Source: Thermoleophilia bacterium (lineage in GTDB: Bacteria; Actinomycetota; Thermoleophilia; Gaiellales; JAICJC01). Taken from it: a stretch of 55,216 bases of DNA. The notes beneath the pieces were generated by a model that worked only from the letters and a program-made list of their open reading frames with translations, was not told where the DNA came from and did no database searches. A program made the position numbers and the translations under genes. This document shows positions 1 to 55,216 of this stretch, piece after piece. How positions within the stretch are numbered: the first letter of the stretch is position 1; each line of letters starts with the position of its first letter. The stretch covers positions 1-55,216 of the forward strand of contig JAICKX010000008.1 of the NCBI GenBank assembly GCA_025927685.1, read 5' to 3'.

Positions 1-243
1 GCAGCCGAGCGGTTCGACTACCTCTACGCGACCGAGGAGCTGACGGAGTGGTCGGAACCGCTGCGGAGGCTGTCGACGCTCTCCGAGCGGGCCTTCGCGA
101 TGTTCAACAACAACGGCCGCAGCGCCGCCGGCGACGGCGGTTCCCCGATCGCCCAGGCGCCAACGAACGCGGTCATGCTCCGCGAGGTGCTGCACGACGC
201 CGGCGTGCCGGTTACGGATGCACGACGATCAGCCCTAACGTGA
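1..243 (+). CDS. DUF72 (YecE-like) protein, C-terminal part, truncated at window start
   Basis: Frame 1 open from base 1 to TGA at 241-243; FDYLYATEELTEW...FAMFNNNGRSAAGDGGSPIAQAPTNAVMLREVL resembles the DUF72 C-terminus. Confidence 0.7.
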   Translation, partial: AAERFDYLYATEELTEWSEPLRRLSTLSERAFAMFNNNGRSAAGDGGSPIAQAPTNAVMLREVLHDAGVPVTDARRSALT

Positions 244-604
244 AGACGCCGAGGACGACCCCTACGGCGGTCAGCACCAGGTTGATCCGCGGGCTCAGGG
301 TGGCGAAGCGGCCCTCCTCCAGGGCCCGGTCGATCTCGCGCTCGCGCTGGTAGCCCGTGCCGATGCAGAGGACGCCGAGGACCGCGAACCCCGCGCCCGC
401 GATCTCGTAGGGCCACGCGGTCCCGTGCGAGAGCGTGGGAACGACGCGACCCGCCGCGAGGCTGACGGCGAGCGCGGTCAGGCCGGTGCGCCACCACGCC
501 AGATAGGTGCGCTCGTTCGCCAGCCGCGTCCGCCGAGTGGCGTCGCCGAGCTCGTCGAACGCTCGCCGCCCCGACGGCTGTTGGCGGCGCTCGATCTCCG
601 GCAT
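212..604 (-). CDS. DUF202 / YidH-like small membrane protein
   Basis: MPEIERRQQ...RLANERTYLAWWRTGLTALAVSLAAGR..., typical DUF202 motif; start trimmed from the longer track ORF. Confidence 0.8.
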   Translation of the reverse strand: MPEIERRQQPSGRRAFDELGDATRRTRLANERTYLAWWRTGLTALAVSLAAGRVVPTLSHGTAWPYEIAGAGFAVLGVLCIGTGYQREREIDRALEEGRFATLSPRINLVLTAVGVVLGVFTLGLIVVHP

Positions 605-657
605 GGCGCGAAGCGTAGTCCCTTCCGCACGCGCCGATCGGCACGTATAGTCGCCGC

Positions 658-1839
658 ATGGAGGGGCGTCTGATCCGGATCGGCGCCGTCGCCGCTGCGG
701 TGACGGCCCTTCTGGCGCTGGGCGCGGCGACCGCCGCCGCGACCACCTCGACGGCCCCGTCTCTGCGGCTGCGCGCCCGGGCGCTCCAGCGGGTGCGCGC
801 GCTGCCGCACGCGTTCTTCTCACTGACGACCGTCTACCTCCAGACGGCGCCCGTCCCCGTCGTCAGGAACGGCGTGACGTACAGCATGTCGATGTCGGTG
901 TTCGGCGATCCGGGCTTCGGCTCGACGGTCGACGTCTCGCTCGGGCGCGGGTCGGCGGACGAGCGTGCGTTCCAGAGTCACGACTACTCGTTCTCGCCGC
1001 AGTCGGGGATCAACTTCCGGTACGACAAGAAGACGCTCGCGACCGCGAGCATCGACACCACGACGGCGATCGACCCGAGCCAGGTCACCGGCTCGTTCAC
1101 CGCGACGTCGGTGAAGTCGAAGACGTGCCCGCTGTACGACGGGCGGACGGGGACGAAGCTGGTCGCGCGGGGGACGATGTCGTTCAGCTCGTTCGACGTG
1201 GTCACCTCGACGTCCCCGTTCTTCGGGACGATCCACACGGCCCCGGTGCGGGCCAGGATCGTGAAGGACCCGGGCTGCGCGACCGACGTCATCGTCTTCA
1301 ATGCCGCGGGCTCGGTGCGCGCGATCCCGAAGCTCGGGCCGGCGATCGCAGGGCCGGCGCCGCATACGCGCTTCGTGCAGCCGTGCTTCGTGAACCGGAC
1401 GCTCGGCGCGAAGGTCGGCCCCGGCCGCTTCTTCGGCTTCGAGAAGGACTACCGCATCCCGCAGATCCTCCAGCTCGCGCTGCGCGCGCGGGAGGTGCCC
1501 CCGGACGAGTCCGAGTTCCACATCATCGAGGCGCTGGGAACGCGGGCCAGCCTGGCCAAGCCGGTCAAGGTCGGCCCGGGGCGGTTCGAGGCCGCCATCC
1601 ACGGCCAGGGCGAGGAGTTCCTGGGCGGGTCGGCCACCTTCACCTCGGGGCCGCCGACGGTCCGCACCGGCCTGCGCTGCCGCGACGGCGAGCGCGTGCG
1701 CCCATTCGCGCGCCTCACCTACCGCGGAACGCTCGAGCCGGCCACGCCGGCGCTCGTCGCGTCGTTCGACACGCTGCCGCTGGCCCTCCGCGAGGGCACC
1801 CCGGCGACGTACGTCGTTCGCGAGTACGGCCTCCGCTAG
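658..1839 (+). CDS. Secreted hypothetical protein
   Basis: 393 aa ORF with N-terminal signal-like segment (IGAVAAAVTALLALGAATAAA); family not recognised. Confidence 0.7.
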   Translation: MEGRLIRIGAVAAAVTALLALGAATAAATTSTAPSLRLRARALQRVRALPHAFFSLTTVYLQTAPVPVVRNGVTYSMSMSVFGDPGFGSTVDVSLGRGSADERAFQSHDYSFSPQSGINFRYDKKTLATASIDTTTAIDPSQVTGSFTATSVKSKTCPLYDGRTGTKLVARGTMSFSSFDVVTSTSPFFGTIHTAPVRARIVKDPGCATDVIVFNAAGSVRAIPKLGPAIAGPAPHTRFVQPCFVNRTLGAKVGPGRFFGFEKDYRIPQILQLALRAREVPPDESEFHIIEALGTRASLAKPVKVGPGRFEAAIHGQGEEFLGGSATFTSGPPTVRTGLRCRDGERVRPFARLTYRGTLEPATPALVASFDTLPLALREGTPATYVVREYGLR

Positions 1840-1908
1840 CGCTTCCGCACCGCCAGGTTCTCCCGGTCGGGTGTCCACTTCCTGACCGTTTCGGCCGGAA
1901 TCACTGCG

Positions 1909-2301
1909 ATGCGGGTGGTCGGCGGGATGGAGCTCGCGGGGCGGGTGGTCGTGAGCGGGCGCCGCTACCGGGTGATGATGGTGTACGAGCGGGCGGTGCT
2001 CGAGACCGCGCATGACGCGCGCATCCGCCTGCGGGCCGTCTCCGTCTCGGAGGAGGGAGCCGAGACGACCGTCCTCGCGGCCCGGCAGACGCTCCGGCCG
2101 CCCGCCCGGATGACCGCCGTCTACTGCCAGGACGTCGTCGACGGTGACGTCGTCGAGGGGACGATCGTCGACCTCACCCGGCTCGGCCTCACGTTCCAGA
2201 CGACGCGCCTCCTGCGCCGCGGCGACCGCCTGTTCCTGCGGGCCCGCTTCTACGCCGAGCCGCTCGAGGCCCCGGTCCGCGTGGCGCGACGCGCACGGTG
2301 A
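1909..2301 (+). CDS. PilZ-like domain protein, N-terminal portion
   Basis: GDVVEGTIVDLTRLGLTFQTTRLLRRGDRLFLRARFYAE parallels GTEVIGQVAGLSATGVTFATTKPLRTGDRLRFHGRFFTE in the ORF ending at 9950. Confidence 0.6.
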   Translation: MRVVGGMELAGRVVVSGRRYRVMMVYERAVLETAHDARIRLRAVSVSEEGAETTVLAARQTLRPPARMTAVYCQDVVDGDVVEGTIVDLTRLGLTFQTTRLLRRGDRLFLRARFYAEPLEAPVRVARRAR

Positions 2302-2495
2302 ACGGCGCCGTCGTCGCCGAGTGCGTGTTCCAGGTCCCGACGCGCGAGCTGGCCGAGACGGTCGAGCGCATCGCCTCCGCCCGCCGGGCCGGGGTCCAAA
2401 CGACGCCGCTCGACATCGCGTCGGTGCGGCGCTCGCTCGTCGTCGAGCGCGTCGAGGATGGGCCCTGGCGCAGGCTCCTGCGCCGGTCCGGCTGA
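2298..2495 (+). CDS. PilZ-like protein C-terminal portion (coupled ORF or frameshift)
   Basis: GTG at 2298 overlaps TGA 2299-2301 (GTGA); NGAVVAECVFQVP... continues the PilZ fold of the upstream ORF. Confidence 0.5.
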   Translation: MNGAVVAECVFQVPTRELAETVERIASARRAGVQTTPLDIASVRRSLVVERVEDGPWRRLLRRSG

Positions 2496-2508
2496 CGCAC
2501 ACCCGGGG

Positions 2509-3387
2509 TCAGGCGCCGGCGATGCGCTCGGCGTGCGCGTACACGTTGAAGCGCCGCTCGCGCAGGAAGCCGACGAGAGTCATCCCGAAGCGGCGGGCGG
2601 CGTCGACCGCCAGGCTGGACGGGGCCGAGACGGCGCACACGATCGGGATGCCGGCGACGGCCGCCTTCTGGACGATCTCGAAGCTCGCCCGGCCGGAGAC
2701 GAGCAGGATGCGGCCGGCGAGCGGCAGCGTCCCGGCCATGAGCTCGGCGCCCACGATCTTGTCGACGGCGTTGTGGCGTCCGACGTCCTCGCGGGAGGAC
2801 AGGAGCTTCCCGGCGGCGTCGAAGAGCGCCGCCGCGTGCAGGCCGCCCGTGCGATCGAACACCCGCTGGACTCTGCGCAGCTCGTCGGGCAGCGCGGTCA
2901 GCACCTCGGGCGCGACCTCGGGGCCGGGCGCGACCGGCGCGCACTGCACATCGAGCGCGTCGAGCGAGGCCTTGCCGCAGACGCCGCAGCTCGAGGTGGT
3001 GTAGAAGCTGCGTGCCGCAAGGTCGGGCAGCGCCCGCCCCACGGCGACGGTGACGACGTTGTAGTGCTGCTCCTCCCGCGGCACGTCGCAGTAGCGGACG
3101 CCGCGCACGTCGTCCGGGCCGATCAGCCCCTCGGTGAGGAGGAAGCCGGCGGCGAGCTCGAAGTCGTGGCCGGGGGTGCGCATCGTGACGGCGATCGTGC
3201 GCTGCTCGCCGCCCGGTTCGTCGACCCGGATCTCCATCGGCTCCTCGGTTGCGAGCCGGTCCGACCGGCGCCGGCGGGCGCCGTCCTCGACGTTCAGGAC
3301 GCGGACGCTGCTCGTGCTCGCCGGGCGGGCGGGCGCCTCGATCAGGCCGCGGGCGTCCTCTGCCGGCTCAGGCGCCATCGTCCGCAC
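2509..3387 (-). CDS. fdhD: Formate dehydrogenase accessory sulfurtransferase FdhD
   Basis: MRTPGHDFELAAGFLLTEGLI, TTSSCGVCGKASLDAL, SREDVGRHNAVDKIVG, LLVSGRASFEIVQKA motifs. Confidence 0.93.
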   Translation of the reverse strand: MRTMAPEPAEDARGLIEAPARPASTSSVRVLNVEDGARRRRSDRLATEEPMEIRVDEPGGEQRTIAVTMRTPGHDFELAAGFLLTEGLIGPDDVRGVRYCDVPREEQHYNVVTVAVGRALPDLAARSFYTTSSCGVCGKASLDALDVQCAPVAPGPEVAPEVLTALPDELRRVQRVFDRTGGLHAAALFDAAGKLLSSREDVGRHNAVDKIVGAELMAGTLPLAGRILLVSGRASFEIVQKAAVAGIPIVCAVSAPSSLAVDAARRFGMTLVGFLRERRFNVYAHAERIAGA

Positions 3388-4318
3388 CGGGCGCCCGGTT
3401 CTGGACGTACTGGAACCCGAAACGGCCCTTGACGCACAGGTTGCCGTGCGTGACCCCGTGGTCGAGCGGCGAGGTCACCTTGACGATCGTGTTGTCCTGG
3501 ACGTGCAGCTCGAGGCTGCAGCCGACGCCGCAGTAGGAGCAGATGGTCTCGGTCACCGTCTGGGCGGACTCGTCCCACCCGCCGGCCTGGCGCAGGTCGT
3601 ACTCGCTCTTGAACATGAGCGCCCCGGTGGGGCAGACGGCGATGCAGTTGCCGCAGTAGACGCAGGCGGAGTCCGGGAGTGGGGCGTCGAACTCCGTCGC
3701 GATGCGGGCGTCGAAGCCGCGCCCGGCCACCGCGATCGCGAACGTGTTCTGCCAGTCGGTGCCGCAGCCCTCGACGCACTTGTAGCAGAGGATGCACTTC
3801 GCGTAGTCGCGGACGTAGTTCTCGTTGTCGATCTTGACCGGCTGGGCCACCGTCGCCGCGGTCTGGCCGTCGCCCGCGTGGTGGCGCCCCGCCTGGGCGC
3901 GGTCGCGCGCGCCCTCCGGCGCCGGTGGCGCGGGCGGGCCGTATCGCTCCGGCGCCGCGCCGTACTCGCGATTCCAGCGGTCGACGTGCTGGGTGGTGGA
4001 CAGATCCACGCTCGATCCCAGGAACTCCAGCACCATCTTCCGGCTGTGGTCGACGCGGTCGCTGCGGGTGCGCACGACCATGCCGTCCTCGGCCTTGCGC
4101 GCGCACGACGGGACGAGCACGCGCGACCCCTCGACCTCGACCATGCACACCCGGCAGGCGTTGACGGGCGTCAGCGTCTCGCCGTAACAGAGCGTCGGGA
4201 TGTCGAGCCCGCGGGCCTTGCACGCGTCGAGGATGGTGGATCCCTCGGGGACGCGCACCGCATCGCCGTCGATCTGGAGCTCGACGGTGCGGCGGATGGT
4301 GACCGGGACCGCGCTCAT
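3368..4318 (-). CDS. Formate dehydrogenase Fe-S subunit (2Fe-2S, NuoG-like 4Fe-4S clusters, and the [4Fe-4S] molybdopterin-oxidoreductase motif), without a molybdopterin catalytic domain
   Basis: NACRVCMVEVEG, CILCYKCVEGC, CVYCGNCIAVCPTGAL, CSYCGVGCSLELHV...NLCVKGRFGFQYVQ, then stop; start at 4318 overlaps the upstream stop. Confidence 0.9.
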   Translation of the reverse strand: MSAVPVTIRRTVELQIDGDAVRVPEGSTILDACKARGLDIPTLCYGETLTPVNACRVCMVEVEGSRVLVPSCARKAEDGMVVRTRSDRVDHSRKMVLEFLGSSVDLSTTQHVDRWNREYGAAPERYGPPAPPAPEGARDRAQAGRHHAGDGQTAATVAQPVKIDNENYVRDYAKCILCYKCVEGCGTDWQNTFAIAVAGRGFDARIATEFDAPLPDSACVYCGNCIAVCPTGALMFKSEYDLRQAGGWDESAQTVTETICSYCGVGCSLELHVQDNTIVKVTSPLDHGVTHGNLCVKGRFGFQYVQNRAPGADDGA

Positions 4319-6168
4319 CCGGCCGCCCGCTCGAACACGCGCAGCTCGCGCACCGCGGAGTCGATGGCGTTCGCCGCCGTCTGGCCGAGGCCGCAGATCG
4401 AGGCGTCGCGCATCGCCTGGCCGATCTCGTCGAGCAGGGCCAGCTCGTCGGCCACCGTCCCGCGCGGCCGTTCGGAGGCAAGCCGCAGGAGCGCCTCCTG
4501 CTGCCGCACCGTCCCGACCCGGCACGGCACGCACTGCCCGCACGACTCGTCGCGGAAGAAGGCCGCGATCCGAAGCAGCACCGGCACGAGGTCGACCGTC
4601 TCGTCGAAGGCCATGATCACGCCCGAGCCGAGCGTCGTCCCCACCTCACGGGTCGCCTCGAACGAGAGCTCGAGGTCGAGCTTGTCCGGGCCGACGAACG
4701 CGCCGGCCGCACCGCCCAGGAGCACCGCCTTGAGCTGGCGGCCGCCGGCGACGCCTCCGGCCATCTCGAGCAGCTCGCCCAGCTTCACGCCGAACGGCGC
4801 CTCGTAGAGGCCCGGCCGCTCGACGCAGCCGGAGAGGCAGAAGAGGCGGGTGCCGGTCGACTGCTCGGTGCCGATCCGCGCGAACGCGGCGCCGCCCTCG
4901 AGCACGATGTCGAGCACGTTGATCAGGCTCTCGACGTTGTTCACGACCGTCGGCTTGGAGAAGAGGCCGGAGTCGACCGGGAACGGCGGCTTCGAGCGCG
5001 GCTCGCCGCGGTAGCCCTCGATCGAGTTGAAGAGCGCCGTCTCCTCGCCGCAGATGTAGGCCCCGGCGCCCTTGCGCAGCTCGATGTCGAACCGCACGCC
5101 CGCGCCCATCACGTCGTCGCCGAGGAAGCCGCGGGCCCGCGCGCCGGTGATCGCCGTCGAGAGCCGCTCCCAGGCCAGCGGGTACTCGCCGCGGAGGTAG
5201 ACGAAGGCCCGCTCGCAGCCGGTCGCGAACCCGGCGATCGTCATCGCCTCGACGAGGGCGAAGGGGTCGTGCTCGATCACGACCCGATCCTTGAACGTCC
5301 CCGGCTCCGACTCGTCGGCGTTGCACACCAGGTAGTGGGGCCGCACCGGGTTTCGGGCCACGGCGTCCCACTTGCGGCCGGTCGGGAACGCCGCCCCGCC
5401 GCGCCCGAGCAGCCGCGAGTCGGTCACCTCGCGGATGACGCCGGCCGGGCCCATGTCGATCGCCGCGCGCAGCGCCGCGTAGCCCCCGGCGGCCCGGTAG
5501 CTGTCGAGGCTCCCCGGGTCGACCCGGCCGATGCGGCGAAGCAGCCGGAGCGATGGGTCGCCGGCCTGCGGCACGAGCGGGGGCGGAGGCGAAGGCGCGT
5601 CGGCGCTTGCGAGCGCGGCCGCGACGTCGGAGGCCGACGCCGGCGCGATCTCGTGCTCGTGGGCCTCGTCGCCCGCGCGGGTGACGAGCGCGGCCGGCGC
5701 TCGCTCGCACATCCCCAGGCAGGGGCTCTCGAGCCAGATCGACCTGCCGTTCCCGGGGTGCTCGCCGGCCGGGCCGACCGTCCGCTCGAGCTCCGCGACG
5801 AGCTCGCTGCTGCCGCGGCACATGCAGGCGATGTCCGTGCAGACGTGCGTGACGAGCGGCGCGCGCGGCTCGAGCGCGAAGAGGGCGTAGAAGCTCGCGA
5901 CGCCGTAGGCCTCGGCGGGCGGGATCGTGAGCCGGCGGCAGACGTAGCCGAGCGCCGCCGGGCTGATCCAGCCGATTCGCCCCTGAACCTCGTGGAGCAC
6001 CGGCAGCAGCAGGTGCCGCTGGGCCCGGGCGGCGTGGCCGCCGAGGGCCGCGTGGCCGTCGGCGCCGCGCTCGCCTCCGACCCACGCCGAGGCGGGCGGG
6101 CCGAGCACGCCGTCGACGGCGTCGCGCTCGGCGGTGGTCGGCGGGCTGTCGAGGAGCTTCAGGTCCAC
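4315..6168 (-). CDS. Fused NuoE-NuoF-type NAD-linked formate dehydrogenase beta subunit
   Basis: NuoE part (GVASFYALF...HVCTDIACMCRGS...CLGMCERAP) fused to NuoF (GRGGAAFPTGRKW, CNADESEPGTFKDR, YICGEETALFNSIEG, ESCGQCVPCRVGT). Confidence 0.93.
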   Translation of the reverse strand: MDLKLLDSPPTTAERDAVDGVLGPPASAWVGGERGADGHAALGGHAARAQRHLLLPVLHEVQGRIGWISPAALGYVCRRLTIPPAEAYGVASFYALFALEPRAPLVTHVCTDIACMCRGSSELVAELERTVGPAGEHPGNGRSIWLESPCLGMCERAPAALVTRAGDEAHEHEIAPASASDVAAALASADAPSPPPPLVPQAGDPSLRLLRRIGRVDPGSLDSYRAAGGYAALRAAIDMGPAGVIREVTDSRLLGRGGAAFPTGRKWDAVARNPVRPHYLVCNADESEPGTFKDRVVIEHDPFALVEAMTIAGFATGCERAFVYLRGEYPLAWERLSTAITGARARGFLGDDVMGAGVRFDIELRKGAGAYICGEETALFNSIEGYRGEPRSKPPFPVDSGLFSKPTVVNNVESLINVLDIVLEGGAAFARIGTEQSTGTRLFCLSGCVERPGLYEAPFGVKLGELLEMAGGVAGGRQLKAVLLGGAAGAFVGPDKLDLELSFEATREVGTTLGSGVIMAFDETVDLVPVLLRIAAFFRDESCGQCVPCRVGTVRQQEALLRLASERPRGTVADELALLDEIGQAMRDASICGLGQTAANAIDSAVRELRVFERAAG

Positions 6169-6173
6169 GACGG

Positions 6174-8117
6174 CTACTTCGCGGGCACCGCGATCTGCGA
6201 GGCGGCCTGGCCGGTGCGCTCCGCATCCGAGAGCCGGTCGACCCGGATCGCGCTCGCCTTGAACTCGGCCGTGCCCGACTTCGGGTCGGTCGCGTCGATG
6301 GTGAGCACGTTCGTCTCGACCTCTTCAGGGAAGTGGAACGTCATGAACGCGAGCCCCGGCCGCAGCGTCTCGTCGATCCGGACCGGGGCATAGACGGAGC
6401 CTCGCCGCGAGCTCACCTTCACCAGCTCGCCCTCGTCCAGTCCGAGCCGCTCGCAGTCCTCCGGCGAGAGGTTGAGGGACTCGCGACGGCGGAGCGGTGA
6501 GGCGTACCCGCCGCTCTGGACGCCGGTGTTGTAGGAGTCGAGCCGGCGGCCGGTGGTGAGCCGGATCGGGAACTCGTCGGAGAGCTTGTCGACGGGCGGC
6601 GCGTGCTCGACGACGTTGAAGGGCGCGGGCGGCCCGGAGATCGGGCTCTCCCACAGGCGGCCGTGCAGGAAGAGCTCGCCGGGGTGCTGCTCGTCGTAGC
6701 AGGGCCACTGGATGCCGCCCAGCTCGTCGAGGCGTGGGTAGGTCATGCCGGCGTGCATCGGCGAGAGCGAGCGCAGCTCGTTCCACACCGACTCGGCGTC
6801 CGGCGGGCCGAGGTCGTGGCCCATGCGGGCGGCGATGTCGCACACGATCTCGATGTCGTCGCGGGCCCCTCCGGGCGGCTCGAGCGCCTTGCGCACGCGT
6901 TGCACGCGCCGCTCGCTGTTCGTGACGGTGCCCTCGGCCTCGCACCAGCTCGCCGACGCGGGCAGGACGACGTCGGCCAGCTCGGCCGTGCGGGTCATGA
7001 AGATGTCCTGCACGACCAGGTGGTCGAGGCCCTCCAGGAGCTCGACGGCGTGGGCGGTGTCGGCCTCCGACTGGGCCGGGTTCTCGCCGACGACGTAGAG
7101 CGTGCGCAGCTCGCGCCGCTCCATCGCCTCGAACATCTGCGTCAGGTGCCAGCCGTAGCGGGGCTCGATCGTGACGCCCCAGGCCGCCTCGAACTTGGCG
7201 CGGGCCTCGTCATCGCGCTCGACGTCCTGGAAGCCCGGCAGCTTGTTCGGGATCGCGCCCATGTCGCCGCCGCCCTGGACGTTGTTCTGGCCGCGAAGCG
7301 GGTTCAGGCCCGAGCCGTAGCGGCCGACGTGGCCGGTGAGCAGGGCCAGGTTGATGAGCGCGAAGACGTTGTCGACCGCGTTGTGGTGCTCGGTGATGCC
7401 GAGCGTCCAGCAGATGATCGCCCGGTCGGCGCGGGCATAGGCGTGGGCGGCGTCGCGGATGATCTCGGCCGGGACGCCGGTCTCCTCCTGGCCGCGTTCG
7501 AGCGTCCACGGCTCGACCGACGCGGCGTACTCGTCGAAGCCGGTCGTCGCGCGCTCGATGAACTCGCGATTGTGGAGCCCGGCGTGCAGGATCTCGCGCG
7601 CCATCGTGTTGGAGAGCGCGACGTCGGTGCCGACGTCGATGCCGAGCCATGCGTCGGCCCACTGCGCCGAGGTGGTGCGGCGCGGATCCACGGAGAAGAG
7701 GCGCGCGCCGGCGTGCACGGCCTTCAGGACGTGATGGAAGAAGATCGGATGGGTTTCACGGGCGTTCGACCCCCACAGGAAGATCACGTCGGTCTCCTCG
7801 ACCTCCTGATAGGAGCTGGTGCCGCCCCCGGCCCCGAACACCGTCGCCAGACCGACGACGCTGGGAGCGTGTCAGGTGCGGTTACAGCTGTCGATGTTGT
7901 GCGAGCCCATGACGACGCGGCTGAACTTCTGCATCGCGTAGTTCATCTCGGTCGACGCCTTGGAGCAGCTGAACAGCCCGAACGCGTTCGGCCCCTCGGC
8001 CGCCGCGACCTGGAAGCCGGCCGCCGCGCGATCGAGCGCCTCGTCCCAGGTCGCCGGGCGCAGGCCGCCGTTCTCGCGGATCATCGGCTCCGTCAGCCGG
8101 GTGAGTGGCTTTCGCAT
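6174..8117 (-). CDS. Formate dehydrogenase catalytic (molybdopterin) subunit, probable selenoprotein; in-frame TGA 7872-7874 read as Sec
   Basis: Track ORFs 7872..8117 and 6174..7841 are in one frame, separated by a TGA and open sequence; joined reading ...MGSHNIDSCNRT-U-HAPSVVGLATVFGAGGGTSSYQEVEETDVIFLWGSNARETHP. Start preceded by GGAAGGAGGTGATG Shine-Dalgarno. Confidence 0.93.
7842..7860 (-). promoter_or_regulatory. Candidate bacterial SECIS hairpin
   Basis: Minus strand: TGA-CACGCTCCCAG-CGTCGTC-GGTCT-GGCGACG; 7 bp stem (one G-U), GGUCU loop, 11 nt after the TGA. Confidence 0.75.
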
Positions 8118-8170
8118 CCTCGCATCACCTCCTTCCCGTCACGCGAATCGTACCCCGATATGGATCGCGA

Positions 8171-8803
8171 CTAGTCCTCCTCCAGGCCGCTCGAGGCCCG
8201 GAAGTCGGCTGTCCGATTGGTATGTGGGAAGGGCTCTTCCGGTATCTCGACGCCGAGCGCGGCGCACAGCGGCTCCCACCCGTCGCCGGACCGGTATTCC
8301 ACCAGCCGGTCGGCGGGCACCGTCTCGCGGACGCGGTCGTTGTGCCGGATGTAGGCCGTGATCGCGCCGTCGCGGCTGCGCCAGTCTGGCGTGAACGTGG
8401 ACTCGATCATGGCGAGCACCATCCGGCGGCGCTCGACCCAGCCCTCGTCCTCGGGCGGCACCGCCTTCTGGAGCGCCTGTGCGATCGTCCGCTCGAAGCT
8501 CCTCCACCAGGCCTCGGGCGACTCGCGCATCGAGAGCACGACGACGGCATCGGGATGCGCGGCGGCGATCGGCTCCCAGAAGGCGCATGCCGGCCAGTCG
8601 ACCGTCGCGGCGAACTCGGCGAGGAACCCGGGCCAGTCGACCTCCTCGCCGCGGGTCGCGGCCGCCCACACCGGCGTGTCGGCCTCGCGCTCGATCAGCT
8701 CGCTCATGTGGTAGCACGGCCCGCCGAGCAGCTGCTCGAGCGCCAGCTTGAGCGAATGCGTGCCGGTGCGTCCAAGCCCGGCACCTACCACGCGAAGCGT
8801 CAT
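8171..8803 (-). CDS. Sulfotransferase-family protein
   Basis: MTLRVVGAGLGRTGTHSLKLALEQLLGGPCYHMSELIE... P-loop/PAPS-like motif. Confidence 0.8.
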   Translation of the reverse strand: MTLRVVGAGLGRTGTHSLKLALEQLLGGPCYHMSELIEREADTPVWAAATRGEEVDWPGFLAEFAATVDWPACAFWEPIAAAHPDAVVVLSMRESPEAWWRSFERTIAQALQKAVPPEDEGWVERRRMVLAMIESTFTPDWRSRDGAITAYIRHNDRVRETVPADRLVEYRSGDGWEPLCAALGVEIPEEPFPHTNRTADFRASSGLEED

Positions 8804-8921
8804 GCCTCTCCCTCGGTCGCCTTCACGGCGGGCGATGGTAACGGAGCGCGGCCCGGGTGCGTACCGCAAGTTGGGGGAGAACGACCGGATCCGCGTATAC
8901 GCGGCGCCTGCGCGGCGACCG

Positions 8922-9950
8922 ATGACGACCGCCAAGATGTCTGCGCACCGGGTCGACGACTTCGCCGTCACTGCCGTCCACGAGCAGGCGCTGCTCGACG
9001 CCCAGGCCCGGCTCTCGCTCGCCGTGGCCGCGCTCGACAGCTCTGCCGACGCGCTCGTCGAGGCGGGGCTGGCCGGGGTCGACCGCTCCCCGATCGACGG
9101 CGCCAAGGCACGGGTCGACGAGATGCGCCGGCTCCTGAACGAGCGGCTTGACCGGCTGGCGGCGACCGTCCGCCGCTCGATGGCCATCACCGATCTCGTC
9201 GAGGCCAACCGGGAGGCGGCGACGGCGACGCCGGCGGACGGGCGGCCGGACGTCGACTCCGCGCTCGCGCTGCTCTTCGGCGACGCGGGGATCGGCGACC
9301 TCGAGACCGAGGCCGGCCGCCGGGTCACTGCCGTGGTCGAGTACCGCACCGGGGCCCTCGTCACGGTCAGCACGGACCAGGGCGTGGCCGGGGAAGGAGC
9401 GACGCTGACGGGATCGATCGTCGACGCGGCCGGCGCGCCGTGGCGGGTCGACCTGCGCGTCGAGTCCGAGCTGGAGCACGGCCACCGGTCGCACCTCGCG
9501 CTCCTGCCGGCCGGCATCGAGCAGCTCGACCGGGCGCCGTTCCGGCTCGAGATCGGCGGATCGGCGACGCTGGAGGCGGTGGCGTGCGGCGGCCTCCACG
9601 AGGGCACCGAGGTGATCGGCCAGGTCGCGGGCCTGTCGGCCACCGGCGTCACGTTCGCGACGACGAAGCCGCTTCGCACGGGCGACCGGCTGCGGTTCCA
9701 CGGGCGGTTCTTCACGGAAGAGGTGCGGGCAGGCGTGCGCGTCTTCTCGGTCGATGCCGAGGCCGACGGCGGTGGCCTCGTGGTCGGCTGCTGGTTCGAC
9801 GAGATCGACGAGGACGGCCGGGCCGCGATCGACCGGGTGCTCGAGCACGCGCTCAATCCCGAGGCCCCGATCAGCTACAGCCAGCTTCGGCTGCTCTCGC
9901 ACGGCGAGGGCGAGCCGCGTCGCGGCGTCCGCCGGCTCCTGCGACGCTAG
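8922..9950 (+). CDS. PilZ-like domain protein
   Basis: GTEVIGQVAGLSATGVTFATTKPLRTGDRLRFHGRFFTEEVRAGVRVFSVDAEADGGGLVVGCWFDEI; start chosen at ATG 8922. Confidence 0.65.
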   Translation: MTTAKMSAHRVDDFAVTAVHEQALLDAQARLSLAVAALDSSADALVEAGLAGVDRSPIDGAKARVDEMRRLLNERLDRLAATVRRSMAITDLVEANREAATATPADGRPDVDSALALLFGDAGIGDLETEAGRRVTAVVEYRTGALVTVSTDQGVAGEGATLTGSIVDAAGAPWRVDLRVESELEHGHRSHLALLPAGIEQLDRAPFRLEIGGSATLEAVACGGLHEGTEVIGQVAGLSATGVTFATTKPLRTGDRLRFHGRFFTEEVRAGVRVFSVDAEADGGGLVVGCWFDEIDEDGRAAIDRVLEHALNPEAPISYSQLRLLSHGEGEPRRGVRRLLRR

Positions 9951-9983
9951 CCCCTCGCCGGGCTCAGGCGTAGGCTTCGCGTC

Positions 9984-11789
9984 ATGCCGAGCGTGACGGC
10001 AGTCGTCGATGCGATGCTCGTGATCGAGCGCGGGCGGGCGTTCCGGCTCACGCCGTACGCGGGCGGCTTCCGGCTCGAAGCCCTGGTCGACGGCGAGTCG
10101 GGGTGGTTCCGGCACTGGCCGCTCGAGCCCGAGGCGGGCTGGATCGGCACGACCGACGAGAATGTCGTGCACGACATCTGGGTGCGGGGCTGCGACCGGG
10201 GCGAGGTGCGGTGGCCCGCCGGCGCGCCGGAGCTCGACGCCGACCTTCACCTGACGATGGGGTGGCCGGCCGAGTGGACGGCGCGGCTCGACGACTCGGG
10301 TGAGACGACCCGGTACGAGGTCAGGTGCTCGGATGCCGAGCCCGCGGGGTGGGTCACCGTCCCGGGTGCCGCGGCGGTCCTCGGCCTCGGCGCCGACCGC
10401 GAGCTGCTGCGGATCGTGGCGGAGGCGGCGCCGGTCACGCGCTCGCGGGAGGCGCTCCTGCTTCGCTCGGGCGAGTACCGAGCGACGCTCAACCAGGGCT
10501 TCCTGCACGTCGAGCGCCGCTCCTGGATCGACCCGGAAGGGGGCGACTCGCTGGAGTCCGCGGACGGCGGCGCATGGCTCGGCCGGGCGGCCGACGGCTC
10601 GCTCCTGTCGCTGACGGTCGCGAATGCCGAGGAGGGCGAGCCGGTCGATCAGCCGGACGGCCCGGGGGTAGACGAGCTCCGCCTGTGGCAGCGCTGGCCG
10701 CTCGGCGTACGGGCGACGTGGTGGCGGGACGGCGAGCGGACGCTGGCGGTCGTCCGGTTCGGCGGGGAGCGGCCCGAGCAGTGGGCGAGGGTCGGCCACC
10801 AAGACGTGCGGGCCGGGGCGTCGGCGGACGGCGAGCTGCGCGCGCTCGTGCTCGGGGACGTCGAGACGCCGTCCTCCCAAGGAAAGCCCCGGTTCGAGCT
10901 CTACGGGCTGGCCGGCGCCGCCGGCGTGCCCTCGGGGTCAGGGGCGGCGTACGGCGTCCTCTCCAAGCTCGTGGTCACGTTCGGCGACCACGACGGGGAC
11001 GGGCCCTCGATTGCGGTGGCGTCGTCCGTCGATGACCGGCACACCGCCCGGCGGGAGGCGCTCGAGCACCTCGGGCTCGGCGACGAGCCGGGCGCGCCCG
11101 ACGGGTTCGCGTGGACGCCCGTCGAGATGCCGGTGGACGGCGCGCCCGCCGCGTTCGAGCTCGTCCGGTTCGACAGCCGCTGGGCCGCGGTCGGGCGGAT
11201 CGGTAGCACGACGGTCTGGCTGGCGGCGGACGGATACGAGGTCAGCAACGTCGTGCTCGAACGCATCGCCGACCCGGCGCCGTACATGCCGCGCCGCCGT
11301 TCCCGGCGGCAGCCGGCGACGGTCGCCTTGACCGGCTTGATGGACGCGCTCGACCGAAACGCCGGCGCTCCGTCGATCGGCGAGGCGTTCACGGCGCGCG
11401 TCGTCGAGCCGTGGGGAGGCCGCGAGCGCTACGAGCGGCTGCTCGGTGCGCACACGATGCTGCGCCCGATCTGCGGCCGGAGCGGGAGCGGCGGCCCGGT
11501 GGTGGGCGACGACGGCTCGGTGACCCAGAGGCTCTCGCTCCAGCACGCCGTCTCCGATGACGGCTCAGGCACGGTGAGCGTGGCGATGACCGTTTCCGAT
11601 GGCGAGATCGAGCCCGAACCGGTGCCCGACCGGGCCGCGATCGGCGCCGGCGAGCGCCACCCGGTCGAGTTCCGGATGCTCGAGGAGGACGGCGAGTGGC
11701 GGGTCGACACCGACCTGCTCCAGCTCCTGATCGACCGGCTCGGGCCGCTCGAGGAGCTGGTGCGGCCGCTCTCCGAGCAGGTGGAGTGA
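9984..11789 (+). CDS. Conserved-looking hypothetical protein, 601 aa
   Basis: Long ORF with balanced acidic/basic composition on the strand of its neighbours; no family recognised. Confidence 0.7.
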   Translation: MPSVTAVVDAMLVIERGRAFRLTPYAGGFRLEALVDGESGWFRHWPLEPEAGWIGTTDENVVHDIWVRGCDRGEVRWPAGAPELDADLHLTMGWPAEWTARLDDSGETTRYEVRCSDAEPAGWVTVPGAAAVLGLGADRELLRIVAEAAPVTRSREALLLRSGEYRATLNQGFLHVERRSWIDPEGGDSLESADGGAWLGRAADGSLLSLTVANAEEGEPVDQPDGPGVDELRLWQRWPLGVRATWWRDGERTLAVVRFGGERPEQWARVGHQDVRAGASADGELRALVLGDVETPSSQGKPRFELYGLAGAAGVPSGSGAAYGVLSKLVVTFGDHDGDGPSIAVASSVDDRHTARREALEHLGLGDEPGAPDGFAWTPVEMPVDGAPAAFELVRFDSRWAAVGRIGSTTVWLAADGYEVSNVVLERIADPAPYMPRRRSRRQPATVALTGLMDALDRNAGAPSIGEAFTARVVEPWGGRERYERLLGAHTMLRPICGRSGSGGPVVGDDGSVTQRLSLQHAVSDDGSGTVSVAMTVSDGEIEPEPVPDRAAIGAGERHPVEFRMLEEDGEWRVDTDLLQLLIDRLGPLEELVRPLSEQVE

Positions 11790-11850
11790 CGGGAAGCTCC
11801 GGCCGACGGGCGCCGTCTGGTGTGGGCAGTCGCGAAGGAGGATCGATCCG

Positions 11851-12606
11851 TTGCCGAACGACCCCACAATTCCCCTTCCCCGCATCGTCGGCGAGGGCGA
11901 CACCGGGCTCGACGTGCTCGCCTACCGGCGGGCGCTCCACACGCTCGGCCTCGTCCCACATGCCAGGCAGGGCCATTTCGAGGCGAACATGCTGGAGGGC
12001 GTGCTCGCCTTCCAGGCGCAGGCCAACATCACGCGGACCGGGACGATCGGGAGGCGCACCTACGCGCTCCTCTTCCGGCACGTCGACGCCTCCGGGCGCT
12101 CGCAGCTCCGGACGTTCGCGCGCCGCCAGAAGGTGCGCGACAGGATGGTCGCCGAGCAGCAGTGGGCGCTTCGGAACGAGGCCCAGATCCACTATCCGCC
12201 GGGCGACAATCGCACCCCGGGTGAGACGGCGAACGCGCTCCAGCGCTGGCAGGAGCACGAGCTGCCGATCACGCTCGACTGCTCCGAGTACGCCGCGTGC
12301 ATCGCCGCGGCAGCCGGCGCGCCGGATCCGACCGGCACGTCGTTCGGCCTGCGCGGGAGCGTCTTCACCGGCACCATGCTGACCCACTCGCGCGAGATCG
12401 GAAGGCGGGAGCTGAAGCCGGGCGACTACGTGGTGTTCGGCCCGTCGACCGGGGAGCACACGTGCGTCGTGCTCTCGACCGACGATCCGGAGAACCCGAT
12501 GCTCACGAGCCACGGCAAGGACGAGGGGCCGCTCGAGATCGCGCTGAACGACGTCACGGGCTTCCACAACCCGCCGGTCAGGTTCCTGTCCGCGGGCATC
12601 ATGTAG
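11851..12606 (+). CDS. Peptidoglycan-binding (PG_binding_1) and NlpC/P60-like protein
   Basis: LDVLAYRRALHTLGL...MLEGVLAFQAQANITRTGTIGRRTY; LDCSEYAACIAAAAG and LKPGDYVVFGPSTGEHTCVV; TTG start after GAAGGAGGATCG. Confidence 0.75.
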   Translation: MPNDPTIPLPRIVGEGDTGLDVLAYRRALHTLGLVPHARQGHFEANMLEGVLAFQAQANITRTGTIGRRTYALLFRHVDASGRSQLRTFARRQKVRDRMVAEQQWALRNEAQIHYPPGDNRTPGETANALQRWQEHELPITLDCSEYAACIAAAAGAPDPTGTSFGLRGSVFTGTMLTHSREIGRRELKPGDYVVFGPSTGEHTCVVLSTDDPENPMLTSHGKDEGPLEIALNDVTGFHNPPVRFLSAGIM

Positions 12607-12609
12607 GGA

Positions 12610-13092
12610 GTGGAGTCCGAGTTCGACCAGTTCGCCCGCGCCGTGCCCGGCGCCGTGCTCATCGTGACCGCGGAGTCCGGCGGAGACCGCGAGGGGTGCC
12701 TGGTTGGCTTCGCGACGCAGGCCGGCATCCATCCACCGCGCCTCCTGGTATGCCTCTCGGTGAAGAACGCGACCTTCCACACAGCCGAGCGGGCGACGCA
12801 TCTGGGAGTGCATCCGGTACCGCGCGACCGCCGCGACCTCGCCGAGCTCTTCGGCGGGGAGACGGGCGACGACGTCGACAAGTTCGCGCGCTGCCGCTGG
12901 GAGGCCGGCCCCGGGGGCGAGCCGCTCCTCCTCGACTGCCCGCTACGGCTGTCCGGCCGCGTCCTTCAGCGGCATCCGTTCGGCGACCATGTCGGCCATC
13001 TCCTCGAGCCCGTCGCCGTGTGGGCCGTCGAGCGCTTCGACCCGCTCGAGATCGGCGCGGCGGCCGCCATCGACCCCGGGCACGAGCCCTAG
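12610..13092 (+). CDS. Flavin reductase-like FMN-binding protein
   Basis: AVLIVTAESGGDREGCLVGFATQAGIHPPRLLVCLSVKNATF... Confidence 0.75.
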   Translation: MESEFDQFARAVPGAVLIVTAESGGDREGCLVGFATQAGIHPPRLLVCLSVKNATFHTAERATHLGVHPVPRDRRDLAELFGGETGDDVDKFARCRWEAGPGGEPLLLDCPLRLSGRVLQRHPFGDHVGHLLEPVAVWAVERFDPLEIGAAAAIDPGHEP

Positions 13093-13880
13093 GCTCGGGC
13101 GGGGGCCGCGGCCGCGAGCGCCTCGTGGAGCGAGTCCGCAAGCTCGCCGGCGTCGGCGTACACGGCGCAGCAGCCGGCGTCCCGAAGCTCGGACGCGCCG
13201 AAACCGCCGGACAGGAGGCCGATGGCCGGGATCCCCGCCTTCCGGGCCGCGACGGCGTCCCAGGCCGTGTCGCCGATCACCACCAGGTGCTCCGACGGCT
13301 TCAGCCGTTCGGCTGCCGCTGCGATCAGATCCGGGTGGGGCTTCGTCCGGTCGACGTCGCCGCTCGACGTCCACGCGTCGACCAGGTCGCGGACGTCGAG
13401 CAGATCCACGTAGTGCTCGACCTCTTCGAGCTTCGCGCTCGATGCCAGGACGACGCGGTGCCCGCCCGCCTTGAGGCGCACGAGCAGGTCGCGCGCACCG
13501 GGGAGGAGCTTCACCTCGCCGATCAGCTCGCTGTAGCGGTGCGCCTCGCTCTCGCGGATGCGATCTCCGAGGCGCTCCTCGACGGCGTCGCCGGCGACCG
13601 CGGCGACGAGCTGGTCGCCGCCCATGCCGTTGTGGCGGTGCACCTGCCAGAGCGGCACGTTCACGTCGTGCTCGGCGAACGCCCGCCCCCAGGCGATCGT
13701 GTGCTGGTAGTTCGTGTCGACCAGCGTGCCGTCGATGTCGACGATCGCCCCCACGGCGACTCCCTGGTCCTCGTCGATCGGCCACGCGTCGAGCGGCTCG
13801 CCTGTCGCCGGCGGCGGCTGCCTGGGAGGCGGTTGCGACGTCACGCGCCCAGGCCCGACGCGCGGTCCATCCGTTCCCAC
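13089..13880 (-). CDS. HAD-superfamily hydrolase
   Basis: GAIVDIDGTLVDTNYQH, VVLASSAKLEEVEHY, KPHPDL, VVIGDTAWDAVAARKAGIP motifs; exact start uncertain. Confidence 0.85.
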   Translation of the reverse strand: MGTDGPRVGPGRVTSQPPPRQPPPATGEPLDAWPIDEDQGVAVGAIVDIDGTLVDTNYQHTIAWGRAFAEHDVNVPLWQVHRHNGMGGDQLVAAVAGDAVEERLGDRIRESEAHRYSELIGEVKLLPGARDLLVRLKAGGHRVVLASSAKLEEVEHYVDLLDVRDLVDAWTSSGDVDRTKPHPDLIAAAAERLKPSEHLVVIGDTAWDAVAARKAGIPAIGLLSGGFGASELRDAGCCAVYADAGELADSLHEALAAAAPARA

Positions 13881-14143
13881 GCCCGGATGACGATGCGCGC
13901 CACCTCGCCGAGCTCGTCGCCGCGGCTCAGGAAGCCGGGGACGGTGAACGTGACCTGCACGTCCTCCGGCCCGGCGAGCGTGACGTCGAGCGCATCGCCG
14001 TCGCCCGGCTGGATCGGCAGATAGCGCCAGCCCGGTGCGCCGGGCACGTCGATGCGGCCCTCGGCGTCGTACGGCGAAGCGTCGGGCTCACGCTGCGGGT
14101 CGGCATTCACCCAGCCTGACTGCCCGCCGACCGCGAGCGGCAA
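13841..14143 (-). CDS. Hypothetical protein
   Basis: 100 aa ORF co-oriented with the HAD gene. Confidence 0.5.
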   Translation of the reverse strand: MPLAVGGQSGWVNADPQREPDASPYDAEGRIDVPGAPGWRYLPIQPGDGDALDVTLAGPEDVQVTFTVPGFLSRGDELGEVARIVIRAWERMDRASGLGA

Positions 14144-14155
14144 ACGGCGCGCAGG

Positions 14156-14350
14156 CTACCGGGGCCTGCGGTCGAGGAGCGCCATCGCCGCCTTGGCGTC
14201 GGCGAGCTCCTGGGTGTGATCCGCAGCCTGCTCGACCTGATCGGCCAGCCACCTCACGACGTCGTCGTCGTATGCGACCGCGTTCGACGCCATCGCCCGC
14301 AGGCTGGCGGCCACGTCGTCGAGGAGCTTGATCTCGCCGCCCAGGCTCAT
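14156..14350 (-). CDS. Small helical hypothetical protein
   Basis: MSLGGEIKLLDDVAASLRAMASNAVAYDDDVVRWLADQVEQAADHTQELADAKAAMALLDRRPR. Confidence 0.5.
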   Translation of the reverse strand: MSLGGEIKLLDDVAASLRAMASNAVAYDDDVVRWLADQVEQAADHTQELADAKAAMALLDRRPR

Positions 14351-14376
14351 GGTCCGCGCATCGGCCGCCGGCGGCG

Positions 14377-14811
14377 TTGCCACCATCCCCGATTCTGCGT
14401 ACACTCGCCGAGGTGGGGGTGCAAAGGTTCTCGCCAGGCACGGTTCGGAGGCACCGGGAGGGTCCGGCGTGGGTGGTTGTCATGCGCGGCGACCACGACC
14501 TCTCGACCGCCCCGGAGCTCGTCGCGGAGCTCGAGCAGGCGTTCGACGCCGGCGCTCCTCTGGTGGTCGACCTGGCCGGCGTCGACTTCCTGGACAGCGC
14601 GATCCTGAATGCGCTCCTTGCGGCCCGCGAGCGGGCGCTGGCGCGTCCCGAAGGCGGGTTCGCGCTCGTCGCGCCGCCGTCCAGCTTCGCAAGCCGGGTG
14701 CTGGCGCTCGTCGTGGGCACGCTGATCCCCACCTACGCGAGCAGAGCCGCCGCCCTCGCCTCCGTCGCTCCTGAGGCTGAGACCGCGGTCACCCGCAGGC
14801 CCCCGCCCTAA
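14377..14811 (+). CDS. STAS-domain anti-sigma factor antagonist
   Basis: VMRGDHDLSTAPELVAELEQAF...LVVDLAGVDFLDSAILNALLAARERA. Confidence 0.8.
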   Translation: MPPSPILRTLAEVGVQRFSPGTVRRHREGPAWVVVMRGDHDLSTAPELVAELEQAFDAGAPLVVDLAGVDFLDSAILNALLAARERALARPEGGFALVAPPSSFASRVLALVVGTLIPTYASRAAALASVAPEAETAVTRRPPP

Positions 14812-16214
14812 ACGGGCGCGGAGGCCGGCCAGACGGCGATCCCGTCCGCCGCCCGGCTGACGGGCGGGACCGACGTGTCGCCCAGGGCCGCGGCCGTCAG
14901 GAGCGCCATCCGCTCACAGGCACGGCGTGCAAAGCGCACCTGGAGCCGGCGGCCGAACAGGCGGAAGCCGGCCCGCACGACGGGGTTGGGGATCCGGGCG
15001 GGACGGACGACGCGCTCGATCCGGAACTCGACGCTCCCGGTGTCGAGCCACTTCCAGACCTCGTAGCCCATCTGGCCCGCCTCGAGGTGGCCCTCCAGCG
15101 TTCGGTACAGCCATCCCCAGACGCGTACCTCTCGTCCGTCCACCGTGCGCGTCTCGTCATGGACGCCGCCGGCGCGCACGCCGAGTCGAAACGTCAACCC
15201 GGCGAAGCGGCCCTCGAGCAGCATGTCGCGTCCCTCGAGCGGATCCTCGGGTCGATACACCGCCCGGATCAGCGCCGGATCGGCGAACTCGTAGTCCTGC
15301 ATGAGCCTGCGCGCGATCTCCCATGAGCCCCCGGGCACGGGATCGCCGGGCGGCTCGCTCGGCAGCGGCTGGCAGAGGTGATCGGCGAACCAGCCGCGCT
15401 CCTCGGCCTTCGGGCCGGGAGCCGTGTCGAGGTCGAAGTTGATCGGCCGGTCGTGGAGCGCTGCCAGCGCCGCGCGCGCATCTGCGTCGGCGAGCAGGGG
15501 CGTCCGGCCGGATGGGTCGTCCACCCGGCGGGTGGTGATGGAGATCCCGTCCACCATGCGCCCATCGCACAGGTCGACCACCCGTTCCAGAAAGGAGGTC
15601 CACATGTGGAGCTGAACCTCCTTCGCCATGCGAAGGCGGGTGTGGAGCAGGTCCGAAAGGCGGTCTCCGCTGCGCGTCCACGACTCGACCGCGAACTCGA
15701 TCTCTCGGCCCGCGGCGGCGGCCGACAGCCGAATCTGCCCGGCCTCCAGATGCGAGCGGAGGGTCGCCATCCGAAGGGCGCGCGGCTCGACTTCGACCAC
15801 CCGCACCGGGCCGTCCCACGGCCCCGGCATGCGGACCACGTACTCGTCTCCGACGCGCATGGTTCCCTCGTCGCCGCGGGCCTTGTGGAAGCTCGCGAGC
15901 GCGCGCGGAGCCGCCGCGTTCAGGTCGCGCTGGATTCGATCCATGAGGGCTTCGGGCGACAGCGCTGATCCGGAGATGCGGACGGCATAGCGGCGGTGAA
16001 AGAGCGCGCCGTAGCCCGCCTCGGACGGCTGGAGGTCGCGCTCGTCAGTCTCGGGAGGAAGCGCCGGCGGCGAGTCCTCCGCCAGCGAGCCGGCGACCTC
16101 CGCCCGGTGGATCGGCGTCGTCCGCCACATGTAGCTCCACGACGTCAGCGCGACGCCGAACGGCCAGCCTGCGGCGGTGGACAGCCGGCGGATGGGGCCG
16201 AGGCGAGGCGGCAC
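14808..16214 (-). CDS. DUF1990-family protein, apparently two domains
   Basis: C-terminal QDYEFADPALIRAVYRPEDPLEGRDMLLEGRFAGLTFRLGVRAGGVHDETR...RVWGWLYRTLEGHLEAGQMGYEVWKWLDTGSVEFRI. Confidence 0.75.
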   Translation of the reverse strand: MPPRLGPIRRLSTAAGWPFGVALTSWSYMWRTTPIHRAEVAGSLAEDSPPALPPETDERDLQPSEAGYGALFHRRYAVRISGSALSPEALMDRIQRDLNAAAPRALASFHKARGDEGTMRVGDEYVVRMPGPWDGPVRVVEVEPRALRMATLRSHLEAGQIRLSAAAAGREIEFAVESWTRSGDRLSDLLHTRLRMAKEVQLHMWTSFLERVVDLCDGRMVDGISITTRRVDDPSGRTPLLADADARAALAALHDRPINFDLDTAPGPKAEERGWFADHLCQPLPSEPPGDPVPGGSWEIARRLMQDYEFADPALIRAVYRPEDPLEGRDMLLEGRFAGLTFRLGVRAGGVHDETRTVDGREVRVWGWLYRTLEGHLEAGQMGYEVWKWLDTGSVEFRIERVVRPARIPNPVVRAGFRLFGRRLQVRFARRACERMALLTAAALGDTSVPPVSRAADGIAVWPASAPV

Positions 16215-16287
16215 GCCGCTCCCCTACCCCACGAGGCGGCGGCCGAACCCGTGGGTGGGCGGCGCGCTCAATGGGAACACAGATGGC

Positions 16288-16500
16288 ATGCTGGTGAACG
16301 CTCTTCGCCGACTCGGGCTGCGTGGGTGGCATCTGCACCTGATCTCGGCCGGGTCGGTCGGGCTCTGCATCGCTCTGTGGATCCGCGCCAAGACCGTCGA
16401 CCAGGCGGAGCGGGGCAACGCGGAGCGGCGGGCGCTCTTCGTCGGCCTCTGGCCGCCGACGGTCTGGCTCATCGGCGACACGCTCGAGCGGCACGAGTAG
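16288..16500 (+). CDS. Small membrane protein
   Basis: MLVNALRRLGLRGWHLHLISAGSVGLCIALWIRAKTVDQAERGNAERRALFVGLWPPTVWLIGDTLERHE. Confidence 0.6.
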   Translation: MLVNALRRLGLRGWHLHLISAGSVGLCIALWIRAKTVDQAERGNAERRALFVGLWPPTVWLIGDTLERHE

Positions 16501-16514
16501 AAGGCGGCGGCGGG

Positions 16515-17576
16515 ATGGAGAGCGAGTCGTTGTGGCCACGGCTGGCGGATGTCCCGCTCGTCGTCGAGTCGTGCGAGTACGACGCCCTGCATGCGGTCCT
16601 CGCCAACGAGTTCCACCGCGTGACCACCCACGTGCGCCTGATCGGCGCCGGCGCCGACGGTCTCGGCGAGGACGTCTCGCTGATGGCGGAGGACGGCACC
16701 TCGCTGCACGAGGCGCGGCCCGCGCTGGGGCTCGAGGGCGAGTGGACGCTGGCGAGCTTCTCCGACCATCTCGCGACGCTCGACCTGTTCGTGGAGCCGC
16801 CGGAGTGGGATGCGGCGCGGCGCTTTCGCCGCTGGGCGTTCGAGTCCGCCGCGCTCGACCTGGCCCTGCGCCAGGCCGGGCGCTCCCTGCAGGATGTGCT
16901 CGGGCTGACGCCCAAACCGGTGCGGTTCGTCAATTCGCTCGGCCTCGGCAAGAGCCCGTCGATCGCACCGGTGCACCTGCGGATCGGCCGCTCTCCCGGC
17001 GTTCGCTTCAAGCTCGATGCGGAGGCGGCCTGGGAGCCGGCGCTCGTCGAGGCGGTCGCGGCCACGGGAGCCGTCGACACGATCGACTTCAAGGGTCAGT
17101 ACGGCTTCGAGGTCGAGGATCCGGAGGCGCTGGCCGGGCTGTACGACCGCGTGCTCGCCGCGTTCCCGGAGGCGTATCTGGAGGACCCGCACGACCTGCC
17201 CGAGGTCGGGCAGCGGCTCGCCGATCAGCTCGAGCGCGTGTCGTACGACGCGCCGATCCGTGACGCCGACGACATCGGAGGGACGCCGCTGGCCGGGCGC
17301 GTCGTGAACGTGAAGCCGTCGCGCATCGGGAGCGTGCGCGCGTTGTTCGAGGTCTACGCACGCTGCGCGCGGGAGCGGCGGCCGATGTACGGCGGCGGCA
17401 TGGGCGAGCTGGGCGTGGGCCGCGGGCAGATCGAGCTGCTCGCCGCCCTGTTCCACGCCGATGCGCCCAACGACGTGGCGCCGAGCGCCTACAACGAGGA
17501 CGACCCGCGCGGCCCCCTGCCGCCCAGCCCGCTCGAGCCGAGCCCGGAGGACACCGGCTTTCGCTGGGCGGCGTAG
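16515..17576 (+). CDS. Enolase-superfamily-like protein
   Basis: FRRWAFESAALDLALRQAGRSLQDVLG; FKLDAEAAW; IDFKGQYG; AYLEDPHD; VNVKPSRIGSVRALFEVYARC. Confidence 0.65.
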   Translation: MESESLWPRLADVPLVVESCEYDALHAVLANEFHRVTTHVRLIGAGADGLGEDVSLMAEDGTSLHEARPALGLEGEWTLASFSDHLATLDLFVEPPEWDAARRFRRWAFESAALDLALRQAGRSLQDVLGLTPKPVRFVNSLGLGKSPSIAPVHLRIGRSPGVRFKLDAEAAWEPALVEAVAATGAVDTIDFKGQYGFEVEDPEALAGLYDRVLAAFPEAYLEDPHDLPEVGQRLADQLERVSYDAPIRDADDIGGTPLAGRVVNVKPSRIGSVRALFEVYARCARERRPMYGGGMGELGVGRGQIELLAALFHADAPNDVAPSAYNEDDPRGPLPPSPLEPSPEDTGFRWAA

Positions 17577-17606
17577 CCGGACGTGTCAGCTCACGACTCG
17601 CCCGGC

Positions 17607-17638
17607 CGGCTATGCGGCGGCGAGCCGCCGCATAGCCG
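17607..17638. terminator. Bidirectional terminator-like hairpin
   Basis: CGGCTATGCGGCGG-CGAG-CCGCCGCATAGCCG: perfect 14 bp stem, 4 nt loop, between convergent genes. Confidence 0.75.
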
Positions 17639-17664
17639 TCGAGACCGGTTGCCGGCGACGGTGC

Positions 17665-18291
17665 CTAGTGAGCGCCGGCGTGCCCCGCCGCGGCCTGAAT
17701 GCCGGCGACCCGCGCGGACGGCCGCCACGTCCTGCGAACGAGGTGCACGCTCGCGACGAGCGTCCAGACCATGAAGAGGAGCAGCGCGGGGACGAATGCC
17801 GCGTCGAGAAAGGCCGCGTTGACCGCAAGCGCGACGGCGGTCACCGCAGCGCCGGCGGCGAGCCACCGCGGCAGCGCCCCGGTGCGCAGCGCGGAGCCCG
17901 CGATCGCGGCGCAGGCGATGGAGAGGGGGTAGAGCGCGACGACGGTCGCGGCGTTGTCCACCGCGTCGAAGAGCCTGTGCAGCGCGGTGCCGTCGGCGAC
18001 GTGCGCGTTGTGCAGGGCGAGGGCCGGCAGCGTGCTTGCGACCTTGAGCGTGATGCCGACGGTTCCCGCGACGAGTGCCGTCGTCGCGAGCCAGTCGCTC
18101 TCGGCATCCGCGGCCCTGAGCAGGCTGCACAGGTAGCCGAGGAACGGGATGAAGAGCGCGAGGGCAGCGAGGCCCGCGATCGCCCGGGGTGCGAGGTACG
18201 CCTCGCTTCCGTCGCCGGCGGCGACGAACAGAACGACCGCGAACAGTGCCCCGCAGCCGGCGCCGAGGCGAGTGACGAGAGGTGTGGTCAT
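17665..18291 (-). CDS. Multi-pass membrane protein
   Basis: 209-codon ORF from ATG 18291 with several hydrophobic segments (GCGALFAVVLFVAA, IAGLAALALFIPFLGYLCSLL). Confidence 0.75.
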   Translation of the reverse strand: MTTPLVTRLGAGCGALFAVVLFVAAGDGSEAYLAPRAIAGLAALALFIPFLGYLCSLLRAADAESDWLATTALVAGTVGITLKVASTLPALALHNAHVADGTALHRLFDAVDNAATVVALYPLSIACAAIAGSALRTGALPRWLAAGAAVTAVALAVNAAFLDAAFVPALLLFMVWTLVASVHLVRRTWRPSARVAGIQAAAGHAGAH

Positions 18292-18451
18292 ATGTGCTCC
18301 TTTCCGGGTGTCGTACACACATTCGACCCTAGAGCGGCGGCTGCAGCGTGTCCTCGGCCGGCGAGGCGAAGTCATCTCCTTCCCGCGGTGGAACCTGCAT
18401 TCCCCCGACCGGCGGATGCGGCCCGAAGCCGCCCGCGATACTGTCGAGGCG

Positions 18452-19621
18452 ATGCGAGCCTGGCTCGAGATCGTGGTGCGCAGTCGCCGCTTCCAGACGG
18501 CTGGAGACGCCGCGCTCGCGCTCGTCCTTGCGGCGACGTCGGTCGGCGCCGTGCTCACCGGCGATCACGTCTCCTGGGGCCACCGCGAGTGGATTGCAAT
18601 CCCGCTGGCGCTCGCGTCGACCGTGCCTGTCGCCTGGCGCGCGCGCCGCCCCCTCCTCGTCGCCGCCGTTGTGCTCGCGGCGAACGGGGCCTGCGCGTAC
18701 GCCGCCGCACCGCATCAGGCAGCCTTCCAGCCCTTCGTCGCGCTCACGCTCGTCGCCTACACGGTCGGCGCCCGGTTCGAGGGCACGTCGTGGGCCCCGC
18801 TCCTGCTTGCGCTTGCGGCGGCGCCGTTGTTCGTCGTCGCGGTGGTCCATGGACAGAGCATCGGCAACGCGATGCCGAACTACGTCTGGCTGCTCGCGGC
18901 CTGGGCGGTCGGGCGGACCGCGCGCGGCTGGCGCCGGAAGGCCGTCGCGCTGGAACACGCGAATCGGGAGCTCGGCGCGCAACGCGAGCTGCAGGCCCAG
19001 GCGGCCGTCGCCGTGGAACGCGGACGGATCGCCCGGGAGCTGCACGATGTCGTCGCCCACAACGTGTCGATGATGGTCGTCCAGGCGGGCGCAGCCGCGC
19101 GCGTCCTCGACGGCAACCAGCCGCATGTCAGCGCCGCCCTCGAGGCGATCGCCGACACCGGCCGGGAGACCGTCGACGAGATGCGAACGCTGCTCGGGGT
19201 GCTTCGCGACCGTGGGGACGCCGCGGCGTTGAAGCCGCAACCCGGGCTCGCAGACCTCGAGCAGCTCGTGGAGGGCGTCCGCACGGCCGGGCTGCCGGTG
19301 TCGCTGCGCATCGAGGGCGAGCCGCGGCCGCTGCCGCAGGCCGCCGACCTCTCCGCCTTCCGCATCGTCCAGGAGGCGCTCACGAACTCACTCAAGCACG
19401 CCGGGCCGGCCCGCGCTGACGTCGTCGTCCGGTACGCGCCGGAGGCCGTCTCGCTCGAGATCAGCGACACCGGCACCGGTCGATCGACCGGGCATGGAAC
19501 CGGCCACGGCCTCGTCGGCATGCGCGAACGTGTCGCCATGTTCGGCGGCGAGCTCGAGGCAGCACCGCGATCCGGCGGTGGATTCGCCGTCCGCGCGCGC
19601 CTTCCCATCGCTTCCCTGTGA
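18452..19621 (+). CDS. Two-component sensor histidine kinase
   Basis: ERGRIARELHDVVAHNVSMMVVQAGAA, FRIVQEALTNSLKHA, GHGLVGMRERVAMFGG. Confidence 0.92.
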   Translation: MRAWLEIVVRSRRFQTAGDAALALVLAATSVGAVLTGDHVSWGHREWIAIPLALASTVPVAWRARRPLLVAAVVLAANGACAYAAAPHQAAFQPFVALTLVAYTVGARFEGTSWAPLLLALAAAPLFVVAVVHGQSIGNAMPNYVWLLAAWAVGRTARGWRRKAVALEHANRELGAQRELQAQAAVAVERGRIARELHDVVAHNVSMMVVQAGAAARVLDGNQPHVSAALEAIADTGRETVDEMRTLLGVLRDRGDAAALKPQPGLADLEQLVEGVRTAGLPVSLRIEGEPRPLPQAADLSAFRIVQEALTNSLKHAGPARADVVVRYAPEAVSLEISDTGTGRSTGHGTGHGLVGMRERVAMFGGELEAAPRSGGGFAVRARLPIASL

Positions 19622-20295
19622 TCCGCATTCTGCTCGCCGACGACCAGGCGCTCGTGCGCGGCGGCTTCCGGCTCATCCTCGACGCCGAGCCCGATATCGG
19701 CGTCGTCGCCGAGGCCGCCGACGGTGAGGAGGCTGTCGAGCGCGCGATCGAAACCCGGCCGGACGTGGTGCTGATGGACATCCGGATGCCCGTGCTCGAC
19801 GGGATCCAGGCAACCCGCCGCCTGCTGGCCCGGGTACCCACCACCCGCGTCCTGATCCTCACCACCTTCGACATCGACGAGTACGTCGTCGACGCGTTCC
19901 GCGCCGGCGCGTCGGGCTTCCTGCTCAAGACCGCGCCGCCACAGCAGCTCGTTGCCGCCGTCCGCACGATCCACGCAGGCGAGGCGCTCCTCGCGCCGGC
20001 GAGCACCCGTCGCCTCATCGAACAGGTCGTCCGGCCACCGAGCGCCGCACCGGTGCTCGAGCATCTCACGGCGCGCGAGCACGACGTCCTCCGACTGCTC
20101 GCCCGCGGCCTCACGAACGCCGAGATCGCGAAGGAGCTCGTCGTCGAACCGTCGACTGTGAAATCGCACGTCGCAAGCCTGCTGTCGAAGCTCGATCTCC
20201 GCGACCGCGTGCACGCGGTCGTCTTCGCCTACGAGAGCGGCCTCGTCCAGCCCCGCAATCCGAGTGCCGAGAACGAGCCTCCGTCGACCCTGTGA
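19618..20295 (+). CDS. LuxR/NarL-family response regulator
   Basis: IRILLADDQALVRGGFR...VVLMDIRMPVLDG...LTAREHDVLRLLARGLTNAEIAKELVVEPSTVKSHVASLLSKL; overlaps the kinase stop. Confidence 0.95.
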   Translation: MIRILLADDQALVRGGFRLILDAEPDIGVVAEAADGEEAVERAIETRPDVVLMDIRMPVLDGIQATRRLLARVPTTRVLILTTFDIDEYVVDAFRAGASGFLLKTAPPQQLVAAVRTIHAGEALLAPASTRRLIEQVVRPPSAAPVLEHLTAREHDVLRLLARGLTNAEIAKELVVEPSTVKSHVASLLSKLDLRDRVHAVVFAYESGLVQPRNPSAENEPPSTL

Positions 20296-20328
20296 CGAGG
20301 CGTGCGGCCCTCGCTGTAGGGTCGGGGC

Positions 20329-20919
20329 GTGATCCGCGCCCACCTCGCGGCGGAGCTCCTCGTCGAGGGCGAGCGCTGGCCCGTCTTCGTCTGGACGATC
20401 GACCACCCGGCCGGGCTCGTGCTCGTCGACACCGGGATGATCGACTCGAGGCCCGAGATCGACGACCTGGGCCCGACGCCGCATCCCGAGAACATTCCGC
20501 GCGACGTCGCCTGCGTCATCAACACGCACCTGCATTTCGACCACTGCGGCGGCAACCGCCTCTTCCCGGGCGTGCCGATCCACGTCCAGGCGCGCGAGCT
20601 CGCCGACGCGCGTTCGCTCGACGACTACACGATCCGTGAATGGGTCGACTTCGACGGCGCGACGTATGTCGAGCATGAGGGCGAGGTGGAGCTGCTCCCG
20701 GGGGTCCGGCTTCTGCCGGCGCCCGGGCACACGGATGGTCATCAGGTGGTCGTCGTCGAGACCGGCGCCGGCACGAACGTTCTCGGCGGCGACGTGGGCA
20801 CCTCGTTCGGCGACCTCAGCAGCGGGACGACGGAGGGACAGCGTCGCGTGCTCGCGCTCGGAGCGCTGACGTGGCTCTCCCACGCGCCGGGGTCGAAGAT
20901 CCCGGAATGTCGCCCGTAG
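20329..20919 (+). CDS. MBL-fold (N-acyl homoserine lactonase-like) hydrolase
   Basis: VLVDTGMID, NTHLHFDHCGGN, LLPAPGHTDGHQVV motifs. Confidence 0.8.
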   Translation: MIRAHLAAELLVEGERWPVFVWTIDHPAGLVLVDTGMIDSRPEIDDLGPTPHPENIPRDVACVINTHLHFDHCGGNRLFPGVPIHVQARELADARSLDDYTIREWVDFDGATYVEHEGEVELLPGVRLLPAPGHTDGHQVVVVETGAGTNVLGGDVGTSFGDLSSGTTEGQRRVLALGALTWLSHAPGSKIPECRP

Positions 20920-20963
20920 GGAGCAACTCAAGGATGGCTTAGGGGTTGGTCAGACTCCTCCTG

Positions 20964-20990
20964 ATACCCCAACGGGAGGGTATTCGAACC
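20964..20990. repeat. Degenerate tRNA-Glu 3'-end copy A
   Basis: atacccc-aacggg[agggt]attcgaacc, same orientation as tRNA-Glu at 23772-23844. Confidence 0.45.
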
Positions 20991-21228
20991 GCTCGACCTG
21001 GGCCGAACGGCTGGCAGCGCTCCGTCGCTGCCTCGACGAGCCGCCTGCTTAGGTGCCCGCGGGGAGTCGGCCCACCCGTACGAGAAGCCGTCGCAACTCA
21101 GGCCCCACGCCTCCACAGCCGACCACCGCCACACCTTCGCCGACACCAACCGGCCCAACGGCGCAGGGACGCTCGTCCATGTCGGGATCGTGGTCCGACC
21201 TCCCATATGCAGTGCGACAATCAGCTCT

Positions 21229-21783
21229 GTGTTGGAGATCCGGACCGAGCGTCTCGTCTTGCGTCGACCTCGTCTCGAGGATGTGCCGGCGATCGTCCTC
21301 GCGTGCCAGGACCCCGACGTTCCTCGTTTCATGCCGGAGGTGTCGACCCCGTACGGGGAGCAGGACGCGCGCAGATTTATCGCGTCCGTAGACCGGGCCT
21401 GGAGAGAGTCGCATGAGCGAACCTTTGCGATTGCCGGAGGGGATGACGTCTATCTCGGATCTGTGTCGGTCGCGCTCCGCGAAGGCGGCAACGTCGGGTA
21501 CATGCTGTCTCGGTCTGCTCGTGGGCACGGCTTCACGACAGAGGCGGTTCGTGCTGTCGTGCGTTGGGCGCACGAACTGCATGGCATCCAATCGCTGCAA
21601 CTCTGGACACATCCCGACAACCTGGCCTCGCAGGTTGTCGCGGAACGTGCTGGCTTCGCGCGCCTCGGAGAGAGACGTTGCGACACGCCCTTTCGGGATG
21701 GGTCGACGGTCGGGATTCTCTTCGAGACAGTGATCCAGCGAAGAGCCCTGGCTGATCCCTCGCCCGCCGGGCATCCGGGCTGA
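21229..21783 (+). CDS. GNAT acetyltransferase (RimJ/RimL type)
   Basis: LEIRTERLVLRRPRLEDVPAIVLA...VGYMLSRSARGHGFTTEAVRAVVRWAHELHGIQSLQLWTHPDNLASQVVAERAGF. Confidence 0.88.
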   Translation: MLEIRTERLVLRRPRLEDVPAIVLACQDPDVPRFMPEVSTPYGEQDARRFIASVDRAWRESHERTFAIAGGDDVYLGSVSVALREGGNVGYMLSRSARGHGFTTEAVRAVVRWAHELHGIQSLQLWTHPDNLASQVVAERAGFARLGERRCDTPFRDGSTVGILFETVIQRRALADPSPAGHPG

Positions 21784-21792
21784 GATCGCCGC

Positions 21793-21827
21793 CAAGCAAT
21801 ACCCCCAAACGAGACGGCATTCGAACC
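21793..21827. repeat. Degenerate tRNA-Glu 3'-end copy B
   Basis: caagcaatacccccaa is identical over 16 bp to the tRNA-Glu 3' flank/acceptor (23765-23780), followed by ...cggcattcgaacc. Confidence 0.6.
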
Positions 21828-21982
21828 TGGTGGAGCTCTTGCGGGCGCTCGGCCGCGGATCGCCTCGCGGCTAGCTCGGCCGGGCATGGTTCCCGCCAGC
21901 GCACGGGGCACCTTTGCGCATGCATGGCTGACCGGCGCCGGAGCGGGCAGGCGTTTGCTGTCCGTGCCTCACGCGCAGCGGT

Positions 21983-22444
21983 CTAGCGAGCTCTGTGCTC
22001 GCCCTTGGTCGCGAGGGTTTCGCGGAGGCGAGCGATGACCTCGTCCAGGCCGCGGGTGAAGCCGCGGAACGTTGTCGCCGGCATGTCGTCGAAGATCTTG
22101 TGCGCGAGTGCGATGTGGTCGCGCTCGAGCGCCCTCGACGCTCGTTCGCCCTTCTTGGTGAAGGTGACGAGTGCTGCCCTGCGGTCGTGCGGGTGTGGTT
22201 CACGGGTGACGAAGCCGCGGGCGACGAGCCCGTCGACGAGGCCCGTGATCGTGCGCGGCGATACGCCGAGCGCTTTGGCGAGCCCGTTTTGGGTCCTCGG
22301 GCTGCCGTCACGTAGCTCCCAGATGAGATGTGCGCGCGAGCCCGTGAGTCCGCGGCGGGCAAGATCGCGCGCCATGTCGTCATTCAGAAGGACCGTCAAC
22401 TCCAGGATTCGGTTGAGGGCGTGACGGCTGTCGTCGAGTCCCAT
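21983..22444 (-). CDS. MarR-family transcriptional regulator
   Basis: NGLAKALGVSPRTITGLVDGLVARGFVTREPHPHDRRAALVTFTKKG. Confidence 0.92.
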   Translation of the reverse strand: MGLDDSRHALNRILELTVLLNDDMARDLARRGLTGSRAHLIWELRDGSPRTQNGLAKALGVSPRTITGLVDGLVARGFVTREPHPHDRRAALVTFTKKGERASRALERDHIALAHKIFDDMPATTFRGFTRGLDEVIARLRETLATKGEHRAR

Positions 22445-22481
22445 TGCGTGATCTCCGTGGCTACCGACCCTCCGGTCTATG

Positions 22482-22513
22482 ATGAGCATAGCTCATAGTG
22501 AGCTAGACTCATA
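22482..22513. promoter_or_regulatory. Overlapping palindromic MarR operator candidate
   Basis: ATGAGC-ATA-GCTCAT (22482-22496) overlapping AGCTCA-TAG-TGAGCT (22490-22504), between divergent MarR and SnoaL-like genes. Confidence 0.65.
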
Positions 22514-22551
22514 ATATTGTCTCGCGTTGTTCCCCAAGATCGGAGGGTGTC

Positions 22552-22962
22552 GTGTCCGCTGAGACAGAAGCCAACGTCGACCTTGTCCGCGTTGCCCGCG
22601 AGGCCTTCAACGCGAACGACCTCGACGCCTGCGTCGAGCGACTCGCCCCCGATGTAATCCAGCATCTGTCCGAGCTGCGAGAGCCGCGCGTGGGGCGTGA
22701 CACCTGGCGCGAGGGCGCTGAGCTGATCAAAAAGGCCTTTCCCGATCTGACCGTCGAGATCGACGACGTCGTCGCCGAACGGGATCGTGTGGCGCTGCGG
22801 CTCACCATCCGCGGCACCCACCAAAGTGAGTTCCTGGGCATTGCCGCGACCGGTCGCTCGGTGAGCTATGTGAGTCACGAGTTCTATCGTGTGGCCGATG
22901 GGCTGATCGCCGAGGAGTGGATCTGCTCCGACACTGCGGGCCTGTTCGAGCAGATCAGGTGA
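22552..22962 (+). CDS. SnoaL-like ester cyclase-family protein
   Basis: LVRVAREAFNANDLDACVERLAPDVIQH...WREGAELIKKAFPDLTVEIDDVVAERDRVALRLTIRGTHQSEFLGI. Confidence 0.85.
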   Translation: MSAETEANVDLVRVAREAFNANDLDACVERLAPDVIQHLSELREPRVGRDTWREGAELIKKAFPDLTVEIDDVVAERDRVALRLTIRGTHQSEFLGIAATGRSVSYVSHEFYRVADGLIAEEWICSDTAGLFEQIR

Positions 22963-23612
22963 TGCAGTCCCGCGCAACTCCGAAGCGGCTGAGGCAGGCC
23001 GGCTCCGCATCCTCCGGCCGCGCTGCTCTCCGCCACGCCGCCCGCTATGAGGCTGGGATCTGGGGCAGCCTCGTCCGCTGGCTCACTCGCCGGGTACGCG
23101 CCATCGACCCGGACGCCGAGCTGTTTGGCTACGCATCCGAGATCACGCCGATCCTGGTCGCGTTCATCGCGGTCGCCGCGCTGGAGATCCCGATCCTGCC
23201 GCTCGTTCTCCCGTGGCCTCCAGTGAGATACACGCTGCTTGTGCTCGGAATATGGGGCCTTCTCTGGATGGCTGGACTGCTCGCCTCCTTGCGCGTTCAC
23301 CCTCACGCGGTCGCCGCCGCCGGACTGCAACTCCGCTCCGGATTCCAAATCGACCTCCGCGTCCCGTGGGCCGAAATCACCGACATCCGTCTGTGCCGCG
23401 CCAGCACAGAGCGAAAACTCGAAGTCGAGCAGGGCCCGGCCGGTGCAGCGCTCTCACTCCAGAAGACGACGAACCTCGAGGTCGCGCTTCGCCGATCGCT
23501 CATGGTCAGCTTCCTCGATGGCCGCTCCGCCAACATCGACGCGATCCGCGTATACGCCGACGCACCAGGCGAGCTCGTGTCGGCAGCGCGACCCCATCTA
23601 ACTCCGCACTGA
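22962..23612 (+). CDS. Membrane protein (PH-domain-like)
   Basis: Start overlaps the upstream stop (TGATG); two hydrophobic segments and a C-terminal soluble domain. Confidence 0.65.
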   Translation: MQSRATPKRLRQAGSASSGRAALRHAARYEAGIWGSLVRWLTRRVRAIDPDAELFGYASEITPILVAFIAVAALEIPILPLVLPWPPVRYTLLVLGIWGLLWMAGLLASLRVHPHAVAAAGLQLRSGFQIDLRVPWAEITDIRLCRASTERKLEVEQGPAGAALSLQKTTNLEVALRRSLMVSFLDGRSANIDAIRVYADAPGELVSAARPHLTPH

Positions 23613-23771
23613 AGGTTTGGTGGAACCGCGATCCACCCGGGTCTAGCGGCCCACGGGCCTCCAGCGGCATACGACGGCCACGCCCGAGCTAGGCGCGTGC
23701 CTGACGTGTGGCCCAGACCGACTCACACGGGAATACGCCGGCCCCAGCTCCCGGCACCAGTAAGCAAGCAA

Positions 23772-23844
23772 TACCCCCAACGGGATTCGAACCCGTGTTA
23801 CCGCCTTGAAAGGGCGGGGGCCTAGGCCGCTAGCCGATGGGGGC
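23772..23844 (-). tRNA. tRNA-Glu (UUC)
   Basis: GCCCCCA acceptor, CCGCC-CTTTCAA-GGCGG anticodon arm, ACGGG-TTCGAAT-CCCGT T arm. Confidence 0.95.
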
Positions 23845-23862
23845 GCGCGCGCAGGATACCGG

Positions 23863-24042
23863 TCAGGCTGCGTCGTCCGGCCGTGCCGGAAGGCGTTCCA
23901 GCGCCGCCTGGAGCTCGTCCCAGGCCTCAGCCTCCGTCTCGGCGTAGTCCGCGGCGTCCACCTCACGGGTCAGCTCGAGGTACCGCTGCCAGGCGGCTTC
24001 GCGAGTGAGCGGAAGGATCGTTGCGGGCTTGCCGGAGGTCAT
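23863..24042 (-). CDS. Small acidic hypothetical protein, 59 aa
   Basis: MTSGKPATILPLTREAAWQRYLELTREVDAADYAETEAEAWDELQAALERLPARPDDAA*; below the ORF-track length cut-off. Confidence 0.55.
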   Translation of the reverse strand: MTSGKPATILPLTREAAWQRYLELTREVDAADYAETEAEAWDELQAALERLPARPDDAA

Positions 24043-24093
24043 TGCTCTTAATACGTTCGCGGGGGTGAGGTAGTTCCCGCCCCGTGGGCAGCA

Positions 24094-25107
24094 TTACACA
24101 TGTGGGCGGCCGTCATGCTCCGGTTGCGGCGCCCGCCCGGTGCGCGCGAGCGCCAGCCCGGACAGGACTTCGAGCACCAGCCGGTGGGCGTTCACGGCCG
24201 TGATCCCGGACGGGTCGTAGGCCGGCGCCACCTCGACCAGCTCGACCCCGGCGATGGGCAGCTCGGTGGCGATCCGGCGGGCGGCGCGCAGCAGCTCGCG
24301 CATCGTGAGGCCGCCCACCTCCGGGGTCCCGGTGCCCGGCGCGTAGGCGGGGTCGAGGGCGTCGACGTCGATCGAGAGGAACACCGGTTGGCCCCACTCG
24401 TGGGCGCTTCGGATGACCTCCGAGAGGCACACGTCGAAGCCGCGCTCGTCGAGCTCGTACATCGTGTACCAGTGGAACCCGACCTTGCGCATCCACGCGA
24501 ACTCGTCGGGGTCGGGCCACCAGCCGCGCAGGCCGACCTGGATGAACCGGTCGCCCCGCACCCAGCCCTCGTCGACGACGAGCCGCATCGGCGTGCCGTG
24601 GGAGCGGACGACGCCGCGCAGGTCGGCGGCGGTGTCGGCGTGTGCGTCGAAGTGGATGACGCCGACCGCGCCCTTCCCGCGGTGCTCGGCGACCGCAGCC
24701 ATGTTCGGGTGGGCGATGGAGTGGTCGCCGCCGAGCACGATCGGCACCGCGCCCGCGGCGCAGATCTCGCCAACGCGACGGCGGATCTGGGTGTGACTCT
24801 CCGCGGCGTTTCCGGGCACGGTCTCGGCGTCGCCGTAGTCGACGACGCGGAGCTCGGCGAACGGGTCGACGCCGAGCCACATGTGCGGCCGCGACGGTGG
24901 CACGCCGGCCGAGTCGTCGGCCGCGCGGATCGCGCGCGGGCCGTACCGGCTCCCGGGCCGGTTCGACACGGTCTCGTCGATCGGCGCCCCCAGGATGGCG
25001 ACGTCGACGCCGGCCAGGCCGTGCGGGTCGAGCACGAGCGGCAGCTTCGAGAAGGTGGGGATGCCGCCGTAGGAGGGCTCGTGGGGGCGGTTGGCCTGCA
25101 TGCTCAC
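24094..25107 (-). CDS. speB: Ureohydrolase family protein (agmatinase-like)
   Basis: GGDHSIAHPNM, HFDAHADTA, SIDVDALDPAYAPGTGTPEVGG metal-binding motifs. Confidence 0.9.
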   Translation of the reverse strand: MSMQANRPHEPSYGGIPTFSKLPLVLDPHGLAGVDVAILGAPIDETVSNRPGSRYGPRAIRAADDSAGVPPSRPHMWLGVDPFAELRVVDYGDAETVPGNAAESHTQIRRRVGEICAAGAVPIVLGGDHSIAHPNMAAVAEHRGKGAVGVIHFDAHADTAADLRGVVRSHGTPMRLVVDEGWVRGDRFIQVGLRGWWPDPDEFAWMRKVGFHWYTMYELDERGFDVCLSEVIRSAHEWGQPVFLSIDVDALDPAYAPGTGTPEVGGLTMRELLRAARRIATELPIAGVELVEVAPAYDPSGITAVNAHRLVLEVLSGLALARTGRAPQPEHDGRPHV

Positions 25108-25751
25108 TCCTCGATCGTTTCATGGAACAGCCGCGGGTCGTCGGTGATGACGCCGTCGCAGCCGAGCGCCGCCATGCGCTTGATCCCGGCACGGGTGTTC
25201 ACGGTCCAGGCGAAGACGCGGCCGCCGGCCGTGTGGACGGCCGCGACCGCGGCGGCGGTGACGACGTCGTGGCGCAGGGTGGCGTCACGGGCGCCCGACT
25301 TGCGGTAGATGTCGGCGAGCGTCACGCGGCTCCGGGACACCCGTCGGCCGGGCCTGATCGTGACGCTCGTCCGGGCGTGGCCGTTCAGCGCGGAGAGCGA
25401 CGCGGTGTTGCCTGTCGAGAAGACGCAGCAATCTGCGATCCCCGCCGCCTCACAGGCCGCGAGCGTCGCGCGCTCGTACCCGGCCGCCTTGAGGTCGACC
25501 AGGAACCCGAGATCGGGCGGAGCCAGCTCGAGGAGCTGCACGACGAACTCCGGCAGGGGCAGCCCGCGCCGACCGGCGTCGTGCCCGACCACGAGCCCGG
25601 GCGCCACGTCGAACTCGACCATGTCCACCCCCGCCCCGATCGCCGCTCGCATCGCGGCGATCGTGTTCTCGGGCGCGAGCCCGGCCGCGCCGCGATGCCC
25701 GATGCGCAGCACCGCCGTGAACCTACCAGCGTCGCGCCCAACCGGGAGCAC
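25104..25751 (-). CDS. Glycerophosphodiester phosphodiesterase-family protein
   Basis: RIGHRGAAGLAPENTIAAMRAAIGAGVDMVEFDV...VFAWTVNTRAGIKRMAALGCDGVITDDP. Confidence 0.9.
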   Translation of the reverse strand: MLPVGRDAGRFTAVLRIGHRGAAGLAPENTIAAMRAAIGAGVDMVEFDVAPGLVVGHDAGRRGLPLPEFVVQLLELAPPDLGFLVDLKAAGYERATLAACEAAGIADCCVFSTGNTASLSALNGHARTSVTIRPGRRVSRSRVTLADIYRKSGARDATLRHDVVTAAAVAAVHTAGGRVFAWTVNTRAGIKRMAALGCDGVITDDPRLFHETIEE

Positions 25752-26553
25752 GAGCCGGCTCCGGCCCGAGCTCCGACAGGTCGTGGCTCCAGAGCGGTTC
25801 GATCCCGGATGGCGTGATCGCGGCGATCCGAAGCTCTCCGCCCACCGTCGCGATGAGCATCCGCCCGCGCCGGTCCCAGTCGGCCCACGCCGCCTCCGGG
25901 AGCTCCGCGTGGTCGCCGCCGCGCTCGAGCTGGTACCGGATGTGGGCCCCTTCGATCCCGTGGTGGGCGAAGTCGTGGCCGCTGTGCACGAGCGTCAATG
26001 CGGCGCCGCCGTTTCCAGGCTGTGGACGGCGGAGCACGAGCGGGGAGCCGGGGAGCTCGTCTGCGCCGGGCGGATCCTGCACCCATCCCCGGCGGAGCTC
26101 GGCCTGCACGTCTCGCACCCGCCACAGGTCGTGATGGTTGACAGCCGGAAGCGGCGGCCTTGGCGCCAGCCCGGCGGGGTAGCTGCCCGAGTCGGGTGCA
26201 GTCGGCTCCGCCTCGCCGGTGCAGAACCGTCCGTCGGGGAGGAACTCACAGCCCCAGTGCCAGGTGCTGCCCCAGTGCCAGGCCGCGAGGGCATGGAGCC
26301 ACGGAACCTTCGAGACCGCCAGATAGGAGTCCCAGGGCGGAGGCGTTCCGGCCAGGGCGTAGTAGCCGAGGAGCGCCCCGTCGGGCGAGACGGCGCACCG
26401 GCGTGGGTACAGGCGACCGCCGAACCACGCGCCGGCCTCGACTGCCGGCGGGTCGAGCCGCCACCGCAGGACATGCCACCACCGCGACGGCCCGCGGCGC
26501 ATCACGACGGCCGAGTCCGTGGCCAAGAGGACGTGCAGCCTGGGCGGGCTCAT
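25723..26553 (-). CDS. Hypothetical protein
   Basis: 276 aa, Trp-rich, repeated short strand-like motifs; co-oriented with the upstream gene. Confidence 0.6.
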   Translation of the reverse strand: MSPPRLHVLLATDSAVVMRRGPSRWWHVLRWRLDPPAVEAGAWFGGRLYPRRCAVSPDGALLGYYALAGTPPPWDSYLAVSKVPWLHALAAWHWGSTWHWGCEFLPDGRFCTGEAEPTAPDSGSYPAGLAPRPPLPAVNHHDLWRVRDVQAELRRGWVQDPPGADELPGSPLVLRRPQPGNGGAALTLVHSGHDFAHHGIEGAHIRYQLERGGDHAELPEAAWADWDRRGRMLIATVGGELRIAAITPSGIEPLWSHDLSELGPEPARAPGWARRW

Positions 26554-26583
26554 GCGGCGGGTTCACCCTACACTTGCTCGGCG

Positions 26584-26656
26584 GGGCCGTTAGCTCAGCT
26601 GGTAGAGCAGGGGACTTTTAATCCCAAGGTCGCTGGTTCGATCCCAGCACGGCCCA
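26584..26656 (+). tRNA. tRNA-Lys (UUU)
   Basis: GGGCCGT acceptor/ACGGCCC, anticodon loop CTTTTAA, T loop GGTTCGATCCC. Confidence 0.95.
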
Positions 26657-27014
26657 TCTAGAATGGCTTGGTTGAGCCAACTCGCGAGGAGTCACGCCCG
26701 TTCGACAGTTCAATGTGTACCAGGCGTGTTACGGGTCGCGTCCGTACTGCCGACCCCGAGTGGTCGGTCCCAAGGCTGCGCGAGCGAGCATGGCGACAGG
26801 ATGGGTCATCGTATCGGCACTCAGGAGGCGTCGGAGTCCGGCAAAATCGGGAGCTACACGTCCGCCAGGCGTTGGCAGCCAGAGACGTGGTCGTAGACCC
26901 GCGAACCGATCGATCGGATCTCGTCTGCCAACGGGTCCATCAAGCGGATCACTATCGGTTCGTCGAGTGTGAACTCGGCGTCCAGCCGGCAATGTGAAAG
27001 AGGGAGGCCCGCTA

Positions 27015-27857
27015 CTAGGCCCGCGGCTCAGTGGCCGGCGCCGGACGGGCGCGCCGCGCCGGCTTCCAGCCAGGGGCCGGCACGCTGCGGCGAAGCAGCT
27101 GGGTATAGGGGTGCTGCGGTCGGTGCAGGACGTCGGCGGTCGTGCCCCGCTCGACCGCCACGCCGCGCTGCATGACGATCGTGGAGTCGGTGATCTGGCG
27201 GACGACACCGAGGTCGTGGCTGATGACGACGTAGCTGATGCCGGTGGCTGCGCGGATGTCGGCGAGCAGGTTCAGGATCTGGGCCTGGATCGAGACGTCG
27301 AGCGAGGCGACGGCCTCGTCCAGCAGAAGGACGCGTGGCTCGGCGGCGAGCGCCCGGGCGATCGCGACGCGCTGGCGCTGGCCGCCGGAGAGGGCCCGCG
27401 GCAGCGCGGTCATCTGACGGTCGTCCAGGCCGACCTGCGCCGCGAGCTCCGCGACCCGCGCCGCGCAGGCCGCCCGGCTTAGCCGGAAGTGGAGCCGAAG
27501 CACCTCGTCGATCGAGGACGCCGGGGTTTGCCGCGGATCCAGGGAGCTGTAAGGGTCCTGAAAGACGATCTGTGTCTCCCGCCCGCGCCGTCGCCGCTCG
27601 GACGTCCTGCGGGCCGGCGTGCTGCGGTCGCGCCCGGCCATCGTGATCCGGCCGGACGTCGGCCGCTCCAGCCCGACCAGCATGCGCGCCAGGGTCGTCT
27701 TGCCGGATCCCGACTCGCCCACGATCGCGAGCGACTCGCCCTCCGCCAGCGCGAACGACAGGTCGTCGACCGCGACGATCTCGCCGTCGCCTCCCCCGTG
27801 ACCGCGCAGGCGGAACACCTTGCGCAGGCGGTCGGCTTCCAGGACGGCGTCAGCCAA
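27015..27857 (-). CDS. Oligopeptide/dipeptide ABC transporter ATP-binding protein (DppF type)
   Basis: GESGSGKTTLARMLVGLERPTSG, QIVFQDPYSSLDPRQT, ALSGGQRQRVAIARALAAEPRVLLLDEAVASLD; TTG start overlaps upstream stop. Confidence 0.92.
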   Translation of the reverse strand: MADAVLEADRLRKVFRLRGHGGGDGEIVAVDDLSFALAEGESLAIVGESGSGKTTLARMLVGLERPTSGRITMAGRDRSTPARRTSERRRRGRETQIVFQDPYSSLDPRQTPASSIDEVLRLHFRLSRAACAARVAELAAQVGLDDRQMTALPRALSGGQRQRVAIARALAAEPRVLLLDEAVASLDVSIQAQILNLLADIRAATGISYVVISHDLGVVRQITDSTIVMQRGVAVERGTTADVLHRPQHPYTQLLRRSVPAPGWKPARRARPAPATEPRA

Positions 27858-28890
27858 CCGACCCGGCCTCCAGCGAGATAGCGCGCAGCGCGCCATGCAC
27901 GTCCTCGGCCCGCCGGCAGCGCACGAGGCCGGCCTCCAGCTGGCGCAGGGCCTGCGGCCGGGCCACGCACTCGGGCTCGCGGTACGGGCAGCGGTCCGCG
28001 AACGCGCACCCCTCGCCAACCTCGAACGCCGAGCGCGGGTGGCCGGGGATGGCGGGGAGCTGCCCCGCCGGGCCGTCAAGTCGGGGCCGGGCGGCCAAGA
28101 GCGCGGCGGTGTAGGGGTGCAGCGGGCCGGCGTTCAGGGACGCGCTCGCCTGCTCCTCCACGATCTCCCCGGCGTACATGACGCAGGTGCGGTCGCACAC
28201 GGCGGCGGCGAGCTCCAGGTCATGGGTGATGAAGAGCACGGCCACCCCACGCTCACGGCGCAGCTCGTCCAGGATCGCCATCACCTCGGCCTGGGTCGTC
28301 ACGTCGAGCGCCGTGGTCGGCTCGTCGGCGAGCAGCAGCTTCGGCTCGGCGAGCAGCGCGGCGGCGATCATGACCCGCTGCAGCATGCCGCCCGACAGCT
28401 CGTGCGGGTACTGGCGCAGGCGCCGCTCGCCGTCCTCGATCCCGACCTCGGCGAGCGTGCGCACGGCGCGCCGGCGCGCCTCGTCCTTGGGAACGTCCAT
28501 CGTCGTGCGCAGCGCCTCGGTGAGAAAGTCTCCGATCCGCCGCACGGGATTCGTGTGCGCCCGGGGGTCCTGGAAGATCATGGCGATCCCGCGGGTGCGA
28601 TAGCGGCGAAGCTCAGCCGAGCTCATCCGCATCACGGGCTGGCCGTCGAACGTGATGTCGCCGCTCACCGCCGCGCCCGGCGGAAGCAGTCGCGCGATGG
28701 CCCGCGACGTCATCGACTTGCCGGACCCCGACTCGCCCACCAGCCCGACGGCCTCGCCGGCGCCGATCTGCAGCGACAGATCGTGGATGACGGGCCGCAT
28801 GACGCCGTCCACCCGAAGCTCGACGTGAAGGCGGGAGACCCCGAGCAGCGGCCGTGCCGGCGCCGCAGACGGAGGTTCCGGTGTCGTCAC
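27850..28890 (-). CDS. Oligopeptide/dipeptide ABC transporter ATP-binding protein (DppD type)
   Basis: GESGSGKSMTSRAIARLLP, ELSGGMLQRVMIAAALLAEPKLLLADEPTTALD, C-terminal CAFADRCPYREPEC. Confidence 0.92.
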   Translation of the reverse strand: MTTPEPPSAAPARPLLGVSRLHVELRVDGVMRPVIHDLSLQIGAGEAVGLVGESGSGKSMTSRAIARLLPPGAAVSGDITFDGQPVMRMSSAELRRYRTRGIAMIFQDPRAHTNPVRRIGDFLTEALRTTMDVPKDEARRRAVRTLAEVGIEDGERRLRQYPHELSGGMLQRVMIAAALLAEPKLLLADEPTTALDVTTQAEVMAILDELRRERGVAVLFITHDLELAAAVCDRTCVMYAGEIVEEQASASLNAGPLHPYTAALLAARPRLDGPAGQLPAIPGHPRSAFEVGEGCAFADRCPYREPECVARPQALRQLEAGLVRCRRAEDVHGALRAISLEAGSVG

Positions 28891-30422
28891 CGCACCACCG
28901 CCGACCCATCTGACCGGGGGTCCGCCGCGGCGTCCAGCGCGCCGTCGCGCGCGATGGCGATCGCATGCGCCTGGCCCACGGCCTCGCTTCGAGGCGGCAG
29001 CCGGACGACCCGCTCGCCAGATCGACCGAACGCCGCCAGGGCGGCGGCGAAGTCGTCCTCCACTTCTACATCGCCGCCGCCCGCCTCCAGCGAGCCGGTG
29101 ACGAACCGCGGCGCGGCGACGGCGACGTGCGCGTCGCCGCCCACCAGGTGGCGAAGCAGCAGCTGAGCGTGTATCTGGGCCTGGGCGTGCCCGCCCATCG
29201 TGCCCGCCACCCACGAGGGTCGGTCGGTGCTGGTGACCACGAGCGGCATCAGTGTATGCAACGGCCGCTTGCCCGGGCCGGGAGCGTTGGGGCTCGCCGG
29301 ATCCGCCGAGAAGCACGCGCCCCGGTTGTGACAGACGATCCCCGTACGAGGCTCCAGCACGCCGGCCCCGAACGCGTAGAAGATGCTCTGGATCAGCGAC
29401 ACCGAGAGTCGCTCGTCGACCGCCACGACGGCCACGGTGTCGCCTCGGGCAGCCGGGGCCGCCGGCGTCCGCCGCGCCGCGTCGCTGCGCGCCCGCTCGA
29501 CCAGCCGGTCGACGTTGTCGTCGGAGATCAGCGCCTCAACCGGCAGGGCCATGGCGGCCGGATCGGCGAGGTGGGCGTCGCGGTCGGCGACCGACGCGCG
29601 GAACAGCGCGGCGAGCACCGGCGCCTGCGCGCCGAGCGGGTCGTCGAGCCGCATCCGCTCGACCGCAGCCATGATCTGGATCAGCGAGAACCCCTGCGAA
29701 TTCGCGCCCATCGTCAGCAGGTCCAGCCCTGCGACGGCGCCGCGCAGCGCGGGCTCAACGTCCGTGCGGTGGGCGGCGAAGTCGTCCAGTGTGAGCGCGC
29801 AGCCCAGCCCCGCCAGGCCGCCGACGAGCAGGTGGGCGGTCTCCCCGGTGTAGAGCTCCTGGGCCCCGTACCGGGCGAGCCGTTCGAGCGTGCGCGCGAG
29901 CCGCTCTTGGACGAGCCGGTCGCCCTCGCCCAGCACGCGGCCGTCGGGCGCAAAGACGGCGGACAGGCCCGCGTCGGCGGCCACCAGCGGCGCATCGGCG
30001 GAGAGAGCGGCGGCGAGCGAGCGGGCGACCGGCACGCCGGCGCGCGCGAGCTCCGCGGCGGGCTCGAGCGCGTCGGCGAGCGGCCGCCGGCCCCACCGCT
30101 CGCTCATGGTCTGCCAGGCGGCAGCCGCGCCGGGGACGGTGATAACACCGACCCCCTGGGCCGGCGCTCCCCAGCCCGCGGGCAGTGCGCCGGGTGCGCG
30201 GCCGCTGCCGTTGATCGCGTGGGCGTCCCCGTCGTGCACGAGCGCCATCACGTCGCCGCCCAGCGCGCACATGTGCGGATAGACGACGGTAAGCGCGCAG
30301 GCCGCCGCCAGCGCTGCGTCAACCGCGTTGCCGCCGGCTTCGAACGCGGCCTCGCCCGCCCGGCTGGCCGCTGCGTGCGGGGATGCGATGGCGAATCGGT
30401 GCGGCGCGCCGCCGTCAGGCAT
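28887..30422 (-). CDS. Gamma-glutamyltransferase-family Ntn-hydrolase (HpxW/oxamate amidohydrolase-like candidate)
   Basis: AAFEAGGNAVDAALAAACALTVVYPHMCALGGDVMALVHDG; GDTVAVVAVD with candidate catalytic Thr. Confidence 0.85.
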   Translation of the reverse strand: MPDGGAPHRFAIASPHAAASRAGEAAFEAGGNAVDAALAAACALTVVYPHMCALGGDVMALVHDGDAHAINGSGRAPGALPAGWGAPAQGVGVITVPGAAAAWQTMSERWGRRPLADALEPAAELARAGVPVARSLAAALSADAPLVAADAGLSAVFAPDGRVLGEGDRLVQERLARTLERLARYGAQELYTGETAHLLVGGLAGLGCALTLDDFAAHRTDVEPALRGAVAGLDLLTMGANSQGFSLIQIMAAVERMRLDDPLGAQAPVLAALFRASVADRDAHLADPAAMALPVEALISDDNVDRLVERARSDAARRTPAAPAARGDTVAVVAVDERLSVSLIQSIFYAFGAGVLEPRTGIVCHNRGACFSADPASPNAPGPGKRPLHTLMPLVVTSTDRPSWVAGTMGGHAQAQIHAQLLLRHLVGGDAHVAVAAPRFVTGSLEAGGGDVEVEDDFAAALAAFGRSGERVVRLPPRSEAVGQAHAIAIARDGALDAAADPRSDGSAVVR

Positions 30423-31386
30423 CGCGCAGCTCCTCGACGGCCTTCGTCAGCTCGTGCAGCGCCTGCACACTGGGAACCGGCACGTCCACCATGCCGGCGA
30501 TCTCCACCACGGCGGCCGTCATGCAGTCCGTCTCAAGTGGCTTACCGGCCTCCCAGTCCTGCAGCATCGATGTTCGGTGGTCGCCGACCGCCAGGCCGGC
30601 CTCCAGGCGCCGGTCGAGCGACACCGGCAGCTCGATCCCCAGCGCGCCCGCCACCGCGGCGCACTCCTCCATCACCGTCCGGACGAACCCGACCGCGTGC
30701 GGCGAGGTCGCCAGCCCGCCGAGGGTGGCGCGGGTGATGGTGGTGATCGGGTTGAAGGCGGCGTTGCCGATCAGCTTCAGCCAGATCTGCGGGCGCACGT
30801 CCGTGTCGGCGGGGCACTTGAGCCCGCCGGCCGTGAACGCCGCGGCGATGCTCCCGCAGACATCGTTCGGCTGGCCGCCGGGCGTGCCGATCGAGAACCG
30901 CGTGCCCTCGATGTGCCGGATCACGCCGGGGGCAGCGATCTCGGTCGAGCAATAGACGACGCAGCCGACCACCTGCTCGGGGCGGATCGCCCGGCTGACG
31001 ACCCCGCCGGGGTCGACGCTCTCCAGGATTCGCCCCTCCAGCGGCCCGCCGTCGCGCTGGAAGTACCACCAGGGGATGCCGTTCTGCGCCGCGACGACGA
31101 CCGCGTCCGGACGCAGCAGCTCGCCGATCCGCGGCGCGAGCGCGGGCAGGCTGTAGGCCTTCACGCCGAGCACGACGACGTCGGCGTCGGCGATGGCCGT
31201 GAGCTCGGAGGTGGCCGCCGGATGGGCCTCGAAGTCGCCGCGCGGGCTTTGCACGCGGACGCCGTGCTCTGCCATCGCCCGCAGGTGGTCGCCGCGGGCG
31301 ATCAGGGTGACGTCCGCGCCCCCGCGTGCCAGCGCCGCCCCGACGTAGGCGCCAATCGCCCCGGCGCCGAGGACGGCGAACCTCAC
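30415..31386 (-). CDS. Ketopantoate reductase-family (PanE/ApbA-like) protein
   Basis: MRFAVLGAGAIGAYVGAALARGGADVTLIARG...KLIGNAAFNPITTITRATLG. Confidence 0.88.
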   Translation of the reverse strand: MRFAVLGAGAIGAYVGAALARGGADVTLIARGDHLRAMAEHGVRVQSPRGDFEAHPAATSELTAIADADVVVLGVKAYSLPALAPRIGELLRPDAVVVAAQNGIPWWYFQRDGGPLEGRILESVDPGGVVSRAIRPEQVVGCVVYCSTEIAAPGVIRHIEGTRFSIGTPGGQPNDVCGSIAAAFTAGGLKCPADTDVRPQIWLKLIGNAAFNPITTITRATLGGLATSPHAVGFVRTVMEECAAVAGALGIELPVSLDRRLEAGLAVGDHRTSMLQDWEAGKPLETDCMTAAVVEIAGMVDVPVPSVQALHELTKAVEELRDA

Positions 31387-32882
31387 GGGTTCCCCGCCAG
31401 CTGGCTCGCCAGCCGCGAGCGCTGCACCTTGCCGGTCGCCGTCTTGGGGATCTGGTCGAGCACGTACACGCGGTCGGGCACCTTGAACGCGGCCAGCGAC
31501 TCGCGCGCGTGCCGGCGCAGCTCGTCGGGCGTCGCGTCGCCCTCGAGCACGACGGCCGCCTGCACGACCTGGCCGTACTTGCCGTCCTCCACGCCGAACG
31601 CAACCGCTTCGGCCACCTGGGGGTGCAACTGCAGCACCGCCTCGATCTCGTACGGCGAGATGTTCTCGCCCCCGCGGATGATCATCTCCTTCAGCCGGCC
31701 GCGCAGGCGCAGGTAGCCGTCCTCGAGGATGCCCTCGTCACCGGTCCGGAACCAGCCGTCAACGAACGCCTGGGCGTTGGCCTCCGGGTTGTTCAGGTAG
31801 CCGGGGGTGAGCCCGCGTCCGCGCACGGCTACCTCCCCCGTCGCACCGGCGGGCACGTCCGCCCCGGCAGCGTCCACGATCCGTACCTCCGCGCCCGCCT
31901 CCACACCCACCGAACCTGGCCGGCGGCTCGCCGGCGGGAGAGGGTTCGAGGTCATCTGATGGGTGGCCTCAGTCATGCCGTACGCCTCGACCATCGGCAC
32001 CCCGTAGCGGTCCTCCGCCTCCTGCATGAGCTGAACCGGCAGCGCCGAGCTGCACGAGCGCAAAAAACGGAGGACTGGCAGCGGGCCCGTGGCGTGCTCG
32101 AGGATCATCTGGTGGAGCGTGGGCCCCGCGGACAGCCACGTCACCCCCTGGGCGGCGGCCTGCGCGTGGAAGCGCCGGGGGCTGAACCGGCGCGGCACGA
32201 CCACCGTTCCGCCGGCGGCAAGCTGGGCAAGCGTCGAGGCAACCAGGCCATGCACGTGGAAGAGCGGCATCGCGCAGTAGGACACGTCGGACTCCGTGAG
32301 CGCGTAGTGGGTCGCGATCGACTGGGCCTGGGCGGTCAGGTTCCGCTGGAGCAGCGGCACCTGCTTCGGCCGCGAGGTCGTCCCGCTCGTGTGCAGCAGG
32401 AGCACGGGGTCGTCGGGCCGTCCCGGCTCGAACCCCGCCGCGCGCAGCGGGCGGCCGTCCATCTCAAGCCGCGGTTGTCCGCCCGCCTCGTGGGCGTGAA
32501 TCTCGACGATGGCGAGCCCGTCCGCGGCCGCGCGCGCAGCGGGCGCAGCTCCAGCTTCCACCAGCAGGAGCTGCGGCGCGAGGTCTCCCAGGTAGAACCT
32601 GTACTCCGCCTCCGTGTAGGCGGGATTGAGCGGGGCCATCGTCGCGCCGAGCGAGGCGAGGGCGAACAGGAGCTCGATGATCTCGGGCCCGTTCGGGAGC
32701 ACCACGGCGACGCGGCCGCCGCGTCCGACGCCAGCAGACGCGAGCCGCGAAGCCAAGCTTGCAGCGGCGTCGGCGAGCTGGTCGTAGCCCAGCGTCGACC
32801 CGACGTCCGGGGACGTGAGCGCCGCGCCCGCCCGAGTCCGGCTGATCAGCTCGACGAGCGGCTCGGCGGGTGGGTCTGGCAT
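31383..32882 (-). CDS. AMP-dependent acyl-CoA ligase (oxalyl-CoA synthetase-like candidate)
   Basis: LLHTSGTTSRPKQVPL, EAYGMTEATHQM, GWFRTGDEGILEDGYLRLRGRLKEMIIRGGENISPYEIEAVL, PKTATGKVQR. Confidence 0.9.
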   Translation of the reverse strand: MPDPPAEPLVELISRTRAGAALTSPDVGSTLGYDQLADAAASLASRLASAGVGRGGRVAVVLPNGPEIIELLFALASLGATMAPLNPAYTEAEYRFYLGDLAPQLLLVEAGAAPAARAAADGLAIVEIHAHEAGGQPRLEMDGRPLRAAGFEPGRPDDPVLLLHTSGTTSRPKQVPLLQRNLTAQAQSIATHYALTESDVSYCAMPLFHVHGLVASTLAQLAAGGTVVVPRRFSPRRFHAQAAAQGVTWLSAGPTLHQMILEHATGPLPVLRFLRSCSSALPVQLMQEAEDRYGVPMVEAYGMTEATHQMTSNPLPPASRRPGSVGVEAGAEVRIVDAAGADVPAGATGEVAVRGRGLTPGYLNNPEANAQAFVDGWFRTGDEGILEDGYLRLRGRLKEMIIRGGENISPYEIEAVLQLHPQVAEAVAFGVEDGKYGQVVQAAVVLEGDATPDELRRHARESLAAFKVPDRVYVLDQIPKTATGKVQRSRLASQLAGNP

Positions 32883-32899
32883 GCGGGTGGTCGAGGTGG

Positions 32900-32928
32900 T
32901 TGACGCGGTAGAACGGGGATGATACGTT
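32900..32928 (+). promoter_or_regulatory. Promoter of GntR gene
   Basis: TTGACG - 17 nt - TACGTT. Confidence 0.6.
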
Positions 32929-32938
32929 CGCGGCCCAA

Positions 32939-32949
32939 TGGTCGGACCA
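32939..32949. promoter_or_regulatory. FadR/GntR-type operator
   Basis: TGGTCGGACCA fits T.GT...AC.A, just downstream of the predicted -10. Confidence 0.6.
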
Positions 32950-32981
32950 CCGTGGCAACCGTACCACACCGAGATTCATCG

Positions 32982-33749
32982 ATGAGCGATCCGGAGCAGA
33001 CGACTCCGGTCGACTGGGCGGCGCTCAACCCCCGGCCGATCCGCCTCTCGGAGTCGGTCGCGGCGCGGCTCGAGGCGATGATCGTGTCGGGCGAGCTGGC
33101 GCCGGGTCGCCGCCTGCCTCCCGAGCGGGAGCTTGCCCGGCTCCTGGGCGTCTCCCGCGGACTCGTCCGCGAGGCGATCCATGAGCTGGCGCTGAAGGGC
33201 CTCGTGCACCGCCGACAGGGCCGGGGCACGGAGGTGCGGGGGCCGTACGGCTCCGAGTTCACGAGCGGGATCGTTGGCTACCTGACGCAGAGCGAGCGGG
33301 ATGTGGTCGAGCTGCTCGACTTTCGTGAGGCGCTCGAGCCGCCGATCGCGGCACGAGCGGCCGAGCGCGCCACGAGCGTCGACGTGCGCCGCCTGAGCCG
33401 CATCTCGGCCGACCTCGAGGCCGAGGACGATCCCGCGAAGGCAGCCGATCTCGACGCGCAGTTCCACCACGCGATCGCTCTGGCGACGCGCAACCACGTT
33501 TTGGTGATGCTGGTCGAGACGTCGCTCGAGGTGCTGAACCAGACCAGGCGCCAGAACCTGCAGACACCTGCACGGCTCGAGATGTCCCGCCGGGCTCACC
33601 GCGCCATCCTGGCAGCGATCGAAGCCGGCGACCCCGACGCCGCCGGATGCGCCATGACGAATCACATCCGTGAGGTCGCCGCCCTCGTCATACGGGCCGA
33701 CCGGCCGTCCGAATCACACACCGAGACGACGGGAGACGACGATGTCTGA
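32982..33749 (+). CDS. GntR (FadR subfamily) transcriptional regulator
   Basis: PGRRLPPERELARLLGVSRGLVREAIHELALKGLVHRRQGRGTEV and FCD-type C-terminus. Confidence 0.93.
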   Translation: MSDPEQTTPVDWAALNPRPIRLSESVAARLEAMIVSGELAPGRRLPPERELARLLGVSRGLVREAIHELALKGLVHRRQGRGTEVRGPYGSEFTSGIVGYLTQSERDVVELLDFREALEPPIAARAAERATSVDVRRLSRISADLEAEDDPAKAADLDAQFHHAIALATRNHVLVMLVETSLEVLNQTRRQNLQTPARLEMSRRAHRAILAAIEAGDPDAAGCAMTNHIREVAALVIRADRPSESHTETTGDDDV

Positions 33750-35454
33750 CGACGGTGCCAGGCTGTACGAAGACCTACTGGCCGGCCGCGTTTCGCGGGC
33801 CGAGTTGCTGCGCCGAGGGGCGGCGGTCGGCCTGGGCACCCCCGCGCTGGCCGCGATCCTGGCCGCCTGCGGCGGCGGTGGCTCGGCCGGCTCTGGCTCG
33901 AGCGCGCCCGGCGCGGTGGCCGAGGTCGGAACGGCGGTGACCACGCCCGCGCCGACGGGTGAGCTCGACCAGTTGAAGTGGGGGCTCTTCTACGAGCCCG
34001 GGCCGCTGGACTGGATCTACGACTACAACTACGAGGAGAACACGGTCGTCACCAACATCACCGAGAGCCTGATGCGGCTGACCCCGCAGCTCTCAATCGA
34101 GCCCGGGCTCGCGGAGTCGTACTCCGCGCCGGACGACCTGACGCACGTGTACACGATCCGCCAGGGTGTGACGTTCCACGACGGCAGCCCCATGACCGCG
34201 GCCGACGTCGTGTTCAGCATGAAGCGCCACCTGAACCCCAACTCGTATTGGGCCTTTGCGTATTTCAACGTGAAGAGCATCGAGCCGACGGGTAGCTCGG
34301 AGGTCACCGTGCGCATGAAGCGCCCGGACGTGATCTTCCCCGCGCTCATGGCGACGCCCGCGGGCGGCGTTGGCCCGCAGGCATACGTCACGGCGAAGGG
34401 CAAGAACTACGGCACTCCGACGGCCGGGCCGGTCGGCACCGGTCCGTTCAAGTTCACGAGCTGGAACCAGGGGGCGAACATCACGCTGACCCGGAACGAC
34501 GCCTACTGGGACACCGCACACGCGCCCAAGACCAAGTCCGTCGTGTTCAGCTTCATCCCGGAGGAGTCGACGATGACCACCGGCCTCCTGAGCGGCGAGA
34601 TCGACGGCGCCTACCACACGCCGTACAGCGGCCTCACCCAGCTGCGCTCCTCCTCGGTCGGCACGCTGTACCTCGGCAAGAGCATGCTCTTCACCGTCAT
34701 CTATATCTCGACCACCTCGGGCCCCTTGGCGAACATCAACGTCCGCAAGGCGCTGCTCAAGGCCATCGATCGCCCGGCGCTTGCAAAGGCCGTGTACAGC
34801 GGAGCCGCGACCCCGTTGCCGTCGACCATGACCCCGCTCGGCCAGTGGAGCTACGCCCAGTCCCAGGCCGAAGCCGCCTTCCAGAAGCTCCCGCCGCCGG
34901 TGCTCGACCTCGAGGGCGCGAAGAAGCTCATGCAAGGCGTCGACACGAGCGGGACGATCGTGATCGCCACGCGGGCCTCCTTCCAGCGGTACATCAATAT
35001 CGCCTCGATCGTGCAGGACGCGGGCAAGAAGCTCGGCCTCAACATCCAGATCAAGCCCATCAACCCCAACGACTACGGCGACATCTTCTTCTCCGACTCG
35101 GCGCGCAAGGGGATCGACATGTTCATCTCCGAGAACTACGCCGACGTGCCCGAACCGCTGGAGACCCTGTACGTCACTGTCACACCGCAGCCGGCGAACG
35201 CCCTCACGTACAACTACGACGACTACAACAACCCGAGCGTCACAAGCGACCTACAGAAGGCGGTGGCCGAGTCGGATCCCGCCAAGCGGGCGTCGCTGAT
35301 CATCGCCGCTCAGAGCGTGCTGGCCGACCAGCCCGCCACCCTGCCGCTCGTGTCGCCGGCCGTGCCGCTCTTCCTGAACAAGCGCGCGACCGGTGCGCCG
35401 GCGTCGTTCTGCTACCTCTACTACCCCTGGGCGCGCGACGTGGGGGCGGCCTGA
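33742..35454 (+). CDS. ABC transporter substrate-binding protein, family 5 (peptide/nickel type)
   Basis: Signal with Cys (AAILAACGGGGS); YTIRQGVTFHDGSPMTAADVVFSMKRHL; VGTGPFKFTSWNQGANITLTRNDAYW. Confidence 0.93.
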   Translation: MSDDGARLYEDLLAGRVSRAELLRRGAAVGLGTPALAAILAACGGGGSAGSGSSAPGAVAEVGTAVTTPAPTGELDQLKWGLFYEPGPLDWIYDYNYEENTVVTNITESLMRLTPQLSIEPGLAESYSAPDDLTHVYTIRQGVTFHDGSPMTAADVVFSMKRHLNPNSYWAFAYFNVKSIEPTGSSEVTVRMKRPDVIFPALMATPAGGVGPQAYVTAKGKNYGTPTAGPVGTGPFKFTSWNQGANITLTRNDAYWDTAHAPKTKSVVFSFIPEESTMTTGLLSGEIDGAYHTPYSGLTQLRSSSVGTLYLGKSMLFTVIYISTTSGPLANINVRKALLKAIDRPALAKAVYSGAATPLPSTMTPLGQWSYAQSQAEAAFQKLPPPVLDLEGAKKLMQGVDTSGTIVIATRASFQRYINIASIVQDAGKKLGLNIQIKPINPNDYGDIFFSDSARKGIDMFISENYADVPEPLETLYVTVTPQPANALTYNYDDYNNPSVTSDLQKAVAESDPAKRASLIIAAQSVLADQPATLPLVSPAVPLFLNKRATGAPASFCYLYYPWARDVGAA

Positions 35455-35458
35455 CGTC

Positions 35459-36415
35459 GTGAGCGTCGGAGCCTTCATGGCTCGCCGGCTGGGCGCGCTC
35501 GCCGGCACCCTCCTGGCGACCAGCTTCATCGTCTACGGGGCGGTCTACCTCGCTCCCGGCAGTCCGCTCACGGCGGTTACGGGCGGCCGGCCGCTGCCGC
35601 CCGCGACGCTGCACGCGATCAGCCACGAGTACGGGTTCGACAAGCCGTTCATCGTCCGCTACTGGGACTGGCTGACCGGCGCCATCCACGGCGACTTCGG
35701 CCGGTCGGTCGTCTTCCGGCAGGACGTCAGCTCGCTGATCACCCCGCGCATCGGCACGACGGCGTTCCTGATCGCCTACGCCGCGCTCCTGATCCTGCTC
35801 TTCGGCGTGGCACTGGGCCTCGTGTCGGCGCTGCACAAAGGGCACCCCGACACGGCCATCCTGACCGTCACCTCCGTCGGCACTGCGGTGCCGTCGATCG
35901 TGGCGGCGATCGTGCTGATCTGGATCTTCACGCTCCAGCTCGGCTGGCTACCAGCCCTCGGCAGCGGGTCCGGCTTCGCCGGCCAGCTGCGCCATCTCAC
36001 CATGCCGGCGGTCGCGCTGGCGCTTTCGGGGATCGCCTACGTCGCCCGGCTGACGCGGGCCGCTGCCAACGAGGAGCTGCGCCGCGAACACGTGGCGACG
36101 GCTCGCAGCCGCGGCATCCCGGAGCGCTACGTCGTCCAGCGCCACGTGCTGCGAAATGCGCTCGTCCCGATCACGACGGCCGCGGGGCTCACGATTGCCG
36201 GGCTCATCGCCGGCACCGTGGTGGTCGAGAACGCGTTCGCCCTGAACGGTCTGGGGTCGTTCCTCGTGCAGGCGGTGGGACAGAAGGACGTGCCGGTGGT
36301 GCAGGCGATCTGCCTGATTCTGGTCGCGGCCTTTATCGTCGTGAACACCGTGGTGGACCTCCTGTACGCCGTCATCGATCCGCGGATCGGCTTCGGAGGA
36401 GGGGATGACCGGTGA
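35459..36415 (+). CDS. ABC transporter permease (DppB type)
   Basis: MARRLGALAGTLLATSFIVYGAVYLAPGSP...ARSRGIPERYVVQRHVLRNALVPITT. Confidence 0.92.
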   Translation: MSVGAFMARRLGALAGTLLATSFIVYGAVYLAPGSPLTAVTGGRPLPPATLHAISHEYGFDKPFIVRYWDWLTGAIHGDFGRSVVFRQDVSSLITPRIGTTAFLIAYAALLILLFGVALGLVSALHKGHPDTAILTVTSVGTAVPSIVAAIVLIWIFTLQLGWLPALGSGSGFAGQLRHLTMPAVALALSGIAYVARLTRAAANEELRREHVATARSRGIPERYVVQRHVLRNALVPITTAAGLTIAGLIAGTVVVENAFALNGLGSFLVQAVGQKDVPVVQAICLILVAAFIVVNTVVDLLYAVIDPRIGFGGGDDR

Positions 36416-37272
36416 CCGAGGCCGTCCTCGCGCAGACGCAGCGCGCACGCCGGCGCGCGATCGGCTTCCCCGCCGCCCGGCTCGGCTGGGTCGGCATGGC
36501 GAGCGCGGTGGTGATCGTGCTCCTGGCCCTGATGGCGGTGTTCGCTCCGCTGATCGCACCGATGGACCCGAACTCGATCGACCTGCTGCATCCCTTTGCC
36601 CCCGCCTCGAGCCAGCACCTCCTGGGAACCGACGACACCGGGCGGGACATCTTCTCGCGGCTCATCCTCGGCTCGCGGACGAGCCTGCTCGGCCCGCTCC
36701 TCGTCGTCCTGCTCGAGGTGCTTGTGGGCGTTCCCATCGCGCTGGCGGCGGCATGGCGGGGCGGGCTCGTGGACGGCCTGATCTCACGGGTGCTCGACGT
36801 GCTGTTCGCCTTCCCCGGGATCCTGCTGGCCATCCTCGTCATCTCGCTGTTCGGCGCCGGACTGAAATCGGCCGTCGTCGCGCTCGCGGTCGCCCACATG
36901 CCCTACCTCGCACGGATCACGCGCGGCGCGGCGCTGCGCGAGCGCCGGCTGCCCTACGTCGAGGCGCTCGAGGTTCAGGGGTTCTCGGCGTTTCGCATCT
37001 CGGCGCGGCACCTCGTTCCGAACCTGCTGCCGCTGATCGTCGCCCAGGCGAGCGTCTCGTTCGGCTACGTGATGATCGACCTCGCCGGGCTCTCGTTCCT
37101 CGGGCTCGGCGTGCAGCCGCCCACCGCCGACTGGGGCGTCATGATCTCGGCGGGCCAGCAGGCCTTGCTCGGCGGCCACCCCCAGCAGTCCCTCTACGCC
37201 GGCGCGATGATCGTGATCGCGGTCTGCGCCTTCACGCTCTTCGGCGAGCGGTTGATCGACCAGGACCGCTAG
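36412..37272 (+). CDS. ABC transporter permease (DppC type)
   Basis: HLLGTDDTGRDIFSRLILGSRTSL...VEALEVQGFSAFRISARHLVPNLLPLIV. Confidence 0.92.
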   Translation: MTEAVLAQTQRARRRAIGFPAARLGWVGMASAVVIVLLALMAVFAPLIAPMDPNSIDLLHPFAPASSQHLLGTDDTGRDIFSRLILGSRTSLLGPLLVVLLEVLVGVPIALAAAWRGGLVDGLISRVLDVLFAFPGILLAILVISLFGAGLKSAVVALAVAHMPYLARITRGAALRERRLPYVEALEVQGFSAFRISARHLVPNLLPLIVAQASVSFGYVMIDLAGLSFLGLGVQPPTADWGVMISAGQQALLGGHPQQSLYAGAMIVIAVCAFTLFGERLIDQDR

Positions 37273-37347
37273 CGGCGGTCGGCGTCTCTGACGTCGCTGC
37301 CGCGGGTCTTCCGGCGGTGCGTGTGAGTGTTGGCCGGCGTGCCCAGG

Positions 37348-38118
37348 TCACTCCCAAAAGGCTTCCGGAGCAAGCGGCACATCGCCGAACTCGACCTCGT
37401 GGGTGCAGCGCAACTCTGCTCCGGTCTCACGTTCGATCTCCTCGAATCGCTCCCAGCTCGCCACCGTAGCGTCCGCACTCCAAACCACCGCGGAGAGTCG
37501 ACGCTGGCGCATCTTGGCCAGGCTGTACGTCGCGTCCCCCATCAGCACGAGCGGCTCCCTGTGCTCGAACTCCACGTAAATGGACTGGTGGCCCGGCGTA
37601 TGCCCGGGAGTTGAGATGACTCGGAGCTTGCCGTCGCCGAACACATCGGTATCCCCGTCCAGCTGCTTCCACCGCAGATCGTGCTCGAAGTCAGCCGGGT
37701 TGTACAGCTCCTGCTGGTACACCGGGGGGTTCCTGGCTGCGGCAAGCTCCGTGGCCTGCACATACACGTCGGCGTGTTTGACGAACTCGAGGCCGCCCGC
37801 GTGATCGAAGTGCAGGTGCGAAACGATGACGGCGTCGACATCCCCCGGCGCCAGACCGAGCTTGCCGAGCTGGCTGACGACGTCGCCGCCCTCGTTCATC
37901 TCGACCGGGAAGGCGGCCGCGGCTTCGCCGACGCGACCGATCGGATCAGTCGCGATCTCGGGATGCAGGCCGGTGTCGAACAGGATGCGACCGTCTGCAT
38001 GCTCGACGAGGTAGAAGAAATACGGGCAGTAGACCTTGGTGCCGACGCGCTCGTCGAGCGGGTCGAACGTCGCGATGTCCGATCGGTCACCGCCGCAGAG
38101 ACAGGCGAAGACCTTCAT
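37348..38118 (-). CDS. MBL-fold N-acyl homoserine lactonase-family protein (AttM/AiiA-like)
   Basis: MKVFACLCGGDRSD...YCPYFFYLVEHADGRILFDTGLHPE; VSHLHFDHAGG; STPGHTPGHQS; GDATYS. Confidence 0.88.
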   Translation of the reverse strand: MKVFACLCGGDRSDIATFDPLDERVGTKVYCPYFFYLVEHADGRILFDTGLHPEIATDPIGRVGEAAAAFPVEMNEGGDVVSQLGKLGLAPGDVDAVIVSHLHFDHAGGLEFVKHADVYVQATELAAARNPPVYQQELYNPADFEHDLRWKQLDGDTDVFGDGKLRVISTPGHTPGHQSIYVEFEHREPLVLMGDATYSLAKMRQRRLSAVVWSADATVASWERFEEIERETGAELRCTHEVEFGDVPLAPEAFWE

Positions 38119-38152
38119 TCGTTCCCCGTGTGAATGATGCTTCCGCATGCCG

Positions 38153-38956
38153 TCACTGGACGCCCGCCGAGATGCCGAAGTCGATTGAAAGGTTGGCGCC
38201 GGTGATCGGGGTCGCCCGGTCTTGCGCGAGATACCAGATCAGCTCGGCCACCTCCTCCGCGGCGACGAATCGCGCCCTGTCGGCCTGCGGATACTGCTGC
38301 AGCAGTGACTCGAGGTACCCAGCGGGGTCATCCCCGCCGAAGTCCGTCGCCTGCGCGCGGAGCATCGGCGTGTCAACGTCGCCGGGGCACACCGCGTTCA
38401 CGCGGACGCCGCGGGGTGCGAGCTCGAGCGCAAGGGCGCGGGTGAGGTTCGTGACCGCGCCTTTCGAGGCTGAGTAGACGGCGGCTCCGGCGACGCCCTG
38501 AATGCCGGCGTCGGACGAGAGATTCACGATCGATCCGGCGCTGGCGGCCAGGTGTGGAATCGCCGCAGCGGCGAGGAAGAAGAGCGCTTTCAGGTTGACG
38601 TCGAGGACCCGATCCCAGTCGGCCTCGCGCGTCTCGTCGGCGGGCCCCTCCGTCCAGACTCCGGCCGCGGAGACGAGGCAATCGAGGCGGCCGCTCGCTG
38701 AGGCCGCCTCGCGAACGACCTCCTGGCATGTTGATACAGAGCGAAGATCGCCGGGGAAGACGCCGACGAGTCGATCGAGACGCTTGAGCCTCTCGGCGAC
38801 ATCGGAGAGGCCGGGCACGTCGAGATCGGTGAGCGCGACGTTCCAACCTCCGGCCGCGAACCTGTCCGCCGTCGCCGAGCCGATGCCACCGGCGGCCCCG
38901 CTGATCAGGACCACGCGCCGTTGGGGCCCCTCAGCCACAGCGTGCTCCGCGATCAC
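38153..38956 (-). CDS. SDR-family oxidoreductase
   Basis: VLISGAAGGIGSATADRFAAGGW...YSASKGAVTNLTRALALELAPRGVRVNAVCPGDVDTPM. Confidence 0.93.
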   Translation of the reverse strand: MIAEHAVAEGPQRRVVLISGAAGGIGSATADRFAAGGWNVALTDLDVPGLSDVAERLKRLDRLVGVFPGDLRSVSTCQEVVREAASASGRLDCLVSAAGVWTEGPADETREADWDRVLDVNLKALFFLAAAAIPHLAASAGSIVNLSSDAGIQGVAGAAVYSASKGAVTNLTRALALELAPRGVRVNAVCPGDVDTPMLRAQATDFGGDDPAGYLESLLQQYPQADRARFVAAEEVAELIWYLAQDRATPITGANLSIDFGISAGVQ

Positions 38957-38983
38957 GTTTCTCCGGGCGGGCTGAACCGTCCA

Positions 38984-40345
38984 TCAGCGAAGCGACGCGA
39001 CATTGCCGAGAGCCTCGCGGAAGACGCTGGTGTGGCGATCCACGTCGTCAGCCGTCGTGTCGGGGCACATGAGCGCCATGTTGTGGAACGGAGTCAGGAG
39101 GACGTTGCGGTTGAGGGCGTGGAGATGGAGATAGCTGGTGGCCTCGTCGTCGGCCATCGCGGCCGCTTCGGCTGCGGTGCGATCGCCCGACGCCGGCCAG
39201 TACTCGGCCCGACAGCCGAGCCGGGTGACCGACCATTGCAGACCGCATTCCTCGATCGCGTCGCGGACGCCGGCCTCCCAACGCTCGGCGAGCGGGATCA
39301 TGCGCTCGAAATCCTCGGCTCGCAGCGTGTGCGACAGGGTGGCCCGGACCGCCGCGACCGCGAGGGCATTCCCGGAGAGGGTTCCACCGATACCGCTGAT
39401 GTTCAGCTCCGGCTCCTCGACCGCCTCGCCGGCAACTCTCGCGACCGCCTCCGTCATCCCGTAGGCCGCCGCCGGCATTCCTCCCCCGATCGCCTTGCCG
39501 ACGACGAGCATGTCGGGCTCGAGGCCGAGCTCGGCGGTCATCCCGCCGGGGCCGGCACAGATGGTGTGGGTCTCGTCGATGAGCAGGAGCGTTCCGGAGG
39601 CCCGCGTCAGTTCCCGGAGCGCGTCGTGGAACCCGGGATCCGGCAGGATGATCCCGATGTTGGTGAGCGCCGGCTCGGCGATGACGCACGCGACGTCCCC
39701 GTGTGCGAGCTCGCGCTCCAGCGCGTCGACGTCGTTGAACTCGACGACACGGGTGGTCTCGCCGGCCGGCTGCGTCGGGCCGACGACCCCCGGCCGGCGG
39801 GTCACGCGGCCCGAGTCCAGCACGGCCAGCGTCTCATCAACCGTGCCGTGGTAACACCAGTTGAAGACGAGCACCTTCGGCCTGCGGGTCACGTGCCGGG
39901 CGAGCCGGAGGGCGTAGCGATTTGCGTCGGTCGCCGTCATCGCGATCTGCCACTTCAGGAGACCGAACCGACGGGTCAGCTCATCGCCCACGACGACGGC
40001 GTCCTCCGTCGGGAGGATCGCCGTGATGCCCGTCGCGGCGCGGCGCGAGATCGCTTCGGCGGTTCGGGGTGGAGAGTGCCCGGCCATCGCTCCGGTGTCG
40101 CCGAGGCAGAAATCGATGTACTCGTTGCCGTCGACATCCCAAAGCCGAGCGCCGTTCGCACGCTGCATGAAGAGCGGGAACGGTGTCGCCCAATGGGTCA
40201 TCCAACTCATCGGAACGCCGTTGAGCAGGCTCTTGGCGGCCTGGCCGGCGAGCGCGAGAGAGCGCGGATGGGATGCTAGATAGCGCTCCTCCTCCGCGTC
40301 CAGCAGTTCGGACAACCTCGCAGAGTTGGAGGAGGTTGACGGCAT
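38984..40345 (-). CDS. Class III (GSA-aminomutase-like) PLP aminotransferase
   Basis: GARLWDVDGNEYIDFCLGDTGAMAGHSP; LLLIDETHTICAGPGG; DMLVVGKAIGGGMPAAAYG. Confidence 0.92.
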   Translation of the reverse strand: MPSTSSNSARLSELLDAEEERYLASHPRSLALAGQAAKSLLNGVPMSWMTHWATPFPLFMQRANGARLWDVDGNEYIDFCLGDTGAMAGHSPPRTAEAISRRAATGITAILPTEDAVVVGDELTRRFGLLKWQIAMTATDANRYALRLARHVTRRPKVLVFNWCYHGTVDETLAVLDSGRVTRRPGVVGPTQPAGETTRVVEFNDVDALERELAHGDVACVIAEPALTNIGIILPDPGFHDALRELTRASGTLLLIDETHTICAGPGGMTAELGLEPDMLVVGKAIGGGMPAAAYGMTEAVARVAGEAVEEPELNISGIGGTLSGNALAVAAVRATLSHTLRAEDFERMIPLAERWEAGVRDAIEECGLQWSVTRLGCRAEYWPASGDRTAAEAAAMADDEATSYLHLHALNRNVLLTPFHNMALMCPDTTADDVDRHTSVFREALGNVASLR

Positions 40346-40361
40346 TGGTACGATCGTACCA
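40346..40361. promoter_or_regulatory. Perfect 16 bp palindromic operator
   Basis: TGGTACGATCGTACCA between divergent aminotransferase and SDR genes. Confidence 0.7.
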
Positions 40362-40389
40362 CCTTTCGGATCGAGGAAGGAACCACTCA

Positions 40390-41205
40390 GTGCCAGACAA
40401 TCGTCCCTGCGACCTCGCCGGCGACGTCGCCCTCATCTCCGGTTGTGGAAGCGAGACCGGCATCGGGTTCGCCTGCGCGCGGACGCTCGCGCAACTTGGT
40501 GCAAGCGTTGCCCTCACCGCCACGACGGACCGTGTACACGTCCGTGCCGAGGAGCTGCGACGTCAGGGTACCGAGGCGACCGCGGCCGTCGGTGATCTCA
40601 CCGTTGTCGCCGACGCCGAGCGCGTGGTGGCACACGCTCACGAGGCTCTTGGGCGGGTGGACATCCTGATCAACGCCGCGGGGCTTGCCCAGACCGGTGT
40701 TGACGCGCCGAGCAAGCGTGTGGCCGAGCTGACGCCCGACGACTGGAGGCGTGAGCTCGATGTCAATCTCATGACCGCGGTTCACCTGACCCGAATGGTG
40801 CTCCCGGGTATGTCGGAGCGCCGCTACGGCCGTGTGGTCATGGTCTCGTCGGTCACCGGCCCACTCGTCGTCGCATCGCGCCTCGCCGGCTATGCGGCTG
40901 CCAAGGCTGCGATGGACGGGCTGATGCGAGCGGTTGCCCTGGAGTATGGCCGCTCGGGGATCACCGCAAACTCGGTGGCTCCCGGGTGGATCGACACCGC
41001 GGCATCGACGGACGAGGAACGCATCGCGGGGACACACACCCCCGTCGGGCGCCCCGGCACGCCGGCGGAAGTGGCGGCGGTGGTCGCCTTCCTCGCCTGC
41101 CGCGCCGCCTCCTACGTGACGGGGCAATCGATCGTCGTCGACGGCGGCAACACGATCCAAGAGGTGCACGGAGCCGACGACTACGACGAGCCGAGCAGGC
41201 CGTGA
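40390..41205 (+). CDS. SDR-family oxidoreductase
   Basis: DVALISGCGSETGIGFACARTLAQLGASVALT...YAAAKAAMDGLMRAVALEYGRSGITANSVAPGWIDT. Confidence 0.92.
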   Translation: MPDNRPCDLAGDVALISGCGSETGIGFACARTLAQLGASVALTATTDRVHVRAEELRRQGTEATAAVGDLTVVADAERVVAHAHEALGRVDILINAAGLAQTGVDAPSKRVAELTPDDWRRELDVNLMTAVHLTRMVLPGMSERRYGRVVMVSSVTGPLVVASRLAGYAAAKAAMDGLMRAVALEYGRSGITANSVAPGWIDTAASTDEERIAGTHTPVGRPGTPAEVAAVVAFLACRAASYVTGQSIVVDGGNTIQEVHGADDYDEPSRP

Positions 41206-41795
41206 AGCAGCTGGCCGATGAGCTGCCGCAGCTCATCGCGCGACAGGTGCGTCGTCGGAGTGGCGAGGTTGTCCACCTCCAGCCCTGCCAGCACAGCCAT
41301 GATCAGTAGCGCGGTGGCCCGTGGGTCGCGTGCGCCAAGCTCGGACAGCGTCACCTCGAGCTGGCCTCGGATCCGATCGTAGAAGACCCGCGAGAGGGGC
41401 TCGAGATCCGGATCCCGCGCAGCCTGGAGCAGGAGCTCGTACTCCGCAATCAGCGCCCGGCGACCCGCGCCGAGCCCATGATCAACAAAATCCGCCAGAT
41501 GCTCGGCCAGCAGCTCCACGCTCGGGGGCTCGTCGCCGAGCGTTCGCGTGGCGTCCGCAACTCGCTCCGCCTCCTCCTCGGCGTGCAGGTGGAGCGCCTC
41601 CCGGAGCAGGTCGTGCTTCGACGAGAAGTAGTACGTCGTGGCTGCGATCGGCACGCCGGCCTCCTCCGCAACCGAACGATGGGTGATCGCGGCCGACCCC
41701 TCCCGTCCGAGGATGCGGAGCGTTGCCTGCAAGATCGCCGCGCGACGTTCGATGCCGCGTCGTTGTGGCCTTCGTGGTAGTGGTGTGGTGCCCAT
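41181..41795 (-). CDS. TetR-family transcriptional regulator
   Basis: RRAAILQATLRILGREGSAAITHRSVAEEAGVPIAATTYYFSSKHDLLREALHLHA. Confidence 0.93.
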   Translation of the reverse strand: MGTTPLPRRPQRRGIERRAAILQATLRILGREGSAAITHRSVAEEAGVPIAATTYYFSSKHDLLREALHLHAEEEAERVADATRTLGDEPPSVELLAEHLADFVDHGLGAGRRALIAEYELLLQAARDPDLEPLSRVFYDRIRGQLEVTLSELGARDPRATALLIMAVLAGLEVDNLATPTTHLSRDELRQLIGQLLHGLLGSS

Positions 41796-41884
41796 CAGTG
41801 GAACGGTGTCGAGGCATTGTGCCGGAAACCCGGGACGACCCTCGCGGCGAGCACTGTTCGACCGGGGAGGCCAACGCGGTGACT

Positions 41885-41921
41885 CCGTTTCGGGACCGGC
41901 GTTCCGCGACCCCGGAAACGG
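41885..41921 (-). terminator. Terminator-like hairpin downstream of the PotD-like gene
   Basis: CCGTTTCGGG...CCCGGAAACGG, 10 bp stem with 1 nt bulge, 5 nt past the stop. Confidence 0.5.
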
Positions 41922-41926
41922 CCCTC

Positions 41927-43048
41927 TCAGGCCGCCTTGAACTCGTTCCAGATCCTCTGTCGGGTGTTCTGCCGCTCCGGGGTCGTGAACAGGATCTCGT
42001 AGTCGTTCAGTATCCGATCCTCGAAGACGACGAGTGGATTCTTCGCGAGCTCGCCGACAAGTGGGTAGGACGCGGGCGTGGGGACCTCCAAGGCGTTGTA
42101 CTCCATCTCCTTGGCGTTCACGTCGGGCTCGAGGATGAAGTTGATCCAGGCATGGGCGGCAACCGGATCCGGCGCGTAGGCGGAGATGGCCCAGTTGTCG
42201 ATCCAGATCTCCGACTTGCCCTCCGGCGCGACCACGTCGATGTCGCCCTCCTTCTTGCGGGCGGCCTGGATCCGCAGGCCGTCACCGGAGTAGGTAATGC
42301 CGAGATCGATCTTCCCAGCCTGAAAGTCGTTGATGTAGACCTCGTTCACGGTGTCGACGTACGGCTTCACGCTCAGCAGGAGGTCGCGCACCTGCGAGAG
42401 CTGGCCCTCGTCGTCGGTGTTCATCGAGTAGCCGAGGCTGTTCAGCGCCACGCCGATCACCTCGGACGGGCTCTCGATGAAGTTCACCGTCAGGTTCGAA
42501 GCGTGCGGCAGGAAGTCGAAGAAGTCCTTCCAGGTATGCAGCTCAGCTGTGACCCGGTCGCTCCGGAGCGTGAAGCCTGTGATGCCGGTGTCCTTCGGAA
42601 CCGAGTACACGTTCCCAGGGTCGTACGGAAGCTGCGTCCAGTGCGGCGCGAGGTTCTTGAGGTTCGGGATCAGGCTGTGGTCGAGCTTCATCAAGAGGCC
42701 GAGGTCCTTCTCGATCCGGACGTGGTCGGCGTCGGGAACGATGATGTCGTAGGTCTTCTGGCCCTTCGTCGTCTGGAGCTTGGTGAGGAGCTGCTCGTTC
42801 GACGTGAAGTCGGACTCCTCGAAGTTGACGCCCGTCGCGGCCTCGTAGGCCTTCGTGTTCTCGGGATTGACGTACTGGGCCCAGTTGTAGAACTTGAGGG
42901 TCCCTTCGATCTTCCTGCCCGAGAGGTTCTGGGAGGAGGCGGTCGCGCCGCCGCCTCCGGTCGAGCCGCCGCAGGCCGCGGCGCCCACTGCGAGCGCTCC
43001 CAGCCCGAGCAGCTCACGGCGGTTCATGCGCGCGCTGGTCGGATGCAT
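41927..43048 (-). CDS. Spermidine/putrescine ABC transporter substrate-binding protein (PotD-like)
   Basis: MNRRELLGLGALAVGAAACGG; GTLKFYNWAQYVNPENTKAYEAATGVNFEESDFTSNEQLLTKLQ. Confidence 0.9.
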   Translation of the reverse strand: MHPTSARMNRRELLGLGALAVGAAACGGSTGGGGATASSQNLSGRKIEGTLKFYNWAQYVNPENTKAYEAATGVNFEESDFTSNEQLLTKLQTTKGQKTYDIIVPDADHVRIEKDLGLLMKLDHSLIPNLKNLAPHWTQLPYDPGNVYSVPKDTGITGFTLRSDRVTAELHTWKDFFDFLPHASNLTVNFIESPSEVIGVALNSLGYSMNTDDEGQLSQVRDLLLSVKPYVDTVNEVYINDFQAGKIDLGITYSGDGLRIQAARKKEGDIDVVAPEGKSEIWIDNWAISAYAPDPVAAHAWINFILEPDVNAKEMEYNALEVPTPASYPLVGELAKNPLVVFEDRILNDYEILFTTPERQNTRQRIWNEFKAA

Positions 43049-43106
43049 CGTGCTCCCCTTTCGGACGTCGAGATCAGGCAGGCACGTCTCCGACGGTGGC
43101 GGTCCG

Positions 43107-43769
43107 TCAGCCATCCAGCTGGCTCAACCATTCGTCGGTGGAGACGATGTCCGCGAAGAACTGGCCCTGAGCGACGAGCGTCGACCGGTGAAGCTCCTCA
43201 CCTGTTGCGGCGCCACCCCTGTTCTCAAGTGCCAGCGTACCGGTCGCGTCGCTCAAGATCTCCACGGAGAACCCGCGGTGGGCGGCCTCGCGGGCGGTCG
43301 TGTCGACGCACATGTGCGTCATGTATCCGACAATCGATACGGTATCGATGTCGCTCGAGGCCAGGATATCTGTGAGGTTCGTGTCGGTGAACGAGCCGGG
43401 CGGCGACTTCTCGGCGAGGTGGTCCCGGCGCCGCTCGTCGACCTCGCGGCGAAGCCGCCACGTGTCGCTGCCCTCGCGGAACATGCCGGCGTCGGGATCG
43501 TGTTCGGTGTGGCGCACGACAACCGTCGGGAGGCCTCGCTCGGTGGCCTTGTCCATCGCTCGGCCGATGTTCGCCAGGCTGTGCGTCGGAGAGGGATCGG
43601 TGATCGGAAGGGCCCCTCCATCGAAGTACTCGTTCTGGACATCGATCACGATCAGGGCGCGCTTGGGCGTGAGTCCTCCTCGATTGGCCTCGGGGTGACG
43701 CGCGCTGTCGTCGGCGACACGCTCGGCCCAGCAGATGGCGTATTCTAGTACATTGTACCAGAACTGCAC
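43107..43769 (-). CDS. Isochorismatase-family cysteine hydrolase (start uncertain)
   Basis: TPKRALIVIDVQNEYFDGGALP...VSIVGYMTHMCVDTTAREAAHRGFSVEILSDATGT. Confidence 0.85.
   Translation of the reverse strand: MQFWYNVLEYAICWAERVADDSARHPEANRGGLTPKRALIVIDVQNEYFDGGALPITDPSPTHSLANIGRAMDKATERGLPTVVVRHTEHDPDAGMFREGSDTWRLRREVDERRRDHLAEKSPPGSFTDTNLTDILASSDIDTVSIVGYMTHMCVDTTAREAAHRGFSVEILSDATGTLALENRGGAATGEELHRSTLVAQGQFFADIVSTDEWLSQLDG
43746..43760. promoter_or_regulatory. GTAC-type operator overlapping an extended -10 (minus strand TGGTACAAT)
   Basis: TAGTAC-ATT-GTACCA, arms nearly matching those at 40346-40361. Confidence 0.55.
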
Positions 43770-43801
43770 CGCCTGGCGGCAGATATCCAAGGGACGGCTG
43801 A

Positions 43802-45484
43802 TTGGCGCCCGATCGCACACCCCGGAGCTTCGACCTTGAGACGCTCGAGCCGGCTCCTGCGCCGGATGCGGCCGAACAGGTGTCGGTCCCGATGCGAGAC
43901 GGCGTGTGCCTCGCCACGGACGTCTACTTCCCCGCGGGGACCGGGCCCTGGCCGGTGGTGCTCGTGCGATCGCCCTACGACAAGGGCAGCCGGTACACGT
44001 ACATGCCATGGCTCGCGCCGCACGTCACCGCCCGCGGATACGCGTTCGTCGTGCAGGACGTCCGGGGCAAGTTCCGTTCAGAGGGGAAGACGTTGCCGTT
44101 CGTGCACGAGGTGGACGACGGGTACGACACGCTCGACTGGATCAGCGCACGGTCATGGGCGGGGCCGATCGGCATGTTCGGCGAGTCGTACTACGGGTTC
44201 ACGCAGTGGGCGGCTGTGGCGAGCGGCCACCCCGCCCTGCGCGCGATCGTTCCGCGCGTCGCCTCGGCCGACCTCAGCCGCTGGCTGAGCGAGAGTGTCG
44301 AGCCGCTCTACGGTGCGCAGTGGTTGGCGGAGTGCTGGACGGGCCGGCTCATGCACGTGTGGCCGATCGACTGGTCGCACCGCCCGGTCGCCGAGGTGTT
44401 CGAAGCCGGCTTCGAGGCGATCGGCGAGCGCTCGGCCGGGTTGGACCGCCTGCTGCGCCGGCGGGTCGGTCACGACCCGTTGCACCCATACGGCGCCGGT
44501 GAGCATCCCTTCGAACGCCTGTCCATCCCCGTCTTGCACTGCGTCGGCTGGTTCGACAACCTCTTGCAGCAGCACGTGGCGGACTACATGCGGCTCGCCG
44601 CCGACGCACGCCTATCCCATCTCCAGTACCTGGTCGCGGACTCGATCGACCATGAGAACTACCGGTTGGACGACGTGCCGGTGCCTGACGAGCTCGACCA
44701 CGACGCGAACGACGAGGCGCTCGAGCGGATGATCCCCGCCTATCTTGGCCCGGCGCTCGACTTTTTCGATGCGTTTCTGCGCGGCAGCCGCGATCCGAGC
44801 ACTCTGCCTCGGGTTCGCTGGCGCCTCGGCGCCGTCGAATGGCGGACATCGTCGAGCTGGCCGCCACCGGAGAGCCGGGAGCTCCCGCTGCTGCTCGCCG
44901 ACGCGGCCGCCGCGACGCGCGATGAGCAGGGCGGAACGATCCAGTGGTCAGTCCCCGAGTCGTCCGTCGCGAAGTGGACGCATGATCCTGCGGACCTCGT
45001 CCCGTCCACGGTCGTCGACCCGTTCACATTCCTGCACGAGTACCCGGATGAACGCGTCGTCGAGGGACGCGCCGACGTGCTCACCTTCACCGGCCGGCCG
45101 CTGGTCGATCCAATCGAGCTCGCGGGCCCGATCCGCGCCGAACTCTGGGTCGGAAGCAGCGCGCCGTCGATGGATGTGCACGTCAAGCTGGTCGACGTGG
45201 ATCCCCAAGGGCGGGCGCTCATGCTCGTGCGCGGGCAGCGGAAGATCGCAACGCCCGGAGCCGAGCCAGTTGCCGTGACGGTCGACATGGCACACATGGG
45301 CTACCGGCTCGACCGCGGACACCGGCTGCGGCTGCACGTGGCGTCAAGCGACTTCCCGCTCTACGTCCCTCACCCCGGCACTGAAGCTGCGCCCTGGTTC
45401 GCAACCGAGACGGCCGCCAGCCGGCAGCTGCTCTTCTGCGGCGGGACCCACGCATCGAGCGTCACGATCACGATCCTTCCGTGA
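43802..45484 (+). CDS. CocE/NonD family (X-Pro dipeptidyl-peptidase-like) hydrolase
   Basis: VPMRDGVCLATDVYFPAGTGPWPVVLVRSPYDKG; GMFGESYYGFTQWAAVASGHPALRAIVP; C-terminal jelly-roll-like region. Confidence 0.92.
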   Translation: MAPDRTPRSFDLETLEPAPAPDAAEQVSVPMRDGVCLATDVYFPAGTGPWPVVLVRSPYDKGSRYTYMPWLAPHVTARGYAFVVQDVRGKFRSEGKTLPFVHEVDDGYDTLDWISARSWAGPIGMFGESYYGFTQWAAVASGHPALRAIVPRVASADLSRWLSESVEPLYGAQWLAECWTGRLMHVWPIDWSHRPVAEVFEAGFEAIGERSAGLDRLLRRRVGHDPLHPYGAGEHPFERLSIPVLHCVGWFDNLLQQHVADYMRLAADARLSHLQYLVADSIDHENYRLDDVPVPDELDHDANDEALERMIPAYLGPALDFFDAFLRGSRDPSTLPRVRWRLGAVEWRTSSSWPPPESRELPLLLADAAAATRDEQGGTIQWSVPESSVAKWTHDPADLVPSTVVDPFTFLHEYPDERVVEGRADVLTFTGRPLVDPIELAGPIRAELWVGSSAPSMDVHVKLVDVDPQGRALMLVRGQRKIATPGAEPVAVTVDMAHMGYRLDRGHRLRLHVASSDFPLYVPHPGTEAAPWFATETAASRQLLFCGGTHASSVTITILP

Positions 45485-45651
45485 CGAGCTGCGCTGGAGC
45501 GGTGCGCGGAGATCGGCAATCACGATCTGGCGATTGAGTGGTTGACCATCCACGCGCCCTGGGATAGAGACTCCCTGAGCTAGCCCCAATCTGGCTCAGG
45601 GAATGGGATCGCAGACCGACGTGTACGACATGTGTACGGCGGCCATCGCGC

Positions 45652-45903
45652 TTACGCCGAGCTCGGTCCAGGTGCGAGAGGGTTCGCGGGTCGGACGACG
45701 CGGCCCCCGTCGGACCGGTGGATGACCTCCAAGTCGGCTCCGTCCTCCCATGCTCGTAGCTCGGCTTCGAGGAAAAGGCATCGCCTAGTACCCGGGAGTT
45801 TGCGGTTGGGGATCCTGAGGGATCGGGTGAGCTCGTGAACCGACCGCGTTGAGCAGCAGAGGCGCTGGGCGACGTCGATCGTTGTCAAGAACGGGGAGGT
45901 CAT
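45652..45903 (-). CDS. HTH (excisionase/MerR-like, helix_turn_helix_17 type) small DNA-binding protein
   Basis: MTSPFLTTIDVAQRLCCSTRSVHELTRSLRIPNRKLPGTRRCLFLEAELRAWED. Confidence 0.7.
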   Translation of the reverse strand: MTSPFLTTIDVAQRLCCSTRSVHELTRSLRIPNRKLPGTRRCLFLEAELRAWEDGADLEVIHRSDGGRVVRPANPLAPGPSSA

Positions 45904-47834
45904 GTCCGTCGCGCGGATACCAAGTGGGGGCCGGCCGGAGGGTGGCACACGCCACACACCAGACGTCCGGTGCGCGTCCGCCAATCGTGCTGTCGATGCG
46001 CCGGATATGCGCAGAGCGCGGCTGTGCCGACGCACGCGTCACCGCCGGGCGTGTCCCGCCACGTTGCGAGGCCTGAGGCCACCAGGGCATCAAGCTCCGC
46101 CATAAGCGCCGCTTCGTTCGCATCCGAGCGAGCGTCGCGACGCTCGATCGCGCGGTCGTCAAAGTCCTGTTCACTCGCAGTATTCGCAGAAGCGGCTCCG
46201 CCGAGGGCCTTGTGCGAATATCGCGAGCGAACGTTCGGGTTCACGACGTAGGTCGGGCTTCGAGGACGGCCACGACCACCCCGGTGCTCGGGCTCGCGAC
46301 GCAGATACTGGTGCTCCTCGAGCCTCGCAAGCGCTGTGTTTAGCGTTTTCATGTCCTTCAGGGTGCCTTTGACGCCTTCAAAGGCGTCGCGTGCCTGGAA
46401 ACGAGTGCATCCCTGGCACTCAATCCACTCCAACACACGTCGCGCCGCCACGGCGGGGTCTCTGCCGACCAGCCCAAACGCCGCGTGTGCATGCTCCAGC
46501 GCGTACTCGCCGATGCGCAGGGCGGCACACATCGTGGTATGGCTGACTGGCCGGGTGATGCCCAGCCGCCCATGGCGCGCCATGTGCAACAGGGCGGCGA
46601 TGCGCACGCACGTGCCGGCGAGCTTGTTAGCCCAATCGGCGATGTCCCGTAAGTCTCCCTCCGGCCCTAGCCGGCGTTCGAGCGCGTCTCGAACTGATGC
46701 AATGCTGCGGCGGCGGCGTCGTCAAGCAAGAGCTTGTGATTGCCGGCGACCTGTGAGAGATCACCGACGAGGCCCTCGTAACGCTGGATCAGCTGCTCGG
46801 GAACCGAAGGTGGCAGCGAGTCACGCCGCCCGACGAGACTGGTAGGAAGGCTGAACAGCACCCGAGCCAGGAGACCCTTGCCTCGAAATTCTCCCCGGGC
46901 GTCAATGCGCTCGAGGACGTATGGCTGTGCGGTCAGGGCAAGCGTCGCCAGCGGTTGGTCAACGCTCTCCGGCGGGCGTCCCTTGCGGTCGATCCGCAGC
47001 GGATCTCCGCTATGCGCCTTGAGGAGCCAATCTTGGTTGCTGACGCCGCTCTGCTGGTAGCGCACCAAGGCATCGAAAAAGCCTCCCTCCGAACTCGCGA
47101 ACGACATGCGGCCACCATGCTCGGCCAGGAGGCTCGCTCCCGCTTTCGGGAGTCACGTCGTCTGCGATCAGGCGAGGTACAACGGGAATCCGGACGGCGG
47201 TTGCTTCCTCCGCCGCTCTGAGAGCGTCGGCCTCAGCGGCCGTCCTTTGCTCAGGTCGGGATCGGGCCGCGGTGTCGGCGAGGCGCCTGGCGCGCTTATC
47301 GGCGATCCGCCGCCGGGCGACCGCCTCGTCGAAGGCGGGTCGAGCCGCTGTCGCTAGGCGCCGTTCGAGCGCGTACACCGGCCGGAGTACGTCGCGGAAG
47401 ACCGCGGACTTGCGCTCACCGCTTGGCAGCACCAACAGGATGAACAGGTTCACCGGCTCCGACCACCCGGGCCGCGCCAGTACCTTGACGCTACCCGCCA
47501 GCACCGTCGCTAACGCTCCAAGCACCAGCATCGCGGCCAGATCCACCGGAGTTTGTGTCGCCGCCGCCTCGGCACGAACGTACGCTCCGAGAGGATCCGG
47601 GAGGGCGCTTAGCGGGAAGGGTGCGGCGGGCCGGCTCCCTAGGGCGACTGGCGGCAACCATCCCTCCGCATCCACCGAGGAGGCCCTATTTCGCGCCGCT
47701 TGCACCAAAGCCATGAACTCGGTACGGTCGCCCGGCCACTGGCACCAATCCTTCACGCCCGCTGGGGGGCGGACGCGGACATGGCGCGGGATGATCGCCG
47801 CGACGCGGTCGGCCTCCTCCAGATGCAGCGTGCG
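45900..47834 (-). pseudogene. DUF3987/YfjI-type mobile-element replication protein disrupted by two frameshifts
   Basis: Collinear pieces in ORFs 47010..47756, 46667..47107 and 45900..46607: ...RLIADDVTPES / ASLLAEHGGRMSFASSEGGFF...HQFETR / LERRLGPEGDLRDIADWANKLAGTCVRIAALLHMARHG. Confidence 0.75.
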
Positions 47835-48030
47835 CTAGTCGCCGTTGAGGGCACACTGAATCATCGCCCTCCAGCCTACGCCGACGCGATCGTGCACCGC
47901 AAAGACGTGGGCTGCGGAGCGGGATCGACACTGCGCAAAGGATGCCGTCGATCGCTGAGTTGTCATCCGCGTCACGGAACGGTCGGCCCAGGTGGGGGAC
48001 GACCGGATGGTCGTCCCCCGGTTTGGCGCG

Positions 48031-48306
48031 CTAGTCCGAGTCGCGTGTCTGGGCGGTGCCGGACTTGGCGAGCCCGCGGCTGACCATGTAGCCGATCGCG
48101 ATCGCGCCAACGACCTGCCACACCCAGCGGTCGTCCCACGAGTTGTTGCTCTCGCCGGCGACGATAGTCGCGACGATCACGGCGATCATGGCGTAGAACT
48201 CGGTGGTCATGAACGACGGCTTCGTCTCCGTCCAGCGTCGCCGGACATGGCCTCGGTCATGGTCGCGCGTTGCGACATATGTGCGCCCGCTTGCCTCGGT
48301 AGTCAT
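48031..48306 (-). CDS. Small membrane protein
   Basis: MTTEASGRTYVATRDHDRGHVRRRWTETKPSFMTTEFYAMIAVIVATIVAGESNNSWDDRWVWQVVGAIAIGYMVSRGLAKS... Confidence 0.65.
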   Translation of the reverse strand: MTTEASGRTYVATRDHDRGHVRRRWTETKPSFMTTEFYAMIAVIVATIVAGESNNSWDDRWVWQVVGAIAIGYMVSRGLAKSGTAQTRDSD

Positions 48307-48638
48307 GTGGAGCCCTCCCACGGTCGGATCGCCAGCAAACGCGGCAGTTCACCACTAGCCGTCTCGCCTGGCTGTTTCTAAGGCGGCTAGATAATTAGCC
48401 GGACAGCGCTTGTACCCCCGACCTCGCCAGCACCAAACCCTGGTTCATTGGTGGTTCATGTGGCTCGTCGGACTGGCGGCGGTGGTTCCCGTGTGCGGCG
48501 AGAGGGCATAGAGCCGCCGATGCAGCGCCCGTCATCGCCCTCGCCATCGCGCTCGTCCTGCTCGGCTACTGGTACCTGCAGGCCCGCATCTAGGCAGGGC
48601 GGTAGGCCCTGGCCCTGCCGGGGCAATCACGCGTTCGC

Positions 48639-48682
48639 GTTGGGCGCCGCTCGACGCTGCGCACCGGAGAGCGGCGCCCAAC
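48639..48682. repeat. Perfect 14 bp inverted repeat (hairpin)
   Basis: GTTGGGCGCCGCTC-(16 nt)-GAGCGGCGCCCAAC. Confidence 0.85.
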
Positions 48683-48716
48683 CCCTGTCTTACCAGTAGC
48701 GACGAAAGCAGGAGCG

Positions 48717-48881
48717 GTGCTGAAGTACCTGTTGCAAGCCCGCGTGAACGGCGGCGATTGGCAGACGAGGAGCGTCGCCGAGACCCGCGTGAAAGCAGCC
48801 ATGGCGACCACACGCGTCGTCGACGACTTGTCTCGGAAGGGCCATCGCCGCATCGCGATCAGGATCGTCCCAGAGACCTAG
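48717..48881 (+). CDS. Small basic protein, 54 aa
   Basis: GTG start after AGGAGC; VLKYLLQARVNGGDWQTRSVAETRVKAAMATTRVVDDLSRKGHRRIAIRIVPET*. Confidence 0.4.
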   Translation: MLKYLLQARVNGGDWQTRSVAETRVKAAMATTRVVDDLSRKGHRRIAIRIVPET

Positions 48882-49114
48882 GCGCGCCCCCGGAACCCTT
48901 GCGGCGGATGGCTCATTTGCGACAAGTTGGTTCGTGGTTGGTTGACCCTTTCGGCGTCTCTGAGAGAGCTCGCGCTGGATGGCGTCTCCGAGGTCGTGCC
49001 CTGGAGCGTCAGGTCGCGCCGGCGGCGTCGACTCTCGACGAAGCCCACCTGGGGCTTCGCGCCGCCCACCACGCGGATGGCGAAGCGAACGCGCATTGGA
49101 GCGCCGACTCGGTG

Positions 49115-50463
49115 TTACGTGCCGAGATCGCATATGAGCGCGTACGTGAAGCGCAGCGCAGGCTGGATGTCGGTGAGTCTGATGTGCTCGTTGGGTGCGT
49201 GCGCGCGCGAGCCCGCGTAGATGGGGTTATCGGGCGCGGCGATTCCCGGCACTCCGAGATGCTGCTGGAGAGAGGCAACGATCGGAAGCGTGGGCGGGGC
49301 AATCGGGAGGATCGATGCGCGTTCACCACTAACGGCTTCGGCGACGTTCACGACGCGGCGTACGAATGGGTGGTCGATCGCCGTCTTCGCCGGCCGCGCA
49401 GCCGGCAGCGGCGTCACGTTGATGTCCTGGAATCCCGCTCGGTTGAGATGCTCGCGCAGGAGCTGGAGGATCTCGTCGGGTTCCTGGTCGGGCACGAGTC
49501 GGAAGTCCAGCAAGGCGCTTGCGATCGCCGGGAGCACCGTCTTGATTCCGGGTCCGGTGTAGCCGCTGGCGATGCCGGCGAGATTCGACGTCGGTTGAAA
49601 GGAGGCCCGCTCGGACAGGGCCGACCCGGTGAGCTCCTCGACGAAGTGATCCAGCTCGAGCATCTCCTGCAGCTCGTCTTCCGGGAAGCTCGCAGCGGCA
49701 AGTGCCCGCAGCTCCTCGTCAGTCGGTGAGGCGACTTGTCGTAGAAGCCGGCGATTTGAACCCTCCCGGTGCGGTCGCGGATACTCGCAAGCGCCTGCAC
49801 GAGCCGCCAGGCGGCATTCGGCGCAACGCCCTCGAGCGAGGAGTGTGCGTCGGTCGCGAGCGTCTGGACGTCGAGGCGAACGCCCAGCGCTCCCTTGTAG
49901 CCGAGCGCGCACTGCGGCCGACCGTCGGCCAGCCGCGCGGCGTCGCCCTCCCACAACGCGCCGTCGGCGTGGAGCAGTTCGACGTGGCGGCGGACGATCT
50001 CGTCGAAGCTCGTGCTGCCGACTTCTTCTTCGCTCTCGACGATCCACCGAATCCGGATGGGGAGTTCGCCGGTGTCGGCGCGGATCGCGCGGATCGCCGC
50101 GAGTCGCACTGCAAGCTCGCCCTGATTGTCCGCCGTGCCGCGTGCGAACAGCTTGCCGTCGCGCTGTGTTGGCTCGAACGGCGGCGATTCCCAGAGGTCG
50201 AGCGGATCGACGGGCTGGACGTCGTAATGGTTATAGAGCAGGAGTGTGAAATTTGCCGCGGCCCGGCTGGTCGGCGTAGACAGCAGGCGCCCCACCGATG
50301 GCGCGAAGCTGGCGCGTCTCGAAGCCATCGCCCGCGAGCAGCTCTTCGACGAGACAGGCGGTCTGGTCGAGCGCCCTATCCTCCGCGGAGATGCTCGGCG
50401 CGCGGCAAAGTACCTCGAGATGCGCAGAGCATCCTGCGTCATCCGGTCGTAATCCAGAGCCAT
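49115..50463 (-). pseudogene. M20-family dipeptidase disrupted by at least three frameshifts
   Basis: Collinear fragments: MALDYDRMTQDALR / HLEVLCRAPSISAEDRALDQTACLVEELLAGDGFETRQL / LLLYNHYDVQPVDPLDLWESPPFEPTQRDGKLFARGTADNQGEL...AGFYDK / VASPTDEELRAL...SNLAGIASGYTGPGIKTVLPAIASALLDFRLVPDQEP. Confidence 0.9.
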
Positions 50464-50586
50464 CCCACGGCGATCCTATGCGCCTCATCGCGGGTCATCC
50501 CGTGTCCGCCCTGTCGAGGGCACATCGAGACTCCCGGCTGCGACGCTATGGACGCTTTGGACTCGTCATCACGGCGGAGCGGCTGT

Positions 50587-50910
50587 TCAAAGGCGTCCCC
50601 GCGACTCAATGGTCGCGAGACTTTGGCCTGCGCTACAAGATCGGTCCTTGCCGCTCCGTAACCGGCGCAAGAAAACGGCTTGCAGGCAAGCTACGTGAGC
50701 GAGCTGAGCGTTGTAAGCCCGCTCGCCGGTGGCGCGACGGTCGTCCGGTGCCGTGCAGATCTTGATCCGCCCATGGGCGATGCGGGTGAGTTGGGAGACG
50801 GCGTAGGCGAGCACGTCGACGATGTCGTCGTGGGGTGCGTTCGGGAAAGAGAGCAGCTCCGCCTCGACGTCTGTCCGCCAGCGGGCGTCCTCGCCAGGCG
50901 AAATGGCCAC
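50587..50910 (-). pseudogene. Phage terminase large-subunit C-terminal fragment
   Basis: WRTDVEAELLSFPNAPHDDIVDVLAYAVSQLTRI matches terminase nuclease-domain end; no upstream terminase sequence seen. Confidence 0.65.
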
Positions 50911-50950
50911 CCTCTATTCGCGCTGCAGCAGGGATGGCGGGAGGAGAGCC

Positions 50951-51160
50951 TCACGCCTGCTGGCGCGGTGGTGGCAGCTGGTCGACCAGCACATCCACCT
51001 TCCGTTCGAGCTCTGCCAGGATGCGCGAAAGTCCGCTGATCGTCGTGCTGGCGCCGGTCACGTCACCCACTCGGAAGGCTTCTTGCGCCCGCCTTGCCTC
51101 GTCGATCAGCATCTGCGCGTCGGTGACCAGGGCGTCCAGTCGATCTACCTCGTCGGCCAC
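50951..51160 (-). CDS. Small coiled-coil protein
   Basis: MADEVDRLDALVTDAQMLIDEARRAQEAFRVGDVTGASTTISGLSRILAELERKVDVLVDQLPPPRQQA. Confidence 0.55.
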   Translation of the reverse strand: MADEVDRLDALVTDAQMLIDEARRAQEAFRVGDVTGASTTISGLSRILAELERKVDVLVDQLPPPRQQA

Positions 51161-51516
51161 GGAGTCAGTCTACTGGCGCCGTTCACCGGTGACGTCGCGC
51201 CGCACCCGTCGAGGCCGCGTTGGAGGTGCGGTGCGGGCGGCTTGGGGCGGCCCGAGCATCTGGGGGGACGAGTTACCGGTCGGCACCAAGGTGCAGATCA
51301 CGTACTCGAAGGGCAAGCACCGGACGGCATCGTCGTCGAGCACCGGGCAGATGGTCTACTCAAGCTCGAAACGAACCGAAACCCGGCCCTGAGCGTGGTC
51401 TTCTTCGCGAATCCGGCACACATCACCGAAGTCGAGATCATCGACGATCAACGACCCGGCTGATGCTCCGGACCCGCCGCCGCCGGTGCGCTAGGCCGTG
51501 CGGCCCCAGCCGCCGT

Positions 51517-51738
51517 TCAAGCTTGTCTGCGCCTCTGATACCACCACCGGATATCGAAGAAAATCGACCAGGCGAGGATGACCAGTCCGACACTTCCGAG
51601 TTCCATCTGGATGGCGAAGAGCGCTGCAAGCGGGCCGCCAATCCGCCAGGTCCACGGCACCCACCGCGTGGTCTGAGGGGTTCGTAGACGACCGCGCACT
51701 ACCGATACCGGCGTATCAGGATTCTCGGGGACGCTCAT
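51517..51738 (-). CDS. Small membrane protein
   Basis: MSVPENPDTPVSVVRGRLRTPQTTRWVPWTWRIGGPLAALFAIQMELGSVGLVILAWSIFFDIRWWYQRRRQA. Confidence 0.6.
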   Translation of the reverse strand: MSVPENPDTPVSVVRGRLRTPQTTRWVPWTWRIGGPLAALFAIQMELGSVGLVILAWSIFFDIRWWYQRRRQA

Positions 51739-51895
51739 GCGGCCGCTGAGGATGCGCACGTGGGCGCTTGCGCGTGTGCCACACCGGATCCGGCGGCGGT
51801 GCGTCGATGGGCTCGTGCGGTGGGACCAACTTCAGGCTCGGCATTGGCGGCGGCACGCGTGGCTCGCCGGTTCCCCGATCGGCTTGGGGTTTCAT
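51716..51895 (-). CDS. Proline-rich small protein, 59 aa
   Basis: CAAGGAGGTTGCC-ATG; MKPQADRGTGEPRVPPPMPSLKLVPPHEPIDAPPPDPVWHTRKRPRAHPQRPHERPRES*; overlaps the next gene start. Confidence 0.45.
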   Translation of the reverse strand: MKPQADRGTGEPRVPPPMPSLKLVPPHEPIDAPPPDPVWHTRKRPRAHPQRPHERPRES

Positions 51896-52079
51896 GGCAA
51901 CCTCCTTGTTGGACGACGTGTGTGCGTCGTCGGCGGAGGGTCAGCGAGCTACGTGGGAGCCTCAGGTGCCTAGCGCCACCATGCGGCGGGCGTTCCCCGA
52001 ACCGAGAATTGTAGCAGCGAAACTCGGCTTGGTAGGCACAGTCCCGCCCATCCGGCCACGTTTGGCCCGGTGATCTCGG

Positions 52080-52260
52080 CTTGAGAGCGTGCCTGCGTGG
52101 TCGCGGTCTCGTCCACGCCCCGACACCGTGAAGCCCAGGAGTGGGCTGAGTCGCCCACCGGGCTTGAGCACCGTGGGCAGCTGGTTGGCGGCGCCGGCGA
52201 AGTGCAGGACTGCGTCGACGCCTTCGGGCACGAGAGCGCGCACCTGGTGTGGAACATCGT
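52080..52260 (-). pseudogene. Fragment of a zinc-type alcohol dehydrogenase/quinone reductase (MDR)
   Basis: VRALVPEGVDAVLHFAGAANQLPTVLKPGGRLSPLLGFTVSG only; no flanking MDR domain. Confidence 0.5.
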
Positions 52261-52385
52261 CCCGGTGGTCGACCGCCTGCTCAGCGCCCGAGCGCTGCGG
52301 TCACTGGCGAGCTGGACAGCGATGGATCCGACTCCGCCGGTCGCCGGAGATCAGCACCGTCTCGTCGCCGGACACGTCGGCGCAT

Positions 52386-53129
52386 CTACCGGCGGCCGCC
52401 GCCGGGGCTCGACGGAAGACGCCGCTCTGAGCGGCGTGGCCGGACCGGCGCCCACCGCCTCCGATAGAGCACCGGCGGGCGCCCCAGATACTGGAGCGGG
52501 ATGCTCCAGGCGTGAACGAGCCGCGAGAACGGCCACACCGCCAGGATGAGCCAGGCGGCCGCGGCGTGGAGCTGATACAGGATCGGCGCCCCGACCATCG
52601 CGTCCGGCTCGGGGTGGAAGAAGACGATGCTGCGGAACCACACCGCCACGGTGGCGCGGTAGTCGTAGCCGCCGCCGAGCGCGTTCCGGCCGATCGTCTC
52701 CACCACGCCGAGGCCGATCACGACGATCAGCAGCACGTAGACGACGACATCCATGCGGGTCGTCGTGACTCGCACACGTGCCGACGCCGTGCGGCGGTAG
52801 ACGAGGATGAGAATCCCCGCCACGCAGGCGAGGCCGGCGATCGTGCCGGCTGTCGCCGAGAGCGCGTGGTACGCCTCCCCGCTCACGCCGGCGGTCTCCG
52901 TCCAGCTCGTCGGGATGAGAATCCCCAGCACGTGACCTCCGATCGCTGCCAGCGCGCCGAGGTGGAAGAGGGGGCTCCCCCACTTGAGCCAGCGGCTCTC
53001 GAGGATCTGGGTCGAACGAGTCGTCCAGCCGTACTGGTCGGTGCGATAGCGCCAGGCATGCCCCGCGAGGAAGATGGCGATGGCCGCATAGGGCAGCGCC
53101 ACCCACAGGAGCAGGTGGACGGCCCTCAC
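52386..53129 (-). CDS. narI: Respiratory nitrate reductase gamma subunit
   Basis: LPYAAIAIFLAGHAWRYRTDQYGWTTRSTQILESRWLKWGSPLFHLGALAAIGGHVLGILIP... Confidence 0.95.
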   Translation of the reverse strand: MRAVHLLLWVALPYAAIAIFLAGHAWRYRTDQYGWTTRSTQILESRWLKWGSPLFHLGALAAIGGHVLGILIPTSWTETAGVSGEAYHALSATAGTIAGLACVAGILILVYRRTASARVRVTTTRMDVVVYVLLIVVIGLGVVETIGRNALGGGYDYRATVAVWFRSIVFFHPEPDAMVGAPILYQLHAAAAWLILAVWPFSRLVHAWSIPLQYLGRPPVLYRRRWAPVRPRRSERRLPSSPGGGRR

Positions 53130-53758
53130 TGCCGCGCCTCGAGGGGCATGACCTCGGGCGGTGCGAACGGCTCGAGACCGACCTGCTCGTCGGGCGGCCC
53201 CTCGGCCGCCAGCCTCCGCACGGCCCGAGTCTGTGAGAGGCCGAGCCGCGGCAGGGCCGCCGAGACGGCCTCGAGGACGTCGGCGTGCGGCCGGCCGGCA
53301 TCGCGGAGTGCGAGCAGCAGCAGCTCGACCCCGACTCGGTGCTCCTGGAGCACGTGCTCGCCGTAGCCCTCGGGCGCGAGCGCGGCGAACTCGAGCATGA
53401 CCGGCAGGTGGTCGGGCAGCTCGTCGGAGTCGAGCACGAGGCCCGCGGCGGCGTACATCCGCTTCAGGCGGAGGAGTGCGACACCGCGCCGGCGGGTGTC
53501 GCCGTAGAGGTAGTAGCTCACGTTCAGGGTGCACCGCCGGCGGCTGTCGAACGTCTCCACGTACTCGCGCTCGAGGTCGATTCCGGCGGTGCACCGCCGG
53601 TGGGCCAGGAAGCGCTCGAGCGGCGCCCGCAACCGCTGAGGGAGAGCCGTGGCTGCACCCGCCGCGTCCACGTCGCGCGCGAGCACGTCCGGGTCCGGGT
53701 AGCAAAGGAGGAGCGACGCGATCTCGTAGAGCTGCGGCGGTGTCCTGCGACGGCTCAT
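53126..53758 (-). CDS. narJ: Nitrate reductase molybdenum cofactor assembly chaperone
   Basis: IASLLLCYPDPDVLARDV...REYVETFDSRRRCTLNVSYYLYGDTRRRGVALLRLKRMY...ELPDHLPVMLEFAA. Confidence 0.95.
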   Translation of the reverse strand: MSRRRTPPQLYEIASLLLCYPDPDVLARDVDAAGAATALPQRLRAPLERFLAHRRCTAGIDLEREYVETFDSRRRCTLNVSYYLYGDTRRRGVALLRLKRMYAAAGLVLDSDELPDHLPVMLEFAALAPEGYGEHVLQEHRVGVELLLLALRDAGRPHADVLEAVSAALPRLGLSQTRAVRRLAAEGPPDEQVGLEPFAPPEVMPLEARQ

Positions 53759-55216
53759 CCGGCCGTCCCGGAATCGCGTTCGGACCGCCGCCGCAGCATT
53801 CCGATGAGGTCGATCGTGGACGCCGAGCCGCCCCCGCTGTCCTCGCGGAGCATGAAGCTCTCGTTCCCGGCCGGGACGGCCCCGCAGTTCCCCGGCCCGC
53901 CGTCGAAGTCGAGGCTGCACCCGGCGCCGGCGCCCTGCTCCGCCAGCCGGCCGGCCAGCTCGGCGTGGGCCTGCGGGATGACGTAGCGGTCGTGGTAGTC
54001 GGCGATCGCGAGCAGCCGGAACATGTCCTCGAGCCCGGCGCCGTCCATGCCGACCCCGTTCGGCAGCCGTTCGTCGCGTTCGCCGAGCACCTGCTGCTTT
54101 CGCATGTAGCCACGCATCGCCGCGAGCCGGCGCAGCACGCCGCGGATGACCTCCGTGTCCCCCGCCGAGAGGAGGTTGGCCAGGTACTCGAGCGGGATCC
54201 GCAGGTGCTCGACCGCCGGGAAGAGCGCGTCCGGGTCAGCCTCGTAGCCGTCGTCCTCGAGCGCGTTCACGATCGGCGACAGCGGCGGCACGTACCAGAC
54301 CATCGGCATCGTCCGGTACTCCGGGTGCAGCGGCAGCGCGACCTTGTAGCGCGCGATCAGCGCGTGCACCGGCGAGCGCTGGGCGTGCTCGACCCAGTCG
54401 GCCGGGATGCCGTCCGCCAGGGCGCGCTTTCGCACCGACGGGTCGGCGGGGTCGAGGAAGAGGTCGATCTGAGAGGCGAGCAGGTCCGTCTCGTCGGCGA
54501 CCGACGCGGCGGCAGCCACGCGGTCGGCGTCGTAGAGCAGGAGCCCCAGATAGCGGATCCGGCCGACGCATGTCTCCGAGCAGATCGTCGGCTGGCCGGC
54601 CTCGATCCGCGGGTAGCAGAGCGTGCACTTCTCGGCCTTCCCGGTGCGGTGGTTGAAGTACACCTTCTTGTAGGGGCAGCCGCTCACGCAGAAGCGCCAG
54701 CCGCGGCACTTGTCCTGGTCGACGAGGACGATCCCGTCCTCCTCACGCTTGTACATCGCGCCCGACGGGCACGACGCGACGCACGAGGGGTTCAGGCAGT
54801 GCTCGCAGATCCGCGGCAGGTAGAACATGAACGCCTGCTCGTACTCCATGCGCACCCGCTCCGCCAGCCCGTCGCGGATCAGCGGGTCGGCCATTGCGGT
54901 CGCCGGGCCGCCGGCCAGGTTGTCGTCCCAGTTCGGCCCCCAGTCGACGCTCATCCCGGCGCCCGTGAGCTGGGAGTGCGACGTCGCGACGGGGTCGTGC
55001 TCCTGGAGCGGCGCGTCGCTCAGCGTCTGGTAGTCGTACGTCCACGGCTCGGAGTACTCGTCGATCTCGGGCAGGTCGGGGTTCCAGAAGATCGACGCCA
55101 GCTTCATGAGCGACCCGCCGGAGCGCAGGCGCAGCCGTCCACGGCGGTCGAGCTCCCAGCCGCCGCGCCACCGGTCCTGGTCGGACCAGCGCTTGGGATA
55201 GCCGAGCCCGGGCCGC
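53755..55216 (-). CDS. narH: Respiratory nitrate reductase beta subunit, N-terminus beyond window edge
   Basis: PRICEHCLNPSCVASCPSGAMYKREEDGIVLVDQDKCRGWRFCVSGCPYKKVYFNHRTGKAEKCTLCYPRIE; upstream GLGYPKRWSDQDRWRGGWELD continues in frame to 55216. Confidence 0.96.
   Translation of the reverse strand, partial: RPGLGYPKRWSDQDRWRGGWELDRRGRLRLRSGGSLMKLASIFWNPDLPEIDEYSEPWTYDYQTLSDAPLQEHDPVATSHSQLTGAGMSVDWGPNWDDNLAGGPATAMADPLIRDGLAERVRMEYEQAFMFYLPRICEHCLNPSCVASCPSGAMYKREEDGIVLVDQDKCRGWRFCVSGCPYKKVYFNHRTGKAEKCTLCYPRIEAGQPTICSETCVGRIRYLGLLLYDADRVAAAASVADETDLLASQIDLFLDPADPSVRKRALADGIPADWVEHAQRSPVHALIARYKVALPLHPEYRTMPMVWYVPPLSPIVNALEDDGYEADPDALFPAVEHLRIPLEYLANLLSAGDTEVIRGVLRRLAAMRGYMRKQQVLGERDERLPNGVGMDGAGLEDMFRLLAIADYHDRYVIPQAHAELAGRLAEQGAGAGCSLDFDGGPGNCGAVPAGNESFMLREDSGGGSASTIDLIGMLRRRSERDSGTAG

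Follow-up and report, generated by a model that had tools for sequence, protein, structure and literature searches.

Behind an intact tRNA-Glu gene of a Thermoleophilia bacterium, two displaced copies of the 3' end of this tRNA bound two small gene cassettes, which raises the question of how these entered the locus and by which enzyme they were moved. The window analysed here is one whole contig of 55,216 nucleotides from a 3.34-Mb draft genome that is 82% complete and consists of 198 contigs (the home genome, G000). The locus is laid out as follows:

20964..20990, minus strand: copy A, tRNA-Glu 3' end lacking one G, in which TTCGAAT is followed by 5 extra bases (ACCCT)
20991..21792, no strand assigned: cassette 2, 0.80 kb, GC 0.660, integrase trace absent
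21190..21783, plus strand: GNAT acetyltransferase of cassette 2 (PF13302, 6.1e-28)
21793..21827, minus strand: copy B, tRNA-Glu 3' end and 7 flanking bases, in which TTCGAAT is followed by about 6 extra bases
21828..23771, no strand assigned: cassette 1, 1.94 kb, GC 0.663, integrase trace absent
21983..22489, minus strand: MarR-family regulator of cassette 1 (PF12802, 2.7e-13)
22552..22962, plus strand: SnoaL-like protein of cassette 1 (PF07366, 1.7e-37)
22962..23612, plus strand: probable membrane protein of cassette 1, no Pfam match
23772..23844, minus strand: intact tRNA-Glu (anticodon TTC), the probable integration target (ARAGORN; Rfam tRNA match)
23866..24045, minus strand: ORF of about 60 aa upstream of the tRNA, member of the conserved anchor
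25104..25751, minus strand: GDPD-family phosphodiesterase of the conserved anchor, with a counterpart in G002 that is 59% identical
26584..26656, plus strand: tRNA-Lys (TTT), conserved anchor (ARAGORN; ortholog in L036 and L037)

The original prediction had described three tRNA-Glu 3' ends in the same orientation, and this is borne out by the ARAGORN call for the tRNA and by the distribution of GGTTCGAAT, which occurs in the 55-kb window at only three sites, all on the minus strand (23793, 21827 and 20990); TTGGGGGTATTGCTTG occurs in the window twice, at 23780 and 21808. Both displaced copies are thus located downstream of tRNA-Glu and on its strand. In a BLAST search within the window, copy B matched the tRNA 3' end together with 7 flanking bases at E 2e-4. 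Copy A, which spans the T loop to the 3' end and whose missing G is one of the acceptor run, gave on its own a weak match (E 0.46) in the same search; this poor score, and the similarity of T-arm sequences between tRNAs in general, are in favour of repeats that arose by chance, or by local tandem duplication of tRNA 3' ends, with no relation to mobile DNA. The 22-mer TTCGAATACCCTCCCGTTGGGG of copy A is expected 0.00 times after shuffling, and among 129 genomes of the order it is matched exactly in the home genome and in G002, a member of the same genus, only, in both cases downstream of tRNA-Glu; one more of the 129 genomes matches the motif with three mismatches. A search of the 82%-complete home assembly for more GGTTCGAAT..TTGGGGNTAT copies found none, and scans of genome and viral collections gave no match to the degenerate copy motif. 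Matches to the tRNA tail at contig ends of G004 were discarded, as they were tRNA-Leu.

The gene content proposed for the two segments was largely confirmed by Pfam: a GNAT gene, whose stop codon lies 9 bp from copy B, is enclosed by copies A and B, and MarR and SnoaL genes are enclosed by copy B and the tRNA, whereas the membrane gene predicted next to them is indicated by hydrophobic stretches in its sequence only. Both cassettes have a GC content of about 0.66, compared with about 0.73 in the 10-kb flanks; because 8-10% of the windows of equal length in the contig have a GC content as low as this, the difference is weakly supportive of a foreign origin.

The surroundings of the locus are conserved on one side of the tRNA and variable on the other. 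The order tRNA-Lys, GDPD gene, 60-aa ORF and tRNA-Glu is kept in G002, and tRNA-Lys and the small ORF are also kept in G003, which belongs to another genus. An agmatinase-family gene (24094-25107) separates the 60-aa ORF from the GDPD gene in the window and is missing at the equivalent place in G002; this gene was rejected as a synteny anchor, as it is a divergent paralog. Downstream of tRNA-Glu, the content of the home genome and of G002 is wholly different. Behind its tRNA, G002 has genes for a response regulator and a histidine kinase, two ABC-transporter genes and then copy A' GGTTCGAATACCCTCCCGTTGGGGGTA, a version of copy A that includes the identical ACCCT insert. About 28 bp beyond A' lies the stop codon of a truncated tyrosine recombinase (PF00589, a C-terminal remnant), whose gene points towards A'. 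The surroundings of A and A' are unrelated, and the match is confined to about 24 bp. The same variant site with different cargo in two species, and with a recombinase next to it, is the strongest sign that copy A probably represents the remnant of an attachment site. The recombinase remnant itself had no match in a scan of genome contigs. Since the left flank of tRNA-Glu is scattered in G002, no clean empty site was found for the tRNA-Glu locus itself in the comparison with this genome. A response regulator and histidine kinase pair near tRNA-Glu in both G000 and G002 was dropped as common content, as the best match of the window's pair is located elsewhere in G002 (C44, 73%). In G003, tRNA-Glu is followed immediately by the start of a GNAT-like gene (L037, 9617-9800), where the contig ends; this start is 46% identical to the GNAT protein of the window over 37 aa.

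The arrangement at tRNA-Glu is not a single case. We located tRNAs with the Rfam model and searched the downstream DNA of nearly all of them (in G001, of all but a few) over at most 10 kb, with a query made of the final 45 bases of the tRNA in question and 15 bases of flank; the three genomes of the genus (G000, G001, G002) are drafts, in which distal copies on other contigs are missed, and the counts are lower bounds. In the home genome, 8 of 41 tRNAs have a copy downstream on the same strand, with 10 copies in total (Glu B; Phe +932; Gly +3421; Pro(tgg) +1617; Thr +5525; Ala +173 and +4168; Leu +3944; Asp +1958 and +4712) in addition to Glu copy A, which falls below the cut-off. Copies were present at 6 of 44 tRNAs in G001 and at 4 of 44 in G002 (one of them, at tRNA-His, short and doubtful), where A' also falls below the cut-off. 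The pattern is genus-wide; by comparison, copies were detected at only two out of 45 tRNAs in the complete genome G009, from another family. Cassettes range from 0.8 to 5.5 kb in size, and several distal copies are perfect over 41-46 bp. The upstream control gave no copies in the genus over about 567 kb searched, the opposite-strand control gave two matches, both at one palindrome by tRNA-Ala, and mismatched pairs of tRNA and locus yielded 3 matches in 2.98 Mb versus 20 for matched pairs in 1.02 Mb. Site-specific insertion as such is a known process; its density and small scale in the home genome are unusual.

Several individual loci deserve a description of their own. A second tandem in the home genome is found at tRNA-Asp (L096, G000:C43, 6106-11016), where the order behind the tRNA is an integrase remnant containing a stop, AbiEi, a probably truncated AbiEii and an exact 46-bp copy, and beyond this a methyltransferase and a LuxR gene and then a degenerate 37-bp copy. 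At tRNA-Tyr of G001 (L203, G001:C163), a perfect 41-bp copy at +2921 bounds a 2.9-kb cassette that carries a gene of possible phage origin. Stacking and decay are illustrated in stages by the tRNA-Asp locus of G057 (L052, G057:C10, 7270-11987), in which tRNA-Asp and an adjacent frameshifted integrase are followed by a 3.2-kb cassette, a perfect 51-bp copy and an intact-looking integrase of 438 aa. At tRNA-Ala(cgc) of the home genome (L078, G000:C183, 10009-10216), a long inverted repeat is followed by a perfect 36-bp copy of the 3' end only 173 bp away, which is either a gene-free mini-segment or a local duplication.

For one cassette a precise empty site exists in a relative. At tRNA-Lys(ctt) of G002, an exact copy of 45 bp is found at +1358; the DNA beyond it is 84% identical over 8.6 kb to G001, beginning 52 bp after the tRNA-Lys of that genome, and the upstream sides of the tRNA are orthologous in the two genomes (85%). 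A 1.36-kb cassette was therefore inserted exactly at the 3' end of tRNA-Lys(ctt); it carries a HicA-like gene that scores below Pfam's cut-off. Looser support for empty sites was obtained at Phe, Ala(tgc) and Asp. The T stem of this tRNA-Lys(ctt) (L117, G002, 2026-2098) reads GAAGG/CCTTC in the tRNA and in its displaced copy, and ATAGG/CCTAT in G001 and G000, a paired change which hints that an element may have replaced the 3' part of the tRNA.

An origin of the repeats by chance or by local duplication is at odds with the strong strand and side bias and the near-zero controls, and equally with the unrelated cargo between the repeats, the empty site and the identical copy A in G002. For the set as a whole this explanation is refuted, and we give it next to no credence; among the individual cases, two have very short spacers (173 bp and 68 bp) and may have originated by local duplication.

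The explanation that we consider highly probable is serial site-specific insertion at tRNA 3' ends by small elements that now lack an integrase; these would either have been moved by a helper or have lost an enzyme of their own. A circular DNA carrying a tRNA 3' end (attP) would recombine with the corresponding part of the tRNA gene (attB); the incoming copy would restore the tRNA, and the old 3' end would be displaced outwards, first copy A and then copy B. By this order of insertion the cassette next to the tRNA, with the MarR, SnoaL and membrane genes, would be the younger one. As for the enzyme, the most likely candidate is a tyrosine integrase of the class with a crossover near the junction of T stem and acceptor, encoded outside the cassettes; it may have been supplied in trans by a helper element, in a manner resembling CIMEs or satellites, or may have belonged to the element itself and been deleted later. 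The serial integration at tRNA-Glu that had been proposed is largely supported by copies that are found downstream and on the same strand only, by the variant copy of G002 beside a recombinase remnant, by the same architecture at seven other tRNAs of the home genome and by the precise empty site in a relative.

The extent of the copies is informative about the crossover. Those at Asp, Leu, Lys, Tyr, Val, Ala(tgc) and the Phe of G001 start in the anticodon arm and stop at the tRNA end, and a start in the T arm is seen for those at Glu, Gly, Thr, Asn, Pro and the Phe of G000 and for the second Ala copy. Of the latter group, the copies at Gly and Thr, Glu B and the second Ala copy extend 7-15 bases beyond the tRNA end. 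Islander distinguishes two crossover classes of tRNA integrases, A (anticodon) and J (junction of T stem and acceptor) (PMC4383910). As judged from their starts, the copies fit these two classes, which argues for ordinary tyrosine integrases as the probable movers.

A peculiar feature is the insert of 5 or 6 extra bases at the same spot in Glu A, A' and B and in the second Ala copy (AGTGA), which in A, A' and B is not predicted by simple strand exchange. No other insert lengths from 1 to 15 were seen in displaced copies; the numbers are small, with two tRNA species and three or four independent sites. If the crossover takes place at the junction, whatever lies to its left in a displaced copy is derived from the element and therefore need not retain tRNA function, so that extra bases are permitted; this does not explain why the length of 5-6 recurs. 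The insert as a product of strand exchange in the T loop was rejected, as the sequence to the right of such a crossover would derive from the old, functional tRNA.

The absence of integrases that the original prediction had noted holds; they may have been lost after insertion, as it proposed, or may never have been carried. With a tyrosine-integrase profile built from 13 sequences of these genomes, scanned against all six frames of about 47 kb of cassettes, no trace was found in either Glu cassette, and the sole match was the remnant with a stop in the first cassette behind tRNA-Asp; high scores were obtained for two positive controls. Nearly all cassettes are thus devoid of integrase traces. 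In the home genome and in G002, PF00589 matches comprise Xer-like proteins and fragments, and those that are not Xer-like are fragments only; one such remnant, with an open frame of 86 aa, lies directly behind tRNA-Pro(cgg) (L089, G000:C67), where no displaced copy was found within 10 kb. In G001 longer PF00589 matches were detected, one of them intact and directly behind a tRNA (G001:C16). An intact helper integrase for tRNA-Glu was not found, the home draft being 82% complete and in 198 contigs. Serine recombinases number one each in the home genome and G001 and none in G002, and are for this reason not favoured as the general mover.

Within the preferred reading, it is possible, though less likely than not, that the cassettes are what is left of ordinary, larger elements, which retained their cargo and lost their own integrase by deletion once inserted. 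The remnant integrases at Asp, Pro(cgg) and the Glu locus of G002 show that decay also happens, and broken and intact-looking integrases surround the tRNA-Asp copy of G057. In contrast, the cassettes measure just 0.8-5.5 kb, and those whose distal copies are perfect over 41-46 bp look recent and yet carry no integrase trace. These copies are free to mutate, and neutral flanks have diverged by 16% between G001 and G002; perfect repeats therefore suggest recent insertion, which would favour mobilisation by a helper in at least some cases.

The original prediction had offered an unrecognised cassette system as the alternative. This is not required, as integrase-free cassettes bounded by tRNA ends have already been described (additive flexible islands, CIMEs). 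A dedicated system resembling integrons, in which a trans-acting recombinase recognises tRNA 3' ends in general, would account for the use of many different tRNAs, for cassettes of 1-4 genes without an integrase inside, for identical att variants around different cargo in two species, and for a home genome and G002 in which tyrosine recombinases other than Xer-like ones are fragments and serine recombinases number 1 and 0. The repeats, however, fall into the two crossover classes of ordinary tRNA integrases, and remnants of such integrases are found at the same kinds of sites; we regard a dedicated system as very unlikely. As regards the IntI integrase and attC sites that define integron gene cassettes, the PF00589 matches of the 82%-complete home genome are Xer-like proteins and fragments. 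The wider idea of a genus-wide, integron-like traffic of integrase-free cassettes of 1-4 genes, in which trans-acting recombinases would use many tRNA 3' ends and the spacer of 5-6 bp would be a mark or functional part of the att site, is unlikely as well, if a little less so.

Among known systems, the Glu-locus cassettes belong to the kind described as additive islands or CIMEs, and are notable for their spread over many tRNAs and their small size. In the accretion models reviewed in PMC5704250 (after Pavlovic 2004 and Bellanger 2011), CIMEs are tandem segments bounded by att sites and lacking integration genes. The Glu cassettes likewise have flanking repeats of the attL/attR type, carry no integration or transfer genes and are stacked in tandem at one target gene; unlike CIMEs, the cassettes found here are smaller and occur at many targets, and their ICE/IME origin and mobilisation are putative, with remnant integrases at Asp, Pro(cgg) and the Glu locus of G002 and none in the Glu cassettes of the window. 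Small tRNA-bounded cassettes form the additive islands of marine Actinobacteria (Ca. Actinomarinales; PMC7771536), and in fGI-2 of Methylophilaceae such additive cassettes are as small as 330 bp (PMC10872708). As in these islands, direct repeats of the tRNA end stand at the ends of the cassettes as displaced tRNA pieces, sizes go down to a few hundred bp and content varies among relatives; unlike them, where cassettes are concentrated in one or a few islands, single cassettes are found here at many different tRNAs, and the insert of 5-6 bp is present in distal copies at two of these. The ssrA islands of Dehalococcoides (PMC3146451) are similar in that tandem islands bounded by 20-bp repeats, some of them without an integration module, lie downstream of a tRNA-like gene; they differ in using serine recombinases and the tmRNA gene only. 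Tycheposons (PMC10872708) also insert cargo at tRNA genes; they are 4-200 kb in size and carry a tyrosine recombinase, unlike the Glu cassettes of 0.8 and 1.9 kb, which have none. The tRNA genomic islands collected by Islander (PMC4383910) share with the Glu locus an intact tRNA and a displaced 3' fragment downstream on the same strand, as well as the A and J classes; Islander in addition demands an integrase inside the element and a length of at least 2 kb, and both Glu cassettes (1.94 and 0.80 kb) lack the former and fall short of the latter.

Surveys of the Islander type, which demand an integrase and at least 2 kb, would thus filter out almost all cassettes found here. Their cargo includes, apart from that of the Glu locus, a Rieske protein, NAD-binding and cyclase/ATPase proteins, a short-chain dehydrogenase, STAS and HATPase regulators, a BTAD regulator, TetR with an oxidoreductase, AbiEi/AbiEii, a methyltransferase with a LuxR regulator, Fic and a ferritin-like protein. 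Provided that the genus is typical, tRNA cassettes of small size and without an integrase would represent an under-counted route into bacterial genomes for single genes such as acetyltransferases, toxin-antitoxin and Fic genes and regulators. Handles on the question of which enzyme moves such enzyme-less DNA are offered by the recurrent +5 insert and by the 1.36-kb cassette at tRNA-Lys, for which an empty site exists.
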